This document shows, in pieces, positions 1-64,000 of a stretch of DNA of 64,000 nucleotides. The position numbers and the translations under genes were made by a program. The DNA is from Commensalibacter papalotli (ex Servin-Garciduenas et al. 2014) (lineage in GTDB: Bacteria; Pseudomonadota; Alphaproteobacteria; Acetobacterales; Acetobacteraceae): NCBI RefSeq assembly GCF_000527695.1, contig NZ_ATSX01000001.1, forward strand, positions 496,001 to 560,000, read 5' to 3'. Under the pieces are notes generated by a model. That model saw only the letters and a program-made list of their open reading frames with translations. It searched no databases and was not told the DNA's origin. The first letter of the stretch is position 1. Each line of letters opens with the position of its first letter.

Positions 1-371
1 TTCTTGACGATGGTACATGTTTGATCAAAAGAGGGCATATCCATTTATTAAATGGAATATCTGCTGCATTAAAACAAGCACTTTGTCATTATTCTATTGA
101 TTTTATTAAGGTTGAAGTTTCTTCTTATCAAGAGCTTTCAGAGGTAGTAAAATTAGGTATCAAAAACATCAAGTTATGTTTTTTCACCCTAGAACAACTT
201 GCACAAGCTCAAGAGCTTGTTAAAGAGAAAATAACATTAGAAGCCTATGGCAATGTCCATTTAAGTAATATTAAGCAAATAGCACAAATAGGAATTGAGC
301 GAATTATTATGGATGATTTTGGAAAAAAAATTTCTATTATCAGTTATGCATTGTCTTATTTAGACGATTAA
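1..371 (+). CDS. NadC/ModD-like phosphoribosyltransferase, C-terminal part (cut by window edge)
   Basis: The frame is already open at the left edge and runs to a stop at 369-371, so the TTG at 21 is probably internal. The visible part resembles the C-terminal half of quinolinate phosphoribosyltransferase (NadC) or its relative ModD: 'LDDGTCLIKRGHIHLLNG' matches the strand carrying the substrate-binding Lys, and 'VEVSSYQELSEVVKLG' matches the segment with the conserved Glu. The next strand, which in NadC reads 'IMLDNF', is here 'IKLCFF' and lacks the Asp. The final glycine-rich 'SVGALT' phosphate-binding strand is replaced by 'RIIMDDFGKKIS'. The family assignment is fairly safe. Whether it still makes nicotinate mononucleotide is doubtful, and a ModD-like or decayed paralogue is as likely. 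Confidence 0.6.
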   Translation, partial: LDDGTCLIKRGHIHLLNGISAALKQALCHYSIDFIKVEVSSYQELSEVVKLGIKNIKLCFFTLEQLAQAQELVKEKITLEAYGNVHLSNIKQIAQIGIERIIMDDFGKKISIISYALSYLDD

Positions 372-457
372 TTTTGATCATGTAGAGTAATCTAACTCTT
401 GTTTGTTTTTTTTGTTCTGTTATCCTACCTATTATTCATAGAAAAAGGATATAAATC

Positions 458-898
458 ATGCGGTTAAATTTTTTAACTAAAAATAAAACAACATTCGTGA
501 TGGCTGTTGCAGGGGCTGTATTAATGCTTTCAGCGCCTAAAATCATGGCAAAAGGCCAGATTTATAATAATACAGGTAAAGAAGTTGCTCATATCGATGA
601 TCGTGGGAATATCTATGATAACGTTACAGGTTTTAACGGCAGGGTAGAGCAAGATGGTTCTGTTTTTGGATCTGATAATAAATTAGTAGGGCGCGTTGAT
701 AATCGTGGTACGATTTTTGACAAAACCAATGTTCAAGTCGGTCAATATGACGCTACTAATGGAAATATCTATGACGCAAAACGTCAAGTGATTGGCCATT
801 TACAAAAAGATGGTAATGTTTATGCGCCAGATGCTTCTTTGATCGGTAAGGTAGATCCAGGAAACATCATAGGTGCAATTATGTTGTTAAAGCATTAA
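458..898 (+). CDS. Small secreted repeat protein, function unknown
   Basis: 146 residues starting at an ATG preceded by an AAAGGAT ribosome-binding site. Residues 1-31 form a signal peptide (basic start, hydrophobic core, likely cleavage after 'KIMA'). The mature part is built from roughly 20-residue repeats of the type G-x-V-D-x-x-G-x-I-Y/F-D, such as 'GRVDNRGTIFD', 'HIDDRGNIYD' and 'HLQKDGNVYA', at least five of them. The pattern suggests short beta-hairpins packed in a ring or solenoid, like the beta-flower type repeats of some periplasmic proteins. It is a single gene with no same-strand partner. I do not recognise a function; periplasmic or outer-surface location is inferred from the signal peptide. 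Confidence 0.7.
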   Translation: MRLNFLTKNKTTFVMAVAGAVLMLSAPKIMAKGQIYNNTGKEVAHIDDRGNIYDNVTGFNGRVEQDGSVFGSDNKLVGRVDNRGTIFDKTNVQVGQYDATNGNIYDAKRQVIGHLQKDGNVYAPDASLIGKVDPGNIIGAIMLLKH

Positions 899-923
899 TT
901 TATCTAATATTTTTTGTTTTAGC

Positions 924-1685
924 TTATTTACGCAATATAAATGTTGCCGTAGGTAGGCTAAAACTATGATCTTCTTTAAATTTAAGATCTACTTTGACAT
1001 GAGCAGGCGCTTTTGTTTGAAGTTCGATAATAGCTTGAATACAAATTTCAGATGGTTTTGTTCTGGCAATCCAGCTATCAAATTCTAAATCCAGATCACG
1101 TTGGGTGATATTCGTTAATTTTAATCCATAAATAGAAAATAGATTTGTATATTCTGATAAATTATAATTTCTGACGTGTGAATGATCTCTTAATAATTCA
1201 ATCGTTTGTAAAAAACTATCAGTCGTTTTATCCAAAGAGGAAATAGTATCAATAATAACTACCGTTCCTGTTGGTTTCAAGACACGTTGAATCTCATAGA
1301 TCCCCTGGGCCAGATTATGCCAATGATGACTGCTAAAACGGCTAATAACCCAATCAAATTGCTGATCAGCAAAAGGGAGGGATTCTGCAGGGGCGTTTTG
1401 GGTCGTAATATTAAATAAAGATTTTTCTTTAGCTGTTTGCTGTACAGCATCCAACATTTTTTGGCTGACGTCACAAGCAATAACACTTTTTACTAATGAT
1501 GCTACATTATAGCTGACATGACCGCCTCCACACCCTAAATCTAGCACAGAAGCATTCTGTTGATTTGATAATAAATGTTTGATTTGCTCTAAATCAGGTC
1601 CAGAAGCATGAACTTGGCTACTGACATAACTGTGTGCTCTTGGGTTATATGTGTTTGCAACGTATTCTTGAGGGGTATTGGCCAT
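924..1685 (-). CDS. Class I SAM-dependent methyltransferase
   Basis: 253 residues. The SAM-binding motif I reads 'VLDLGCGGGHVSY' near residue 47, followed by an acidic residue at the end of strand 2 ('VIACDVS') and motif IV 'FDWVISRFSSHHW'. This is the UbiE/BioC/Methyltransf_11 fold. The 'SRFSSHHW' segment and the following 'EIQRVLKPTG' are typical of small-molecule methyltransferases of the UbiE-like group. It lies 21 bases downstream of the fructosamine-kinase-like gene on the same strand and may be the last gene of a three-gene leftward unit. The substrate cannot be told from sequence. Confidence 0.85.
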   Translation of the reverse strand: MANTPQEYVANTYNPRAHSYVSSQVHASGPDLEQIKHLLSNQQNASVLDLGCGGGHVSYNVASLVKSVIACDVSQKMLDAVQQTAKEKSLFNITTQNAPAESLPFADQQFDWVISRFSSHHWHNLAQGIYEIQRVLKPTGTVVIIDTISSLDKTTDSFLQTIELLRDHSHVRNYNLSEYTNLFSIYGLKLTNITQRDLDLEFDSWIARTKPSEICIQAIIELQTKAPAHVKVDLKFKEDHSFSLPTATFILRK

Positions 1686-1706
1686 AATATTAACATACTT
1701 TAAAAA

Positions 1707-2519
1707 TTATAATTTTAAACGATCTAGTAAAGTTTGAATCATTTGCAGATAGTAATCTCCAAATAAAACATAATGCACCATTGCAGGAAAAAGTTGATAA
1801 ACAGGTAAACGTTCTTGCCAGTTGGGTTCTAGTAAAGAATAGCTATTATAAAAGGCATTTGGTGGACTTCCGAATATATTTAACATAGCAATATCGACTT
1901 CGTTATGCCCAAAGTAACAGGCAGGATCAATTAAATATGGACGGTTAATATGAGTAATAATGTTACCAGACCATAAATCACCATGTAATAAAGAAATAGG
2001 AGGATTGTTAGGAATATAATGGCCTAAATTACGAATTAATTTTTCCAGTTGGCTAGCAATTTTGGAGGGTAAATGATCAAGAAAACAAGCAAGGCGATTA
2101 TTTCCCCAGAACAAAACCCAATTATTACAAAACTGATTGGTTATTTTGACCTTACCAAAAGCGTAATCTTCTTTCCATCCATATGCGCTATGATCTATCT
2201 GATGAAGTTTATTTAAAGTAAAGGCTAGGTTTTGCCATGCATCTTTGGAGAGGCAATTTGTTTCTTGAATAGCTTCCATAATCAAAATGTTAGCATTTGC
2301 GAAAATGACTTCTGGTACATCAATATGGTGCTCTGCTAAAAATCTTAGCATATTTCCTTCAATGACTGGGGAAAAACCATTTTTAATGACATAATTTCTT
2401 CCATCATTGGTATTAATTAATATCGTTTCTGAAAGATCACCTTGTGTTAAAGGTTGAGCTTTTTCGATTTTTTTTTTAAGTTCTTTTTCAGCAATTTCAA
2501 CTAATAAAATTTTACTCAT
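1707..2519 (-). CDS. Fructosamine kinase family protein
   Basis: 270 residues with the aminoglycoside-phosphotransferase-like fold of the fructosamine/ketosamine-3-kinase family (YniA-like). The N-terminal lobe carries 'YVIKNGFSP' (ATP-binding Lys). The catalytic loop is 'LLHGDLWSGNI' and the metal-binding Asp lies in 'YLIDPACYFGHNEVDIAML', both strong family markers. Such enzymes phosphorylate sugar adducts on amines so that the adducts fall off. Its ATG overlaps the stop of the upstream phosphatase gene by four bases (ATGA), so the two are translationally coupled. Pairing of this kinase with a low-molecular-weight phosphatase is seen in other bacteria and suggests a joint role in deglycation. 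Confidence 0.85.
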   Translation of the reverse strand: MSKILLVEIAEKELKKKIEKAQPLTQGDLSETILINTNDGRNYVIKNGFSPVIEGNMLRFLAEHHIDVPEVIFANANILIMEAIQETNCLSKDAWQNLAFTLNKLHQIDHSAYGWKEDYAFGKVKITNQFCNNWVLFWGNNRLACFLDHLPSKIASQLEKLIRNLGHYIPNNPPISLLHGDLWSGNIITHINRPYLIDPACYFGHNEVDIAMLNIFGSPPNAFYNSYSLLEPNWQERLPVYQLFPAMVHYVLFGDYYLQMIQTLLDRLKL

Positions 2520-2989
2520 AATTTTTTCTCGAAATAATCAACTAGACAAGTTATTCCTAAATAAATCTGATTCCATGTTGCCTCGAAATCAGATTGATCC
2601 CCATAATAGGGGTCAGCAACAGCTTGTCGTTTATGATTAGGGGTGTAATCCATTAATAAAGAGATCTTATGTTCACTTTGTGGAGGTGATAGTTTCTTTA
2701 ATTGGCTGATATTTTTATGATCCATACCGATAATATGAGTGAAATTTAAAAAATCATCAGGCTGAATCTGCCGACCCAGATAATGGTGAATGTCAATATT
2801 ATGTCGAGCAACTTCTTTAATCGTACGTATATCAGGGGGTTCATTAACATGCCATCCCCCTAGCCCTGCTGAATCAATCAAAATATTAAGTTTTCTTTTA
2901 TGAGTTTCAGCAATAAAAGCGGCCTCTGCCATTGGGGAACGACAAATATTACCCAGACATACAAACAGCACAGAAAAAGAAGAATGCAT
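2516..2989 (-). CDS. Low-molecular-weight protein tyrosine phosphatase
   Basis: 157 residues, the normal size. The N-terminus carries the family P-loop 'VLFVCLGNICRSPMAEA' (C-x5-R-S, nucleophile Cys near residue 11), and the general-acid Asp loop is near the C-terminus in 'AVADPYYGDQSDFE' (DP-Y-Y). It is expected to be a soluble cysteine phosphatase. It is the first gene of the leftward set and overlaps the kinase gene downstream by four bases. In other organisms some members act on tyrosine-kinase regulators of exopolysaccharide synthesis or on sugar-phosphate adducts of proteins; the neighbour here favours the second. Confidence 0.92.
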   Translation of the reverse strand: MHSSFSVLFVCLGNICRSPMAEAAFIAETHKRKLNILIDSAGLGGWHVNEPPDIRTIKEVARHNIDIHHYLGRQIQPDDFLNFTHIIGMDHKNISQLKKLSPPQSEHKISLLMDYTPNHKRQAVADPYYGDQSDFEATWNQIYLGITCLVDYFEKKL

Positions 2990-3280
2990 TTTTTGTTCCC
3001 AATTTGATCTTAAATATTTCTTAAAATATAGGCTTTTTAGATCAGATAAGTAAATTAAAAATCAAATTTTTTATTAATTTTTAAATAGAAATGAATTGAT
3101 AATGTACTATTATTACAAACTTAAATCATTAGCACATTGAAATTTATTATGATTATAGATATAAGCAAACTAATATATTCAAATTAGATTTAATTAAAAG
3201 TTAGCTCTTACTTTTACGTAATAATATGTTTTATCAAACGATTATTATAAAACCTTATTATGAACTCTGGGGGATTTTAA

Positions 3281-5728
3281 GTGCCTGCTGGTGAAATTGT
3301 CGATCCAACCAAGGATTCAGTTAATCGTCTATGGCGTTTGTTTCTGCGGATTGGTATTCCTATTTTAGGCGTAATTTTGGTTGTGGTGGTTGTGGTTGGC
3401 GTGACACTGCATTCTTATCACAGCACAAAATCAGGAATTTTAAAACTAACTCATGTTATTTTAAAAACAGAGCAATCTCGTGTTTCTCAGGAGGTGATGA
3501 ACTATCTAAGCCCTGCAACAGTCAGTAGTAAACTGGTTGTTGATATGCTGAGCCATATTCCAACTGAATATGAATCTGGCATGTTTTATACTTATGTGAT
3601 GAGCAGTCTGCGTCAAACAAAGCAATTACAGTCTTTTTACTTGGCTAGTGAAGATGGTAATTTTACGATGATTGAACGTGTCGTGGACAAGCCTAACGAA
3701 GTAAGAGTAATAACATTAAAAGCTGATCAGCAAGGCGGACAATTCTTAGAAGAATATGCAACAGTTGATGGTAAAAAAATCAGTAGAAAATCCCTTCCAG
3801 CAAACGCATATGACCCCAGAGATCGCTCTTGGTACAAACAAGCTATGCAAAGTGGTAAGCTTGTATGGTCACCACCAACATTAATGCCTTCCAAAAAAGG
3901 GTTAGTGATTACGGCTTCCATTCCCTATAAAGATCGTGATGGTAAAAAAGGTGTTTTTGCTGTGAGTATTTCGTTGCAGCAATTAACAACATTCTTAGGT
4001 TCTTTGAGTATAAGTGAACATGCGCAAGCGATTATTGTTGATCGTCAAAAAAATGTTATTGCCTCACCGGGGTTATTATTACAATTCGGTGATAATGAAT
4101 GGAGCCCTGATAAAAATAAGATTGATGCAAAGTATAATCCTGTGATTGCTCGTGCTTATGATCAATTCTTAGTAAATGGTGTTGGTATTCGTTCTTTTAA
4201 AATGGAAAAAGATGCTATTCCTGAGAAAAGCTCATTATCATCGGTAGTACCACCTCAAAGTATTGAGGGTAATTATATTAGTATTACTTCACAATTGCCA
4301 GAATCTGTTCAAAGATGGGTTGTATTAATTGTTATTCCAGAAAGTGACTTTTCTCATTTTGCTGTCACAGGGGGTAAACAAAATCTGTTATTCTCGTTAC
4401 TGGTAGTGGCTTTGGCGGCAGCGATGGCTGGTGTCTTGATTTATCAAGGTCACAGAATGGATAAATTAGGGCAACGGTTTAAATATGTTAAAAACATTTC
4501 TGAACGAGAAAATAATGCTATTGAAATGATTGCTTCAACTCCAGAGGTTTTTGATCCTAGAAATGAGGCTTTGATTTTAACAGAAGGTGTATGTAACCTT
4601 GTTTCAGCGAAAAGGGTGAGTGTTTGGCATATTGCTGAAGATCAAAAAACGTTAATTTGTAATGATCTTTATACTATAGAAGATGGAAATCATGCCGAGG
4701 GAGTTCAGTATTCTATTCAAGAAATTCCAGATTTCTTCGAAGCGATTAGTGAAACAGAAACATTGCAAGTCGATGATGCGGCGAATGATTCTCGTATTGC
4801 TCAGTTTTATAAATTGTTTATGCGCTCTTCGGAAACGAAATCTGTGTTAATCACACCTGTTCTAGGTAAAAAGGGAACAATTGGTGCTGTTATTATTGAG
4901 GATACGCCTCATTTACATAGTATTAGCCATATAGCTAAGATCTTTGCTGGATTAGTCGCGATGCGTTTTGTTGCTGCACAAGTGCAATTTGAGGAACAAG
5001 ACCATGTGCATGGTAAAGATATACAGCATGTATCAACTTCGATAGACAAACTAACGGATGATATACAAGATAATTTATCCACTTTAAAGCCAGAGGATAA
5101 AACAGAATTTTTGCTTGCCCCTGGTTCTGCACGATATAACAATATTCAATTTGAAACCCTAGATAAAGACGAGCAACAAGGGATCTATCCAGCAGTTTCG
5201 GTAATGAATATTGCCTTTAGCGGTTATTTAACTTCTGATATAGAAGAGGCATCAAAGCTAATAGCTCCTGTCAAAGAACTAGTTGTTGTTTTACAAGATA
5301 TTGCTAAGAAGTATGGTTTATTCTACGTGAAAATTATGGGGGGTCATTTGGTTGCTGTTGCAGGGTGTACAAAAGAACCTGATGTAACTGCTCCTATTCG
5401 TTTGGCACATGCGGCATTAGATATGCGTGCTGCTTGTTTAGAAATGATTCCTGGTATGGGGGCAGAATCTAATTTCGGAATAGGAATGGATGTTGGGCCT
5501 GCAATTGGAACATGGTTTGGTAAAGAACCTAGAACTTTCAATTTGTGGGGACCAACTATTGGGATGTCTGCGTTAATGGCAAACATGGCAACAGATGGTG
5601 GGGCTGTACAAGTTACACAAAGTGCTTATGCATCGTTAAGAAATGATTTCTTATTTAGGCCCAGAGGGACCTTTTATATTCCAAAGGTTGGTATTTCGCA
5701 TACATTTATTCTTGCTGGTAGACGATGA
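3281..5728 (+). CDS. Membrane sensor with Cache and GAF domains and a degenerate class III cyclase domain
   Basis: 815 residues, GTG start after a GGGGG-containing ribosome site. Order of parts: transmembrane helix (about 17-43); periplasmic double-Cache domain (about 50-345, with the typical 'YDPRDRSWYKQAM' block); second helix (about 368-388); GAF domain (about 425-570); C-terminal class III nucleotidyl cyclase fold (about 635-815). In the cyclase the first metal-binding Asp segment (family 'FADIVGFT') reads 'MNIAFSGYLT', the second ('GDG') reads 'GGH' near residue 686, and the Asn/Arg helix after 'WG' reads 'WGPTIGMSALM' without the usual Asn and Arg. The domain is therefore probably inactive as a cyclase and may be a regulatory or binding module. 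Its stop overlaps the start of the permease gene (ATGA), so it belongs to the transporter operon. Confidence 0.85.
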   Translation: MPAGEIVDPTKDSVNRLWRLFLRIGIPILGVILVVVVVVGVTLHSYHSTKSGILKLTHVILKTEQSRVSQEVMNYLSPATVSSKLVVDMLSHIPTEYESGMFYTYVMSSLRQTKQLQSFYLASEDGNFTMIERVVDKPNEVRVITLKADQQGGQFLEEYATVDGKKISRKSLPANAYDPRDRSWYKQAMQSGKLVWSPPTLMPSKKGLVITASIPYKDRDGKKGVFAVSISLQQLTTFLGSLSISEHAQAIIVDRQKNVIASPGLLLQFGDNEWSPDKNKIDAKYNPVIARAYDQFLVNGVGIRSFKMEKDAIPEKSSLSSVVPPQSIEGNYISITSQLPESVQRWVVLIVIPESDFSHFAVTGGKQNLLFSLLVVALAAAMAGVLIYQGHRMDKLGQRFKYVKNISERENNAIEMIASTPEVFDPRNEALILTEGVCNLVSAKRVSVWHIAEDQKTLICNDLYTIEDGNHAEGVQYSIQEIPDFFEAISETETLQVDDAANDSRIAQFYKLFMRSSETKSVLITPVLGKKGTIGAVIIEDTPHLHSISHIAKIFAGLVAMRFVAAQVQFEEQDHVHGKDIQHVSTSIDKLTDDIQDNLSTLKPEDKTEFLLAPGSARYNNIQFETLDKDEQQGIYPAVSVMNIAFSGYLTSDIEEASKLIAPVKELVVVLQDIAKKYGLFYVKIMGGHLVAVAGCTKEPDVTAPIRLAHAALDMRAACLEMIPGMGAESNFGIGMDVGPAIGTWFGKEPRTFNLWGPTIGMSALMANMATDGGAVQVTQSAYASLRNDFLFRPRGTFYIPKVGISHTFILAGRR

Positions 5729-6744
5729 AGCATTTAAACGGTTTTGAACAAAAATCCTTTGAAAAACAAGATGATAAAAATCGAATAGAGACTATGCTTG
5801 CCGATTTGAATAAAGATGGCATAGATGACGTAGAGCAATATGTTAAAAATATTCGTAACCGTGAATCTCAAGAAACTCAACGTCTATCATTTCGGTTAAA
5901 AATGGTAGAAGAGGGGCGATTTGCATGGCTGCAAAAAATCGCGATTATTATCTTATGGTATCTTCTTCCTATATTATATGTTGTTGGTGAAAAAACACGC
6001 AGTTATTTTCGCTTTTTACTTGGTGTACTGGCAGCTTCATGGGGGATATTGGTGGAAAGCGCCTCGCCAATAACATGGCGCCGTACAGTAAAATATGAAT
6101 TCAAAAGATCTTTGGGGCAAGTTGTTTGTGGAGGTTTTTTTAGCACATTTTTTACGGCAACTTTGGCTGGGTTAGCTGTGGTGTCTCAAGCAATTTTTTG
6201 GTTGGGAGCCGCAGGATTAACCAAGATGACAGGGCCTATTTTAATTACCGTGTTAGTTAGAGAGGTTGCTCCTATTCTTGTGGGTATGATATTGCTTGGT
6301 CGTAATGGTATATTGACGGTTACAGAATGCAGTTTGTTGGCAATGGGAGGTCAGTTGAAATCTTTGACTACGATGGGAATTGATCCTTTTATAACCATTG
6401 TTTTACCTAGAGCATGGGCTTTCACAATCGGCAGTTTTACTTTGGGAATGATTTTTGGAACAACATCATTATTTATGGGATATGTCGTAACGTATGCTTT
6501 GGGAACAATGCAAGATTCTATATGGACGTTTTATAGTAATATTTTATCTGCAATGTCCGTAGCTGACTATGTCCTGGTTCCATTAAAGTTTGTCGTTATG
6601 GGATTTATGGTTGGAGTTGGTTCCTGTATTACTGGAATGAATGTCAAAGTTGACGACGAACCTTCTACTTTATTGCCTAAAGGTTTTACTCGTGGAATAA
6701 TGTTGATTATGGTTGTTAATATTTTGTTTACGTTGGATTTTTAA
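5725..6744 (+). CDS. MlaE-type ABC transporter permease with N-terminal extension
   Basis: 339 residues. From about residue 90 onward it is an MlaE/YrbE permease: 'GQVVCGGFFSTFFTATLAGL', the 'VLVREVAPILVGMILLGRNG' helix and 'EVGSMKV'-like region represented here by 'ECSLLAMGGQLKSLTTMGIDP', and a C-terminal set of hydrophobic helices. Such permeases sit in the inner membrane and move phospholipids with an MCE protein. The first 75 residues are an extra hydrophilic, cytoplasmic segment containing 'DLNKDGIDDVEQY' (residues 27-39), which looks like a D-x-N-x-D-G calcium-binding loop. The usual E in the 'VREVAPI' segment is kept. It overlaps the sensor gene by four bases and is followed after four bases by the ATPase-like gene. 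Confidence 0.9.
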   Translation: MKHLNGFEQKSFEKQDDKNRIETMLADLNKDGIDDVEQYVKNIRNRESQETQRLSFRLKMVEEGRFAWLQKIAIIILWYLLPILYVVGEKTRSYFRFLLGVLAASWGILVESASPITWRRTVKYEFKRSLGQVVCGGFFSTFFTATLAGLAVVSQAIFWLGAAGLTKMTGPILITVLVREVAPILVGMILLGRNGILTVTECSLLAMGGQLKSLTTMGIDPFITIVLPRAWAFTIGSFTLGMIFGTTSLFMGYVVTYALGTMQDSIWTFYSNILSAMSVADYVLVPLKFVVMGFMVGVGSCITGMNVKVDDEPSTLLPKGFTRGIMLIMVVNILFTLDF

Positions 6745-6748
6745 AAGA

Positions 6749-7441
6749 ATGGCAAATAAGATATTATTAGAAGTTCATGAAGCAAAACCATCTTTTGAAG
6801 AAAACTACTTGCCGCCTGTTGCGTTTAACCTAAAAGTCAGAGCAGGCGATTGTGTTATTATAGAAGCTCGTGATCTTGAAGTTGCATCTGCGTTGGCAGA
6901 TTTATGCACTGGTATGGTTCTATTAAGAGAAGGCAGCGTACATTTTAAAGGTTTAGATTGGTTTGCTTTAAAAGAACCACGTTTATCGGCTCTGCGGGGG
7001 AATATTGGTCGCGTCTTCCAAAGGAATGGATGGATGGATATGTATTCTATTGCGATTAATATATTACTGCCTTCGTTGCACCATACAAATATTGATGAAG
7101 AAAAACTGGCAGATCAAGCAATGGTTTTGTGTCATAGATTTGGATTGCCAGGGCTTCCTATGGATACTCCAAGGGAGGCAACAGTGATTGATTTGGCACG
7201 CGCAGCATGTGTACGCGCTTTGTTAGGAAAACCTGACTTGTTAATATTAGAATATCCAGCAGAAGGATCCTCTGCTGAATTAATGTCTCCTTTACTTGAG
7301 ATGTTAAATACTGCACAAAATAGAGGGGTGGGTATTCTTTGTTTTACTCGCCAACTAAGTTTGTGGGATGATTACAAAGAACGTGTAACGCAATGGATGC
7401 GTTTACAAGAAAAAGGTTTAACCTCAATACGGCTGGGATGA
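6749..7441 (+). CDS. MlaF-like ABC subunit lacking ATPase motifs
   Basis: 230 residues. I chose the ATG at 6749 (M-A-N-K), four bases after the permease stop; an in-frame ATG at 6713 would overlap the permease. The overall pattern is that of an MlaF-like nucleotide-binding subunit, with 'GNIGRVFQRNGWMD' as Q-loop (Gln 91) and 'LARAACVRALLGKPDLLILEYP' region as the helix leading into Walker B (shown here in full only for identification; key residues 149-170). But the Walker A position (about 39-47) reads 'EARDLEVAS' with no Gly-Lys-Ser/Thr, the LSGGQ site reads 'REATVID', Walker B ends in Glu-Tyr instead of Asp-Glu, and the switch His is replaced ('FTRQLSLW'). The frame is intact. It is probably a non-hydrolysing structural subunit. 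Confidence 0.75.
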   Translation: MANKILLEVHEAKPSFEENYLPPVAFNLKVRAGDCVIIEARDLEVASALADLCTGMVLLREGSVHFKGLDWFALKEPRLSALRGNIGRVFQRNGWMDMYSIAINILLPSLHHTNIDEEKLADQAMVLCHRFGLPGLPMDTPREATVIDLARAACVRALLGKPDLLILEYPAEGSSAELMSPLLEMLNTAQNRGVGILCFTRQLSLWDDYKERVTQWMRLQEKGLTSIRLG

Positions 7442-7442
7442 A

Positions 7443-8420
7443 ATGTTTAATAGTAAACGATATACAAAAACACGGCAGCTATTTCAGTTAAGATACGCCA
7501 ATGAATGGACGGGTGGGCTGGTATTACTCTGTCTATTGGCATTTGTTGGGGCCGTCATTGAGGCTGGCGTTCTAAGAGATTGGATGACGCCCGCATCAGA
7601 ACTGAATATTATATTGCCTCAGACTGGGGTGGATAATTTATCTGTGGGTGATAATGTTGAGGTTTTTGGGATTAATGCAGGAACAATTAAAAAAATCAAT
7701 GTTAATTCTGACGGTGGGTTGTCCGCTGTTGCGGCGATTGATCCCCAATTAACCACGTTTATTCGTAGAGATAGTCAAGCAACCATTAAAAGGCAATTTG
7801 CAGTCGCTGGGGCTGCGTATGTTTCCATTACTCGTGGGTATAGCACAAAATTAAATTGGAAATATGCTGTATTGGTAGCCAAGACAGAACCAAACCCTGC
7901 TGATCAAATTTCTCAAATGGTTATGCAAATTCATGAACGTATTGTGCCAACAATGGACAGTGCTAAAAATATGATGGCATCTTTGGAGATGATTGTAGAG
8001 GGTATTCAACAAGGTAAGGGAACTGTTGGTCAGCTAGTGAATAATGATGAGCTTATACGTCGTGCTGAAAATATGGTTCAAACTTTGAATAATATTATTG
8101 ATCAATTACAACCGATCGAAGAAAATCTTAATCATGTTGTAAAACATGCTGATCAAATGGTTGCTAATTTCGGTAAAGTTTCTAAAGATCTTTCCAAAGC
8201 TTCTCCTAATTTGGTACCTATTACGAAAAATCTAGTTCCAATTAGTAAGAATGTTAAAAATACAACTGAACAATTGCCAGCGATGATGATTCAGCTACAG
8301 TCAACCGTGGCAGATTTGCAAAAATTAATTGTTCAAGTCAAAGGTCTATGGTTGTTAGGTGGAAATGGTAAAGAACCACGTAAATCGAAACGTTTACCTG
8401 CACGAGAGGTCAGACCATGA
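7443..8420 (+). CDS. MCE/MlaD family substrate-binding protein
   Basis: 325 residues. One transmembrane helix (about 24-46, 'GGLVLLCLLAFVGAVIEAGVL' region) anchors it in the inner membrane. The MCE domain follows at about 52-135, recognisable from 'VDNLSVGDNVEVFGINAGTI' and 'FAVAGAAYVSITRG'. The rest is a long helical, weakly amphipathic region with 'VVKHADQMVANFGKVSKDL', similar to the C-terminal helices of single-MCE proteins that form a hexameric lipid tunnel. It starts one base after the stop of the ATPase-like gene and overlaps the lipoprotein gene by four bases. It is the expected lipid-binding partner of the MlaE-type permease. Confidence 0.9.
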   Translation: MFNSKRYTKTRQLFQLRYANEWTGGLVLLCLLAFVGAVIEAGVLRDWMTPASELNIILPQTGVDNLSVGDNVEVFGINAGTIKKINVNSDGGLSAVAAIDPQLTTFIRRDSQATIKRQFAVAGAAYVSITRGYSTKLNWKYAVLVAKTEPNPADQISQMVMQIHERIVPTMDSAKNMMASLEMIVEGIQQGKGTVGQLVNNDELIRRAENMVQTLNNIIDQLQPIEENLNHVVKHADQMVANFGKVSKDLSKASPNLVPITKNLVPISKNVKNTTEQLPAMMIQLQSTVADLQKLIVQVKGLWLLGGNGKEPRKSKRLPAREVRP

Positions 8421-9349
8421 GGATATTATATAAAAACTTTACCATATTAATCCCTCTTTTACTTGGAATGGCAGGTTGTGGCGGTACAGAGCCTCCTGAA
8501 CCGACACGAGATGACCCTTTTGATCGTACGATGGATGTAGCGGACGAAGCAGTTTATTATGATCAACTGCAACAAGCAGAGATAAATTATAAAAAATCGT
8601 TTGATTATGCTTTGACCAGTGATGACGTTGCTAATATTGATGACGCTGGGTATAATCTAGCGACTATACAGTTAGGTTTAAATAATACTCAGGACGCACT
8701 GCAAACGGTTGTGCTAACAAATAATGAGTTGCGTATAAGAGGGCAAGAAAATAGCCCTCAACTTGATCTTGTCAGAGCAGCAATTTTATATCGTATGAAC
8801 CGTTTAACTGAGGCAGCTCAAGCAGCACTAATGGCTGAGAAAAGTAAGCATGAAGATATTCAAGAACGTTCTTATTTTTTATCAGCGTTAATTGTAAATG
8901 ATCAAGGAGATATAAATGCCCTTGGCCAATATGTACAAAAACTTGATCAGCTTTTGATTAATGGAAAACCCAAAAAAGAAGAAGAAAAAAGCTGGAAGGC
9001 TGATCAACAAGAACTGCACGCTTTGCTATCTTATAAACAAGGGCAATACCCTCAGGCCATGACTGCAGCCAAAACAGCGCAAGATATACGACGTGAACAA
9101 GTTGAATATCGAGCTATGGTCAGAACATTGGCATTACAGGGGCAGATTAGTGAGGCGATGAAGGATTTTGTTGCGGCTGCTCAGTTTTATGTGAGAGCAG
9201 GAAAAAGTGCTTTATTGTTGAAAGATTATCCTGATGCTAAAAAATATTTGGATCGTGCAACCAGTTTGCATGCTGACCCGATAACTTATCAATTGGCTTC
9301 TGATGCTTTGCTTGTTTTAACTAAAAAAACAAAGAAAACATCAAAATAG
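8417..9349 (+). CDS. Lipoprotein with TPR-like helices, last gene of the MCE operon
   Basis: 310 residues. The N-terminus is a lipoprotein signal with lipobox 'GMAGC' (Cys about residue 22) followed by Gly-Gly, which does not suggest inner-membrane retention. The mature part is rich in helix pairs: 'YDQLQQAEINYKKSFDYAL', 'LATIQLGLNNTQDALQTVV', 'AAQFYVRAGKSALLLKDY', 'DAKKYLDRATSLHADP', which read as degenerate tetratricopeptide repeats. ATG overlaps the stop of the MCE gene (ATGA). By position it may be the outer-membrane partner of the transporter, where other systems use MlaA or PqiC-type lipoproteins; that role is inference. Confidence 0.8.
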   Translation: MRILYKNFTILIPLLLGMAGCGGTEPPEPTRDDPFDRTMDVADEAVYYDQLQQAEINYKKSFDYALTSDDVANIDDAGYNLATIQLGLNNTQDALQTVVLTNNELRIRGQENSPQLDLVRAAILYRMNRLTEAAQAALMAEKSKHEDIQERSYFLSALIVNDQGDINALGQYVQKLDQLLINGKPKKEEEKSWKADQQELHALLSYKQGQYPQAMTAAKTAQDIRREQVEYRAMVRTLALQGQISEAMKDFVAAAQFYVRAGKSALLLKDYPDAKKYLDRATSLHADPITYQLASDALLVLTKKTKKTSK

Positions 9350-9371
9350 GTTTATTATATCGTGGTAATCA

Positions 9372-9791
9372 TTATGAATGACTACTGCGATCTTTGATTA
9401 CAAAAGCTGCTATTGTTAAATAGAACCATGCAAAAATAAGGGTGCTGCCACCCATAGGTGCAATGGGTAGGAGTGGTGGATGATTACCTGTCATAGCTGT
9501 ATAGAACACAGCGCCACAAAATAACCAAAGCCCCAAATTAAAAGTAAATCCAACAATGTTCAAATGTATGGATGGTTGCCAAATTTTTTGTAAGATTGAA
9601 ATTCCAATTAATGCTAGGCTATGAATAAATAAGATCGTATCCGCGATACGTGTCATATCCCTGCCAGCACCGACAAAATAACTGTCAGGAAGGTGAGAGG
9701 TAAGAGAAGACAAAATAACAGCAGTCATCCCATAAAAAGCGCCAGTTGCTAGCCAAAGGCGAGTAGAGAAAAAAGATGTCTTAGAAGTCAT
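9372..9791 (-). CDS. DUF423 family small membrane protein
   Basis: 139 residues with four hydrophobic helices. The family pattern is visible: an N-terminal helix with 'ATGAFYGMTAVILSSL', then 'IADTILFIHSLALIGIS', 'GLWLFCGAVFYTAMTG' and the C-terminal 'PIAPMGGSTLIFAWFYL' (family 'P-x-T-P-x-G-G'). DUF423 (YgdD-like) proteins are inner-membrane proteins of unknown function. It converges with the MCE operon, 22 bases apart, with no clear terminator between. Confidence 0.85.
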   Translation of the reverse strand: MTSKTSFFSTRLWLATGAFYGMTAVILSSLTSHLPDSYFVGAGRDMTRIADTILFIHSLALIGISILQKIWQPSIHLNIVGFTFNLGLWLFCGAVFYTAMTGNHPPLLPIAPMGGSTLIFAWFYLTIAAFVIKDRSSHS

Positions 9792-10009
9792 ATGATAATA
9801 ACCAGTATTATAACGAAGAAATAACCCATTTTTAAAAAAATTCTAAAAATAGTCAAGTTGATGAGAATAATTATTATTCTAAATAAATATTGATCGACTT
9901 TAATAATATGACATATTATTCAAAATGATATAAAAAATATGAGATTATTAAAAATACAAGTTTAATCAAGTTATATTAGTAGTTAAGAATAAAGAGAAAG
10001 TTGCTGATA

Positions 10010-10618
10010 ATGTCAAAAATGATTTTAAAAGAAACGAGCACGATATATAAAGGACACTCTAAGTTAGAATTGGCGCAAATGCTCCAACAATATGATGATG
10101 GTCAAGAAGTATTATTATCAAGAGAAGTTTTGAAAGCACGTGATAGTGTGGTTGTTTTACTCTATCGTCAAGATACAAAGCAATTAGTTTTTACGTCTCA
10201 ATGGCGTGCTCCGATTGTCTTTTGTGGAGATCAACGCCCAGTTATTGAAGCTTGTGCGGGTAATATTGATCAAGAGGATTTTGATTCTCATCCACAAGAT
10301 GTTCTTGCCGCAGCCAATATTGCCGTTATAAGAGAAGTGCAAGAAGAAACAGGGTGGCATATTGCCAAGCTTGATTATTTATATGCTTTGTATAGTTGCC
10401 CAGGCATATCAACCGAGAAATTATACTATTACATTGCTTGCGTTGACAAAAGAATACAACAAGGTGGTGGTCTTCGTTCTGAAGGTGAAGATATTTTTGT
10501 TCTTGAAATGAGTTTGTCAGAAGCCATTGAAAAAATAAAAAATGAAGAGATTATTGATTTAAAGACTGTTGCCCTTATTCAATATTTACAAATTCATAAG
10601 GCAGTTTATCTGGAATAA
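10010..10618 (+). CDS. Nudix hydrolase, nucleoside diphosphate sugar pyrophosphatase type
   Basis: 202 residues from the ATG at 10010, which has AGAGAAAG 10 bases upstream; a TTG at 10001 in frame is less likely. The Nudix box ends in 'AVIREVQEETGW' (R-E-x-x-E-E-x-G-W) with the Gly of the box in 'EACAGNIDQED'. The region 'ALYSCPGISTEKLYYYIA' downstream is typical of ADP-ribose / GDP-mannose pyrophosphatases (NudF/NudK group), which cleave NDP-sugars to NMP and sugar phosphate. It stands alone. The exact substrate cannot be assigned. Confidence 0.88.
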   Translation: MSKMILKETSTIYKGHSKLELAQMLQQYDDGQEVLLSREVLKARDSVVVLLYRQDTKQLVFTSQWRAPIVFCGDQRPVIEACAGNIDQEDFDSHPQDVLAAANIAVIREVQEETGWHIAKLDYLYALYSCPGISTEKLYYYIACVDKRIQQGGGLRSEGEDIFVLEMSLSEAIEKIKNEEIIDLKTVALIQYLQIHKAVYLE

Positions 10619-10693
10619 TTATCAGAATTGATGATATTTAAAGGGACGTTTGCATTCCACTCGTTTTCGTGTATGGTGGGTAAAAGAGAGTAT

Positions 10694-10747
10694 AGTTACC
10701 TATTTGCTATAAGATAAATGGTAACAAAGAATGATAGGTATTTTTTT
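10694..10747 (+). terminator. Candidate hairpin with alternative pairings between Nudix gene and opgG
   Basis: AGTTACCTAT (10694-10703) can pair either with GGTAAC (10720-10725) or with GATAGGTA (10733-10740), the latter followed directly by seven T (10741-10747). The second pairing would be a terminator, weak because of its long loop; the first excludes it. It could end the Nudix transcript, or act as a leader for opgG (start 10841). Confidence 0.3.
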
Positions 10748-10840
10748 ATTCTTTGATATAATGGTGACTATGAATAACGTATTATTTTATACAGATTATT
10801 ATCTCAACCTATTCAACACTAATTATTTAAGGGTTTAAAC

Positions 10841-12403
10841 GTGGTATTTCGTCGAGATCTTTTACGTTCAGCTGCAGGTATTTCTCTAGCCAGTATGGTA
10901 GGTGAAGCTGTGCAAGGTTCAATCATTCCTCAGGCTATGGCTGCTGATGCCAAGTCCAGTGATGGGGAAAAAGGGAAACCTTTTGATCAAACAACCGTAC
11001 GGCAATTAGCCCGTGAAATAGCAAAAAAATCTTATAGCGCCCCAAGTGATAAGTTACCAGATGCGATTGATAAGTTAGATTTTGATGGATTTCGCAGTGT
11101 TGAATTTAAGCCAGAAAGTGCTTTATGGCGTGGCAGTAATTTAAATTTTGAAGTACAATTTTTTCCCCGAGGTTTTTTGTATAGGCCTCGAATAGATATC
11201 TATGAAGTGGTTGATGGTGTTTCTACACCTGTTACCTACAGCCCAGATATGTTCAATTACAGAAATCCTAAATTTCGTGTTGAAGACAATTTAGGATTTT
11301 CTGGCTTTAAGCTTATGACCAAGCTTAATCAAAACGATGTTATGGAAGAATTTGCGGTCTTTTTAGGGGCTTCTTATTTCCGTGCAGTTGCCAAAGGCCA
11401 ACAATATGGATTGTCTGCACGCGGTTTTGCTAAGGGGACAGCGGACCCTCAAGGAGAGGAATTCCCACTATTCAGAGCTTTTTGGATTGTAAGGCCAACA
11501 TCTGGAATTGAATCTCTGGTGATATACGCATTGTTGGATAGTCCTTCTTTGGCTGGGGCTTTTAAGTTCACAATTCGTCCTGGTGAAACAACAACTTTTG
11601 ATGTGGAAAGTTATTTTTATCCACGCAAAACCATTGGTAATGGTGGTATTGCGCCATTAACAGGAATGTTTTATTTTGATGCTAATAATCGTAATCATGT
11701 GGATGATTGGCGCCCAGCAGCGCATGATAGTGAAGGGCTGTTAATCTGGACAGGAACTGGAGAGCAGATATGGAGACCATTAAATAATCCTGTTGATTTA
11801 CAATATTCTGTTTTTTCTGATACAGCCCCAAAAGGTTTCGGCTTAATGCAGCGTAAGCGTGATTTTTCTCAATATGAAGATTTGGCGTTGCATTATGAGT
11901 TGCGTCCATCTTTATGGGTGGAACCAGTCGGTGAGTGGCAATCGGGCAGTGTAAATCTAGTTGAAATCCCAACACCAAGTGAAGTTAATGATAATATTGT
12001 TGCTTTTTGGCGCCCTAAACAACCTTTTAAAGAAGGTGGAGAATATTCATTTACTTATCGCTTGTATTGGGGATGGGATAATCCATGGAGCTCAGATTTA
12101 GCCAGAGTGGCAGCAACTCGTGTAGGGGCTGTTGTTGATAAGCCAGATGTTCGTTTTTTCTGTGTTGATTTCTTTGATGGACCTTTAAATCGTTATCCTA
12201 CAAATAAACAACTAACTTTAAACGTTACAAGTTCTGCGGGTAAAGTAAGTAATATAGTTGTCGAGGCTAATCCAGCGTCACATGGATGGAGAACGACTTT
12301 TGAATTTGCACCAGAGAGTGCGAAAACAGCAGAATTAAAATGTGTGTTAATGGATGGTGACAATCCGATTTCTGAAAAATGGTTGTACCGTTGGACCGCT
12401 TAA
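10841..12403 (+). CDS. opgG: Periplasmic glucan biosynthesis protein OpgG/OpgD (Tat-exported)
   Basis: 520 residues from GTG. The N-terminus carries a twin-arginine export signal, 'FRRDLLRSAAGISLASM', as in OpgD and in the OpgG of many alphaproteobacteria. The mature protein is a full-length MdoG domain: 'PPSDKLP'-like 'APSDKLPDAIDKLDFD', 'YRPRIDIYEVVDG', 'GASYFRAVAKGQQYGLSARG', 'ARGFAKGTADPQGEEFPLFRAF' region (residues about 188-208), 'YELRPSLWVEP' and 'YRLYWGWDNP'. These proteins act in the periplasm on the glucan backbone made by OpgH. opgH lies 2 kb downstream beyond a leftward sulP gene, so the usual opgGH operon is split. Whether it is functionally OpgG or OpgD cannot be told; the Tat signal favours the OpgD-like secretion route. 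Confidence 0.9.
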   Translation: MVFRRDLLRSAAGISLASMVGEAVQGSIIPQAMAADAKSSDGEKGKPFDQTTVRQLAREIAKKSYSAPSDKLPDAIDKLDFDGFRSVEFKPESALWRGSNLNFEVQFFPRGFLYRPRIDIYEVVDGVSTPVTYSPDMFNYRNPKFRVEDNLGFSGFKLMTKLNQNDVMEEFAVFLGASYFRAVAKGQQYGLSARGFAKGTADPQGEEFPLFRAFWIVRPTSGIESLVIYALLDSPSLAGAFKFTIRPGETTTFDVESYFYPRKTIGNGGIAPLTGMFYFDANNRNHVDDWRPAAHDSEGLLIWTGTGEQIWRPLNNPVDLQYSVFSDTAPKGFGLMQRKRDFSQYEDLALHYELRPSLWVEPVGEWQSGSVNLVEIPTPSEVNDNIVAFWRPKQPFKEGGEYSFTYRLYWGWDNPWSSDLARVAATRVGAVVDKPDVRFFCVDFFDGPLNRYPTNKQLTLNVTSSAGKVSNIVVEANPASHGWRTTFEFAPESAKTAELKCVLMDGDNPISEKWLYRWTA

Positions 12404-12421
12404 TCTTTTCTATATACTAGA

Positions 12422-12458
12422 AAAAAAGCCTGGATAAATTACATCCAGGTTTTTTATT
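12422..12458. terminator. Bidirectional terminator between opgG and sulP
   Basis: Stem CCTGGAT (12429-12435) pairs with ATCCAGG (12443-12449), seven-base loop. T-run 12450-12456 serves the rightward opgG transcript, and the A-run 12421-12427 serves as T-run for the leftward sulP transcript ending at 12460. Confidence 0.85.
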
Positions 12459-12459
12459 T

Positions 12460-14199
12460 TTAAGACAAGTCGTTCAACCATTTTTTTGCGATATCGCGCG
12501 CATATTTAAAGTCAGAGCAATAAGTTAATCTGCCTTTTATTTTATATAACCCAGCACGTTTTAAGGCTAAAATCATCTCTGTGGAAGCACCAACAAAAAT
12601 CAAAGATTGTTTATTGTTAAAAATTTGTTTTTTTATGGATTGCAAACCTGATATCGTCGTTCCGTCAATGCTAATGACATCTTTCATATCCAAAATTAAT
12701 ATTTTTTTATGTAAATTGTCATAGGATTTAAAAGAAGCAATAGTTCTTTCTGCGACGCCAAAAAATAATGGTCCATTAATATCAAAAACAACAACCTCAT
12801 TTGTTATTTCATCAAGCTCTGGATGGTTTTCAATCATAGAAGTTTTTGATGCATGGGTCATACTGCGAATAAATAATACAGCAGATAGAGCAACACCGAC
12901 TGCAACTGCAATCACCATGTCAAACACAATAGTTAATCCAAAACAAATTAACAAAATACTAACATCACTGCGCGGCGAGGTTTTTATTGTTTTAATACAA
13001 TGTTTTGCCTCGCTCATATTCCATGCCACAATGAATAATAAAGCTCCAAGAGATGCCATGGGAACATATCCGAGTAAGGAGGCGAAAAGGACAACAGCTA
13101 ATAACACAAAAATTGAGTGAATAATGGCTGCAATAGGAGACCTCGCACCACTACGAATACTAGTTGCAGTTCTTGCTATAGCAGCTGTTGCAGTAATCCC
13201 CCCAAAAAGAGGTGCTATAATATTTCCCAACCCTTGTCCGATTAACTCAGCATTTGGATTATGTTTTGTGTCGGTAAGTTCATCTGCAATGACTGCGCAT
13301 AATAAAGATTCAATTGCTCCTAAGGTAGCAATGGCAAATGCTGGCCCTATAAGCGCATGAATAAGTTTAAAACTAATGACTAAAGGCTGTCCGTCAGGAC
13401 CAGGTAAAGCCCACGGCATGACTAATGAAGGAGGAATAGGAGGAATACCATTACCGTCTATTCCATTGGCGTGCCAAGTAAAGCTAGAAGCAATTGTTTT
13501 GATATCGGCGCCATTAACGCTATTATTGATAAAATAAGCCACTATTCCACCAACAATAAGCCCAACGAGAGGTGCAGGAAGGGGAATTTTAAATTTAGGC
13601 CACATAATAAGCAAGATGAGCGTAAATAAACCAACACCCATTTCATAAGGGTTGATAGTGCCTAAAGAAGAAAAAATTATACCAAGATTACTAAGGAAAT
13701 CATCACCAAGTTTTTCTGTACGTAGTCCAAGAAAGTCAGGAATTTGTAAAATAGCAATAATAATTGCAATACCAGCAGTAAAACCCAAAACAACAGGATA
13801 GGGGACAAAACGTATTAATTGTCCCATTTTGCTAACTCCCATTAAAAGCAGAATAATTCCCGCCATAATGGTTGCTAAAAGCAATCCACCAATTCCATAA
13901 TCTTTAACAATAGGAAACAAAATAACGACAAAAGCAGCTGTTGGACCTGAAATATTAAACTTAGATCCCCCAGTTAATGCAATAAGTGCACCAGCAACAA
14001 TGGCTGTATATAATCCATGTTCTGGTGGAACACCTGTTGCGATCGCTAATGCCATGGAAAGAGGAACAGCAACCGTTCCAATTGTTAATCCAGCTAGTGC
14101 ATCATGTTTAAAATCAGAAAAGGAATATCCTTTACGAAAAGTTTCAATTATTCCCGTAGCAATAGGGGGAATTTTAATTATAGCTTTTTTATTTTGCAT
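12460..14199 (-). CDS. SulP family anion transporter with STAS domain
   Basis: 579 residues, ATG after GAGGAT. The membrane part (about 30-430) has the SulP signature 'DALAGLTIGTVAVPLSMALAIATGVPPEHGLY' (positions about 28-60) and 'SGPTAAFVVILFPIV', plus 'GQGLGNIIAPLFGGITATAAIARTA' near 320-345. A C-terminal STAS domain occupies about 455-575 ('VVFDINGPLFFGVAE', 'ILDMKDVISIDGTTISGLQ'). Such proteins take up sulfate, bicarbonate or dicarboxylates with H+ or Na+. The gene sits between opgG and opgH on the opposite strand. Substrate not predictable; no carbonic anhydrase or sulfate gene nearby. Confidence 0.92.
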   Translation of the reverse strand: MQNKKAIIKIPPIATGIIETFRKGYSFSDFKHDALAGLTIGTVAVPLSMALAIATGVPPEHGLYTAIVAGALIALTGGSKFNISGPTAAFVVILFPIVKDYGIGGLLLATIMAGIILLLMGVSKMGQLIRFVPYPVVLGFTAGIAIIIAILQIPDFLGLRTEKLGDDFLSNLGIIFSSLGTINPYEMGVGLFTLILLIMWPKFKIPLPAPLVGLIVGGIVAYFINNSVNGADIKTIASSFTWHANGIDGNGIPPIPPSLVMPWALPGPDGQPLVISFKLIHALIGPAFAIATLGAIESLLCAVIADELTDTKHNPNAELIGQGLGNIIAPLFGGITATAAIARTATSIRSGARSPIAAIIHSIFVLLAVVLFASLLGYVPMASLGALLFIVAWNMSEAKHCIKTIKTSPRSDVSILLICFGLTIVFDMVIAVAVGVALSAVLFIRSMTHASKTSMIENHPELDEITNEVVVFDINGPLFFGVAERTIASFKSYDNLHKKILILDMKDVISIDGTTISGLQSIKKQIFNNKQSLIFVGASTEMILALKRAGLYKIKGRLTYCSDFKYARDIAKKWLNDLS

Positions 14200-14438
14200 A
14201 TAAAATCCTCGTTATAAGTGCGTCATAGATGATTATTTTCAAGAAGAACTGCAGAAACGAGACTTCAATCATGTAAAAATGGTAACAAGAATTTTTTAAA
14301 AAAAAAAGATAATTATTCTTAATATCAAATAAAAAATATTGTGAATTAAGAAAATAATAAATTTACTTTATATTATGCTGTCGTTGGCTTATAAAAGACA
14401 GTTACTGTTTTATTTAATATAGGAGATAAAAACTACTT

Positions 14439-16655
14439 ATGACTGAACTTAATAATGTTTCGGGTCATAGCCAGGAAGAGAAAGTGAATAAGGATAATTT
14501 ATCTGAAAACAAAAGATCAGACCAATCTATGTTCATAGCTTTGCCTCCTGATACTCCTATAGATATGCCAGTACAGAATTTACAGGCAAATCCAAACCTC
14601 TATGGCAGATCAAAAAAGATAGCAACGCAAGCACCAAATGTTTTGCTGAGACGGCTTTTTATTTTTATTGTCTCTATTTCTTTAACTGCATATGCATCTT
14701 ATGAAATGAATTTGGTGTTTAATAGTTTTGGAATGACGGCTTTAGGGTTAATGATCCTTGTTATTTTTACCATTTTATTTTTCTGGATTGCATTTTCTTT
14801 TGCCTCTTCTTTGGGAGGGTTTATAGAACAGCTTAGCAAAAAAGGTGGGCTTTCTTTAGGTATCGATCCTAAGGAACCCTTGCCTGCATTGCACAAGAAA
14901 ACAGCAGTTTTAATGCCGACTTATAATGAGGATCCTCATCGTGTATTAGCTGGATTAAAAGCGATCTATGATAGTATTCAGGCTACAGATCAAGGTGAGC
15001 ATTTTGATTTCTTTATTTTGTCCGATACAACGAACCCAGATGTTTGGGTAGAGGAAGAGGCTGCTTTTTTACGTTTTCGCGAGCAAACAAAAGGTCATAA
15101 TCATATTTTTTATCGCAGACGTTATAAAAATACAGACCGTAAGGCAGGAAATTTAGCCGAATGGGTGCGTAGGTTTGGTGGTGGGTATGATCATATGTTA
15201 ACCCTTGATGCTGATAGCTTAATGGAAGGGGATACTATTGTTCGTATATGCTTTGCCATGGAAAGGCATGATGGGGTTGGTTTAATTCAGACTTTGCCTG
15301 TGATTGTAAATGGAACGACTTTGTTTGCCAGATTACAACAATTTGCAGGCCGTGTTTATGGTCCTACGATTGCGTATGGTTTGGCATGGTGGCATGGTTC
15401 AGAAAGTAATTATTGGGGACATAATGCGGTTATACGTGTTAAAGCTTTTGCTGAACAAGCAGGAATGCCTCATTTACCAGCTGTGCGTAAGCCTTTTGGC
15501 GGTATGATTATGAGTCATGATTTTGTCGAGGCAGCATTAATGCGTCGTGGACGCTGGGCTATTCATATGGTGCCTGCATTACACGGCTCTTATGAGGAAA
15601 GCCCTCCATCCTTAACCGATATCGCAGTGAGAGATCGACGTTGGTGTCAAGGAAATTTACAACATGCGATGATTATTCCAACTAAAAAACTTAGTTGGAT
15701 AAGTCGTATCCATATGCTTACGGGAATTGGGGCTTATGCTATGTCCCCTTTGTGGTTATTATTCTTGTTAGTAGGAATTATGGTTTCTTTGCAAGCTTTG
15801 TTTGTGAAACCAGAATATTTTACAGGCACAGATAGAGTATTATTTCCAAATTGGCCTCAAGTCGATCCTGTTTTGGCGAAATATGTGTTTATTTTAACCA
15901 TGCTTGTCTTATTAGCTCCCAAAATTTTGGCATGGATTGCTTTGTTATTTAATGAAGACTTGCGTAAAGGGTGTGGTGGTGCAACCAAAGCATTGTCTTC
16001 AATTTTTCTTGAAACATTTATTGGTGGATTAATTGCGCCGATTGCAATGTTAATTCAAACAACGGCTGTTACTTCTATTTTACTAGGATATGATTCAGGA
16101 TGGAATGCCCAGCGCAGAGACGTTGGACATATTCCATTTAAAGATGTGGTGCGCGATTATTGGCGCCATATGGCTTTTGGGGTCATTATGGGATTAGGAG
16201 CGTGGGAGGTTTCTACATCTTTATTCTTTTGGATGACACCTGTATTACTAGGTTTATTACTTGCCATTCCACTGGTATGGGTGACTTCTAGTCAACGTTT
16301 TGGTGTTTTTTGTATGAAAATAGGGCTGTTAATCATACCAGAAGAAACTGCTCGCCCTGATATTTTACGACGTGATAGGATAGAGAAAAGAAGAGTGATG
16401 GATATGGAGGTGCAAGATGCATTTTCAACATTACTCAGTAATCCCAAGTTAATTGCGTTACATGTAGCTTTATTACCAGCTGAACGCTCAAAAGGTGATC
16501 CTATTAATGCAGATTATTTGGTGGGAATGGTCAAATTAAAAGAGTCTGACAGTCAAGAGCAAGCTATGCAAGCATTAACAAGCAATGAAAAATCAGCATT
16601 GCTAGGAAGTCGTAAAGCTATTGAAAGGTTTTTAAATCTTCCATATTTCTCTTAA
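14439..16655 (+). CDS. opgH: Glucans biosynthesis glucosyltransferase OpgH
   Basis: 738 residues, ATG after AGGAGAT. N-terminal cytoplasmic tail, two helices (about 70-125), then the GT2 catalytic domain: 'LMPTYNEDPHRVLAGL', 'FILSDTTNPD', 'RRYKNTDRKAGNLAEWV', the metal-binding 'TLDADSLMEGD', 'SHDFVEAALMRRGRW' and the acceptor motif 'RDRRWCQGNLQH' (Q-x-x-R-W type). Several helices follow (about 425-640) and a cytoplasmic tail. It polymerises UDP-glucose into beta-1,2-linked osmoregulated periplasmic glucan while passing it across the inner membrane. OpgG (10.8-12.4 kb) is its periplasmic partner. Length is shorter than the enterobacterial 847 residues because the N-terminus is shorter. Confidence 0.93.
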   Translation: MTELNNVSGHSQEEKVNKDNLSENKRSDQSMFIALPPDTPIDMPVQNLQANPNLYGRSKKIATQAPNVLLRRLFIFIVSISLTAYASYEMNLVFNSFGMTALGLMILVIFTILFFWIAFSFASSLGGFIEQLSKKGGLSLGIDPKEPLPALHKKTAVLMPTYNEDPHRVLAGLKAIYDSIQATDQGEHFDFFILSDTTNPDVWVEEEAAFLRFREQTKGHNHIFYRRRYKNTDRKAGNLAEWVRRFGGGYDHMLTLDADSLMEGDTIVRICFAMERHDGVGLIQTLPVIVNGTTLFARLQQFAGRVYGPTIAYGLAWWHGSESNYWGHNAVIRVKAFAEQAGMPHLPAVRKPFGGMIMSHDFVEAALMRRGRWAIHMVPALHGSYEESPPSLTDIAVRDRRWCQGNLQHAMIIPTKKLSWISRIHMLTGIGAYAMSPLWLLFLLVGIMVSLQALFVKPEYFTGTDRVLFPNWPQVDPVLAKYVFILTMLVLLAPKILAWIALLFNEDLRKGCGGATKALSSIFLETFIGGLIAPIAMLIQTTAVTSILLGYDSGWNAQRRDVGHIPFKDVVRDYWRHMAFGVIMGLGAWEVSTSLFFWMTPVLLGLLLAIPLVWVTSSQRFGVFCMKIGLLIIPEETARPDILRRDRIEKRRVMDMEVQDAFSTLLSNPKLIALHVALLPAERSKGDPINADYLVGMVKLKESDSQEQAMQALTSNEKSALLGSRKAIERFLNLPYFS

Positions 16656-16660
16656 ATTAA

Positions 16661-16704
16661 AATAGCTTGCTATAGAATTTATATAATTTTAGCAAGCTAT
16701 TTTT
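16661..16704 (+). terminator. Rho-independent terminator of opgH
   Basis: AATAGCTTGCTA (16661-16672) pairs with TAGCAAGCTATT (16690-16701), 12-base stem, ending in a T-run to 16704. It starts six bases after the opgH stop. Confidence 0.8.
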
Positions 16705-16823
16705 GGATATAATATTTTAGGATAATCAAAAGTTATTACTTATATTATTCAAATTAGAGCATTCTAAAACAACAATATTATCTTGATCTATATATCTTTT
16801 TATAGATATTATTTATTTAGATT

Positions 16824-18095
16824 TTAAAATGAATAAATAGTACTTTTATCATTCTCTTTTGTAAAAGTAAGTGAGTCATTTTCCAAAGCGTGTATTTTAT
16901 CAACTAATTCGCATGCTGATTGTTGTTTGTGTTTTCCTACTTTTGTTAATAATACAAACTCAATATTTCGTGCTTTTGTTGAGTATCTTTGCGAGCTGAC
17001 ACGGTATCTTTTATAAGATTTTGCAAAAACGCGTACTTCACCAATTTCGCAATTCTGTCTGATCATATCATCCAAGTTGATAAAACCATCAGTACTATAG
17101 CTGGTGGCAATCCATTGGGTAGGTAAAGTTTCCAATAGTTTTTGATAGGCTTGGGTGGCTTGTTTCCGAACATTATAAGCACTTTTGCGTTCAGTTCTCC
17201 AATCTTTTCGGATGGCTGATTTTTCGTGTGGGATTATATGTGGGGAAAGGTCAGGTTTGTCCCATAAAGCAATACTATTTAACACATGATAGTTTGCTCC
17301 ATAAGGATGTTGATTGTATGGAGGGTCTAAATAGGCAATGCTATAGTCTGGTAATTCCATATGTTGTAACTGTTCTGCTAAGGCTTGAGCATCCATACGG
17401 AATATTTGATTATTTTGACAATTATCATAAAACTGAATAGGGAATAACTGTAGATCTGCAGCAATACGATAAAGTGCAGTTTTAGTTTGTCCTCCCCAAC
17501 CTTTATGAAACCCTTTAAAAACACCACTTGTATTTGCATGATAGCAAGCACAATAAAGTAATGGAGCTAATAGACATGCTTTTTGAATAGGAGTTAATAA
17601 TTCTTTTTCATCCCATTGCGCAATCTGTTGACGGATTGCATCAATACGCATTCCATTTTTATGCATATAAAACATACGTTCTTTGGCTGTATCATAGTTT
17701 AGGTCATTTTGTGGGCATAGATGTTTGCTAACCCAATCCTCAATAGGAGGTAAATTATTGAGTTGTTGTATGATTTCCGTGTAGGTGAATTGATTAAAAT
17801 AGGTTGGAGGCTGTTGAGTTTGAATAGAAGCTATATTTAAAGCTTGGCTATAATATTCCCAATCATTACAATAGACTTGAAACCCCATAGTCTTAGCCAA
17901 ACGGCTGACAACTCCTGTTCCTGCAAAACAATCAATAAAAAGACCTTGATGTGTTTTAAGCCCTTTTTGGCTGGCAATTAACGTTTGTTGAATTAAATCT
18001 AGTAATTTACGCTTATTGCCAATATAAGGGATTAATTGATTAAATAGATAATCCTTGGTTTGATAAGACCCGTGTTTAGTTTTATTCCATTTCAT
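16824..18095 (-). CDS. D12-class DNA adenine N6-methyltransferase (orphan)
   Basis: 423 residues. 'YIGNKRKLLDLI' at about 25-37 and 'FIDCFAGTGVVSRLAKTMG' (F-x-G-x-G SAM site) open the protein; the catalytic motif 'AYLDPPYNQHPYGANYH' (DPPY) lies at about 265. The order (SAM motif first, DPPY later) is that of D12/alpha-class adenine methylases. It would methylate adenine in a specific DNA site. No restriction endonuclease gene is adjacent, so it is either a solitary epigenetic methylase or the remainder of a restriction-modification pair. The 120 bases after its stop and the 170 before its start hold no gene. Confidence 0.85.
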   Translation of the reverse strand: MKWNKTKHGSYQTKDYLFNQLIPYIGNKRKLLDLIQQTLIASQKGLKTHQGLFIDCFAGTGVVSRLAKTMGFQVYCNDWEYYSQALNIASIQTQQPPTYFNQFTYTEIIQQLNNLPPIEDWVSKHLCPQNDLNYDTAKERMFYMHKNGMRIDAIRQQIAQWDEKELLTPIQKACLLAPLLYCACYHANTSGVFKGFHKGWGGQTKTALYRIAADLQLFPIQFYDNCQNNQIFRMDAQALAEQLQHMELPDYSIAYLDPPYNQHPYGANYHVLNSIALWDKPDLSPHIIPHEKSAIRKDWRTERKSAYNVRKQATQAYQKLLETLPTQWIATSYSTDGFINLDDMIRQNCEIGEVRVFAKSYKRYRVSSQRYSTKARNIEFVLLTKVGKHKQQSACELVDKIHALENDSLTFTKENDKSTIYSF

Positions 18096-18268
18096 TAAAA
18101 TATACTTTTATTGTTATTGGGCCTTAAATTAAAAGGACATAATTTGTTAATTTATCTGTATGGTAAAATAGATAAAGCCAGTTTTATTAAAATAAACTTC
18201 AAAGCTTATTCGTATATGTTAGATATTTGATATTGATATTTATTTTATAAATATCAATAGGTAAGTTA

Positions 18269-19171
18269 TCATAAATAAACAAAATCAGATTTATGATAAC
18301 CTTGTATAAATAAAGCAGAATATAAAGTTGTATGTCGAATAATATTGGTAATTTGTTCCGCGACAATTGGTTTAGGATAATAACCAATTCCGAGACCTGC
18401 ATGGGTCAGCATGGGTAAGTCATTAGCCCCATCACCAATAGTCAAGCTTTCTTGTGGTTTTAAATGTAGTTCTTTAGTAAGACGATCAAGATGAAATAAC
18501 TTAGCTTCTTTACCTAAAATAGGAGGTATAACAGTGCCATCAAGCATATTATTAGCAATGCTAAAACGGTTGGCATGATTTTCGTCAAATCCGCATTTAT
18601 CAGCAACTTTTTGAGTAAAAAATGTAAAACCGCCAGAAATTAATGCTGTATAGGCATTATGTTTTTTCATAGTGGCAACTAAAGTGTTTGCACCATGATT
18701 TAAATGTGTGTGCTGCCAGGTTTGCTCTAATAAATCAGCAGAAATCCCTTTTAACAACGCAATACGCTCATTCAAAGCATCAGTAAAAATAAGTTCTCCA
18801 TTCATAGCGCGTCTGGTAATAGCCGCAATTTTTTCTCCAATACCGACTTCAGCCGCCAAATCGTCTAAAGTTTCACTTTGTACAATGGTACTGTCCATAT
18901 CTGCAACAAGCAGCTTTTTCTTGCGATATTCATTGTGGGTGAGGAAAACATCAACAGGTTTTTTTGATAAAACAGTTTTAACGCGCTGGAAAACTGATAG
19001 AGCTTGGCTTTGTTCAAGGATATCGGGTAATGAAATATCTATGGCTTCTTGTTCAGATAGCCATATGGCATTATCAATAGGGATTATCTGCGCAATGAGG
19101 TCGATAATAGATTGATCCAAAATATTAGGAAGAGTTACAAGGGTTAAGATATAATTCATTGGATCAACCAT
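18269..19171 (-). CDS. serB: Phosphoserine phosphatase SerB
   Basis: 300 residues. HAD motif I 'VADMDSTIVQSETLDDLA' (nucleophile and acid Asp), cap region 'ITRRAMNGELIFTDALNERI', motif II Ser in 'ALISGGFTFF', motif III Lys in 'ILGKEAK' and motif IV 'TIGDGANDLPML'. The N-terminal 75 residues are the small extension usual in alphaproteobacterial SerB. It catalyses the last step of serine synthesis. It is divergent from miaA, an arrangement seen often in this class. Two possible starts, 19171 and 19159; neither has a strong ribosome site. Confidence 0.95.
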   Translation of the reverse strand: MVDPMNYILTLVTLPNILDQSIIDLIAQIIPIDNAIWLSEQEAIDISLPDILEQSQALSVFQRVKTVLSKKPVDVFLTHNEYRKKKLLVADMDSTIVQSETLDDLAAEVGIGEKIAAITRRAMNGELIFTDALNERIALLKGISADLLEQTWQHTHLNHGANTLVATMKKHNAYTALISGGFTFFTQKVADKCGFDENHANRFSIANNMLDGTVIPPILGKEAKLFHLDRLTKELHLKPQESLTIGDGANDLPMLTHAGLGIGYYPKPIVAEQITNIIRHTTLYSALFIQGYHKSDFVYL

Positions 19172-19336
19172 TTCATGTCATAAAATACTGAATAAAAGTA
19201 AAAAATAACTATAAGAGACTATAAACAAGCCTCTTTATTACACATCATATTTATTATAAGTAAGTGGTTAATCAAGCAATAAGTAAAAAATCTTATTGTG
19301 TATAAAATATTGATTTATGAAAAGTGTGGTATTTAA

Positions 19337-20338
19337 ATGTGTGGGTCTTTGGATCAGTCCAATTTGAAAAATAAAAAATTGCCTTGGGCTGTGCTTGTTG
19401 CAGGTCCAACATGCTCGGGAAAATCATATTTATCGTTAAAAATAGCACAAGCCTTAAATGGAACGATTATTAACGCTGATGCGATGCAGTGTTACAAAGA
19501 TTTACGGATTATTACTACGCGTCCATCTATAGAGGACGAAGCAAGTGCGCCCCATCGCTTATATGGGGTATTACCGTGGGATCAAACGGGGAATGCTGGT
19601 TGGTGGAGAGAGCAAGCTTTATCAGAGCTAGAGCAAGTATCATCGCAAAAACGACTGCCTATTTTATGTGGTGGCACAGGAATGTATTTTCATTCGCTGA
19701 TTCACGGTATTGCGTTGATTCCTGAACCTAGTGCTGACGCCAGGGCGGAGGCCAGACGTTCAATTGAAACAAAAGGCTCTCCTTTTGTTTATGAGTTGTT
19801 ATCACAGGTTGATCCTCAAACAGCACAAACCTTAAATCCAACAGATTCTCAACGTGTTGCCAGGGCATGGGAGGTATGGCTTTCCACAGGAAAAGGATTA
19901 AAATTTTGGCAACAAGAAGCTCATTTACCTGGGGCTGCATATAATTTTATAGTTATCCGATTGGCTCCAGAGCGTGCGTTGTTAAAAGAAGCTGTTGCCG
20001 AACGTTTTACTGCAATGGTAGACGAAGGGGCAGTTGAAGAGGTTGCTAATTTTTTAAAAGCGGATCCTCCTGTGCAAGCCCCTTTACGAAGAGCATTAGG
20101 GGTTCCAGAGTTTGTAGCGTATTTATCAGGTGAAATAACGCTTGTTGAAGCGATTGACAACGCGGTGCGTAATACACAACGTTATATTAAACGGCAAGAA
20201 ACATGGTTTTCCAATCGTGTTCTGGCTCCTTCAGTACAGGTTTGTATTTTTAATTCAAGAATTGATAAAAATTTGAAATTTTCAGAAAGTTTTATAGAAA
20301 AATCTATATCATTTATTAATTCTTTTATTGACGTTTGA
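19337..20338 (+). CDS. miaA: tRNA dimethylallyltransferase MiaA
   Basis: 333 residues. P-loop 'VAGPTCSGKSYLSLKIA' (usual GPTASGKT/S), 'INADAMQCYKDLRIITTRPS' for substrate contacts, 'PILCGGTGMYF' and 'NTQRYIKRQETWF' near the C-terminus. It transfers a dimethylallyl group to A37 of tRNAs that read codons starting with U, such as the tRNA-Ser and tRNA-Leu types. It lies 98 bases upstream of ilvB on the same strand and may share its transcript. Confidence 0.96.
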   Translation: MCGSLDQSNLKNKKLPWAVLVAGPTCSGKSYLSLKIAQALNGTIINADAMQCYKDLRIITTRPSIEDEASAPHRLYGVLPWDQTGNAGWWREQALSELEQVSSQKRLPILCGGTGMYFHSLIHGIALIPEPSADARAEARRSIETKGSPFVYELLSQVDPQTAQTLNPTDSQRVARAWEVWLSTGKGLKFWQQEAHLPGAAYNFIVIRLAPERALLKEAVAERFTAMVDEGAVEEVANFLKADPPVQAPLRRALGVPEFVAYLSGEITLVEAIDNAVRNTQRYIKRQETWFSNRVLAPSVQVCIFNSRIDKNLKFSESFIEKSISFINSFIDV

Positions 20339-20436
20339 TAAAATATTGATTAGATTATTGAGACGTTTAAAAATACTATGCTGTTTTTAAATAATCAGTT
20401 TGAAATGAAGTTCGAAAAACTAAGGATTTACCGAAA

Positions 20437-22236
20437 ATGACAAATGCCGAGCATAAGAAACCAGGCCCTGATCAATCAGGACAAACCGTTCATACAATGA
20501 CTGGTGCTGAAGTTCTTCTCCAAGTGCTCGTAGATCTTGGTGTTGATGTTATTTTTGGGTATCCTGGCGGTGCTGTGTTACCAATTTATGACGCGATTTT
20601 TCAGCAAGATAAAATTCGTCATATTTTAACGCGTCATGAACAAGCAGCAGTTCACGCAGCCGAAGCTTATGCCCGTTCTACAGGTAAAATAGGGGTGGCT
20701 TTGGTTACCAGTGGCCCTGGGGCTACCAATACGGTTACTGGGTTGGTCGATGCGTTAATGGATTCTATTCCTATTGTTTGTATATCTGGACAAGTTTTTT
20801 CAAGCTTAATAGGAAATGATGCTTTTCAAGAGGCCGACACTGTTGGGATTACGCGTGCTGCTACTAAATTTAATTATTTGGTTAAAGATAGAGAAAAACT
20901 AGCAGATAAAATCAGAGAAGCCTTTTATATTGCAGGTTCTGGCAGACCCGGTCCTGTGTTAATAGACATTCCTAAAGATCTTCAAATGGCGCAGGTTCCT
21001 TACTCAAAGGAAAAAGTAGAAATCCACCCTTCTTATAAGCCTGTGACCGAGCCTAATCATCAGGCAATCAAAGATGCTGTTAAAGCAATGCGACGTGCAA
21101 AGCGCCCAATTTTTTATACAGGTGGTGGTATTATCAATTCTGGGCCTAGGGCTTCAGAAGGATTGAGAAAGCTTGTTAAATTATCAGGGTTTCCTTGTAC
21201 ATCAACCTTAATGGGGTTGGGGGCATATCCCGCGTCTGACAAACAATTTTTAGGTATGCTTGGGATGCATGGAACTTATGAAGCAAACTTGGCTACACAT
21301 GGATGTGACGTCTTGGTTGCTTTAGGAGCTAGGTTTGATGATCGCGTTACAGGTAGCGTTAAAGATTTCTCACCGAATGCTTTAAAAATTCACGCGGACA
21401 TTGATCCATCTCAAATCAATAAAATTGTTTTGGTTGATATTCCCATTATTGGAGATGTTGCTCGTACGATTGATTTAATGATCGAAGAGTGGGAAAGAAA
21501 TGAAGATCCAGTTGATCAAGTAGCATTAAGAGAATGGTGGGAGCAAATTGAACAATGGCGTGCAGTTGATTGTTTGAAATATCAACAAGATATGCAAGTT
21601 GGAGAGACAATTAAACCCCAACATGCTATTCGCCGTTTAAGTGAATTGGCCAATGCTAAGGGAAAAGAAGCCTATATTTCTACCGAAGTAGGGCAGCATC
21701 AGATGTGGGCAGCACAATATTTTCCTTTTGAATCGCCTAATCATTTTATGACCTCTGGTGGTCTTGGTACGATGGGGTATGGGCTGCCTGCGGCGGTGGG
21801 GATTCAGGTTGCTCATCCTGACGCTTTGGTAATTGATATTGCTGGTGAAGCATCAACAATGATGAATATTCAAGAACTTGCAACAATCAAACAATATCGT
21901 TTACCTTTAAAAGTATTCATCTTGAATAATCGCTATATGGGGATGGTTCGCCAATGGCAAGAGCTTATTCATGGAGGGCGTTATTCGGAAAGTTACAGTG
22001 AAAGCTTACCTGATTTTGTTAAATTAGCAGAAAGCTTTGGTATTAAAGGAATGCGTGCTAGAACTATAGATGAATTGGATAGCATGATTAACGCGATGTT
22101 GGATGAACCAGGTCCTGTGGTTATGGAAATCCAAGTGGAAAGAGAAGAAAACTGTTTCCCAATGATTCCAGCAGGTGCACCGCATAATCAGATTTTGTTG
22201 GGCCCTGTCAAAGAAAAAGCTAAAGCTGCATCCTAA
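20437..22236 (+). CDS. ilvB: Acetolactate synthase large subunit
   Basis: 599 residues, thiamin-diphosphate enzyme. 'MTGAEVLLQVLVDLGVD' and 'FGYPGGAVLPIYDAI' at the start, catalytic Glu in 'LTRHEQAAVHAAEAYAR' (about residue 68), and the diphosphate-binding segment 'IDIAGEASTMMNIQEL', where the common GDG is GEA, as I recall for alphaproteobacterial forms. It condenses pyruvate with pyruvate or 2-ketobutyrate, the first common step of valine, leucine and isoleucine synthesis. Followed after 37 bases by ilvN and then ilvC, giving a full committed pathway block. Confidence 0.97.
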   Translation: MTNAEHKKPGPDQSGQTVHTMTGAEVLLQVLVDLGVDVIFGYPGGAVLPIYDAIFQQDKIRHILTRHEQAAVHAAEAYARSTGKIGVALVTSGPGATNTVTGLVDALMDSIPIVCISGQVFSSLIGNDAFQEADTVGITRAATKFNYLVKDREKLADKIREAFYIAGSGRPGPVLIDIPKDLQMAQVPYSKEKVEIHPSYKPVTEPNHQAIKDAVKAMRRAKRPIFYTGGGIINSGPRASEGLRKLVKLSGFPCTSTLMGLGAYPASDKQFLGMLGMHGTYEANLATHGCDVLVALGARFDDRVTGSVKDFSPNALKIHADIDPSQINKIVLVDIPIIGDVARTIDLMIEEWERNEDPVDQVALREWWEQIEQWRAVDCLKYQQDMQVGETIKPQHAIRRLSELANAKGKEAYISTEVGQHQMWAAQYFPFESPNHFMTSGGLGTMGYGLPAAVGIQVAHPDALVIDIAGEASTMMNIQELATIKQYRLPLKVFILNNRYMGMVRQWQELIHGGRYSESYSESLPDFVKLAESFGIKGMRARTIDELDSMINAMLDEPGPVVMEIQVEREENCFPMIPAGAPHNQILLGPVKEKAKAAS

Positions 22237-22273
22237 GCGTTGTTGTGTAAACTCATTTATCAGGAAAAAAACA

Positions 22274-22825
22274 ATGGATTATATTGATAAAAAAACATTG
22301 CAACGCAGTGCGCAAGAAGAAAAAGACGAATTTATAAAAGCTATTTTCTCTTTGATTGTAGAAAATGAAAGTGGTGTTTTATCAAGAGTGATTGGATTAT
22401 TTGCAGGGCGTGGCTATAATATAGAAAGCCTAACGGTTGCTCCTGTGGATGACCATGGACGTAAATCCAGAATTAATATTTTAACTTCTGGGACGCCGAT
22501 GGTAATTAATCAAATAAAGGAACAATTAAATAAGCAGGTTCCTGTTTATCAAGTTGTTAATTTATGTCAGCACGGCCCTTATGTGGCCAGAGAGTTGGCT
22601 TTGATTAAAGTGGTTTCTAAAGGTTCTGAACGAGCAGAAGCATTAAACTTGGCTGATGCTTTTAGAGCACAAGTTGTTGATGCAAGTGTGGAATCTTTAG
22701 TGTTTGAATTGACTGGTAAAACAGAAAAGATTGATGCTTTTGTGGATTTATTACGTCCTTTGGGTCTGGTTGAATTATCTCGAACGGGGATTGCAGCCAT
22801 CGGACGTGGCTGTCAGACAATTTAA
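22274..22825 (+). CDS. ilvN: Acetolactate synthase small (regulatory) subunit
   Basis: 183 residues from ATG 22274 preceded by AGGA; an upstream in-frame ATG at 22175 would overlap ilvB and is unlikely. ACT domain at about 20-90: 'FSLIVENESGVLSRVIGLFAGRG' region with 'YNIESLTVAPVDD', then a C-terminal domain ending 'LVELSRTGIAAIGRG'. It activates the large subunit and gives feedback control by valine. Sits between ilvB and ilvC. Confidence 0.96.
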   Translation: MDYIDKKTLQRSAQEEKDEFIKAIFSLIVENESGVLSRVIGLFAGRGYNIESLTVAPVDDHGRKSRINILTSGTPMVINQIKEQLNKQVPVYQVVNLCQHGPYVARELALIKVVSKGSERAEALNLADAFRAQVVDASVESLVFELTGKTEKIDAFVDLLRPLGLVELSRTGIAAIGRGCQTI

Positions 22826-22834
22826 TTTTATTAA

Positions 22835-23875
<1,041 letters not shown>

Positions 23876-23897
23876 TTTCTAATTAGTATATAAAAGA

Positions 23898-23932
23898 AAA
23901 AGCTCTATATCTTAGATATGGAGCTTTTTTTT
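23898..23932 (+). terminator. Terminator after ilvC
   Basis: AAAGCTCTATATC (about 23899-23911) pairs with GATATGGAGCTTT (23915-23927), one G-T pair, three-base loop, followed by a run of T. 23 bases after the ilvC stop. Confidence 0.88.
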
Positions 23933-23993
23933 ATTTATAATTCGAATGTAATATAGGTAATGGGATTCAAACTAAGAAGAATAGAGTAACAGA

Positions 23994-24365
23994 ATGGATG
24001 AGAAATACTCGGATATTGATCTATGTGAAGCTTTATCAGAAATATTTGTTGATAATGAAGTAGAGTATTACGGTATCGCTTATGTTGCAAAGCATTTTCC
24101 CATTGAACATGTGGAAACAGTTTATTTTGAATGGGTAGCACCCATATGTTATTCTAATCTTTAAACTCCCGTTCCTCCGATATGGATTGGATTTGATAGA
24201 GAGTGGTTATGGAAAAGCATACAAGAATATAGGGCTAAAAACAGTCAATTAGGAATTTTTAGAAAGTTCTTCCATAAACTTTTTCTTAATTATTTAAGAA
24301 ATGAATATATTACAATATCTGGATGGATAGAGCTTAAACAAAATCTAGAATCTATAAAAGACTAA
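23994..24365 (+). pseudogene. Small conserved protein interrupted by an in-frame TAA
   Basis: Reading from ATG 23994 gives 56 residues ending '...VAPICYSNL', then TAA (24162-24164), and the same frame continues for 66 more residues 'TPVPPIWIGFDREWLW...' to TAA 24363-24365. Both halves look like one protein of about 123 residues: an acidic helical start ('IDLCEALSEIFVDNEVEYY'), 'VAP-x-C-x-x-NL', then 'W-x-GFD-x-x-WL'. I recall this pattern from a family of small uncharacterised proteins (DUF7079), unverified. A single substitution (for example CAA or AAA to TAA) would explain it. Function unknown; probably dead or a truncated form. Confidence 0.6.
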
Positions 24366-24375
24366 ACTCACCCCT

Positions 24376-25077
24376 TTACGCCAAATTGATATTCTTTAAC
24401 CAGATTAAGAACGTCTTTTTTCCTGCTTGAGTTAAAATTTGATTGTATTTTTGAGAATCTTTCCTCAGTTGATGCAAGTCTATTTTAGCACCCGTAAGCT
24501 CATTACTATGTCCAACCAACCATTGCTCTATTTTACTTGGATCAGCCTCCATATGAAATTGCAGTGCTAATATATGCTTCTTATAAGCAAAAGCCTGATT
24601 AGGACATAAATCACTTGAGGCGAGGGAGTGACATTCACTTGGAATATCAAATTGATCGCCATGCCAATGTAATACTGGAACATTCTCTAGTGATAGTAGT
24701 GGATTATTAGGTATATTTTTATTTATGGATAAAGCTGAAAAACCAATTTCTTTATGTTTCATTGGATAGACCTTTGCACCAAGTAAACGGGCAATGAGTT
24801 GACCACCAAGGCATATCCCTAATAACGGTTTTTCTAGTTCAATTATTTTTTTAATAAATTCGAGCTCTTGTATAAGGAAAGGGTAAAGCTCATTGTCAAA
24901 TGCTCCTATAGGTGCACCAAGTACGATAATTAAATCATATTGAATAGGGTCTAAATTAGTAAAATCTGTAAGAGGAGCTTCAGCATACTGAATGTGAAGC
25001 CCTGCTTTAATGAGTTCAGGTTCTAGAATTCCAAGATCTTCGAAGTGAATGTGTCGAATAACTAAAGTTTTTTTCAT
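24376..25077 (-). CDS. Class I glutamine amidotransferase-like protein
   Basis: 233 residues. Nucleophile elbow 'LLGICLGGQLIARLLGAKVY' with catalytic Cys about residue 94, and 'LALQFHMEAD' providing the His/Glu. 'VLHWHGDQFDIP' is typical of the GMP-synthase-like GATase family (YfeJ/GuaA-N type) that stands alone without a synthetase domain. Members hydrolyse gamma-glutamyl amides or related small molecules. It is the last gene of a leftward unit behind two glycosyltransferases and a TPR protein, 23 bases from the latter. Confidence 0.85.
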   Translation of the reverse strand: MKKTLVIRHIHFEDLGILEPELIKAGLHIQYAEAPLTDFTNLDPIQYDLIIVLGAPIGAFDNELYPFLIQELEFIKKIIELEKPLLGICLGGQLIARLLGAKVYPMKHKEIGFSALSINKNIPNNPLLSLENVPVLHWHGDQFDIPSECHSLASSDLCPNQAFAYKKHILALQFHMEADPSKIEQWLVGHSNELTGAKIDLHQLRKDSQKYNQILTQAGKKTFLIWLKNINLA

Positions 25078-25100
25078 TATTTTTGATTACCCACCCAATG

Positions 25101-26837
25101 CTACCAAACAATTGTTGACCCAAGCTGTTTTTGTAAATCTTTTGTTTTTTCCAAAACAGAGTGAATGGTTGGATTAGTTTTGTCTTTATCAAAAAGTAAG
25201 AATATTTGTCGGATAATATCAACAGCCGTATAACCTCGGTTATGTTCAAATAAGCTTTTTGCGCGATCATACATTCCCTGTGCGACGACTTCTCTAACTT
25301 TTATATTTTGATCATTTTTATAGAAATTTGTCAAAAGATCATAGGTTTGTTTTATCTCTTTACCTTTTTGCTGTTTGATTAAAAGCTCGGCTTTTTTAAT
25401 AATAGCCAAAGCACCGTTATAACGAATGGATGGTAATGTTTTGTGATGAGCTACGGCAATAAGGCTGGTATATGTTGTCACAGCATTGTCATAAAGTTTC
25501 AATTTAACTTGTAAAGCGGCCATCGCCATATAGGCTTCACTTACTTTGAAATAAATATGTTCATTATGAGTATCCTTGAAGATGTTAATGGCTTGATTAA
25601 GAAGTTTTAACGCCTCATCATTGTCGTTTAATTGTTCTAATAAGGCACTAGCTTCTATATAAGAAGAGATTAACACACTATTAATCGTGTAATGATTATC
25701 ATCATAATGATAGGACTGTATAATTAAATCGTAAGTAACAAGTGCCTGTTTATATTGCTGTGTAGCACTTAGGATTTGTGCTTTGGTTAATAAGGATCTA
25801 GCAACTATATCTTTAATTTTTGTAACGTCACTTTTAGAAAAACTCTCATAAATTGTGTTACATAAATTTAATGCTTCTGTATATTTTTTTTGTTGTAAAA
25901 AAATTTGTGCTTTCCCTAACAAAGCTGCAGCTTTGTATCGTGGATATTCGCCATTATCTTGATTAGAAATTAAAGTTAATAATTCGTCATAAGTTTTTAA
26001 AGCCGCAGATTGAGGATCATCACCGAAGAGATCTTTCTCTTCATTAGGAATAACTTTGACTCTGTGAAGGATTTCAGCACGGTATAAAAGGTTATGAGCT
26101 AAAAAATCCTTGATAATAGGTGATGTATCATCATTAAAAATTTTAATGAATATATTACTATTATAGAGTGCAAGCCCCCACTCTCTGTTATTTAAGCGAT
26201 TTGCTGTGCGTGCCATTACGGATTTTGCTGCAATCAAACGAATAGTAGGGTCTTTTTCTTTAATAAATTGTTCTATAATAGAGGAATGAATGTTGAGTGC
26301 AGTATCAGTTTTTCCCCAATGATTTAAGATTTCTGTTTCTTTATACATTGCTTGTGCAACCATACGTTTAATTTCTATATTCTTGCTTTTTCCATAGACA
26401 GAAACAAGGTGAGAAAGGGTAATCATCGCAGGTTCGTATTGTTCTTGCTCTAGTAACAAACTTCCTTCTGTAAAGAGTGCCTGAGCTACATCAAATTTTA
26501 ATTTTTTATTGTTACTTTTTAGATATAAATTGCTTAGTTGCTCCAAGGTTAGTATTGCATCATCTGTATTTTTTACGTCCACAAGAATTTCAGCTTTTTT
26601 GAGTAAAGCCTCTGCAACAGTTTCCTGAACTGTTGTGTTGCTTTTTTTACCATAAAAATCAATCAAAAAGCTAAAATCACCGATAGCTTGTAATTTTTTA
26701 CCATTTTTTAAGTTTAAATATCCTGATTGTAAAGCAGCATAAGCACCACGTTCCATATGCGCTTGATGGCGATAATGTAAAATGACACCAATGACAACCA
26801 TAAATAACAAGATAGAAATAGAGATTTTTTTATACAT
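25101..26837 (-). CDS. Membrane-anchored tetratricopeptide repeat protein
   Basis: 578 residues. One N-terminal helix (about 5-22, 'ISILLFMVVIGVILHY') with the rest outside the membrane, probably periplasmic. The remainder is about a dozen helix pairs of roughly 40 residues, e.g. 'AEALLKKAEILVDVKNTDDAI', 'EALLE'-type repeats, 'ARSLLTKAQILSATQQYKQAL', 'GKAQIFLQQKKYTEALNLC', with a recurring phrase 'I-x-x-x-VAQAMYKKAEIL' and recurring 'FYKK/YGK-(S)-x-x-x-x-(I/V)-x-x-x-VA'. Scaffold or binding role likely; no enzymatic motif. Lies 62 bases after the first glycosyltransferase gene, in the same direction. Confidence 0.75.
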   Translation of the reverse strand: MYKKISISILLFMVVIGVILHYRHQAHMERGAYAALQSGYLNLKNGKKLQAIGDFSFLIDFYGKKSNTTVQETVAEALLKKAEILVDVKNTDDAILTLEQLSNLYLKSNNKKLKFDVAQALFTEGSLLLEQEQYEPAMITLSHLVSVYGKSKNIEIKRMVAQAMYKETEILNHWGKTDTALNIHSSIIEQFIKEKDPTIRLIAAKSVMARTANRLNNREWGLALYNSNIFIKIFNDDTSPIIKDFLAHNLLYRAEILHRVKVIPNEEKDLFGDDPQSAALKTYDELLTLISNQDNGEYPRYKAAALLGKAQIFLQQKKYTEALNLCNTIYESFSKSDVTKIKDIVARSLLTKAQILSATQQYKQALVTYDLIIQSYHYDDNHYTINSVLISSYIEASALLEQLNDNDEALKLLNQAINIFKDTHNEHIYFKVSEAYMAMAALQVKLKLYDNAVTTYTSLIAVAHHKTLPSIRYNGALAIIKKAELLIKQQKGKEIKQTYDLLTNFYKNDQNIKVREVVAQGMYDRAKSLFEHNRGYTAVDIIRQIFLLFDKDKTNPTIHSVLEKTKDLQKQLGSTIVW

Positions 26838-26899
26838 AACTATAAATATATCCTTTCTCTCTATTTTTTTCTATATTGATTTTAAATATAGTTTTTTGT

Positions 26900-28333
26900 T
26901 TAGGGAATATAAAAATTTTTATGCTCAATTCCCAAGATTTGTATTTGATCCAAAGAGAATACTTTATCATCACCAACCGTTGTAATACGAATCCATCGTG
27001 CTTTAATTCCCAAAGGGTGTATCCAATTATAATAAGTGCCATCAACCCCACCAAATAAATTGGATATTATTTTTTGATGTCTTTTAATCCATATTTCATG
27101 GTCTTCAGAACTTTCAATCATAAAATGATTCATGTTTTTAATATTAAGATCTATACTATTAAACAAACGAATATTTTTGATAATAAATGATTGTTGAAGA
27201 TCAATTTCCCACCAAGGATTTCTTTCTTTTTTTGTAATTGTTTGTGTGGTCCCATGTAATTGACCACTGATTAAATTTTTGGCAAGTTCTTCTGTAGTGC
27301 TTTTGCCTGGTGTAGAGCTTTGTTGGCAAGGCTTATCATTTGATAAAATAGACAGTAAAGGTAATGGAGCGGGAAGAAGTGACTGTTTCCAAACGTTTTT
27401 TGTTATTTTTTCCCAATATTTATTAGGTGTATAATGATGTAAGTTAATCGTCTGAGTATCGTCTTGATATTTAAGTTTAATTGTGTTGCCTATATATAAT
27501 GCTGATAGAGTATCAATTTCTTTTTGTACATCATTTGAGTTGCAGAAATGAGCGATGTAAGCAGTTGCGACAATTTGTGATTGAGTATTAGAGTTGATTG
27601 TAACTAATGCGCTATATGGAAAGTTTTCATAATATTTTTTCATGTTTTGATGAAGCACATTACATGAATGTTCGGTAAGATTGTCTTCTTGAATATGATG
27701 ATCAATTTTTTTATCTAGATTATAAAAAAGATATTGATAGGGACAAGATTGACTTCGAACCATTAATTTAGTGTAAATACAAGGATAATTAACAGGTTGA
27801 TTTTGTTTGAAATATTCTTGTAAATTCGTAGTTACTTTTTTTTCCCTATTTTCAAAAAAAATCATATTGAAATAAACTGCATTTATATTGCTAAAGCTGT
27901 TTAAAAAAGCTGTTACAGTTTGTTTTTCATGAATATATAAATAATCAACTATATCTAGAGTGATATACCATTCTGTTTCGTGCAGATAATTTCGAATAAA
28001 ATGGAAATATAATTGGGTATTAGATTTAGAGAAACGATAATGATGGAATGTAATAAAAGGTTGTTTTCCAAGAGTAAAAGGCATAATTTGACGATATAAA
28101 TCAGTTGGATCTTCGTCAGTGCAATAAAAATAGATATGTTGAATCCCTAATGCTTGGTGATAAGAGATCCATTCAATAATGTTTAAATCTTTAGATGATG
28201 CAGAAACGACTATACTCAAGTTATATTTAGGTAAAGGCCACTCTCCTTGATTATGTAGTAATCCTAAAGGTGCATAAGGATATAACATCAGTTCGTGGTC
28301 ATAAATAAAATGTTTATAAGAGATGTTAGACAT
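26900..28333 (-). CDS. GT92-like glycosyltransferase with C-terminal discoidin domain (copy 2)
   Basis: 477 residues. Residues about 30-300 match the GT92/DUF23-type fold: 'SIVVSASSKDLNIIEWISYHQALGIQHIYFY' region (key: E-W-I-S-Y-H-Q-x-x-G near 55-65) and the acidic site 'WYITLDIVDYLYIH' near 120, where the usual D-x-D-E-F/Y-L is changed to D-x-V-D-Y. C-terminal about 335-477 is an F5/8 type C (discoidin) domain: 'SSTPGKSTTEELAKNLISG', 'RNPWWEIDLQQSFIIKNIRLFN', closing 'LDQIQILGI'. No signal peptide. A close paralogue lies 10 bases upstream. It may modify or display a surface glycan; the altered acidic motif makes activity uncertain. Confidence 0.78.
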   Translation of the reverse strand: MSNISYKHFIYDHELMLYPYAPLGLLHNQGEWPLPKYNLSIVVSASSKDLNIIEWISYHQALGIQHIYFYCTDEDPTDLYRQIMPFTLGKQPFITFHHYRFSKSNTQLYFHFIRNYLHETEWYITLDIVDYLYIHEKQTVTAFLNSFSNINAVYFNMIFFENREKKVTTNLQEYFKQNQPVNYPCIYTKLMVRSQSCPYQYLFYNLDKKIDHHIQEDNLTEHSCNVLHQNMKKYYENFPYSALVTINSNTQSQIVATAYIAHFCNSNDVQKEIDTLSALYIGNTIKLKYQDDTQTINLHHYTPNKYWEKITKNVWKQSLLPAPLPLLSILSNDKPCQQSSTPGKSTTEELAKNLISGQLHGTTQTITKKERNPWWEIDLQQSFIIKNIRLFNSIDLNIKNMNHFMIESSEDHEIWIKRHQKIISNLFGGVDGTYYNWIHPLGIKARWIRITTVGDDKVFSLDQIQILGIEHKNFYIP

Positions 28334-28343
28334 GATGATTTTT

Positions 28344-29786
28344 CTATATTACTTTATGTAATGTTTCGCCAAAAATTTGGATTTGATCTAGACCAATTTG
28401 CTTGTTATTTCCTGGGACAGCAAATTTAATAAAACGCCCAGAAATACCTTTTTCAGATGTCCAGACATATGGTGATCCATCTATACCACCATATAACTCG
28501 TTATTTGTTTTCTTTTCGATACATTGCCAAATTTGACCGTTAGTAGAAGCTAAAATATCAAATTGATGTGAGGTTTTGATATCTTGATCTATGTGATTGA
28601 ATATTTGAATTTCGTGAATAATAAATATTTCTTGTAAATCAATTTGCCACCAAGGATTATCTTCTTTTTTTGTTAAATTTTGGGATCTTCCTATTAATTG
28701 ACCGTTTATTAATTTCGCTGCATCCTCTGAGGGCGAGCATTCATGATCTGTAGAACTTTGAGATGTAGGTTTGTTGATCGATAATAAGTTCCAAAAATTA
28801 ATTGGGAAAACGCTGTAATCCCACGCAGTAATAATTTGATTAATCCATAAATCGTGCAAAAAACTATCTTCAACCAGATTGAATTGATCAAAATAACCCA
28901 TAAGATCTTTTTCAGTAATAGAATGGGGTAAACCACTGTAATAGGTGAATTGTTCATTTTCTTTTTGGTCTTCTATAAATTGAATAGAAGGGAGACCAAA
29001 ATGAGCGATATAAGCCGTTTCTATAATTTGTTCGGAACAATTTTTTTGATTTAAGTAAATTTCAGCAAGTAAGGGATAATCTTTAAAATATGAAGATAGA
29101 TCATCACCTATAACATTTGTTGTATTAAGTTTTGGCTCTAGATAATCATAATTTGTTTGGAAATTAGTAGAAAAGTGATGAAAAAGTTTACCATATGGAA
29201 CACTGGAATTTTGTACCATTACACGAGTAATTGGGGAAATTTCATTTGCACGAAATGTATAGTTTAAAAGAATATCGCCATCTGGTGCAGATTCAAAATG
29301 ACTGTGACCATAATGACAAAGATTGAAATAAATAGCGTCAATTTCTTGGTATTCTGGTTGCATAAAATCTTGGATAGTATCTGAATTTTTAAGACATAAA
29401 AATTCATCAATATTTAACCATAAAATCCATTTTGTTTCGTGAGCATAATTTCGAAAAAAATGGCAAAAAGCTTGATGTGCATTTCCAGGAGCTGAATAAT
29501 GATAATAAGTTACAGAGGGAGGCGTTGTATTTAAAAAAGGTAATATTTGTTGATAAAACTGTACCGGATCATCATGATATGAGTAAATATAAAAGTGTGA
29601 AAAACCTATGAGTTGGTGATAGGTAATCCACTCTATAACTCTTTTACTATTGTCATTGGTATATAGAAATATAGAATGCTGATATTTAGGCTCTGGCCAC
29701 TCACCAGAATTGCGAAAGACCCCAATCGGAATATGAGGATATAACAACAATTCTCTTTCTTCAATAATCTGGCGAATATCAACCAT
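28344..29786 (-). CDS. GT92-like glycosyltransferase with C-terminal discoidin domain (copy 1)
   Basis: 480 residues, ATG with AGGA upstream. Same layout as the following paralogue: N-terminal glycosyltransferase with 'RVIEWITYHQLIGFSHFYIY' and an acidic site 'WILWLNIDEFLCLK' that keeps the D-E-F-L of the family; C-terminal discoidin domain about 340-478 with 'NPWWQIDLQEIFIIHEIQIFN' (key W-W-x-x-D-L), 'FDILASTNGQIWQ' and 'IGLDQIQIFGE'. The two proteins share their opening 'ELLLYPHIPIGVFRNSGEWPEPKY' type sequence (about residues 12-36). First gene of the leftward unit. The fusion of glycosyltransferase and discoidin lectin-like domain suggests binding of the acceptor glycan. Function inferred only. 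Confidence 0.8.
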   Translation of the reverse strand: MVDIRQIIEERELLLYPHIPIGVFRNSGEWPEPKYQHSIFLYTNDNSKRVIEWITYHQLIGFSHFYIYSYHDDPVQFYQQILPFLNTTPPSVTYYHYSAPGNAHQAFCHFFRNYAHETKWILWLNIDEFLCLKNSDTIQDFMQPEYQEIDAIYFNLCHYGHSHFESAPDGDILLNYTFRANEISPITRVMVQNSSVPYGKLFHHFSTNFQTNYDYLEPKLNTTNVIGDDLSSYFKDYPLLAEIYLNQKNCSEQIIETAYIAHFGLPSIQFIEDQKENEQFTYYSGLPHSITEKDLMGYFDQFNLVEDSFLHDLWINQIITAWDYSVFPINFWNLLSINKPTSQSSTDHECSPSEDAAKLINGQLIGRSQNLTKKEDNPWWQIDLQEIFIIHEIQIFNHIDQDIKTSHQFDILASTNGQIWQCIEKKTNNELYGGIDGSPYVWTSEKGISGRFIKFAVPGNNKQIGLDQIQIFGETLHKVI

Positions 29787-30019
29787 AATAATATAGTCCT
29801 GTTAATATAATTTTAACGAAATAATTCTATATTTTATTCTTTTAATTGGATATTTTAGGATGATCAAGAGTATTCTCTCTTTTTATATAAATGAAAATAT
29901 ACATTGTTTGTTTAAGTTAATAATATTTCTTTTGAGTATAATTTTTTAATTATGGGAGATATATTAATTTTATAAGATATTATCTTGATAAATATAAATA
30001 ATTATGAGGAATTAAGGTT

Positions 30020-30964
30020 ATGCAGAAAAGAAATTTAGGTAAAACAGGTCTTCAAATTGTTCCTTTGGTTTTTGGAGGTAATGTTTTTGGGTGGACGCTC
30101 AATGAACAAGAAAGCTTTAAAATCCTTGATGCAATCGTAGATTTAGGGCTAAATGCAATTGATACAGCTGACGTATATTCTCGTTGGGCTCCTGGTAATG
30201 TGGGAGGTGAATCAGAGACAATTATGGGGAAGTGGTTAAAGGCTAATCCACAGAAACGTGACAAATTATTAATTTTTACCAAAGTTGGTGCAGATATGGG
30301 AGGCGATAATAAAGGCCTTTCTAAAAGATGGATTATGCATTCAGTGGAGGCATCTTTAAAGCGTTTGCAAATTGATGTTATTGATTTGTATCAATCTCAT
30401 TGGCCTGACCCAGATACAGCTTATGAAGAAACTTTATCTGCATATGACCAACTTTTGAAAGAAGGTAAGATCAAAGCGATTGGTGCTTCTAATTTGAATG
30501 CAGATCAATTATCAAGTTCTTTACAAGTAGCGAAAGAAAAAGGTTTGCCTGCTTATCAAATGTTACAACCAGAATATAATTTATATGATCGTCAACAATT
30601 CAATAAAGAATTAAGAGAACTGGTGGTTAAACAGAATATAGGGGTCATTACCTATTACAGTTTGGCTTCAGGATTTTTATCTGGAAAATATCGTAATAAG
30701 GCAGATTTAAAACAAGGCCCTCGTGGTGAAAAAGTGGCAGCCTATATGAATGATCGTGGTATGCGTATGCTGAATCTTTTAGAAGTTATTGCTCAAAAAC
30801 ATCAAGCTACTCAAGCTGAGATTTCTTTGGCATGGTTAATGGCACAAAAAGAAGTCACAGCGCCAATCGCAAGCGCAACAACAACCGATCAATTGCAAAG
30901 CCTTGTAAAATCGTTAACTATTCGATTAACAAACGAAGATTTAATAGCTTTAAATCAGGCTTAA
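30020..30964 (+). CDS. Aldo/keto reductase
   Basis: 314 residues, ATG after GAGGAATTAAGG. TIM-barrel NADPH oxidoreductase with catalytic Asp and Tyr in 'AIDTADVYSRWAPG', Lys in 'LLIFTKVG', His in 'DLYQSHWPDPD'. The C-terminal 'ASATTTDQLQSLVKSL' binds the cofactor. Belongs to the YajO/Tas-like general stress group rather than the xylose reductases. The 230 bases upstream hold no gene and are very AT-rich. Substrate unknown. Confidence 0.93.
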   Translation: MQKRNLGKTGLQIVPLVFGGNVFGWTLNEQESFKILDAIVDLGLNAIDTADVYSRWAPGNVGGESETIMGKWLKANPQKRDKLLIFTKVGADMGGDNKGLSKRWIMHSVEASLKRLQIDVIDLYQSHWPDPDTAYEETLSAYDQLLKEGKIKAIGASNLNADQLSSSLQVAKEKGLPAYQMLQPEYNLYDRQQFNKELRELVVKQNIGVITYYSLASGFLSGKYRNKADLKQGPRGEKVAAYMNDRGMRMLNLLEVIAQKHQATQAEISLAWLMAQKEVTAPIASATTTDQLQSLVKSLTIRLTNEDLIALNQA

Positions 30965-30976
30965 ATTTATTGATTA

Positions 30977-31897
30977 TTATGATGGTTTGTTAATGGATAA
31001 TAATATGATCATCATAATAATACAGCCAGCCCCAATCCAATCAGCCAATGTGAAATTAATTTTTAATAATAAAACTGAAAAGAGAACAGTGGCAAGAGGT
31101 TCTACGGTGGAAAGAACGCTGCCTTTGGCACCACCAATTTTTTTTATTCCTACCAGAAATAAAATAAACCCAGCCATTCCTCCAATGAAAACAATAAATA
31201 AGATAGCTGCCCAAGCTTCGAAATCCAGGTTTCCTTGAAGTTGCCAAAAAGGATGAAAAAAATTAGCAATTATAGCTCCTAAAAACATGCTCCATCCCGC
31301 TATAATAATGGTGTTATGCTTTTGTAATAAGGGAATAGAATATAAAGTATAGATTGCTGAGGTTAATGCTGAAACTAGACCATAAAAGATAGCATTGGGT
31401 GGTAATATAATTTCACTGAAATTGCCATTAGTAACTAGTAAAAAAGCCCCAATAATAGATAGGAAAATTGAAACTATCATATAAAAAGAAGGATATTTTT
31501 TTAACTGAATAGTAAGGAATATGGCAATAATAGCAGGGTATAAATATTGTAAAATAGTTGCAGTCGCTGCATTTGAATATTGAATAGCTTTGTAAAATGT
31601 TAGCTGAGAAATCCACATGCCTGCAACTGCCAGCACGATTAATCGAAAAGCTTCATTTTTACTTTGGAATGGGGCAAATACCTCTCTTCCGTAACGTTGA
31701 AAAGAAAAGAGCAAAATCAATACTCCAGGTAGCCCCATACGAATAACGATCATCCATTCTGTATTGATATGCTTGTACTGCAACGCATATTGCCCAATAA
31801 TACCACCCAACCCCCATAAACACCCAGCGACAATTACGCAAAGAATTCCTATATTTTCATTCTTTTTTAAGTTTAAAGGGGAAATGGAAGAGGGCAT
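30977..31897 (-). CDS. DMT family transporter (EamA), copy A
   Basis: 306 residues with ten hydrophobic helices arranged as two EamA halves: 'IVAGCLWGLGGIIGQYALQYKHI' region at the start (about 17-40), 'YSNAATATILQYLYPAIIAIFL' at the end of half one, and 'GGAKGSVLSTVEPLATVLFSVLLL' in half two. Inner-membrane exporter of small molecules. Clearly paralogous to the gene at 32829-33767 (same 'QYALQYKHI', 'YSNAATATILQYLYP', 'NFFHPFWQ'). The two flank a ClbS/DfsB-like gene. Converges with the aldo/keto reductase, 12 bases apart. Confidence 0.9.
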   Translation of the reverse strand: MPSSISPLNLKKNENIGILCVIVAGCLWGLGGIIGQYALQYKHINTEWMIVIRMGLPGVLILLFSFQRYGREVFAPFQSKNEAFRLIVLAVAGMWISQLTFYKAIQYSNAATATILQYLYPAIIAIFLTIQLKKYPSFYMIVSIFLSIIGAFLLVTNGNFSEIILPPNAIFYGLVSALTSAIYTLYSIPLLQKHNTIIIAGWSMFLGAIIANFFHPFWQLQGNLDFEAWAAILFIVFIGGMAGFILFLVGIKKIGGAKGSVLSTVEPLATVLFSVLLLKINFTLADWIGAGCIIMMIILLSINKPS

Positions 31898-32012
31898 ATT
31901 ATTGTCAGTTATATAAAGATTGAAAGAAATTTAATTTTAATTATTATTATATCGTTGTTGATGAGGCAATAATAAGCATCATTTTGAAAATAGATTTTAT
32001 TGGGGAAATCAT

Positions 32013-32525
32013 TTGGTAAGGCCTACAAATAAAGACGACTTGCTTTTATTATCGCAAAGTAATTATGAAAAAATAATTTCTACGGTAGACACTATTCCCA
32101 TAGAAAAGCAATTCGGAACTTTTCCTTTTGAGGATAGGGATCGAAATATCAGAGATGTTTTAATTCATCTTTATGAATGGCATCAGCTTTATTTAAATTG
32201 GACAGAACAAAACACAACAAACAAAGAGATATTTCCCTTTATACCTGCGCCTTATAATTGGAAAACATATCCGTTGATGAATATTGAATTTTGGAAAAAA
32301 CATCAGAGCACAGATTTTAATGTTGCCAAAAAATTGTTAGATCAAAGTCATCATCAAGTTATGAAACGGATAACTCAATTCTCAAACGAAGAATTATATA
32401 CTAAAAATTTTTTTTCTTGGACTGGTAGCGCACATTTAGCGAGTGTTTCAATTTCTGCCACGTCAAGTCATTATGATTGGGCATTTAAAAAAATTAAAAA
32501 ATATAAAAAACTAATGATATTGTAG
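32013..32525 (+). CDS. ClbS/DfsB family four-helix bundle protein
   Basis: 170 residues from TTG (32013) with GGGGAAAT upstream. Family features: start 'RPTNKDDLLLLSQSNYEKI', 'FPFEDRDRNIRDVLIHLYEWHQL' (conserved D-R-x-R-D and L-x-E-W-H), 'PAPYNWKTYPLMN', and the end 'SISATSSHYDWAFKKIKKY'. ClbS is the self-resistance cyclopropane hydrolase of the colibactin cluster; most homologues, including DfsB types, have unknown roles in genomes without colibactin. It sits between two paralogous DMT exporters on the opposite strand. Confidence 0.85.
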   Translation: MVRPTNKDDLLLLSQSNYEKIISTVDTIPIEKQFGTFPFEDRDRNIRDVLIHLYEWHQLYLNWTEQNTTNKEIFPFIPAPYNWKTYPLMNIEFWKKHQSTDFNVAKKLLDQSHHQVMKRITQFSNEELYTKNFFSWTGSAHLASVSISATSSHYDWAFKKIKKYKKLMIL

Positions 32526-32828
32526 AATATCTTCAGTTTATGTCTTATTGCGTTTAATTTTTTTTATTAGTCATCAACGTGATCTAATCATATTTGTTAT
32601 TCAATCATTTATAGTTGAGTTTCAGAGAGGTTAGAAATATAAATAATAATTAAGTGTGGTATCTATTTATAATAGAGTGAAAATGATTTTAGACTTTATT
32701 GTTGGGGCATATTGTGCTTTGACTTATGCATGTATATTTGCAGTTGCAGTTCAAGAACTGCTTCTTTGTGCTTATGGTTTAAGTCTAAGAATATATAATC
32801 AAATAATAACATTATGAAGAAAGATCAT
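32526..32828. other. 303-base gap with no supported gene
   Basis: AT-rich spacer between the ClbS-like gene and the next transporter. It contains one 44-codon rightward frame (ATG 32683, stop 32815-32817) without a good ribosome site or recognisable features. No terminator seen. Confidence 0.5.
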
Positions 32829-33767
32829 TTAAACTTTATTTTTAGCCAATATTACAATCATCGCAATAATACAGGCAGCGCCAATCCAATCAACTATGCT
32901 AAATTTAACATTTAAAAAAATGACTGAGGAAAAGGCAGCAGCCAAGGGTTCAATCGTAGCAAGGATACTGCCTTTAGAACTGCCAATAATTTTTACTCCG
33001 ATAAGATAAAGTAAAAATGCCAACATCCCAGTAGCAAAGATAATGAAGAGAATACAGATAATAGCTTGAAAATCTAAAATACCAGAAAATTGCCAAAAAG
33101 GATGAAAGAAATTTAAAACAATGCCACCAATTAACATTCCCCATCCTGCAATGGTGCTTGTATTATACTTTTTCAACAAAGGTATGGGTAAAAGTGTATA
33201 AGTAACTGAACCAATAACACATATAGAACCGTAAACAATTGCTTTAGCAGGCAAGGTGATATTATCAATCGATCCATCAGTTACTAGACAAAAAGCGCCA
33301 ATGATAGCTAGAATAATTGAAATCATCACATAAATAGATGGACGTTTTCTTAGATAAATTGCCAGAATAATGGCGATGACTACTGGATATAAATATTGTA
33401 ATATCGTAGCAGTTGCAGCATTCGAATATTTGATGGTTAAAAAATAAAAAAGCTGAGATGCCATCATTCCAACAATAGAAAAGATGATCAGTAACATCAG
33501 TTCTTGAGGGTTTTTAAGAGGATTGAAAATTGCCTTTTTATGTTTGCGGTAACATAAAGTTAATAACAATAATCCTGGAAGCCACAATCGAATTCCAATA
33601 ATCCAAGCAGCATCAATATGTTTATATTGTAAGACATATTGCCCCACGACCCCACCAAATCCCCAAATACATCCAGCAACAATAATATAAATCATTCCTG
33701 CGCGTTCGCTGGTCAGATTGATTGTTTTAATTGAGTCAAGGGTTTGTCGGATACTAGAAATTGGCAT
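32829..33767 (-). CDS. DMT family transporter (EamA), copy B
   Basis: 312 residues, ten predicted helices, two EamA halves: 'IYIIVAGCIWGFGGVVGQYVLQ', 'YSNAATATILQYLYPVVIAI', 'GSSKGSILATIEPLAAAFSSV'. Same family branch as copy A, to which it is very similar along its whole length, so the pair arose by duplication. Likely an inner-membrane efflux permease with proton exchange; substrate unknown. Divergent from the ribosomal protein genes that follow. Confidence 0.9.
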   Translation of the reverse strand: MPISSIRQTLDSIKTINLTSERAGMIYIIVAGCIWGFGGVVGQYVLQYKHIDAAWIIGIRLWLPGLLLLTLCYRKHKKAIFNPLKNPQELMLLIIFSIVGMMASQLFYFLTIKYSNAATATILQYLYPVVIAIILAIYLRKRPSIYVMISIILAIIGAFCLVTDGSIDNITLPAKAIVYGSICVIGSVTYTLLPIPLLKKYNTSTIAGWGMLIGGIVLNFFHPFWQFSGILDFQAIICILFIIFATGMLAFLLYLIGVKIIGSSKGSILATIEPLAAAFSSVIFLNVKFSIVDWIGAACIIAMIVILAKNKV

Positions 33768-33853
33768 AGGTTCAAAGCTTATTTATATTTAAAAGAGAAG
33801 TTATTCTTTCTGTATTTAATTTCTAATAAAAAAACAAAAGTTTTTTATTTATT

Positions 33854-33880
33854 TTGAATGATTTTGCTTGAGCTTATAAT
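33854..33880 (+). promoter_or_regulatory. Candidate promoter for rpmI-rplT
   Basis: A perfect -10 TATAAT at 33875-33880; TTGAAT at 33854-33859 gives a 15-base spacer, shorter than ideal. About 118 bases upstream of rpmI. The -10 is the stronger half of the claim. Confidence 0.4.
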
Positions 33881-33930
33881 GAATAGTGGTTATATAAACA
33901 CACTACGTTTACGGGTTGGGCTGAAATATA

Positions 33931-33967
33931 GGGCATGCCCACTTTGTGACGTGCTCCCATAATGGGA
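33931..33967 (+). promoter_or_regulatory. Palindromic leader segment of rpmI-rplT
   Basis: GGGCATGCCC (33931-33940) is a perfect palindrome and TCCCATAATGGGA (33955-33967) is another. They lie in the untranslated leader between the candidate promoter and rpmI. L20 binds leader RNA in other bacteria to control this operon; a similar role here is only a suggestion. Confidence 0.35.
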
Positions 33968-33997
33968 TGTGAAACTTTGTATTCAAAGGAGATAGAA

Positions 33998-34204
33998 ATG
34001 CCCAAGATGAAGACCAAATCATCGGTCAAAAAACGCTTTAAAATCACGGCTACTGGTAAAGTCCTGGCTGGTCCTGGTAATAAACGCCACGGTTTGATTA
34101 ACCGTACTCAAAAAGCAAAACGTACCAATCGCGGTTCACAAACATTAGAACCACAAGATGGTCGTACGGTTAAACAATGGGCCCCATACGGCCTATCACG
34201 TTAA
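33998..34204 (+). CDS. rpmI: 50S ribosomal protein L35
   Basis: 68 residues from ATG 33998, preceded by AAAGGAGAT; a GTG-like start at 33962 further up is not needed. Sequence '[20 protein letters not shown]' is the L35 signature, with '[15 protein letters not shown]'-type basic centre. Component of the large ribosomal subunit. infC, which often precedes rpmI, is not in front of it here. Followed after 14 bases by rplT. Confidence 0.98.
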
Positions 34205-34218
34205 GGAATAATTGAACC

Positions 34219-34575
34219 ATGGCAAGAGTAAAACGCGGCGTCACAACACACGCTCGTCATAAAAAAGTATTAAGTCAATCTAAAGGATTCCGTGGTCGTT
34301 CTTCTACGAACTATCGTATTGCTTTGGAACGCTTGGAAAAATCTTTACAATATGCATATCGTGATCGTCGCGTTAAAAAACGTGATTTCCGTGCATTATG
34401 GATTCAACGTATCAACGCAGCAGTTCGTGAACATGGCTTAACCTACAGCCGCTTTATCAATGGTTTGAACAAAGCAGGTATCGAGTTAGACCGTAAAGTA
34501 TTAGCTGCGATTGCATATGATGATGCAGCAACTTTTGCAGAAATTGTTAAAAAGGCACAAGCGGCTCTCGCTTAA
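34219..34575 (+). CDS. rplT: 50S ribosomal protein L20
   Basis: 118 residues, standard length. '[18 protein letters not shown]', '[21 protein letters not shown]', '[20 protein letters not shown]' and '[20 protein letters not shown]' are all L20 blocks. Needed for early assembly of the large subunit and known as a translational regulator of rpmI-rplT in several bacteria. In an operon with rpmI; pheST follow beyond a hairpin. Confidence 0.98.
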
Positions 34576-34622
34576 GTCTTAATAATAAGATTTGTCTGTT
34601 CATGAAAATGAGTAGAAAAGAG

Positions 34623-34648
34623 GGCTGTCTGCAAAGACGGCCTTTTTT
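34623..34648 (+). terminator. Terminator or attenuator between rplT and pheS
   Basis: GGCTGTCT (34623-34630), loop GCAA, AGACGGCC (34635-34642), then six T (34643-34648). It is 18 bases upstream of pheS. pheST could be transcribed by read-through or from a promoter inside this short gap. I found no convincing phenylalanine-rich leader peptide. Confidence 0.85.
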
Positions 34649-34666
34649 GTTTATTTGAGGGTTGAG

Positions 34667-35734
34667 ATGGATAACGATCTAGAAAGTATCAAGCAAGAAA
34701 CACTTTTGGCATTGGATAAAGCACAAGATTTACGTGCTTGGGATGCTGTGCGTGTTGCAACATTGGGAAAATCAGCTTCATTAACGCAAAAACTCAAGGA
34801 ATTGGGAAAATGCCCACCTGAATTGCGTAAAGAGCGTGGTGGAATTTTAAATAAATTACGCGATGAGTTAACTCAAGCGATTGAAACCCGTAAAGTAGTT
34901 TTAGAAGAAATTGCATTAAATGAAAAGCTAAGTGCAGAGGCAGTCGATATTACTATGCCTGTAACTGTGACGACGGGTTTTTTGCATCCATTACGCAGAA
35001 CGATTGAAGAAATTACTGCAATTTTTGGCACGATGGGTTTTAAAGTTGCTGAAGGTCCAAATGTTGATACAGATTGGTTTAATTTCTCAGCATTAAATAT
35101 TGATGAAAATCATCCAGCGCGTGCTGATCACGATACTTTTTATTTACCTTCTGACCCCCTTAATGGTCAGCAAAAAGTTTTGCGTACTCATACATCAACA
35201 GTACAAATCCGCACTTTGCTGGATCAAGAACCACCTATTCGTATCATTGCTCCTGGTCGTACTTATCGTGCAGATCATGACGCTACACATTCTCCAATGT
35301 TTCATCAATGTGAAGGAATGGTTGTGGAGAAAGGTCTTACCCTTGGGCATTTAAAAGGGTGTTTAGTGGATTTCTTACGTGCTTATTTTGGTATTCCACA
35401 TTTACCTGTGCGTTTTCGCTCTTCTTATTTTCCTTTTACAGAACCTTCTATGGAAATTGATATTGGTTGGAATCGTAAAACAGGTGAATTGGGTGGCAGT
35501 TCAGATTGGTTAGAGATTTTGGGGTCGGGAATGATGCACTCCAGAGTGCTGGCTAATTGTGGTGTTGATCCCAGTGAATGGCAAGCTTTTGCTTTTGGTA
35601 TGGGTATCGAACGCTTAACTATGTTAAAATACGGTATTTCTGATTTACGATCTTTTTACGAAGGGGACGTTCGTTGGTTACGCCATTATGGTTTTTCATC
35701 CTTTAGATCTGTTGCCTTGCATGAGGGGATATAA
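34667..35734 (+). CDS. pheS: Phenylalanyl-tRNA synthetase alpha subunit
   Basis: 355 residues from ATG 34667 with GAGGG upstream; TTG 34655 in frame is less likely. N-terminal coiled-coil (about 1-90), then the class II catalytic domain: motif 1 region 'HPLRRTIEEITAIFGTMGF', motif 2 'IIAPGRTYRADHDATHSPMFHQCEG' region (about 205-230), motif 3 'FGMGIERLTMLKYGI'. Charges tRNA-Phe as an alpha2beta2 enzyme with PheT, whose gene begins three bases later. Confidence 0.97.
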   Translation: MDNDLESIKQETLLALDKAQDLRAWDAVRVATLGKSASLTQKLKELGKCPPELRKERGGILNKLRDELTQAIETRKVVLEEIALNEKLSAEAVDITMPVTVTTGFLHPLRRTIEEITAIFGTMGFKVAEGPNVDTDWFNFSALNIDENHPARADHDTFYLPSDPLNGQQKVLRTHTSTVQIRTLLDQEPPIRIIAPGRTYRADHDATHSPMFHQCEGMVVEKGLTLGHLKGCLVDFLRAYFGIPHLPVRFRSSYFPFTEPSMEIDIGWNRKTGELGGSSDWLEILGSGMMHSRVLANCGVDPSEWQAFAFGMGIERLTMLKYGISDLRSFYEGDVRWLRHYGFSSFRSVALHEGI

Positions 35735-35737
35735 GCA

Positions 35738-38197
35738 ATGAAATTTACTTTATCCTGGTTACGTGACCATTTAGATACTAATAAATCCCTTGATGAAATC
35801 TGTGCAGCCTTGAATGTTATTGGGTTAGAAGTTGAAGGGGTGGAAGATCCAGGTAAGACACTTGGTGCATTCAGAATTGCGCGTATTTTATCTGCCGCCC
35901 AACACCCAAATGCAGATCGTTTGCAAGTTTGCCAAGTGGACGCCGGTGAGGGATTTGAGAATGTTCAGGTTGTATGTGGGGCTCCAAATGCCAGAGCTGG
36001 ACTGGTAACCATATTTGCTCCTGTTGGGACTTATGTTCCAGGCAGTGATATTACGCTTAAAGCGGGCAAAATCCGTGGTGAACAAAGTAATGGTATGATG
36101 TGCTCAACCGAAGAGCTTGGGCTTGGTGCAGAGCAAGACGGCATTATGGAGTTGCCAGAAGATGCCACTGTTGGTACATCTTATGTTGATTTTGCGGATT
36201 TAAATGATCCAGTAATTGAAATTTCGATCACACCGAATAGAGGTGATGCGCTATCTATTCGTAATATTGCCAGGGATTTGGCAGCGGTCGGTATGGGGAC
36301 TTTGAAACCTTGGGAACCAAAAGCAGTTGAGGGTTCTTTTCCTTCAGAGATTACATGGGATAATCAATTCACCCAAGCTTGTCCGTGGATATTGGGGCGT
36401 ACAATTACCAATGTAAAAAATGGCCCCAGTCCAGAATGGCTGCAAGCGCGATTAAGAGCTGTTGGCGTTCGTCCAATATCACTGCTTGTTGATATTACTA
36501 ATTTCTTTACGTTTGATCTTGGTCGTCCATTACATGTATTTGACGTTGATAAAATTACAGGAAACACATTAACGCTTTGTCCTGGTCAAGGTGAAAAATT
36601 CATTGCTTTAGATGGCAAAGAATATCAAGTTACAGACAAAGATTGTGTGATTGCTGATCAATCTGGTGTTCAGTCTCTGGCTGGATTGATGGGCGGAGAG
36701 CATACAGGTGTAACAGAAGAAACTTCCAGTGTTTTTATCGAATGTGCTTTATTTAACCCAGTAACCATCGCATTAAGTGGCCGTCGTCATTTTATCACAA
36801 CAGATGCCCGACAACGTTTCGAACGGGGTGTAGATCAAGCATTATTACCAGATGCAATGGAAGCTGCTACACAGATGATTTTGGATCTTTGTGGTGGGAA
36901 AGCCAGCGAAGTGGTAAGCGTTGGTGCTGAACCTGCGTGGCAACGCAATGCGACCTTACGTTTTGCACAGTTAAAAGAATTTGGTGGGATGGAAGTTGCT
37001 CCACACAAAGTAGTCGAGATTTTAACATCCTTGGGTTTTATAGTGCAAAATCAAGATGAGTTTTCGGTAACTGTTGAAATACCTTCATGGCGAAATGATA
37101 TTGTGATGCCCATGAATATGTCACAACATCCCAGTATCGAAGCTGTGAGAGCTGTCGACCTTCAACAAATTGCACACGCAATGGAAGGTGAAGTTGATCT
37201 GATTGAAGAAGTTTTACGCATCATCGGTTTGGATCATGTACCAGAGGTTTCATTGCCAAGATGCCAAGCTATTCCAAAAGCAGCGTTGACCCCCGAGCAA
37301 GAACGCTCTACTTATTGTGCTCGTATATTAGCAGCGCGTGCTTTGGTAGAAACGGTTGGTTTTTCTTTTGTTGATCATGAGATTGCAGCGCGTTTGGGTG
37401 ATGCTTCAGAGGATTTGCGTTTGCTTAATCCAATTTCAAATGATATGGATCAGTTGCGTCCAACACCTTTGGCTTCATTGTTACCAACAGCACAACGTAA
37501 TATTGCTCGAGGATGGGCTAATATTGGATTTTTTGAAGTTGGCCCTGCTTTCGTTCAAGAGTTTGAAAAAACAATTGCCGCAGGCATACGTTATGGGGTA
37601 ATGCCCCGCCAGATTAACGGTAAAGCACCAGAAGTTACCTTATGGGACGTTAAAGCAGATGTCTATACGGTGCTTGAAGGTTTGGGGGTTACTGTAGATT
37701 CTTTACAAGTAACAACTGATACGCCGATCTATTATCATCCTGGTCGTTCTGGTCGATTAAGCTTGGGCCCCAAAAATATTTTGGGTTATTTTGGAGAATT
37801 ACATCCATCTTTGGTCAAAGAATTTGGATTTGACCAGGCACCTATGATTTTTGAAATTATGGTTGATAATATAATTTCTAAAAAAGCACAAAAGAAAAAA
37901 CCACCTTTCTTGCCACCATTCCAACCCTTAAAGCGTGATTTTGCTTTTGTAGTGAAAAAAGACGTGCAAGTGGGTAAAGTGCTTAGTGCAGCCAAACAAG
38001 CTGATCGTCAATTTATATCTAACGTAGAGCTTTTTGACGTTTATGTAGGTGAAAAAGTATCAGAAGGAAATAAATCTGTTGCTATTCAAGTTACATTGCA
38101 GCCTCAGGATCACAGTTTAAAAGACGAAGAAATTGAGGCAATTTCCCAAAAAATTATCAAAGAAGTTTCGCGACTAACAGGTGGAACTTTACGGTAA
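35738..38197 (+). CDS. pheT: Phenylalanyl-tRNA synthetase beta subunit
   Basis: 819 residues, normal length. Domains in order: N-terminal B1 with tRNA-binding OB fold ('HPNADRLQVCQVDAGEG', 'VVCGAPNARAG'), B3/B4 editing domain ('SITPNRGDALSIRNIARDLAA', 'DITNFFTFDLGRPLHVFD'), B5 ('LTSLGFIV'), catalytic-like core, and a C-terminal FDX-ACB domain ('PPFQPLKRDFAFVV'-like ending, 'IKEVSRLTGGTLR'). Partner of PheS. There is an extra stretch of about 35 residues around 450-480 ('MNMSQHPSIEAVRAVDLQQIAHAM' region) that is longer than I expect between B5 strands. Confidence 0.96.
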   Translation: MKFTLSWLRDHLDTNKSLDEICAALNVIGLEVEGVEDPGKTLGAFRIARILSAAQHPNADRLQVCQVDAGEGFENVQVVCGAPNARAGLVTIFAPVGTYVPGSDITLKAGKIRGEQSNGMMCSTEELGLGAEQDGIMELPEDATVGTSYVDFADLNDPVIEISITPNRGDALSIRNIARDLAAVGMGTLKPWEPKAVEGSFPSEITWDNQFTQACPWILGRTITNVKNGPSPEWLQARLRAVGVRPISLLVDITNFFTFDLGRPLHVFDVDKITGNTLTLCPGQGEKFIALDGKEYQVTDKDCVIADQSGVQSLAGLMGGEHTGVTEETSSVFIECALFNPVTIALSGRRHFITTDARQRFERGVDQALLPDAMEAATQMILDLCGGKASEVVSVGAEPAWQRNATLRFAQLKEFGGMEVAPHKVVEILTSLGFIVQNQDEFSVTVEIPSWRNDIVMPMNMSQHPSIEAVRAVDLQQIAHAMEGEVDLIEEVLRIIGLDHVPEVSLPRCQAIPKAALTPEQERSTYCARILAARALVETVGFSFVDHEIAARLGDASEDLRLLNPISNDMDQLRPTPLASLLPTAQRNIARGWANIGFFEVGPAFVQEFEKTIAAGIRYGVMPRQINGKAPEVTLWDVKADVYTVLEGLGVTVDSLQVTTDTPIYYHPGRSGRLSLGPKNILGYFGELHPSLVKEFGFDQAPMIFEIMVDNIISKKAQKKKPPFLPPFQPLKRDFAFVVKKDVQVGKVLSAAKQADRQFISNVELFDVYVGEKVSEGNKSVAIQVTLQPQDHSLKDEEIEAISQKIIKEVSRLTGGTLR

Positions 38198-38212
38198 AGT
38201 AAGAATATGAAT

Positions 38213-38248
38213 AAAAGCCCATGTAGGTATTCTGCATGGGCTTTTTTT
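38213..38248 (+). terminator. Terminator of the pheST transcript
   Basis: AAAAGCCCATG (38213-38223) pairs with CATGGGCTTTT (38235-38245), 11-base stem, T-run to 38248. A near copy of the same hairpin stands before the second DMT gene. Confidence 0.9.
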
Positions 38249-38285
38249 GTTTTACTATTCTTTATTTAAATTGGTTCGTATAATA

Positions 38286-39191
38286 ATGTCATCTTTACAA
38301 AAAAACTCTATCAGAAAATCTAAACTTCTTGTAGCAACAGGTTCAGGTTTACTTACTATCTTACTTTGGTCAAGTTTGGCTGTAATGACAACTTCTTTGC
38401 CAAATATTCCCAGATTTCAGCTTTTATGGTTTGGATTTGGCGAAGCTTTTATTATTGGTAGTATTATCCTAGCCTTGACTGGGCGCTTACGAGAAATGGC
38501 TCAGCCTTTTGCACCTTGGTTTACGGCTTTTTGTGGGATTTTCTTTTTTCATTTATTCTACTTTGTTGGATTAAATTTTGCCCCCCCAGCCAAAGTGACG
38601 TTACTTTCTTATTTGTGGCCAACAATGTTGGTTGTTTGTATTGCATTTTTAAGCAAAAAACATTTTCATATTGCTTATTTATTTGGGGCACTGATGGGAT
38701 TGATTGGAACAGTTTTCATTATGCCTGCTGATAAAGGTTCTGTCTTAACTTCTGGGGTCTTTTTTGGTTATTTCTTGGGATGTTTATGTGCAATTGTTTG
38801 GACAATTTATTCAATTGTTAATCGTAAATATACTTCTGTTCCAACAGGAATGATAATTGGCGTTTGTGGAGGAATTTCTTTGGTTTCAATGGCTATTCAT
38901 TTTGCGTTTGAACCTACAATTATGCCGCAATCCTTTAAAGAGATGGCTATTATTTTATACTTAGGGTGTGGTCCTATGGGAATTGCGTTTTTGGCATGGG
39001 ATTATGCAACCAAGAATGCTAATTTATCTTTAATGGGATCATTATCGTATTTAGCTCCATTACTTTCTACTTTATGGTTAGTTATTGCAGGGAGAGCACC
39101 TGCAACAGTTGGGTTATTAGTGGCTGTTATTTTGATTGTGGGTGGTGCTGTGGTTGCAACCTATCCATTAAAAAAAACAAAAGAATCATAA
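38286..39191 (+). CDS. DMT family transporter, YddG-like (copy 1)
   Basis: 301 residues from ATG 38286, chosen because it aligns with the start of the tandem paralogue; an in-frame TTG at 38247 lies in the terminator. Ten helices, two EamA halves. 'LLSYLWPTMLVVCIAFLSKK', 'IVWTIYSIVNRKY', 'GIAFLAWDYATKNANLSLMGSLSYLAPLLSTLW' region (about 242-274) match the YddG aromatic amino acid exporter group (YLWP, NKY-like, AW-x-x-G). Inner-membrane efflux permease. Immediately follows the pheST terminator. Confidence 0.88.
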   Translation: MSSLQKNSIRKSKLLVATGSGLLTILLWSSLAVMTTSLPNIPRFQLLWFGFGEAFIIGSIILALTGRLREMAQPFAPWFTAFCGIFFFHLFYFVGLNFAPPAKVTLLSYLWPTMLVVCIAFLSKKHFHIAYLFGALMGLIGTVFIMPADKGSVLTSGVFFGYFLGCLCAIVWTIYSIVNRKYTSVPTGMIIGVCGGISLVSMAIHFAFEPTIMPQSFKEMAIILYLGCGPMGIAFLAWDYATKNANLSLMGSLSYLAPLLSTLWLVIAGRAPATVGLLVAVILIVGGAVVATYPLKKTKES

Positions 39192-39305
39192 AATTATACT
39201 AGATTTATATGATCTGATATTTAGGAGATATATACATAATAATTAAATTTAATAAATACTGTATCTAGGATTATCATATTAGCATAACATCTAATTAAAC
39301 TGTAC

Positions 39306-39336
39306 AAGTCCATGCCAATTTGTGTGGGCTTTTTTA
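39306..39336 (+). terminator. Terminator between the tandem DMT genes
   Basis: AAGTCCA (39306-39312) pairs with TGGGCTT (39325-39331) including one G-T pair, then a run of T. Sequence and position mirror the hairpin at 38213-38248, so it probably was copied with the gene. Confidence 0.7.
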
Positions 39337-39363
39337 ATTTAATATTTTGTTGGTTTATTAAAG

Positions 39364-40269
39364 ATGTCCATTATTAAAAAGTCAGCCATTATAAAATCTA
39401 GAATGTTTTTAGGAACATCGGCTGGGTTATTAACGATTTTACTGTGGTCCAGCTCCTCCGTTACGATCACTTCTTTACCGCATATTCCAAGGTTTCAGCT
39501 TTTGTGGTTTGGCTTTGGTGAAGCATTTATTATTGGCAGTATTATTTTAGCTTTCACTGGGCGCTTACAAGAAATGGTGCAACCTATAGCATCTTGGTTA
39601 ACGGCGTTTTGTGGTCTATTTTTCTTTTATGTATTTGATTATTTAGGACTTAGCTTTGCGCCTCCTGCCAAAGTAACCTTGTTATCTTATCTGTGGCCGA
39701 TTATGTTGGTTATTGCGCTTGCAATTTTAAGTAAAAGACAATTCCATATTGCTTACTTATTAGGGGCAGTCATGGGCTTGGTAGGTATGATTTGTTTAAT
39801 GCCTGCGGATAAAGGTTCTGTAATTAATTTTACAGTTGTTCTTGGGTATATTTTTGGCTTGTTAAGTGGTGTTGTTTGGGCAATTTATTCGATTGTTAAT
39901 CGTAAATATGCTGCTGTTCCAACAGCAATGATGATTGGGGTGTGTGGCGGTATTGCATTGGTTTCTATGGCTATTCATTTTATGTTTGAAACCACTATCA
40001 TGCCAAATTCTCTAAAAGATATTTGTATTATTTTGTATCTAGGATGTGGTCCCATAGGGGTTGCGTTTTTAGCTTGGGATTATGCGACTAAGAATGCAGA
40101 TTTGTCTTTAATCGGATCGTTATCCTATTTAGCACCGTTACTTTCAACTTGTTGGTTAGTGCTGGCAGGAAGGGCCTCTGTAACGTTTAGCTTGCTATTT
40201 GCTGTTCTTTTAATTGTAGGGGGAGCTGTTGTTGCAGCCTATCCATTAAAAAAAGAAAAAGGATCGTAG
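39364..40269 (+). CDS. DMT family transporter, YddG-like (copy 2)
   Basis: 301 residues, same length and layout as the upstream copy: 'RFQLLWFGFGEAFIIGSIIL', 'PPAKVTLLSYLWPIMLV', 'WAIYSIVNRKYAAVPTAMM', 'LAWDYATKNADLSLIGSLSYL'. Most differences are in the first-helix and loop residues ('HIPRFQLL' shared; 'FVGLNFAP' against 'YLGLSFAP'). A direct tandem duplicate; both frames intact, so both are probably used. Lies 83 bases upstream of lepA. Confidence 0.88.
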   Translation: MSIIKKSAIIKSRMFLGTSAGLLTILLWSSSSVTITSLPHIPRFQLLWFGFGEAFIIGSIILAFTGRLQEMVQPIASWLTAFCGLFFFYVFDYLGLSFAPPAKVTLLSYLWPIMLVIALAILSKRQFHIAYLLGAVMGLVGMICLMPADKGSVINFTVVLGYIFGLLSGVVWAIYSIVNRKYAAVPTAMMIGVCGGIALVSMAIHFMFETTIMPNSLKDICIILYLGCGPIGVAFLAWDYATKNADLSLIGSLSYLAPLLSTCWLVLAGRASVTFSLLFAVLLIVGGAVVAAYPLKKEKGS

Positions 40270-40352
40270 TATTTTTTAGCAAAAGCGTATAGAAATATGC
40301 TTTAATATACTATTATTGTTTAAGTTATCATTTTTGCCTTGTTGGTGCCCCT

Positions 40353-42158
40353 ATGACAGATACGCCTTTAGAATTAATCCGTAATTTTTCAATTATCGCC
40401 CATATTGATCATGGGAAATCAACCCTTGCTGATCGGTTGATTCAAGCTTGTGGTGGGTTAACCCAGCGAGAGATGCAAGCGCAAGTTTTAGATAGTATGG
40501 ATATTGAACGTGAACGCGGTATTACCATTAAAGCGCAAACAGTAAGATTGCAATATAAGGCAAAAGATGGTCAAACCTATATATTAAATTTGATGGATAC
40601 GCCGGGCCATGTTGATTTTGCATATGAGGTTAGTCGTTCCTTGGCTGCGTGTGAAGGATCCTTGTTGGTTGTTGACGCTTCTCAAGGGGTGGAAGCACAA
40701 ACACTTGCCAATGTGTATCAAGCTATTGATGCGCGCCATGAAATTGTGCCTGTATTAAACAAAGTTGATTTACCAGCTGCTGATGTAGAGGCAACCAAAG
40801 CACAAATAGAAGAAATTATTGGTATTCCAGCAGATGATGCGATTGGAGTATCCGCCAAAACAGGGTTAAATATCGAAGCTGTCTTGGATGCTTTGGTAAC
40901 ACGTCTTCCACCACCAACAGGAGATGTCGATGCGCCTTTACAAGCACTGTTGGTTGATAGTTGGTATGATACTTATTTAGGTGTTATTATTTTGGTGCGT
41001 GTTAAAGCAGGACGCATCAAAAAAGGTATGCGTATTCGTATGATGTTTAACAATAGCACCTATAGTGTTGAACAAGTTGGTGTGTTTACCCCGCATATGC
41101 GCGAAGTAGAATCTTTAGGCGCAGGAGAGATGGGTTTTATTAATGCAGCAATTAAAACCGTTGCTGATTGTCATGTTGGGGATACCATTACTGATGATAA
41201 AAAACCAGCAGCCAAAGTACTGGATGGATTTAAACCGTCTGTGCCTGTAGTTTGGTGTGGTTTATATCCAATGGATGCGGATGATTTTGAAAAATTACGT
41301 GAAAGCTTAGGTAAACTGCAACTTAATGATGCGTCTTTTCACTATGAACCTGAAACTTCTGCAGCTTTAGGTTTTGGGTTTAGATGTGGTTTTCTTGGTT
41401 TATTACATTTAGAAATTATCCAAGAACGATTAAGTCGTGAATTCGATCTAAACTTGATCGCAACAGCACCATCTGTTGTTTATCATTTATTTAAAAATGA
41501 TGGATCAATAGAGGATTTGCATAATCCTGCAGATATGCCTGATCCAACTTCTATTGATCATATTGAAGAGCCTTGGATCAAAGCCTCTATTATGGTGCCA
41601 GATGAATATTTGGGTGCTGTATTGGGATTATGTACAGAACGACGTGGAGAGCAGATCGATTTAACTTATGTTGGATCAAGAGCAATGGCAATTTATCGTT
41701 TACCATTGAATGAAGTTGTCTTCGACTTTTATGATCGTTTAAAATCTGCAACTCGTGGTTACGCTAGTTTTGAATATCAAATGGACGGGTATGAAGAAAG
41801 TGATCTTGTTCGGATCAGTATTTTGGTAAACCAAGAGCCGGTCGATGCTTTGGCATTTGTGGCCCATCGTTCTGTAGCAGAGAGTAGGGGGCGTGCTATT
41901 TGCTCCAAGTTAAAAGATTTGATTCCTCGCCAACTATTTAAAATTGCGGTTCAAGCAGCCATTGGTGGACGTGTTATTGCTCGTGAGACGATTGGGGCTT
42001 TGTCCAAGGACGTAACGGCCAAATGTTATGGTGGTGATATTTCCCGTAAACGTAAGTTGTTGGACAAACAAAAAGAAGGCAAAAAGCGGATGCGCCAATT
42101 TGGTAAAGTTGAAATTCCACAATCTGCTTTTCTTGCAGCATTGAAAATTGACCGATAA
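40353..42158 (+). CDS. lepA: Elongation factor 4 (LepA), ribosome back-translocase GTPase
   Basis: 601 residues, full length. G1 '[16 protein letters not shown]', G2 region '[14 protein letters not shown]', G3 '[16 protein letters not shown]', G4 'NKVDLP', G5 'SAKTGLN'. Downstream EF-G-like domains and the LepA-specific C-terminal domain ending 'FLAALKIDR' ('[15 protein letters not shown]'). A translation GTPase acting on stalled or mis-translocated ribosomes, membrane-associated in some growth states. Confidence 0.98.
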
Positions 42159-42163
42159 TCCTA

Positions 42164-42208
42164 TTTTCTATTCATAAGATGCGTTAGTTTGCTTTTATGA
42201 ATAGAAAA
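42164..42208. terminator. Long hairpin after lepA
   Basis: TTTTCTATTCATAA (42164-42177) is a perfect inverted match of TTATGAATAGAAAA (42195-42208); 14-base stem, 17-base loop, five bases after the lepA stop. There is no clear T-run after it on the + strand, so termination is likely but not certain. Confidence 0.6.
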
Positions 42209-42791
42209 TTCAAGCCATTGGGTTTGATAAAATATTATTAAATTATATGTTAATCATTTCAACCTCAATAAAGGTTTTCGTGCGAGTGTGAATTATCTTG
42301 ATGATGGTATTTATGAGGTAGTGTGGTGGCCTTTACTTAAAATGAAGTGAAGTATTAGTTAAACTCTTTAAATATGGGCGAGAATGGGAAATTATCATCC
42401 TATGATTTGCCATATCATTGTTCTGAAAAAACATCTTTGTTTTTTATATCAATGCATAGCTGATTTTGCAGAAGTTGATAAATATTTTTATAATATTTTA
42501 TAAGTAAAACCTATAAAATCAATTAAAGATTTTAATCTTAAATTTATTCAGATCTAGGTTGATCATAGTGTCGATTTTTACTCTATGTTCTGCTCTTAAT
42601 TTATGAGGTCATTATATAGTATCATTTTTGTGTATCTACATTATCCTAGTGTCATATACTTCTGTGTAAGATTGATGTTGGTTAGCTTTGAAATATACCC
42701 TAATTATATTTACAAAAATTTTTGAAAGAGGATAAGTTTTACATGTGAGTATCTTGTTTCAGATAAAATAATGAGGAACTTCATTGTTTTA
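42209..42791. other. Gene-free stretch between lepA and the umuC-like gene
   Basis: About 580 AT-rich bases. A short frame around 42255-42350 reads 'NLNKGFRASVNYLDDGIYEVVWWPLL' in part (key: W-W-P near its end) without a start, and may be a remnant. No repeat or RNA gene seen. Confidence 0.45.
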
Positions 42792-44057
42792 TCAAGCTTT
42801 AACCACAGGCAGTTCATTCCACTTTGTTGTATATCGCTGGCTTAATAAGTCTCGTTTTAAGTTCCATGGTGCATTTGCGTTTGTGCCACCAAAGCTGATG
42901 GTGTTGCTTCCCATTTTTTTATTGATTGTATCTAGTGTTTGCATCAAACGATTACTATGTTTTTTTACCTCCTCATCTTCGATAGGGCTAAAAAAATTGA
43001 GTTGCCGTTTATCCTGATTAATAACGTCCAACATCATTACGCCTGCTTTTTGGTAAAAGTAATTTTCTTTAAATATTTGATAAACACCATTCTGGGCTGC
43101 CTTAATAATATCACGAGTATCATTTGTTGGATAGAGAAGGGGAATGACGATTGATGGATGGTATTGAGATTGTTGTTCACCAAAACGATTGGTTTTTAAA
43201 AAGACAAGAACTGCTTGTGCCAATGAATGTTGAGCGCGCAGTTTTTCTGCACCTTTACTGGCATGTAGCCGAATAGCTTCCTGCAGATCATTAAGATCAT
43301 TTGTAGTTTTTCCAAAGCTACGAGAAGTCATGATATTCTTTTTGGGTGTATGTATTCCTTCTAGTTCAATACAAGGAGTGCCGCGCAATTCTAAAATAGT
43401 GCGTTCTAGGACAACAGAGAATTGTTTGCCTAGAAGATTGGCATTACAATTTTTAAGTTGCCATGCTGTTTGAATACCCATATTAGTTAATTTGGCTGAT
43501 ATTTTCCGACCGACGCCCCAGATTTCAGAAACAGGAAGTTGCTTTAAGGTGGTTTCAAATACAGTATTATCAAGTTGTAATCGATAAACGCCGTGGTGCT
43601 CTGGGTTCTTTTTGGCAAGATGATTAGCGATTTTAGCTAACGTTCGGGTTGGTGCTATTCCAATTGAAACGGGAATGCCCGTGCATTTACGAATTATTAT
43701 CCTCAGAGAGCGACAATATTCAATTGGATTTTGTTGATATTGCAGGCGCAAAAAGGCCTCGTCAATTGAATAAAGCTCTGTGTCGTAGATATAGTCTTGA
43801 ACAATAGAGAAGACCCTTTGGCTCATATCACCATAAAGCTCATAATTAGAGCTGAGTAAGGTTATTTTCTTTTTGATATGAGGTGGAATTTTAAACGCGG
43901 GCATTGCCATTGGTACAAAAGGTTTAAGTTCATTGGATCTGGCAATAACACAACCATCATTATTTGAAAGGATACCTATAGCTTTCCCTTCTAGTTTGGG
44001 ATTAAAAACGCGCTCACAAGAAGCGTAGAAGTTATTGCAGTCAATTAAGCCATACAT
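42792..44057 (-). CDS. umuC: Y-family DNA polymerase, UmuC type
   Basis: 421 residues, UmuC length. 'MYGLIDCNNFYASCERVFNP' with the first catalytic Asp, 'GILSNNDGCVIARSNE', and the second catalytic pair in 'LYSIDEAFLRL' (S-I-D-E). 'VSIGIAPTRTLAKIANHLAKKNP' is the palm segment, and the C-terminal little-finger domain ends near 'GGTNANAPWNLKRDLLSQRYTT'. It copies past damaged bases. No umuD lies next to it, although UmuC normally needs UmuD'. No clear LexA-type box was found upstream. Confidence 0.92.
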   Translation of the reverse strand: MYGLIDCNNFYASCERVFNPKLEGKAIGILSNNDGCVIARSNELKPFVPMAMPAFKIPPHIKKKITLLSSNYELYGDMSQRVFSIVQDYIYDTELYSIDEAFLRLQYQQNPIEYCRSLRIIIRKCTGIPVSIGIAPTRTLAKIANHLAKKNPEHHGVYRLQLDNTVFETTLKQLPVSEIWGVGRKISAKLTNMGIQTAWQLKNCNANLLGKQFSVVLERTILELRGTPCIELEGIHTPKKNIMTSRSFGKTTNDLNDLQEAIRLHASKGAEKLRAQHSLAQAVLVFLKTNRFGEQQSQYHPSIVIPLLYPTNDTRDIIKAAQNGVYQIFKENYFYQKAGVMMLDVINQDKRQLNFFSPIEDEEVKKHSNRLMQTLDTINKKMGSNTISFGGTNANAPWNLKRDLLSQRYTTKWNELPVVKA

Positions 44058-44191
44058 AATTGAGAATCAATCAATAAAGAAATTTATTTAAAATATCTAT
44101 TTTTAGTAATAAATTCAATGACTTTTTTCAAAATAAACATTTCCTTTTTTATGATTTTTTAAACAATTTTTTTTCATCAAAGGAACACAAA

Positions 44192-44460
44192 ATGTTTAAA
44201 GTCACTGTGGATATTTAGATATTTTATTTGAAAATGAAATTGTAACTCCAGCCTTGAATTGTTTAGGTTTTGGCGGTGCTAGAGCCACTAATCAAGTTAG
44301 GGCTACATTTTTGGCATAGAAATATGCTGAAAGTTGCACGTATCTAAAACAACTTGGCAAAAACTCTGCTATGGATACTATGCAGATGGAACCAACGACA
44401 TATAATCATATTTAAAATTTTTTGCAGCACAGATAAACGAAAAAAATTCGTGAGGTTTGA
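44192..44460 (+). pseudogene. Remnant of a phage lysin-like gene
   Basis: An AAAGGAAC site and ATG (44192) start a dead frame. From 44227 one frame, broken by stops, reads 'ENEIVTPALNCLGFGGARATNQV', then 'AESCTYLKQLGKNSAMDTMQMEPTTYNHI' (pieces of under 20 residues: 'YLKQLGKNSAMDTMQMEP'). The spacing of A-E-S, Y-L-x-Q-x-G, A-M, and M-Q-M-E-P-x-T matches a family of phage proteins thought to be lysins. Four or more stops make it non-functional. Lies 200 bases left of tRNA-Ser. Confidence 0.5.
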
Positions 44461-44661
44461 CATTTTTAATAGCTATATCTGATCAAGGCTTCTTCGTTTT
44501 AGCCATAATAGCCCTATTAAAACATTGATACCCCTTATTATACCCCTATTTTTATGGGATGCAATGGGTCTGTTTGATATCATATGGGATCTTTATTAAT
44601 GAAATAAATGGCTGTTTTATTTTGAATTTGGTATTATTTGAAACAATATATAAATCTTATA

Positions 44662-44752
44662 TGGCGGAGAGAATGGGATTCGAACCCATGGTACGCTATT
44701 AACGCACACACGCTTTCCAAGCGTGCGCCTTAAGCCGCTCGGCCATCTCTCC
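44662..44752 (-). tRNA. tRNA-Ser (anticodon GGA)
   Basis: Read on the minus strand: acceptor GGAGAGA (from 44752) pairs with TCTCTCC (44672-44666), anticodon loop CTTGGAAAG region gives GGA, long variable arm typical of serine tRNAs, T-loop GGTTCGAATCC. The 3' CCA is encoded (44664-44662). Reads UCC and UCU. Confidence 0.95.
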
Positions 44753-44980
44753 TAAAGATTGCCTCAGTAAAAAGAACAATATCAATTTTTTCATAAGAGG
44801 CAAGTAAAAAAAATTATTTTCTGATTTTTTTAATTATTAGTTGAGAATAATGAGGATTTAAGTCGTCTGAAGCATTTTATTGTTTTTTTTAGGTCATACT
44901 AAAAGAAATATATATATCAAAGTGATCCATAAGTGCTTTTATTTGTTTGGTTTTACAAAGATTATTGCTATTAATTTCGT

Positions 44981-46720
44981 ATGACTGTTTATTTACGTTA
45001 TATGCTGTTTTTATGTATTTTAATTGGTACGGGATTACCATTATTGGTAAGGCCTGCTTTGGCATATTATGGTAATAACCAATATTTTGGATATTTGCAA
45101 AATACGCATTACCGACAAAGACAACAAATGATGGATACACCCATGGTTGTGCCAGATCATTTGGGGGCTGACACAGATAAAATTCCAACGCTATCCATAA
45201 AATCTTGCGTTGAATTGAATAATATTGAGGTCACAGGGGTTACAAAAATCTCTAAAGCGGCGATCAACACTATTACTCATCAATGGAAAGGTCGTTGTGT
45301 AAGTTTACAAGATATTAATATTATTTTGGGGGATATCAATAAGCTTTACGTTAAGCACAGGCTTGTGACATCTCGTGCATATTTGCCTAAGCAAGATATT
45401 TCTGGAGGTTATTTAAAAATTATAATGCTAGAAAATAAGGTCGGGTCTTTTGAATTTTCTGGCAGTGCTCAACCTTCAAATGAAATAACGGCTTTTCCTT
45501 GGGTGAGTGGGGGCGTTCTGAATCTAGATGATTTAGAACAAGGCTTGGATAATATGAATCGTTTATCAGGTTGGGAAGCGTCATTAAAATTCCTGCCTAA
45601 AACAAAAGATACAGATACTGTTGTTCATATCGATGTTCCCAAGACCAGTATGATTCATGGAAAAGTATTAACAGATAATAACAGTCAAAGTAGTTCTGGT
45701 AGAACAATGGGGCGAGCTTTTGTGAATGTCTCAGATCTTTTTGGTTTATTAGATCTATGGTCATTTGAATATGATCATTCTTTGAATAACAGACAAAGTC
45801 AAGGTCACAACTCTTTTTTAGATGCAGAAGGGTCTATTCCTTTGGGGCCTTGGTTGTTATTTGGAGGTTGGTGGCGCTCAGATGAATTTTATTATATGCC
45901 TCCACAGCCTGATACAAAAAAGCGTTTAGATACAGTACAAAAAGATTATCGTATTGGTGTTTCAAGAGTAATTGCACGTCATAAGGTGGATGTGACAACA
46001 TTAACAGTTTCCTATGAGTTAAAAGATTTTCGAAATAATACGAATTATGAAAGGCTACCTTCGCAAAGTGCAAAATTGGCTTCTTTGAACATTGGTGTTG
46101 GTGAATTTTTGAAAATATGGGGACGAACTTGGTATATTAATATAGGGGCAAAGGTTGGACTGGGAGGTATGGGTACAAAAACTTGGGTGGTTAACCAAGG
46201 AAAATATGCGCCGCATACACAATATGTTAAACCATATTTAAATATCGATGGATTCAAACCAATTACAAAAACAATAACTTGGCATACTGTGATTCACGGT
46301 GAGTATAGCAGCCAAAATCAATATGGAAATGAATGGTTTTCTATTGGTGGTCCATATACCGTTCGAGGGTTTCTTAAAAAAACAGCAATAGGAAATGCAG
46401 GTATTTTTATGCGTAATGATTTATCTTGGCAATTACCAACAAAACATCTTGTATGTGCTGGATATGATGGTTTTTGTGAATTTTTTTTAAAAGATATAGA
46501 GTTATACGTTATTGCTGATGCAGGAATGACCAGAGCGGTTTATACATATGATAATATGCCCAAAATATTAAAAAGTGCCAATATAGCAGGGACAGGGATT
46601 GGTCTTCGTAAATCAGATGGTATTTTAATATGGGATAGCTCTGTATCCCATGCGATTTCAACATCAGGACTGTCACCAGAAGGATGGATTGCTTCTTTTC
46701 AAGTGGGTGTTAAATTATAA
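44981..46720 (+). CDS. Two-partner secretion outer-membrane transporter (ShlB/FhaC/HecB family)
   Basis: 579 residues. Signal peptide (about 1-29, ending 'VRPALA'). POTRA domains follow: 'SCVELNNIEVTGVTKISKAAI', 'ITHQWKGRCVSLQDINIILGDIN', 'TSRAYLPKQDISGGYLKIIM' (classic POTRA_2/ShlB plug blocks). The C-terminal 16-strand barrel includes 'GRAFVNVSDLFGLLDLWSFEYDHS', 'WFSIGGPYTVRGFLKK' (the VRGF/Y tip motif) and ends in a beta-strand 'ASFQVGVKL'. It would export one large TpsA protein. No TpsA gene is in this window, on either side. Confidence 0.9.
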   Translation: MTVYLRYMLFLCILIGTGLPLLVRPALAYYGNNQYFGYLQNTHYRQRQQMMDTPMVVPDHLGADTDKIPTLSIKSCVELNNIEVTGVTKISKAAINTITHQWKGRCVSLQDINIILGDINKLYVKHRLVTSRAYLPKQDISGGYLKIIMLENKVGSFEFSGSAQPSNEITAFPWVSGGVLNLDDLEQGLDNMNRLSGWEASLKFLPKTKDTDTVVHIDVPKTSMIHGKVLTDNNSQSSSGRTMGRAFVNVSDLFGLLDLWSFEYDHSLNNRQSQGHNSFLDAEGSIPLGPWLLFGGWWRSDEFYYMPPQPDTKKRLDTVQKDYRIGVSRVIARHKVDVTTLTVSYELKDFRNNTNYERLPSQSAKLASLNIGVGEFLKIWGRTWYINIGAKVGLGGMGTKTWVVNQGKYAPHTQYVKPYLNIDGFKPITKTITWHTVIHGEYSSQNQYGNEWFSIGGPYTVRGFLKKTAIGNAGIFMRNDLSWQLPTKHLVCAGYDGFCEFFLKDIELYVIADAGMTRAVYTYDNMPKILKSANIAGTGIGLRKSDGILIWDSSVSHAISTSGLSPEGWIASFQVGVKL

Positions 46721-46724
46721 GAGG

Positions 46725-48047
46725 CTAAGTCAAAGTTTGTGCAAATTTCTGTAAAGTTTCATGATGTAACAAGGTTACTTCTGTAGATGCTGCTAGTTGT
46801 CGAGCAGAGATCGTATAGGCAGCATTTGAAACAACAGCGGCATAATGAGCATGATAAAAAATTTTGGCAGCATTAACTTCTTGTACAGCTTTGTTTCCAA
46901 CGGGTTTGCTATATAATTTACACTGAATAATAAAGGTAATACCGTTTTTAACAGCAATCACATCGGCCCCTTGATCACCACTAGCAGTGGTCACATCAGC
47001 ATCCCACCCTTTTAATCTTAGAAGTTCAGCACAATAGGCTTCATAATCAAAAGGATCCATTGTGGGGGAATATTCAATCTTAGTTTTTTTGTAACTCTTA
47101 AAGAAAGTTTTTTGTGTTCTAGGAGGATATTTGGCAACAGATAAAATCTTTTTGATCGTGTTTTTGTGAATTTGAGGATAATATTCCAATAGATGATTTT
47201 CGGTTAATATAGGTTTTATTTTAGTGCGAATAAAGCGGTTTACCTCTTGTATCCATTTGTCTTCAATAAGGCTGCCATATGCATCTTTATATAAAAGCTG
47301 GTCACGTTTAATATATAAAATACTAGCATTTTGTTCAATTTGATCAGTAGCAATTTTATATGCTTTGTTTAGGCGATAGCGATTTCTGCGTTTTTTATAA
47401 AAATAGGCTATACACTTAAATAAATGACGACCGAATAGTAATAAAAATACGACTAAACCCATTCCATATAAAAGTTTATTTTCTTGTAATGAAAGATTTA
47501 ACCAAGATGTTAAGGTGGGGCTATTCACTTTATCAAAAAAAACTTGTAGTTCAGGCATTGGGTTTTTATCTAAATATTGTAATAATGAAGAAATAATAGA
47601 ATTACAGCCTTTTAAAGAGAACGCGATATATTCGCGGTCTTGGGTAATATAAGCTTTGTTTTGTGTAATAAGATTTTGAATTAAAATCTGCACTTGGGAA
47701 GTTTCTAAACTCGTGCCAAATTTTGCTTGATTACGGATATCCTTAATTTGTTTTTTAAGGATAAATACTTGCTTACCAAGTGTAAAATTTAAAGATCGAA
47801 TATCTTGAAGAGTATCATTATTTTCTTGATATGAAATTTGTAAGATTGACTGTTTTTTTGGAGAAATAAACAGATTAATTGTAAACAGCTTATCTTTACC
47901 ACTAATGGTTATTTGTTGTGGCTTGGTATTGACAGAGGATCGCCAGATAGATGTATCCGCAATCATTTGTGATGTTGCAAAACGAGGTACTATAAAAAAA
48001 CATAAACCGGATAAAGTCAAAAAAATAGAATAGAATTTAAATTTCAT
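46725..48047 (-). CDS. Membrane-anchored Mrr-type restriction endonuclease
   Basis: 440 residues. N-terminal signal-like helix (about 5-25), an extracytoplasmic part with helices to about 195, a second helix (about 196-216, 'YGMGLVVFLLLFGRHLFKC'), then a cytoplasmic part ending in the Mrr catalytic domain (about 335-440): 'MDPFDYEAYCAELLRLKGWDAD', 'GDQGADVIAVKNGITFIIQCKLY' (D ... Q-x-K) and 'AAVVSNAAYTISARQLA'. Mrr domains cut modified or foreign DNA. It converges with the secretion transporter gene, four bases apart. Role in defence is likely but not proven. Confidence 0.82.
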   Translation of the reverse strand: MKFKFYSIFLTLSGLCFFIVPRFATSQMIADTSIWRSSVNTKPQQITISGKDKLFTINLFISPKKQSILQISYQENNDTLQDIRSLNFTLGKQVFILKKQIKDIRNQAKFGTSLETSQVQILIQNLITQNKAYITQDREYIAFSLKGCNSIISSLLQYLDKNPMPELQVFFDKVNSPTLTSWLNLSLQENKLLYGMGLVVFLLLFGRHLFKCIAYFYKKRRNRYRLNKAYKIATDQIEQNASILYIKRDQLLYKDAYGSLIEDKWIQEVNRFIRTKIKPILTENHLLEYYPQIHKNTIKKILSVAKYPPRTQKTFFKSYKKTKIEYSPTMDPFDYEAYCAELLRLKGWDADVTTASGDQGADVIAVKNGITFIIQCKLYSKPVGNKAVQEVNAAKIFYHAHYAAVVSNAAYTISARQLAASTEVTLLHHETLQKFAQTLT

Positions 48048-48214
48048 AAATAGTTATCAAATAAACTTAATAGCATTTACCTTTTGGGGCCAATATGAAC
48101 GTAATCTAGGCTAAAAGTATTTTAAAAGTAAAGATGATTTTATGATTAGGAATATACAATAATTATATATTCACTTTGAACTATATTATAAAATACTGAT
48201 TTTATTCGATATTT

Positions 48215-48321
48215 TATACCATAAAATAGAGTTTTAAAAGAGAGAGAAAAGCGCCAAATTCAAAAAAATAGACGTTTATATTATAATACTATTTTATATA
48301 ATTTGTATGTTTTATGGTATA
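48215..48321. repeat. 12-base inverted repeat pair in front of the integrase remnant
   Basis: TATACCATAAAA (48215-48226) and TTTTATGGTATA (48310-48321) are exact inverted copies 83 bases apart in an otherwise gene-free stretch (48048-48358). Could be arm sites or an excisionase target of the lost phage. No direct att duplicate was found. Confidence 0.4.
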
Positions 48322-48358
48322 GTTTATATCAGTTAAGGCTACAAATCGAATCGTAAAA

Positions 48359-48523
48359 ATGAACAAGCCAAGTATTCAAAAGAGAAGTGGATCGTGGAGA
48401 TGTTATGTCTTTATGTAAGGCATTTGTTTATCTACAACATTTGATACAAATAAAAAAGTGGTAAATATTTTAGAGTCGTCATTGATGATTGGCTATCAAT
48501 ATTCTGAGTATAAGAAACGGTAA
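48359..48523 (+). pseudogene. Remnant of a phage integrase N-terminus
   Basis: ATG 48359 gives 'MNKPSIQKRSGSWRCYVFM', a stop (48416-48418), then the same frame continues 'GICLSTTFDTNKKVVNILE' to a stop at 48521-48523. The pattern (K-P-S-I-x-K-R-x-G-S-W-R, then S-x-T-F-D-T-x-x-x-A/V) is that of the arm-binding N-terminus of tyrosine integrases. The catalytic domain is absent. Confidence 0.6.
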
Positions 48524-48614
48524 GTAATCCAAAAGCGAACACATAAGCGAGTAATAATTTCTCCGTATTTTTCTTTATCGAAATGATATTGTTGCATGGA
48601 GTGTTTGGCAAGGT

Positions 48615-48880
48615 CTATTTCTTGTCTAGTTTGTCTTTTATATGTTTTAAATCATCATCTATTTTATCAATTTTTTCTAAAAGGATATAATAACTGTGTT
48701 TAGGACTTTGGTTTGATGGATTTATTGATGCATTTTTTATAAGTTGTTGTAAGGCATGTGGAAAAGATGAAAATACCATTTGTTTATTAAGTTTATTACT
48801 GTCTTTTTCTCAAGATAATTTTCAATTTTTGCTTTTAAGTCCAAAGGTATTCTTAATCTAAAGTATGCTAAATCGTCCAT
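48615..48880 (-). pseudogene. Arc-type phage repressor with a frameshift
   Basis: From ATG 48880 the first part reads 'MDDLAYFRLRIPLDLKAKIENYLEK', a ribbon-helix-helix start of the Arc family. The open frame then ends at 48737 in nonsense, but moving one base at the T-run 48804-48808 (A-run on the coding strand) gives 'DSNKLNKQMVFSSFPHALQQL' and on to a stop at 48615-48617 with a coiled end 'LLEKIDKIDDDLKHIKDKLDKK'. A single-base insertion explains it. A palindrome upstream is its likely operator. Confidence 0.6.
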
Positions 48881-48922
48881 AATAGATCTTAATATTTTTT
48901 TTATAAATTACACATTTTCTTA

Positions 48923-48955
48923 TTGACAAAAATAGCCCTATTTGGGCTATGTCAA
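48923..48955. promoter_or_regulatory. Palindromic operator/promoter-like element upstream of the Arc-like gene
   Basis: TTGAC (48923-48927) and GTCAA (48951-48955) enclose ATAGCCC (48932-48938) and GGGCTAT (48944-48950). TTGACA is present on both strands at the ends, each a perfect -35. It lies 43 bases in front of the Arc-like start, the right place for an autoregulatory operator. Confidence 0.5.
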
Positions 48956-49093
48956 GATAAAGAACTAAAATGAATAATAGTAAACGTACAAATCAAGAAT
49001 ATTTATCGAATTACCAAATTGGATAAAGAAAGAAGCAGAGCAAATATACGTTGTTTAAGTGTTTAAATTTTATTTTTTATTAATTAAACAAAG

Positions 49094-49139
49094 AAGAAAA
49101 GTAACGGTTACGTCGCCAAACTACCCCGTTGCTTTTCTT
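49094..49139. terminator. Strong hairpin between the immunity remnants
   Basis: AAGAAAAGTAACGG (49094-49107) pairs with CCGTTGCTTTTCTT (49126-49139), one G-T pair, 14-base stem. On the + strand it is followed by A-rich sequence rather than T, so orientation as a terminator is unclear. Confidence 0.45.
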
Positions 49140-49170
49140 AAAAAAACCTTAGAAAAAAAGATGTGACTGA

Positions 49171-49991
49171 TTGGATAATCATCTTAATCATGCTTATAAT
49201 CAATCCAGTGAATTGATTATTGCTGGTAATAAAATCAGACAAGTTAACGCAGATTATTATAGCATTTACAATTTTCATCGTGCATCTGGAAGGGATGATT
49301 CTAAAAAGCCAAGTATATGGTTAAGATACGAGCAAAAAAAGATTTAGTTGATGAATTGAGGTCGGTGGGGATTCCGGCGCGCCCTATAAATGTAATAATA
49401 ATTGGAACGGATGGTGACCGTGGTATTTGTGTAGTTGAAGAACTTGTTTATACCTATGTAATATGGATCAGCCCATCTTATAACTTACAGGTCATTCGTT
49501 CTCACGATGCTTTAAATCAAGGTAAATATTTAACCACCCATCATTTTTACGAAGTATATTAATGACTTATACTGAAAATTGTATCTTACTCGAAAATGAG
49601 AGTAAGTGATTAAAAACCAAAAGTAGACGGTTACGATCGGATTTCATTATCCGATGGGTTAATGTGTATTACGGATGTAGATATTAATTTACAGATTAAT
49701 CCTAAAAATTTGTTTTATTATTTAAAAGAAAAAAAATGTATTTGTCGCAGTGTAGAAAATGAAAACTGGATTGCGTATCATGAATAAATCCAAAATTGTA
49801 GAGAAAAACATGTTTATCGAGCGTCCATGAGTGATTTTTCGTTAGAACCAGCTGTATTGGTCTTATCGAAAGCTGTGCAAATAATATCAAAAACTGATCT
49901 TCAAGGTGGGGTATCGTTTTGGCATAATAATAGATTAATTTTTATAGCAAGTGTTTCTAAAGCAAACATATTTTCTAAAAATAATTGTTAG
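49171..49991 (+). pseudogene. Decayed phage antirepressor with KilA-N and KilAC-like domains
   Basis: 49171-49316 reads 'ELIIAGNKIRQVNADYYSIYNF', 'PSIWLRYEQK'; the frame shifts at the A-run near 49327 and continues in the frame 49317-49562 'KKDLVDELRSVG', 'YVIWISPSYNLQVIR', which together form a KilA-N domain. From about 49640 another frame reads 'DGLMCITDVDINLQINPKNLF', 'NWIAYHE', stop (about 49785), 'KHVYRASMSDFSLEPA', to the stop 49989-49991: a KilAC-type C-terminal domain. One gene, at least two frameshifts and several stops. Antirepressors of this kind inactivate the prophage repressor. Confidence 0.65.
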
Positions 49992-50001
49992 GAATAAGTA
50001 T

Positions 50002-50657
50002 ATGAGATGCGCAAGTCAAATCACAGCTTCTCAATCAACAGATAATACAGTAATAGTGCCTGTCGGTTGTCTTGATGAAATACAAATTGAGTTACAGTGC
50101 AAAGCACTTTTTGAATCTATATATTATAATTTTTTTTACAAAATCATTTGCAGCATAATGAAACAATCACTTCTGTTGTCTCAGAATCATCCGATAGGAC
50201 TGGTGGTGGTGTTGATAACATTAATACTGCTAATCAGTTTTTAAAATATCGAATTTTAGGTGGTAACTTGAACACTTATGCAAGAATTCGATTTATTATA
50301 CAATTAATACTAATTCTGTGCGTAAATTTGGTGTTTCATTATCAATAACACTTATGCAAGAATTCGATTTATTATACAATTAATACTAATTCTGTGCGTA
50401 AATTTGGTGTTTCATTATCAATTATGGCTGCGGGTATTGTTAAAGATGGTAATGTAGCGGCGCATTATGTCGTCGGGAATAAAAGCAACCAAGATCCACA
50501 AGGGGATATTTGCACGCAAGATATTCAAGGCGATGCTGGAACACAGTTTCTGACTTCTAATCATGATCCTGTTGGGGTTGTTGCAGGTCCAAAGGGAAAG
50601 CCAGCTTCTATTAAAATTGGTTCTGTTCTTATTGGTGAACTTGAACAGGTGTTGTGA
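50002..50657 (+). pseudogene. Broken N-terminal half of a phage tail-fibre gene
   Basis: ATG 50002 (AGGA site upstream) gives 'MRCASQITASQSTDNTVIVP', 'LDEIQIELQCKALFESI', then the frame is lost near 50130; another frame reads 'HNETITSVVSESSDRTGGGVD' and 'TANQFLKYRILGGN', and after a 76-base duplication a third frame (from about 50375) reads 'RKFGVSLSIMAAGIVKDGN', 'DPQGDICTQDIQGDAGTQF', 'PKGKPASIKIGSVLIGELE' to TGA 50655-50657. The G-x-x-G-D/G-x-K-G stretches are collagen-like as in tail fibres. The following frame continues the pattern, so a frameshift separates them. Confidence 0.55.
50271..50422 (+). repeat. Perfect tandem duplication, two copies of 76 bases
   Basis: 50271-50346 and 50347-50422 are identical. 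76 is not a multiple of three, so the duplication shifts the reading frame of the fibre gene that contains it. Confidence 0.95.
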
Positions 50658-52492
50658 TTGAAAATGTCGGGAATTTAAGTGATGTTGTTTCAAATTTTAT
50701 AGCCCTACGTGGGGATAGGGGAGAAACTGGTAAAGATGATATCAGTTACATTAATGAGGGAAATGCAGATATTAATGTAAACAGGATTACGTCAGACGAA
50801 GGTAATATAAAATCTGATGGTTTCTGTAATTTATCTTTATCTGGGGTCAAGTTGAAAGACATTAATAACTTAACTTCTTTCGACCATTTGCTACAAGAAA
50901 CGATCTGTTTTGATTCAAATAAAAAACAATTTTTAGTAAAAGAGGGTAGAGAAATGATTCCGTTGAATGTAACTAATTTAAACTTAGAACAGCAGTATAA
51001 ATTAAATAATGGGGTGCAGCCTCTAAATTTTGCACCTGATCATTTAAACATATCTACTGGTGGGAACTCGGATGGCAATGGGGTAAAGGTCGGATATTTA
51101 TATGTCGACACAAAAGCAATATTACCAGTTCCGCCTACAATGCAAATCAGAGTAACATTTACTCTATGGATAAAAGATAAAGATTTTGATTACCACATAG
51201 CAGGGTGGCTTAACAAATGGAATGTTAGGGCGAACCCAGCAAAAAATACCGTCTCTGTTTATAATGGAAACGATAAACAATATGAAGTATTATGTAGCTC
51301 TTTGACATCCAAAGACGGTCTTAAATTAAATGATGGTAACAATCATATACTCCATATCAACGTGAATGGTGGATACGAAGGTTTTAACTCTTTCTCCATT
51401 GATGGAGAATATTTTAATAGAGGCTATTCAGTTTATAATGGAGCAATGACAGAATTACGGTTCAGAGGTGACGAAAATATAGTTGTTCCGACTGATGAAT
51501 GTTCTGTAAAAGATATATTTTTGTCATCTACTCAAAGAACAAAAGTAGATAAACAGCCTGTTGATATATCTAACTATGATTATGAAGCTTACTATCCTTG
51601 TCTAAATAATAACTATACAAATGGTAAAATCGCAGATGGATTTTTACTTAAAGCGACTAGTAATTTCGATAGTTTTCAATGGTTAAACCCATATTATTTT
51701 ACTGTTGAACCGTATAAAAATAAAAGCATATTTACCTCCGAGGGAATGACTGGTGGAGTTGCTTCATTTAATGTGAGTATGAGTGTTCCCACCTTTACAT
51801 TTGAATGTCAGTTTAAATTTAGTTCTACCATTAATGATACTAGTATTAGACGAGTTATTTGTGGACGTTATCAAGGAAATTATTCCATAGGATTGACTGC
51901 GAAAAGCGATAACAAACTAACCATTAAATATCATAATGCGAACCCTGATGTTGAGGTTACACTTGTTGACACATTAACGCTTGATATATGGCACACTCTG
52001 GCTATCTCATCCAATAATAATCTGATGCAAGTTTTTATCGATGGAAAATTACTGCATACAAAATATTTTGTCACAAACTTCGAATATTTTTATATTCGTA
52101 GTCTTGATTATAACGCATATATTGTAGAGGAAAATTCATTAATTATTAAGAACATATCATTACTAATAGGGAAAGCTAAATATGCAGACAAAGATTATGA
52201 TCCTTCTTTAACACCAATCAGCGCAACTAATTTTAATACGAACGGTTTTTTCTATCCTTTAAAAGATAGTAGAATTAAAAATGAAAATGAAACTTCTCCC
52301 TTGGTTAAAATCACGAATATTACAGGAAGCTTTTCGTTAAGGACGGTTAAAGCAGGGAAAACCTCGAAAGCGTATATTTCACAACCTACAGTCAGTTATA
52401 CGCAAGATAATACACCTGTTATTATCAATACTAAGGGAGCCAGTGTGTTGGTTACAAGTTATAGTAATGACGTATTAAAGGAAACGATTTAA
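50654..52492 (+). CDS. Phage tail-fibre C-terminal half with collagen-like and LamG-like segments
   Basis: 612 residues from GTG 50654, which overlaps the stop of the broken upstream frame; it may really be the continuation of that gene after a one-base shift. Start 'VIENVGNLSDVVSNFIALRGDRGETG' region (about 2-27) is the fibre motif that precedes collagen-like triplets. About 370-470 resembles a laminin-G/concanavalin-like fold: 'FTFECQFKFSSTI', 'YSIGLTAKSDNKLTIKYH', 'WHTLAISSNNNLMQVFIDGKLL'; an earlier part (about 150-260) may be a second copy. The frame is long and clean. Likely a receptor-binding tail protein, perhaps no longer made. Confidence 0.65.
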   Translation: MIENVGNLSDVVSNFIALRGDRGETGKDDISYINEGNADINVNRITSDEGNIKSDGFCNLSLSGVKLKDINNLTSFDHLLQETICFDSNKKQFLVKEGREMIPLNVTNLNLEQQYKLNNGVQPLNFAPDHLNISTGGNSDGNGVKVGYLYVDTKAILPVPPTMQIRVTFTLWIKDKDFDYHIAGWLNKWNVRANPAKNTVSVYNGNDKQYEVLCSSLTSKDGLKLNDGNNHILHINVNGGYEGFNSFSIDGEYFNRGYSVYNGAMTELRFRGDENIVVPTDECSVKDIFLSSTQRTKVDKQPVDISNYDYEAYYPCLNNNYTNGKIADGFLLKATSNFDSFQWLNPYYFTVEPYKNKSIFTSEGMTGGVASFNVSMSVPTFTFECQFKFSSTINDTSIRRVICGRYQGNYSIGLTAKSDNKLTIKYHNANPDVEVTLVDTLTLDIWHTLAISSNNNLMQVFIDGKLLHTKYFVTNFEYFYIRSLDYNAYIVEENSLIIKNISLLIGKAKYADKDYDPSLTPISATNFNTNGFFYPLKDSRIKNENETSPLVKITNITGSFSLRTVKAGKTSKAYISQPTVSYTQDNTPVIINTKGASVLVTSYSNDVLKETI

Positions 52493-52493
52493 C

Positions 52494-53597
52494 ATGTTGG
52501 TTTATCCGAATAATACACAACTAAATTTTTCAAAGGGAACCTGGTTACTTCAAGGAACAGATTCTACATGTTATTCTTCTGGTGCTAATTTTAATTTTAC
52601 AACGAATGCTTTAACTATCGGCACAGGTATTATTAAAATTCATTTTGAGTTACCCAATGTTGCTGCTGGATATGAACCAATAGTAGAATATCGAATTAAT
52701 GATGCGTATTACGGTTACACAAAAGCGATTGCTCCTATCGAGATAAAACTGCCAGTAGGATTTAAGAATGCTACCACTGACCCATTTATGAAAAATTGTA
52801 GTTCTCATTATATTGAGATATGGGTTAAGTCTACGTCTTTTGATAAACAAAGATGGACTATTGGTGATGTTAAAAACAATAATGTGTTAACGGTTAAATC
52901 TATAGAACTACCAGATGGAAGCAGTTTATGGGATACAAAACCTTATAATTTAACAGCGCTAGCGATTGGGTCATCCTCAAGCGAGGGGTGGGGGGTATTA
53001 AGTGAAACTAATGGCGATAGGATTAATACTGATGCTACTTTATCGTGGGGGGTGTTAATAGGAAAATCATTAGGGTTAAATATATCAACTGTAGGCTATG
53101 GAGGGACAGGTTTCTACAAAACTGGTAACGGAAACGCTCCTAATATCTTCACATATTTCGAATATATGGATAATGATATTAAAAGAGATTGGTCTGGAAT
53201 TGATATAGCACTTATTAATATTGGCACGAATGATGGTAATTTGTTATTTGATGATTTTATAAATGCAAATATTTTTTTTGTTAAAAGATTAAGGGAAGTA
53301 AAACCTACTTTAAACATTATATTTACAAGTCCTTTCCAAACAGGAACAAGGTTAGCTGAATTTTCAAGATTACGATCACAATATCAAGATGATGGTTTAG
53401 TGCATTTTGTAGATGCAGATTTTTCAAATATTTTGCAAGGACATCATCCACAAATTGGTCAATACAAAAGTTTAATTATACCTACTATCTTGCCTTCTGT
53501 TGCCAAAGTTATTTACGGAAACAATAAAGAAATCATCATTAAAAAAACTATTAAAGATAGTGATCCAACCAGCCACACTTTTTATACTTTGAAATAA
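52494..53597 (+). CDS. SGNH/GDSL hydrolase, phage tail associated
   Basis: 367 residues. The C-terminal two-thirds is an SGNH hydrolase: block I 'ALAIGSSSSEGWG' (nucleophile Ser), Gly of block II in 'STVGYGGTGFYKTGNG', block III 'LINIGTNDGNL' (Asn), and the block V His in 'LQGHHPQIGQY'. The N-terminal 130 residues are a beta-rich domain ('FNFTTNALTIGTGIIKIHFE'). Phages use such esterases to remove acetyl groups from surface sugars during attachment. It begins two bases after the fibre gene and, unlike most of the prophage, shows no frameshift. Confidence 0.8.
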   Translation: MLVYPNNTQLNFSKGTWLLQGTDSTCYSSGANFNFTTNALTIGTGIIKIHFELPNVAAGYEPIVEYRINDAYYGYTKAIAPIEIKLPVGFKNATTDPFMKNCSSHYIEIWVKSTSFDKQRWTIGDVKNNNVLTVKSIELPDGSSLWDTKPYNLTALAIGSSSSEGWGVLSETNGDRINTDATLSWGVLIGKSLGLNISTVGYGGTGFYKTGNGNAPNIFTYFEYMDNDIKRDWSGIDIALINIGTNDGNLLFDDFINANIFFVKRLREVKPTLNIIFTSPFQTGTRLAEFSRLRSQYQDDGLVHFVDADFSNILQGHHPQIGQYKSLIIPTILPSVAKVIYGNNKEIIIKKTIKDSDPTSHTFYTLK

Positions 53598-53602
53598 ATG
53601 AT

Positions 53603-53637
53603 ATTCGAACCACCTCAAAATTTGAGGTGGTTCGAAT
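53603..53637. terminator. Perfect 17-base inverted repeat after the hydrolase gene
   Basis: ATTCGAACCACCTCAAA (53603-53619) and TTTGAGGTGGTTCGAAT (53621-53637) around one base. Six bases after the SGNH hydrolase stop. No T-run, but the stem is strong. Confidence 0.65.
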
Positions 53638-53764
53638 GAAATTTAATATGGGTAATTCAGAATTTTTTATACAGTTATTCCAATATCTTCTTGGTATAAT
53701 TTCAGTGGATATTGCGGGCAATATTGTTGCTGTGGTGACGGTTATAGTAATGTTATGCACATGA
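53636..53764 (+). CDS. Possible small hydrophobic phage protein
   Basis: 42 residues: 'MKFNMGNSEFFIQLFQYLLG' followed by two short hydrophobic stretches ending 'VVTVIVMLCT'. Position behind the tail genes and hydrophobicity would suit a holin, but there is no clear ribosome site and the start overlaps the hairpin. Low certainty; it may be a remnant. Confidence 0.25.
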   Translation: MKFNMGNSEFFIQLFQYLLGIISVDIAGNIVAVVTVIVMLCT

Positions 53765-53875
53765 TTGTAAGTTTTTGGAAATAGCCAGAAATGACAAATA
53801 AATTATACGAACTTTAAAAAATTCACACTCTGGCCACGTTTAAAATACCATCAGTTCCTGTTAAGGAGAACAAAG

Positions 53876-53947
53876 ATGGTAAAAATAGTTAAGTTAATTT
53901 TATCCATAGGTTTGTTAATGTCTTGCCCTTTGCTTTGTAAAACTTGA
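53876..53947 (+). CDS. Short peptide with lipoprotein-like leader
   Basis: 23 residues from ATG 53876 with an excellent ribosome site (AAGGAG, eight bases upstream). 'KLILSIGLLMSCPLLCKT' looks like a lipoprotein signal with Cys after L-M-S, then stops. Either a truncated lysis lipoprotein or an upstream coupling peptide: its TGA overlaps the next ATG (TGATG-type). Confidence 0.35.
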   Translation: MVKIVKLILSIGLLMSCPLLCKT

Positions 53948-54102
53948 TGAGCAGAAGATTGGCTACATTTCTTGCCTCTTCTTTGCTTATTGGGGGAACA
54001 TTGAATATTTCAGTTTATGGTCAATGGCATTTCAGCTTAGTTGCATGGGATGTATTCGCTGCGATTAATCTCTACGCGCTTTCAAAAATATTGAGAGGCT
54101 AG
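53947..54102 (+). CDS. Small membrane protein, coupled to the preceding peptide
   Basis: 51 residues starting at ATG 53947, which overlaps the stop of the previous frame. 'MSRRLATFLASSLLIGGTLN' then 'WHFSLVAWDVFAAINLYALS': two hydrophobic segments. By position and size it could belong to a phage lysis cassette. Not recognised; could also be a chance frame in a decayed region, but the coupling argues for a real gene. Confidence 0.4.
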   Translation: MSRRLATFLASSLLIGGTLNISVYGQWHFSLVAWDVFAAINLYALSKILRG

Positions 54103-54108
54103 AGAAAA

Positions 54109-54282
54109 CTAGGAATCTTTTTGCGCTGCTGGTGGGAAAGTATAGTACAGTGGATCAAGGCTGCATGATTCGTGGCTAATACCAGTTGTGGCAATTAATG
54201 TCCCAATATCATTCGTTATCCAAACAATTTGTGCATTGATCAGGACGTGGCGGGAGAGATAGGTGTAATATTTGTTAAATTT
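54109..54282 (-). pseudogene. C-terminal remnant of an unknown protein
   Basis: On the minus strand one frame between a stop near 54282 and TAG 54109-54111 reads 'NKYYTYLSRHVLINAQIVW', 'GTLIATTGISHES', 'YYTFPPAAQKDS'. It has no start codon but protein-like composition. Probably the tail end of a lost gene, origin unknown. Confidence 0.35.
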
Positions 54283-55293
54283 TAAAAATTATGACAATAC
54301 AATGATATATCTTCTTTGATGATTTAATATGAGAAGCTTTATGTCAGATAAATTATATTTAAACTCAAAATATTTGAAGAGCATGGAATAAACTTTCAAT
54401 CTTTTTTAAGATTTTATCCCTGTTGATCGTGCTAGTGGTGATGGAGGAAATGATGGATATATCCTTGGTTTGAGCCGCTATTTTCATGTATATGCTTCAT
54501 CTAGTATTCGTTTAACAAATAGCATTACTAAGAGTAGCTCAGACTATATTATAAAAAATTAGAGGGAGATTTTTAAAAATTATATAATAATTGAGGAGAG
54601 ATAAAACATTATTTGTTTGTAATGAATGATTGTTTTGAAGGATAATTTTCTAAAGTTGGTCAAAGTTTGTTACCAATGAAATAAAAGAGTTCATTATAGG
54701 CTTTCTTTTTTTTGATACTGCTGACATTGGTTATTTTGATAGTGAACCTTTAGGGAAAAATTATTGGCTATATTTTAGATATAGATATCAAAAAACTTTG
54801 CTTTTTGGTTCGCCAAAAATAGCATCAACTTTTGATTGAAAATTAGTATTTAACAATTTATCCCCTGAGTTCAAACATAAATTGCAATGACGATTAATGA
54901 TGGTGATAAAATTCAAAACATTTTAATAAAGCTGAAGCAATTGCAACATCTAAGATTCATTGCTTTGCTTTGGTTTTAATTTTGCGTGGTTATTGTAAGG
55001 AAACCATGAATATGCTGTTGCATGACAGCTCATACTTCCTAACAAATAAGAACAAAATTGTTCCAATTTATTATTAAAAAATGAAAATTATCGCAAAAAT
55101 TAATACTAATGAGGGTAAGACAGAAGTGGAAATTAATAGATACCACTTCTAACAAGTAATTGAAGCTTTATAGGTAAAATATAGGCAGCTAGTATCGATA
55201 CTCTTATTGAAAGATTTTTTACTTGATCCACAAATTATTTGTAGGTTTAATTACACCAAAATATACTGTAATATATTAATTTTATTTAACAGT
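54283..55293. other. Decayed, gene-free stretch left of tRNA-Leu
   Basis: About 1 kb of AT-rich sequence full of stops. Two fragments look once-coding on the + strand: around 54410-54560 ('DFIPVDRASGDGGNDGYILG', 'YFHVYASSSIRLTNS') and around 54680-54840 ('FLFFDTADIGYFDSEPLGK', 'YWLYFRYRYQ'). Neither is recognised. No terminator, repeat or RNA gene seen. Confidence 0.5.
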
Positions 55294-55379
55294 TGGTGCC
55301 CCAAAGAAGAGTTGAACTTCCACGACCTTGCGGTCACAGGTACCTGAAACCTGCGCGTCTACCATTCCGCCATTGGGGC
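55294..55379 (-). tRNA. tRNA-Leu (anticodon CAG)
   Basis: Minus strand: acceptor GCCCCAA (from 55379) pairs with TTGGGGC (55304-55298). Anticodon stem CAGGT/ACCTG encloses the loop TTCAGGT, giving CAG. Long variable arm with ACCGCAAGGT, T-loop GTTCAACTC. Encoded CCA at 55296-55294. Reads CUG. Confidence 0.95.
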
Positions 55380-55519
55380 TTATATGCTGCCTTTTATATA
55401 AAGAAGGGGTGTAGGTCAATTATTTTTGATGATGAAGTGATTTATATTTCCTTTTGAATCAGGACTTGGCTAGCATAGTTCATTAAAAATAATCTAATTT
55501 TAAATAAAGGCGGTATTAC

Positions 55520-56539
55520 ATGACAAATAAAATAAATTTATCCTTGGATCAAATTTATGATTTATCTTTTAAAATATTGTTTAAATATGGGGTATCCGAA
55601 CCTCATGCCAGTGCAATTGCCAAAGTAATTTTGGCTGGGGAAAGGGATGAGTGTATTTCTCATGGTGTTTATCGTTTGGGAGTATTGGTACATACTATAA
55701 ATCAAGGTCATGTTTCCAAAACAGCCGAGCCAAAAATGACTATAGACGACACATCGATTGTGAAAGTAGACGCACAATATGCGTTTTCACCGCTTGCTTT
55801 TGAAAAAGGTGTCGAAGAGCTAGCACGAAAAACTAAACAAGTTGGAATTGCTGCCTTACAGATTAATCATTGCTACCATTTTTCAGCTTTATGGCCTGAG
55901 GTAGAGATAATTGCAGCACATGGCCTGGTTGGAATAGCAATGACCCCAAGTCATGCCTGGGTAACACCAGCAGGTGGTAATTATCCTGTGTTGGGAACTA
56001 ATCCTTTGGCCTTTAGCTGGCCCAGAGAACATGCAGTTAATCCATATGTTTTTGATTTTGCCACCAGTGCTATTGCACGTGGAGATCTTGAGCTTCATGA
56101 CCGTACCAACACAGAATTACCTGATAATGTTGCTATAGACCGTGATGGGAATATAACCAAAAATGCTAAAGCCGTTATTGATGGGGGTTCTATGTTAACA
56201 TTTGGTGGATATAAAGGCAGTGCTTTATCGACAATGATTGAACTGATGTCTGGTGCATTACTCGAAGATTTAACTAGTCAAGAATCTCTTGATCTAGATG
56301 CAGGAAAAAAAAGTTTTCCTTGTCACGGTGAACTGCTTTTTGCTTTTGATCCTAGTAAATTTGGTCTGGGAAATATTGCCAAAACAACTGCTAGTGCCGA
56401 GCGATTATTTAAATCTATAACGGATCAAGGTGCACGGCTTCCTTCACAGCGTCGTTTCGCTGCTCGAAAACGTAGCCAAGAAAATGGGGTCTTTATCTCA
56501 AAGCATATTTACTCTGAAATCCAAAAACTCTTGGAATAA
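55520..56539 (+). CDS. Ldh family (malate/L-lactate/ureidoglycolate type) oxidoreductase
   Basis: 339 residues. Ldh_2 fold features: 'LVGIAMTPSHAWVTPAGG', 'LGTNPLAFSWPR' (NAD(P) and substrate contacts), 'FDFATSAIARGDLELH', 'GGSMLTFGGYKGSALSTMIE'. The catalytic His segment is 'ALQINHCYHFSALWPEVE'. The family contains sulfolactate, ureidoglycolate, 2,3-diketogulonate and piperideine-2-carboxylate reductases; the 'SHGVYRL' and 'GGYKGSAL' forms suit the last group, but the substrate remains open. It starts 140 bases right of the tRNA-Leu, outside the decayed phage region. Confidence 0.88.
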   Translation: MTNKINLSLDQIYDLSFKILFKYGVSEPHASAIAKVILAGERDECISHGVYRLGVLVHTINQGHVSKTAEPKMTIDDTSIVKVDAQYAFSPLAFEKGVEELARKTKQVGIAALQINHCYHFSALWPEVEIIAAHGLVGIAMTPSHAWVTPAGGNYPVLGTNPLAFSWPREHAVNPYVFDFATSAIARGDLELHDRTNTELPDNVAIDRDGNITKNAKAVIDGGSMLTFGGYKGSALSTMIELMSGALLEDLTSQESLDLDAGKKSFPCHGELLFAFDPSKFGLGNIAKTTASAERLFKSITDQGARLPSQRRFAARKRSQENGVFISKHIYSEIQKLLE

Positions 56540-56709
56540 AATTTACTCATTCGAAGTCGATATTTGCCAATATTTATTAGTGATTTTAAATAAATAATAA
56601 TAAATATCTCAGCCGAGTTTTGTTATTTGAACCTTGATCAATATATCCATGAAGTATAAAAGGAATAAAAGAGTGAATTTAGTTTGATATTTGTTCAAGG
56701 AGCGTCTAG

Positions 56710-57681
56710 GTGAGTGATAAACGTAAAGTAGCAACGGTTATTGGTAATAATAAATTCGTAGAAGGCTATGTTGTAGAGCGGCTAGTCAAAGCAGGATATA
56801 TTGTTCGTGTTGCTGTTCCCAAACCTTCACTGGTAAACACGATTAGACCCTTTGGAAATGTTGGGCATATCACCCCTTTATATTGCTCTGTTATCGAGGA
56901 AAATACCGTTATTCGTGCCATTGAGGGTGCGGATATCGTTGTTAATTTATCAGAGCTTGCTTTTGGAAAAAATAAATCAAAACTTGAGTTATATAATGTT
57001 CAAGCAGCGCAAAATATTGCACGTATTTGTGCTGCTGCAGGGGTAAAGAAATTTATTCATTTCTCTGCTTTAGGTGCATCATCAAATAGCCGTTCTGCTT
57101 ATTTAGCGAGTAAGAAAAAGAGTGAAGATGTCGTATTGCAAGTTTGTCCATCAGCAGTCATTTTACGTACCAGCATTATCTTTGGGCCAGAAGATGAGTT
57201 CTTAAATAAACTAGGTAATATGGCTAGCTATTTCCCAGTTATGCCTGCTTATAAGGTGAATACGAAATTACAACCTGTCTATGTTGGGGATGTTGCTGAC
57301 GCTGTGATGAAAGTCGTTCAACAATCTGAATCTGCTGGTAAAATCTACGAGCTTGCAGGTCCAGAATCTTATACTAATCGTGAGTTAATTAACTGGCTTG
57401 TATCGTGGCTTAGAACCGATAATAACGTCAGTGGATTAAGTTTAGTATTAATTCGTTTGATGGCATTTACATTACAATTTATGCCTGGTGCGATAATGAC
57501 GCCTGCATTGTTGAATATGATGGAATATGATTCTGTTTTAAGCCAAAAGGAAAATGGATTATTAGCATTGGGAATTGTTCCAAAACCCTTGGAATTAATT
57601 GCACCTGTTTATTTATATTGCTATCGTTCTATTAATGATTTTACCGAATTAAAGCGTTTGCAACGTCGTATAGAGCATTAA
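56710..57681 (+). CDS. Complex I NDUFA9-like NAD(P)-binding protein
   Basis: 323 residues from GTG 56710 with AAGGAG upstream. Extended SDR fold with a changed glycine motif 'VIGNNKFVEGYVVERLV', 'AIEGADIVVNLSELAFG', 'KKFIHFSALGASSNSRSAYLASK' region (about 117-137; key Y-x-x-x-K) and 'LQPVYVGDVADAV'. These are the blocks of the alphaproteobacterial NDUFA9-like proteins that associate with respiratory complex I or quinone enzymes. Usually G-x-x-G-x-x-G at the start; here the first Gly-Asn-Asn-Lys lacks the middle Gly, so cofactor binding may be weaker. Confidence 0.88.
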   Translation: MSDKRKVATVIGNNKFVEGYVVERLVKAGYIVRVAVPKPSLVNTIRPFGNVGHITPLYCSVIEENTVIRAIEGADIVVNLSELAFGKNKSKLELYNVQAAQNIARICAAAGVKKFIHFSALGASSNSRSAYLASKKKSEDVVLQVCPSAVILRTSIIFGPEDEFLNKLGNMASYFPVMPAYKVNTKLQPVYVGDVADAVMKVVQQSESAGKIYELAGPESYTNRELINWLVSWLRTDNNVSGLSLVLIRLMAFTLQFMPGAIMTPALLNMMEYDSVLSQKENGLLALGIVPKPLELIAPVYLYCYRSINDFTELKRLQRRIEH

Positions 57682-57809
57682 AACCTTATAAAGTAGCTGA
57701 TATTTCAATTATTTTTACAATAGGTCAGTAGTACTGTCTTTTATTTGATTAGGGAATAGCATAGACATTAGGAACAATTAATTTTAATCGTAAAAGCGAT
57801 GGATATATT

Positions 57810-59219
57810 ATGCCCAATGTCATGTTAAAATTTATTTCTCTTGATCAGCAGCAACCCGAAAAACGCCCTGCGGAAATTCGCAAGGCAGATTTTTTGGAAA
57901 CGTATCGTCGATTTTCCGATGAACAAGCGAAAACACAAGCCAGCCGTTGTTCGCAATGCGGTATTCCTTTTTGTTCTACAAAATGCCCTGTATCAAATTA
58001 TATTCCTGATTGGTTAAAGCTTACAGCTGAAGGCCGTTTAGAAGAAGCATATGCTTTGTCTTTTGAAACGAATAGTTTTCCTGAATTGTGTGGGCGTATC
58101 TGTCCTCAGGATCGTTTATGTGAAGGTGGCTGTGTTATTGAGCCAGGATTTAAAAGCGTTACAATTGGTGCAGTCGAAGCTTATATTACGGATCAAGCGT
58201 TTAAAAGTGGATTTGTTCAACCAATTGCACCTGTGAAAGAGCAAACTCAATCTGTCGGGATTGTAGGTGCAGGACCTTGCGGAATGGCTGCGGCAGTTGT
58301 GCTGCGTCAACGAGGATATCAAGTTCATATTTATGATCGTTATGATAGAGCAGGGGGATTGCTGACTTATGGTATTCCGACTTTCAAGCTTGAAAAAGAA
58401 ATTGTTGCAAGACGTCAAAAATGGTTAGACGATTCTGGGGTAATATTTCATTTTAATATAAATATTTCCGATAAAACAGACCAAGGAACACTTTCCTTTG
58501 CAGAATTGCGAACCAATCATGATGCCGTTTTTGTTGCGACGGGCGTTTATCAGAAAAAAGAAGTAAAATTATTGGGCAGTCAATTAAAAGGGGCTGTTCA
58601 AGCACTTGACTATTTAATGGCTTCTCAAAGAACAGGCCAACCAATATCTCCTGAAATTGATGCTAGAGGTAAAGATGTCGTTGTCATTGGTGGTGGTGAT
58701 ACAGCCATGGACTGTTTGCGTACAGCCATACGCCAGGGGGCTAAGTCAGTCAAATGTCTATATCGTCGTGACAAAGTGAATATGCCAGGATCAATGCGAG
58801 AAGTTAAAAATGCAGAAGAAGAAGGTGTAGAATTCATCTGGCAAGCTGTTCCAGAAGCTTTTATTGGCAGCGACAAAATTGAATCTATTCGTGCTTTAAG
58901 AACAGAGTTAGGTTTGCCTGATGCTGGTGGACGTCAAAGTGTCAGGGTCATTGAAGATAGTCACTTTACATTACCTGCAGATATGGTGATCAAAGCATTA
59001 GGATTTGATCCAGAGAATTTATCTGAGTTATGGAATGACAATACTTTAGAAGCTTCTCGGTACGGTACTGTCAATGTAGATAAACATAACTTTATGACAT
59101 CTATAGAAGGTGTATTCGCAGGCGGAGATATTGTTCGAGGCGCGAGTTTGGTTGTATGGGCGGTCAAAGATGGTCAAGATGCAGCTTCTCAAATTGCCAA
59201 ATGGTTAAAAGAACAATAA
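57810..59219 (+). CDS. gltD: Glutamate synthase small subunit
   Basis: 469 residues. N-terminal iron-sulfur cysteines in 'SRCSQCGIPFCSTKCPVSNY' and 'ELCGRICPQDRLCEGGCV'; FAD site 'VGIVGAGPCGMAAAVVLRQRG'; NADPH site 'VVVIGGGDTAMDCLRTAIRQG'; C-terminal 'GVFAGGDIVRGASLVVWAV'. Passes electrons from NADPH to the large subunit, which makes glutamate from glutamine and 2-oxoglutarate. The order gltD-gltB is the reverse of the enterobacterial one. 96 bases before gltB, probably one transcript. Confidence 0.96.
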   Translation: MPNVMLKFISLDQQQPEKRPAEIRKADFLETYRRFSDEQAKTQASRCSQCGIPFCSTKCPVSNYIPDWLKLTAEGRLEEAYALSFETNSFPELCGRICPQDRLCEGGCVIEPGFKSVTIGAVEAYITDQAFKSGFVQPIAPVKEQTQSVGIVGAGPCGMAAAVVLRQRGYQVHIYDRYDRAGGLLTYGIPTFKLEKEIVARRQKWLDDSGVIFHFNINISDKTDQGTLSFAELRTNHDAVFVATGVYQKKEVKLLGSQLKGAVQALDYLMASQRTGQPISPEIDARGKDVVVIGGGDTAMDCLRTAIRQGAKSVKCLYRRDKVNMPGSMREVKNAEEEGVEFIWQAVPEAFIGSDKIESIRALRTELGLPDAGGRQSVRVIEDSHFTLPADMVIKALGFDPENLSELWNDNTLEASRYGTVNVDKHNFMTSIEGVFAGGDIVRGASLVVWAVKDGQDAASQIAKWLKEQ

Positions 59220-59315
59220 TTAAATTTAAACCAACAAATAGAAACAAAATATTCAGTTAACAAAAGCCAGCCCAAAGAATGGCGAGGTTTTAATCATCTA
59301 TAGGCGGATAAAAAG

Positions 59316-62300
59316 ATGAGCGATACAGATTTTATTGAAGATAGAAAAAGAAATGAAGCAATCCTGAACAGTGCAGGTGTGTATTCTCAGGAACAAGAAC
59401 ATGATGCTTGTGGTGTGGGCTTTGTAGTTGCCTTGGATGGTAAAAAACGTCGTGATGTAGTGGAAGCTGGGTTAACGGCATTAAAGGCATTATGGCACAG
59501 AGGGGCTGTGGATGCCGATGGGAAAACAGGCGATGGTGCAGGAATTCATGTCGAGATTTCCCAAGAGTTCTTCTTAAAATCAATACGCAGTGGTCATCAT
59601 CATATCAAAGAAAATGGCTTGGCGGTTGGAATGGTATTCTTGCCAAAGAATGATTTGTCCAGTCAAGAACGTTGCCGTCAGATTATAGAAACAGAGATTA
59701 TTGCTTTTGGATATGCAATTTATGGGTGGCGCCAGGTTCCTATTAATACAGATTGTATCGGTGAAAAAGCGAACGCAACACGTCCAGAAATTGAGCAAAT
59801 CTTAATTAGCAATACGCAAGATCATTCTGAAGCTGAATTTGAACGTAATCTATACATTATCCGCCGTAAAATTGAAAAAAGAGCAATCGAAAGTCACGTT
59901 GATTTATATATTTGCTCTTTATCTTGTCGTTCTGTTATTTACAAAGGTATGTTCTTAGCCGAAAATGTTGCTGATTTTTATCCAGACTTGTTGGATGAGC
60001 GCTTTGTCAGTCGTTTTGCAATTTATCATCAACGCTATTCAACCAATACTTTCCCTACTTGGAAATTGGCACAACCTTTCAGAAAAATTGCTCATAATGG
60101 CGAGATTAATACGCTATCGGGTAATATAAATTGGATGAAAAGCCATGAAACCCGCCTTTCTCATCCTGACCTTGATGCGTATATGGCAGATCTAAAACCT
60201 GTTATTCAATTTAATGGCTCTGATACAGCGGCTTTGGATAATGTGTTTGAATTATTAACATTTGCTGGGCGTAATGCACCAACAGTGAAATCATTAATGA
60301 TTCCGCCTGCAATGGGAATGCAAGATGGTCTTACCCAAGAAGTCAAGGATATGTATGGCTATGCGAATGCGGTGATGGAGCCATGGGATGGACCAGCAGC
60401 ATTATGTGGAACTGATGGTAATTGGGTGATTGCTGGGTTGGATCGAAATGGATTGCGTCCTTTACGTTATACGATTACTTCTAATAACCTGATGATTTTG
60501 GGCTCTGAAACAGGTATGGTGCGCGTTCCTGAACCAGAGATTTTGGAAAAAGGTCGTCTTGGCCCAGGGCAAACCATCGGTTTTGATATGCAAAACTGTA
60601 AATTATATAAGCCTGACGAAATAACTGAGATGCTGGTTAAGCGTCATGATTATAGTAAATGGGTTAAAAACACACAGCAGATTACGTCCATTGTCAGAGA
60701 TCAAGAAAATGAACTGAGCTTATTTCCTCAAGAAGAGCTTCGTAGAAGGCAACTTGCTGTTGGAATGACCTTGGAGGATATGGAAACGGTGCTTCAGCCA
60801 ATGGTTGAATCTGCTGCTGAAGCAATTGGGTCTATGGGAGATGATACCCCATTAGCAGTGCTTAGTGATCGTTATCGTGGATTGTCTCATTATTTCCGTC
60901 AACGTTTCAGTCAGGTTACAAACCCACCGATTGATAGCTTGCGTGAAACTCAAGTGATGACCTTAAATACACGTTTGGGTAATTTGGGTAATATTTTGGA
61001 TGAATCTTCTGATCAATGTCAGATGTTAAAATTATCTAGCCCCGTTCTTACCATCAGTGAGTTTAGTGCGTTACAAGATTTCTGTGGCAAAACAGGTGTC
61101 ACAATAGATTGTAATTTCACAGTTGCCGATGAAGAGAAAGGGCTGCGACAAGCAATTGGACGTATTTGTCTGGAAGCAGAAGAAGCCGTCAGAGCGGGTT
61201 GTACTCATGTGTTTTTAACGGATGAAAAACAAACCAGAGAACTTGCTCAAATTCCAATGATCTTGGCAACTGCTGCGGTACATACACATTTGGTACGTCA
61301 ATCCTTAAGAACGTTTACGTCTTTGAATGTGCGTTCTGCTGATACTTTGGATGTGCATTCTATTGCGGTCTTAATTGGGGTAGGGGCTACAACCGTCAAT
61401 GCTTATTTAGCTCAAGAATGTATTGCGGATCGTCATAAACGCGGCCTTTTTGGTGATATGTCTTTGCGTGAAGCGATGAAACGTTATTGCAAGGCTGTGG
61501 ACAAGGGCCTGCTTAAAATTATGGCCAAGATGGGAATCTCGGTTGTAGCCTCTTATCGCGGTGGCTATAATTTTGAAGCGATTGGATTGTCTCGTGCATT
61601 GGTTGCTGAATTCTTCCCTGGGATGTCTTCGCGTATTTCAGGTATTGGGTTATCAGGGATTGCGCATAATGTCAGTACTTTTCATGAAAAAGCTTGGGAT
61701 CCCAATGTAAAAATCTTACCGATTGGTGGATTATATAAGTGGCGCAAACAAGGTGAAAAACATGCTTTGAGTGGAGATGTAATTAAACTGATCCAACAAG
61801 CCGTTGAAAAAGATAGCTGGCCTTTATATCAAAAATATTTAGAAGCAATTAAAGAGCAGCCTCCAATGGCTTTGCGTGATTTATTTGATTTTCAATCTTC
61901 TAATAAACCAATTCCTGTTGAATCTGTTGAAAACATTACGCAATTAAGACGGCGATTAATATCTCCTGGTATTTCATTGGGAGCGTTAAGCCCAGAAGCA
62001 CATGAAACCCTAGCTATTGCGATGAATCGTATTGGTGCGCGTTCTGATTCTGGTGAGGGCGGAGAGGATGCAAGTCGTTATAAACCTCGTGCTAATGGGG
62101 ATAATGCATCTTCTGCGATCAAGCAAATTGCCTCAGGACGTTTTGGCGTTACGGCTGAATATTTAAATAATTGTCGTGAGATCGAAATTAAAGTTGCTCA
62201 AGGCGCTAAACCAGGCGAAGGTGGTCAGCTTCCAGGTTTTAAAGTGACGGAATTAATTGGTAAATTGCGTCATGCTGTGCCAGGGGTTACGTTGATTTCT

Positions 62301-63842
62301 CCACCGCCGCATCATGATATTTATTCCATTGAAGATTTGGCACAGCTTATTTACGATTTAAAACAAATTAACCCTGATGCAACGGTTGCGGTTAAATTAG
62401 TTGCGTCTTCTGGGATTGGAACGATTGCTGCTGGGGTTGCAAAAGCCAAAGCGGATACAATTCTAATTTCTGGGCATAATGGTGGGACTGGTGCTTCTGC
62501 TCAAACTTCAATTAAATATGGTGGTATCCCTTGGGAAATGGGGCTTGCTGAGGCACATCAAGTTTTGATGCTTAATCGCTTGCGTCATCGGATTACGTTG
62601 CGTGTTGACGGTGGGATTAAAACTGGTCGAGATGTCGTGATTGCAGCGATGTTAGGTGCCGAGGAATTCGGTATTGGAACATTAAGCCTTATTGCGATGG
62701 GCTGTATTATGGTGCGTCAATGTCATTCTAATACATGTCCAGTAGGTGTTTGCACACAAGACGAAAATCTACGTAAGAAATTTGTTCAAGATGGTGCAGA
62801 TCGGGTTATTAACTTATTCTCTTTTATTGCTGAAGATGTAAGGAATATTCTTGCTTCTCTTGGTTTTTCTTCATTAAAAGAAATTATTGGACGAACAGAT
62901 TTATTAAAACAAGTTTTGCGTGGGGCTTCTTATCTTGATGATTTAGATTTGAACTCTTTGCTTGCTCGTGTTGATGCAGGCCCATATGCAAGATATTGTA
63001 CACGTGAGGGTCGTAACGAGGTTCCTGAAACTTTGGATGCACAAATGATAGTCGATGCGCAGCCTTTGTTTGAGCACGGAGAAAAAATGCAATTGCGTTA
63101 TAATGTTGAAAATACATATCGTGCAATTGGAACTAAAATTTCTTCTAAAATTACACGTCGTTTTGGTATGACAGGGTTGGCAGCTGATCATTTAACAATC
63201 AGACTAAGTGGTTCTGCAGGGCAATCATTGGGGGCTTTTGCAGTTCAAGGGTTGAAACTGGAAGTTTTCGGTGATGCCAATGATTATGTTGGTAAAGGTT
63301 TGTCTGGCGCAACCATCGTTGTCCGCCCTGTGCCAGAAACCAAACTGATCTCACATCATAATATGATTATTGGAAATACAGTTTTATATGGTGCAACCTC
63401 TGGGCGTTTATATGCTGCTGGAATTGCTGGTGAACGTTTTGCCGTGCGCAATTCTGGTGCTATTGCTGTGGTTGAAGGTTGTGGTGCCAATGGGTGTGAA
63501 TATATGACGGGTGGAACGGTTGTTATTCTTGGGGAAATTGGTGTTAACTTTGGTGCTGGTTTTACAGGGGGAATGGCTTTTGTTTATGATCCTCATGCAC
63601 AATTTAATGATCGTGTTAACTCTGATAGTGTTCAGTGGCAACGTGTTATTGATTCGAAATGGGAAGAAGTTTTGCGTAACCATATTGAGCAACATGTCAA
63701 AGAAACAGAAAGTCGATATGCAGCGTCTTTGTTACATGAGTGGCAAAATACATTACAGCATTTTTGGCATATTGTGCCTACTGAATATGCCAAAGCAATT
63801 AATTTTCAATTTAAAGAAACTGCAATTCAAAAATCAGCCTAA
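59316..63842 (+). CDS. gltB: Glutamate synthase large subunit
   Basis: 1508 residues, full length. The catalytic Cys of the N-terminal amidotransferase is Cys 32 in 'EQEHDACGVGFVVALDG', so a 31-residue propeptide is removed. Then 'HRGAVDADGKTGDGAGI', central domain, FMN domain with 'GGTGASAQTSIKYGGIPWE' and the 3Fe-4S cysteines in 'CIMVRQCHSNTCPVGVCTQ' (C-x5-C-x4-C). The C-terminal beta-helix (GXGXG domain, about 1260-1460) has 'GLSGATIVVRP' and 'YMTGGTVVILGEIGVNFGAG'. Main enzyme of ammonia assimilation together with GltD. Confidence 0.98.
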   Translation: MSDTDFIEDRKRNEAILNSAGVYSQEQEHDACGVGFVVALDGKKRRDVVEAGLTALKALWHRGAVDADGKTGDGAGIHVEISQEFFLKSIRSGHHHIKENGLAVGMVFLPKNDLSSQERCRQIIETEIIAFGYAIYGWRQVPINTDCIGEKANATRPEIEQILISNTQDHSEAEFERNLYIIRRKIEKRAIESHVDLYICSLSCRSVIYKGMFLAENVADFYPDLLDERFVSRFAIYHQRYSTNTFPTWKLAQPFRKIAHNGEINTLSGNINWMKSHETRLSHPDLDAYMADLKPVIQFNGSDTAALDNVFELLTFAGRNAPTVKSLMIPPAMGMQDGLTQEVKDMYGYANAVMEPWDGPAALCGTDGNWVIAGLDRNGLRPLRYTITSNNLMILGSETGMVRVPEPEILEKGRLGPGQTIGFDMQNCKLYKPDEITEMLVKRHDYSKWVKNTQQITSIVRDQENELSLFPQEELRRRQLAVGMTLEDMETVLQPMVESAAEAIGSMGDDTPLAVLSDRYRGLSHYFRQRFSQVTNPPIDSLRETQVMTLNTRLGNLGNILDESSDQCQMLKLSSPVLTISEFSALQDFCGKTGVTIDCNFTVADEEKGLRQAIGRICLEAEEAVRAGCTHVFLTDEKQTRELAQIPMILATAAVHTHLVRQSLRTFTSLNVRSADTLDVHSIAVLIGVGATTVNAYLAQECIADRHKRGLFGDMSLREAMKRYCKAVDKGLLKIMAKMGISVVASYRGGYNFEAIGLSRALVAEFFPGMSSRISGIGLSGIAHNVSTFHEKAWDPNVKILPIGGLYKWRKQGEKHALSGDVIKLIQQAVEKDSWPLYQKYLEAIKEQPPMALRDLFDFQSSNKPIPVESVENITQLRRRLISPGISLGALSPEAHETLAIAMNRIGARSDSGEGGEDASRYKPRANGDNASSAIKQIASGRFGVTAEYLNNCREIEIKVAQGAKPGEGGQLPGFKVTELIGKLRHAVPGVTLISPPPHHDIYSIEDLAQLIYDLKQINPDATVAVKLVASSGIGTIAAGVAKAKADTILISGHNGGTGASAQTSIKYGGIPWEMGLAEAHQVLMLNRLRHRITLRVDGGIKTGRDVVIAAMLGAEEFGIGTLSLIAMGCIMVRQCHSNTCPVGVCTQDENLRKKFVQDGADRVINLFSFIAEDVRNILASLGFSSLKEIIGRTDLLKQVLRGASYLDDLDLNSLLARVDAGPYARYCTREGRNEVPETLDAQMIVDAQPLFEHGEKMQLRYNVENTYRAIGTKISSKITRRFGMTGLAADHLTIRLSGSAGQSLGAFAVQGLKLEVFGDANDYVGKGLSGATIVVRPVPETKLISHHNMIIGNTVLYGATSGRLYAAGIAGERFAVRNSGAIAVVEGCGANGCEYMTGGTVVILGEIGVNFGAGFTGGMAFVYDPHAQFNDRVNSDSVQWQRVIDSKWEEVLRNHIEQHVKETESRYAASLLHEWQNTLQHFWHIVPTEYAKAINFQFKETAIQKSA

Positions 63843-63868
63843 TTTAACTTAGTATTCAAGCTCTGCTG

Positions 63869-63900
63869 TAGGAGTGTATTTAATACACTCCTATTTTTTT
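63869..63900 (+). terminator. Terminator after gltB
   Basis: TAGGAGTGTAT (63869-63879) pairs with ATACACTCCTA (63883-63893), three-base loop, then seven T to 63900. 26 bases after the gltB stop. The last 100 bases of the window hold no gene. Confidence 0.92.
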
Positions 63901-64000
63901 GAAATTGCAAAAAGAGTTATAAAATCAATCTGGAGATTTTCATAAAATAGCAGTTGTTGTTTTGTAATTAAATTTATCGTTCTTATTGTGATCAAAATAT

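Follow-up and report, generated by a model that had tools for sequence, protein, structure and literature searches.

A conserved pseudo-ATPase encoded with MlaE and MCE proteins in Commensalibacter papalotli and other Acetobacteraceae

The window analysed here is a stretch of 64,000 nucleotides from Commensalibacter papalotli, whose genome comprises 2.33 Mb on 12 contigs. On its forward strand, at 6749..7441, lies a gene whose product is strongly supported as a pseudo-ATPase by comparison with its homologues; the protein is predicted to have the fold of an ABC nucleotide-binding domain (NBD) without the catalytic motifs, and the loss of these motifs is, as judged from alignments, a trait of the whole family. 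The gene is the third of five that lie close together or overlap, and we think it fairly likely that its product acts not as a motor but as a clamp, structural or regulatory, on an MCE lipid complex with which it has co-evolved. The five genes are as follows.

3281..5728, forward strand: receptor gene, 815 residues, with a dCache sensor, a GAF domain and a class III cyclase-like domain that has lost its catalytic residues (about 5195-5713)
5725..6744, forward strand: MlaE-type permease, 339 residues
6749..7441, forward strand: pseudo-ATPase, 230 residues, ABC nucleotide-binding fold without catalytic motifs
7443..8420, forward strand: MCE (MlaD-type) protein, 325 residues
8417..9349, forward strand: TPR protein, 310 residues, probably a lipoprotein

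The preliminary description of this DNA had placed the gene where an MlaE/MlaD system has its ATPase, and it is indeed encoded with an MlaE and an MlaD-type protein; the frame, described there as clean, is open throughout 6749-7441 from an ATG at 6749. We took as motif reference both MlaF proteins encoded elsewhere in this genome, which carry GGSGSGKS or GGSGCGKS as Walker A, LSGGM as signature, DEP at Walker B and the switch histidine. Aligned with these, the corresponding stretches of the window protein, all on the forward strand, read as follows.

6863..6889, forward strand: former Walker A, residues 39-47, EARDLEVAS, with Ala46 at the position of the lysine (GGSGSGKS in the genome's own MlaF)
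6989..7012, forward strand: residues 81-88, a motif that is specific to the family and precedes the Q-loop, ALRGNIGR in this protein and ALRGRIGR in the family consensus
7178..7192, forward strand: former signature motif, residues 144-148, ATVID (LSGGM in the genome's own MlaF)
7235..7255, forward strand: former Walker B, residues 163-169, DLLILEY, with Glu168-Tyr169 for Asp-Glu
7349..7351, forward strand: former switch histidine, Arg201

The alignment thus bears out the earlier observations of a Walker A without Gly-Lys-Ser at residues of about 39-47, a missing LSGGQ signature, a Walker B ending in Glu-Tyr and the replacement of the switch histidine by arginine. The glutamine of the Q-loop, also noted before, is present in the window protein and is not a feature of the family (Gln in 21/61 and 10/80 homologues).

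The predicted structure of the protein (AlphaFold, pLDDT 91) is an ABC nucleotide-binding fold resembling LolD, FtsE and MlaF, and a non-ABC fold, which had been named beforehand as an observation that would count against a pseudo-ATPase, is therefore rejected. Solved chains of ArtP, FtsE and MlaF match the sequence at E values of 1e-8 to 1e-10. Among the NCBIfam models, FtsE scores 54.5, LolD 41.1 and MlaF 31.4 bits, the last far below the MlaF equivalog cut-off of 441 bits. The label ‘MlaF-like’ given to the protein earlier holds for its position and fold; by profile score, FtsE, LolD and DevA are at least as near to it as MlaF. In a FastTree phylogeny of 26 pseudo-ATPases and 29 canonical NBD entries from the same genome (27 segments together with MlaF1 and MlaF2, which duplicate two of these segments), the pseudo-ATPases form one clade with support 1.0 on a long branch and with no resolved sister group, and a special relationship with MlaF is rejected. 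The C-terminal extension of MlaF is absent, residues 2-230 of the model aligning to residues 4-230 of the 265-residue MlaF chain. The Pfam ABC model gives the window protein 18.2 bits, below its cut-off of 25; a whole-genome search with this model at E 0.01 returned 48 matches, none of them at the pseudo-ATPase gene, and the model matches 6/55 family members at E 0.001, compared with 24/55 for the NCBIfam MlaF model at E 0.001 or better. Most members are thus missed by the Pfam ABC model and annotation may hide the family.

With the single protein sequence as query and E 1e-15 as threshold, homologues came to light in 61/200 genomes of the family. With a 47-row profile, 132/200 genomes of the order were matched, of which 11 held ordinary ABC proteins only, leaving 121 by hand count; with this profile the members of the family reach 159 bits or more, and the ordinary ABC proteins among the matches listed at most 85. 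The scan of named genomes passed 86 loci, of which 80 were kept, from Komagataeibacter, Novacetimonas, Gluconacetobacter, Acetobacter, Asaia, Gluconobacter, Swaminathania, Ameyamaea, Bombella, Parasaccharibacter and Commensalibacter as well as a few metagenome-assembled genomes (MAGs). A single-protein search of the genome's contigs gave no match. The 61 loci of the first set and the 80 named loci overlap in organisms, and the full census of 145 homologue rows, mostly from Acetobacteraceae, holds 128 distinct sequences. A P-loop occurs in 0/145 of these rows, while both MlaF proteins of the genome are positive as controls; orthologues with normal Walker motifs, which the preliminary description had named, together with frameshifts here, as refuting its reading, were not found in this census. 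SGG occurs in 3/145 rows and never at the signature position, and hhhhDE in a single row (L033) of the 145, away from the Walker B position. As further controls, the ATPases adjoining ordinary MlaE of the class carry a P-loop in 15/15 cases and LSGG together with DEP in 14/15, these 15 places being the 14 best-scoring ordinary ones of the class search and one of genome G339. The ATPase is dead also in L080, which belongs to G339 of another family, and in the less surely placed MAGs L173, L174 and L176. L176 comes from a MAG labelled Deltaproteobacteria and L080 from another family of the class, which suggests either transfer or mislabelled bins. Across even samples of 289 class and 398 phylum genomes, the associated MlaE subfamily has members in 5 and 6 genomes respectively, in Acetobacteraceae and G339 (L080) only. 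No ancestor with an active ATPase emerged from searches with the MlaE profile in both samples, with the 15 ordinary MlaE places opened, or with the pseudo-ATPase profile in the 289 class genomes, which likewise reached Acetobacteraceae and G339 only.

The pseudo-ATPase is under strong purifying selection, at a level like that of its MlaE partner. The median dN/dS, a measure that the preliminary description had proposed as a check, is 0.09 for the pseudo-ATPase (22/24 pairs usable), 0.096 for MlaE (23 pairs), 0.082 for the receptor (20), 0.152 for the TPR protein (18) and 0.068 for the MCE gene (23), the lowest of the five; these medians come from 24 hand-picked pairs after values with dS outside 0.05-2 were dropped, and one MlaD value of 0.447 (L115/L116) stems from an over-long frame. 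Together with the absence of the P-loop across the census, this agrees with the earlier view of a conserved pseudo-ATPase as opposed to a decaying gene, and decay or frameshift is rejected. The idea of a decaying pseudogene or a sequencing artefact could draw on a decayed operon at L063 and on several named drafts with short frames, such as L172; nevertheless, with an open frame in the window, a frame below 220 residues in only 1/80 named loci, the dN/dS above and identical motif loss in 128 distinct sequences, we give it practically no weight. In some genomes of a single genus the match contains a TGA (‘1 TGA’); in L046, L052 and L053 this codon is the stop of the gene itself, where the match ends. 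At L063 (G126) the operon is reduced to fragments of the MlaE, pseudo-ATPase and MCE genes, indicating that the system can be lost, and L172, a named draft, has short frames in four of the five genes.

Conservation within the family has shifted away from the former catalytic motifs. We compared 49 pseudo-ATPases (rows more than 70% identical thinned, the truncated L063 and L172 dropped) with 16 canonical MlaF sequences. The mean column entropy of the P-loop, the most variable of the stretches compared, is 2.49 bits in the pseudo-ATPases vs 0.40 in canonical MlaF, and that of the signature 1.91 vs 0.00 bits, the low canonical values arising partly by construction, as the canonical set was chosen by P-loop, SGG and DEP (L216 fell out). 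Conversely, residues 81-88 (ALRGRIGR) have the lowest entropy of the stretches compared, 0.39 bits vs 1.72 in the canonical set; neither this value nor the high entropies of the pseudo-ATPase set are affected by such construction. Positions that are invariant or nearly so in the pseudo-ATPases and variable in canonical MlaF include Trp71, Arg83, Gly84, His112, Pro134, Gly135 and Pro137, and Asp148 takes the place of an invariant canonical residue. The new constraint probably lies at the permease interface, because the Q-loop and the helical subdomain face the permease by homology. Some of the replacements are themselves conserved: Asp148 at the former signature in 60/61, 80/80 and 3/4 homologues, and Glu168 instead of the Walker B aspartate in 57/61, 79/80 and 4/4. 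Arg stands at the former switch position in 32/61, 68/80 and 2/4. Asp148 and Glu168, at old motif positions, and the arginines of ALRGRIGR might in principle bind ATP or another ligand in an unconventional manner; the former phosphate loop, however, is variable and has no glycine pattern, and its predicted helix begins early, at residue 43, and we regard such binding as very unlikely.

The permease encoded next to the pseudo-ATPase has changed as well. It is recognised as MlaE by Pfam (PF02405, 106.6 bits, cut-off 22.5) and falls into a subfamily whose members score 326.9-371.3 bits with their own profile, other MlaE among the matches listed reaching at most 114.4. From 17 canonical MlaE proteins we defined an E-[IV]-D-A criterion, the aspartate of which is present in 17/17 canonical MlaE vs 1/26 subfamily members in the alignment. 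Arg or Lys stands at that position in 18/26 members, including Lys in the window, and the following G-[IL]-D-P and P-R positions of MlaE are largely retained. The altered stretch is the following.

6346..6378, forward strand: coupling-helix stretch, GGQLKSLTTMG, with Lys212 in place of the Asp that is invariant in canonical MlaE

In MlaFEDB, a coupling helix between TM2 and TM3 is reported to connect MlaE with MlaF (PMC7790496), and we assign the altered stretch to this helix by its position. The changed coupling helix argues for a docking site that has been retained and re-fitted, and against the simple borrowing of a standard MlaF. From the operon and from this co-change, docking of the pseudo-ATPase on MlaE is most likely.

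A borrowed motor, in which an MlaF of the genome drives this MlaE by itself or paired with the pseudo-ATPase in a mixed dimer, has to be weighed here. The search for a second mlaF, suggested in the preliminary description, turned up two intact MlaF genes elsewhere in the genome, at L065:4186-5786 and L066:4503-7991, and these could supply such a motor. The first of these places holds a normal MlaF-MlaE pair and the second a cluster in which a long MlaE, MlaF and an MCE protein are joined by a small protein whose start resembles that of a lipoprotein. An ABC dimer of one normal and one dead NBD would have no complete composite ATP site, which speaks against the mixed dimer, and the docking surface of this MlaE has lost its coupling-helix aspartate, mostly to Arg or Lys. 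Sharing of an ATPase has a precedent in mycobacteria, where Mce1 and Mce4 are described as relying on a common MceG, each with no ATPase of its own (PMC9947336). Taking both sides together, we consider a borrowed motor unlikely. Of the three mechanisms put forward earlier, borrowing is accordingly weakened by the changed coupling helix, and passive transport and a regulatory clamp remain candidates.

The composition of the operon is largely constant. The order receptor, MlaE, pseudo-ATPase, MCE and TPR on one strand is found at 77/80 loci of named genomes, a count of order and strand that ignores length (short frames occur in L111, L125, L137, L141, L148, L159, L164 and L172). The three exceptions are L171, which ends at a contig end, L116, where a frame is over-long, and L100, where neither MlaE nor the receptor is present on a contig of 4.5 kb. 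Among the 61 loci of the first set, many of just 3.7 kb, MlaE is present in 61/61, MCE in 61/61 and TPR, as searched with the window protein as query, in 49/61. The receptor gene adjoins in 60/61 loci of the first set and in 79/80 of the named genomes, and at the divergent L078 and L079 the MlaE, pseudo-ATPase, MCE and TPR genes are present with no recognised receptor gene adjoining; the receptor is a usual, non-obligate partner of the operon. Pfam detects no STAS (MlaB) domain in the five genes.

The receptor matches dCache_1 (57.2 bits), Guanylate_cyc (PF00211, class III cyclase; 50.4 bits, cut-off 21.9) and GAF (23.5 bits), and the solved chains nearest to it are named adenylate cyclase. 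Catalysis by class III cyclases relies on two metal-binding aspartates and on an Asn and an Arg that stabilise the transition state. All four residues occur together in 0/123 receptors, and the window protein has Gly, Gly, Gly and Leu in their place; the first metal Asp is kept in 90/123, the second in 2/123, both in 2/123, and the Asn or Arg in 12/123, in a set that overlaps in organisms and leaves out frames below 700 residues. The cyclase domain thus looks dead too, its loss being clear for the known catalytic residues and less complete than in the ATPase. The receptors of L060 and L064 keep both metal aspartates with Asn and Arg gone, and are possible intermediates in cyclase loss. No other class III cyclase match was found in the genome, and hence no active class III partner. 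The MCE protein (PF02470, 41.1 bits, cut-off 25.1) has one N-terminal helix, an MCE barrel and a helical tail of about 150 residues in a low-confidence model (pLDDT 63.4 overall, lower in the tail) that served for domain order only. In the TPR protein of the window all TPR matches lie below their cut-offs (best E 3e-5), and its relatives in L176 and L080 score above them; a lipobox-like LLGMAGC near its N-terminus, read by eye, suggests that it is probably a lipoprotein, and it is a candidate for the outer-membrane end of the MCE conduit.

The near-constant presence of the receptor gene, its low dN/dS, comparable to that of MlaE, and its being the genome's only class III cyclase match, and a degenerate one, could also mean that pseudo-ATPase and pseudocyclase form a sensory module for which MlaE-MCE acts as receptor or scaffold and not as a transporter. 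Against a purely signalling role, dN/dS is lower for the MCE gene than for the other four, Pfam recognises the MCE and MlaE domains with scores over the cut-offs, and L078 and L079 keep the other four genes with no recognised receptor; we judge such an adaptor improbable, about one step below the borrowed motor.

We therefore return to the clamp on an MCE lipid complex as the preferred reading, for which we propose a series of linked steps. The ABC fold would dock on the co-encoded MlaE, with the usual ATP binding or splitting presumably gone. MlaE, MCE, TPR protein and pseudo-ATPase would form a lipid complex from the inner to the outer membrane, in which the dead NBD may hold the permease in shape and relay signals to it. 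The dCache-GAF-pseudocyclase receptor is a candidate input that may set the state of the pseudo-ATPase, and lipids could flow passively, along a gradient, or be driven by an energy source apart from the pseudo-ATPase. In E. coli, MlaF with Lys47Ala or Glu170Gln is reported not to complement (PMC7367683), and because such motif mutants fail, an MlaFEDB-type machine with the pseudo-ATPase as its sole NBD should not run in an ATP-driven manner. E. coli MlaF is also reported to need its C-terminal extension to stay with MlaE (PMC7367683), so that docking of the pseudo-ATPase, which has no such extension, would have to differ. This missing extension counts against the clamp reading, as do the receptor-less L078 and L079, the incomplete recovery of TPR in the first set and the decayed L063. 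A more far-reaching and family-wide version, in which NBD and cyclase receptor are both pseudoenzymes of a sensor-gated, ATP-independent lipid conduit and the ABC coupling geometry has become a signal switch, is a tentative suggestion to which we give less than even credence.

Comparison with known systems sets this operon apart. Relative to MlaFEDB of E. coli, the pseudo-ATPase is without Walker A, signature, Walker B, switch and the MlaF C-terminal extension, and the operon has no STAS (MlaB) found, an MlaE with a changed coupling helix, and an added receptor and TPR protein. The Mpc system of Brucella (MpcEFDA) resembles it in that permease, ATPase, MCE protein and the partner MpcA are compactly encoded together, and is proposed to bridge the membranes (PMC12436622); it differs in having an MlaF-type ATPase and a STAS domain on the permease. 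An Mpc-like cluster exists separately in the present genome, at L066, with an intact MlaF and with STAS and lipoprotein labels that are putative, assigned from reading. Pqi and Let are MCE systems whose membrane protein is described as being without an ATPase domain (PMC12436622); they use the PqiA or LetA membrane proteins, whereas the system described here keeps an MlaE permease together with a dead ABC subunit. Unlike the mycobacterial Mce1 and Mce4 with their MceG, it retains a dead ATPase gene within its operon. In CFTR, TAP and other ABC transporters in which one nucleotide site is degenerate, one working site is kept; catalytic residues of an ABC domain are lost there as in this system, but here the only NBD of the operon is without the motifs.

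In the open-access literature, as covered by titles and the beginnings of abstracts, we found nothing on an MlaE-linked pseudo-ATPase or on this five-gene operon. In which direction Mla-type systems move lipids, and what powers them, is debated. An MlaFEDB-like machine without catalytic motifs, whose dead subunit is kept under strong selection, would provide an uncommon example of an ABC transporter in which the sole NBD encoded by the operon is a pseudoenzyme, and it may offer a natural test of ATP-free lipid movement by an MlaE-MCE complex and of the functions that an NBD has besides hydrolysis.
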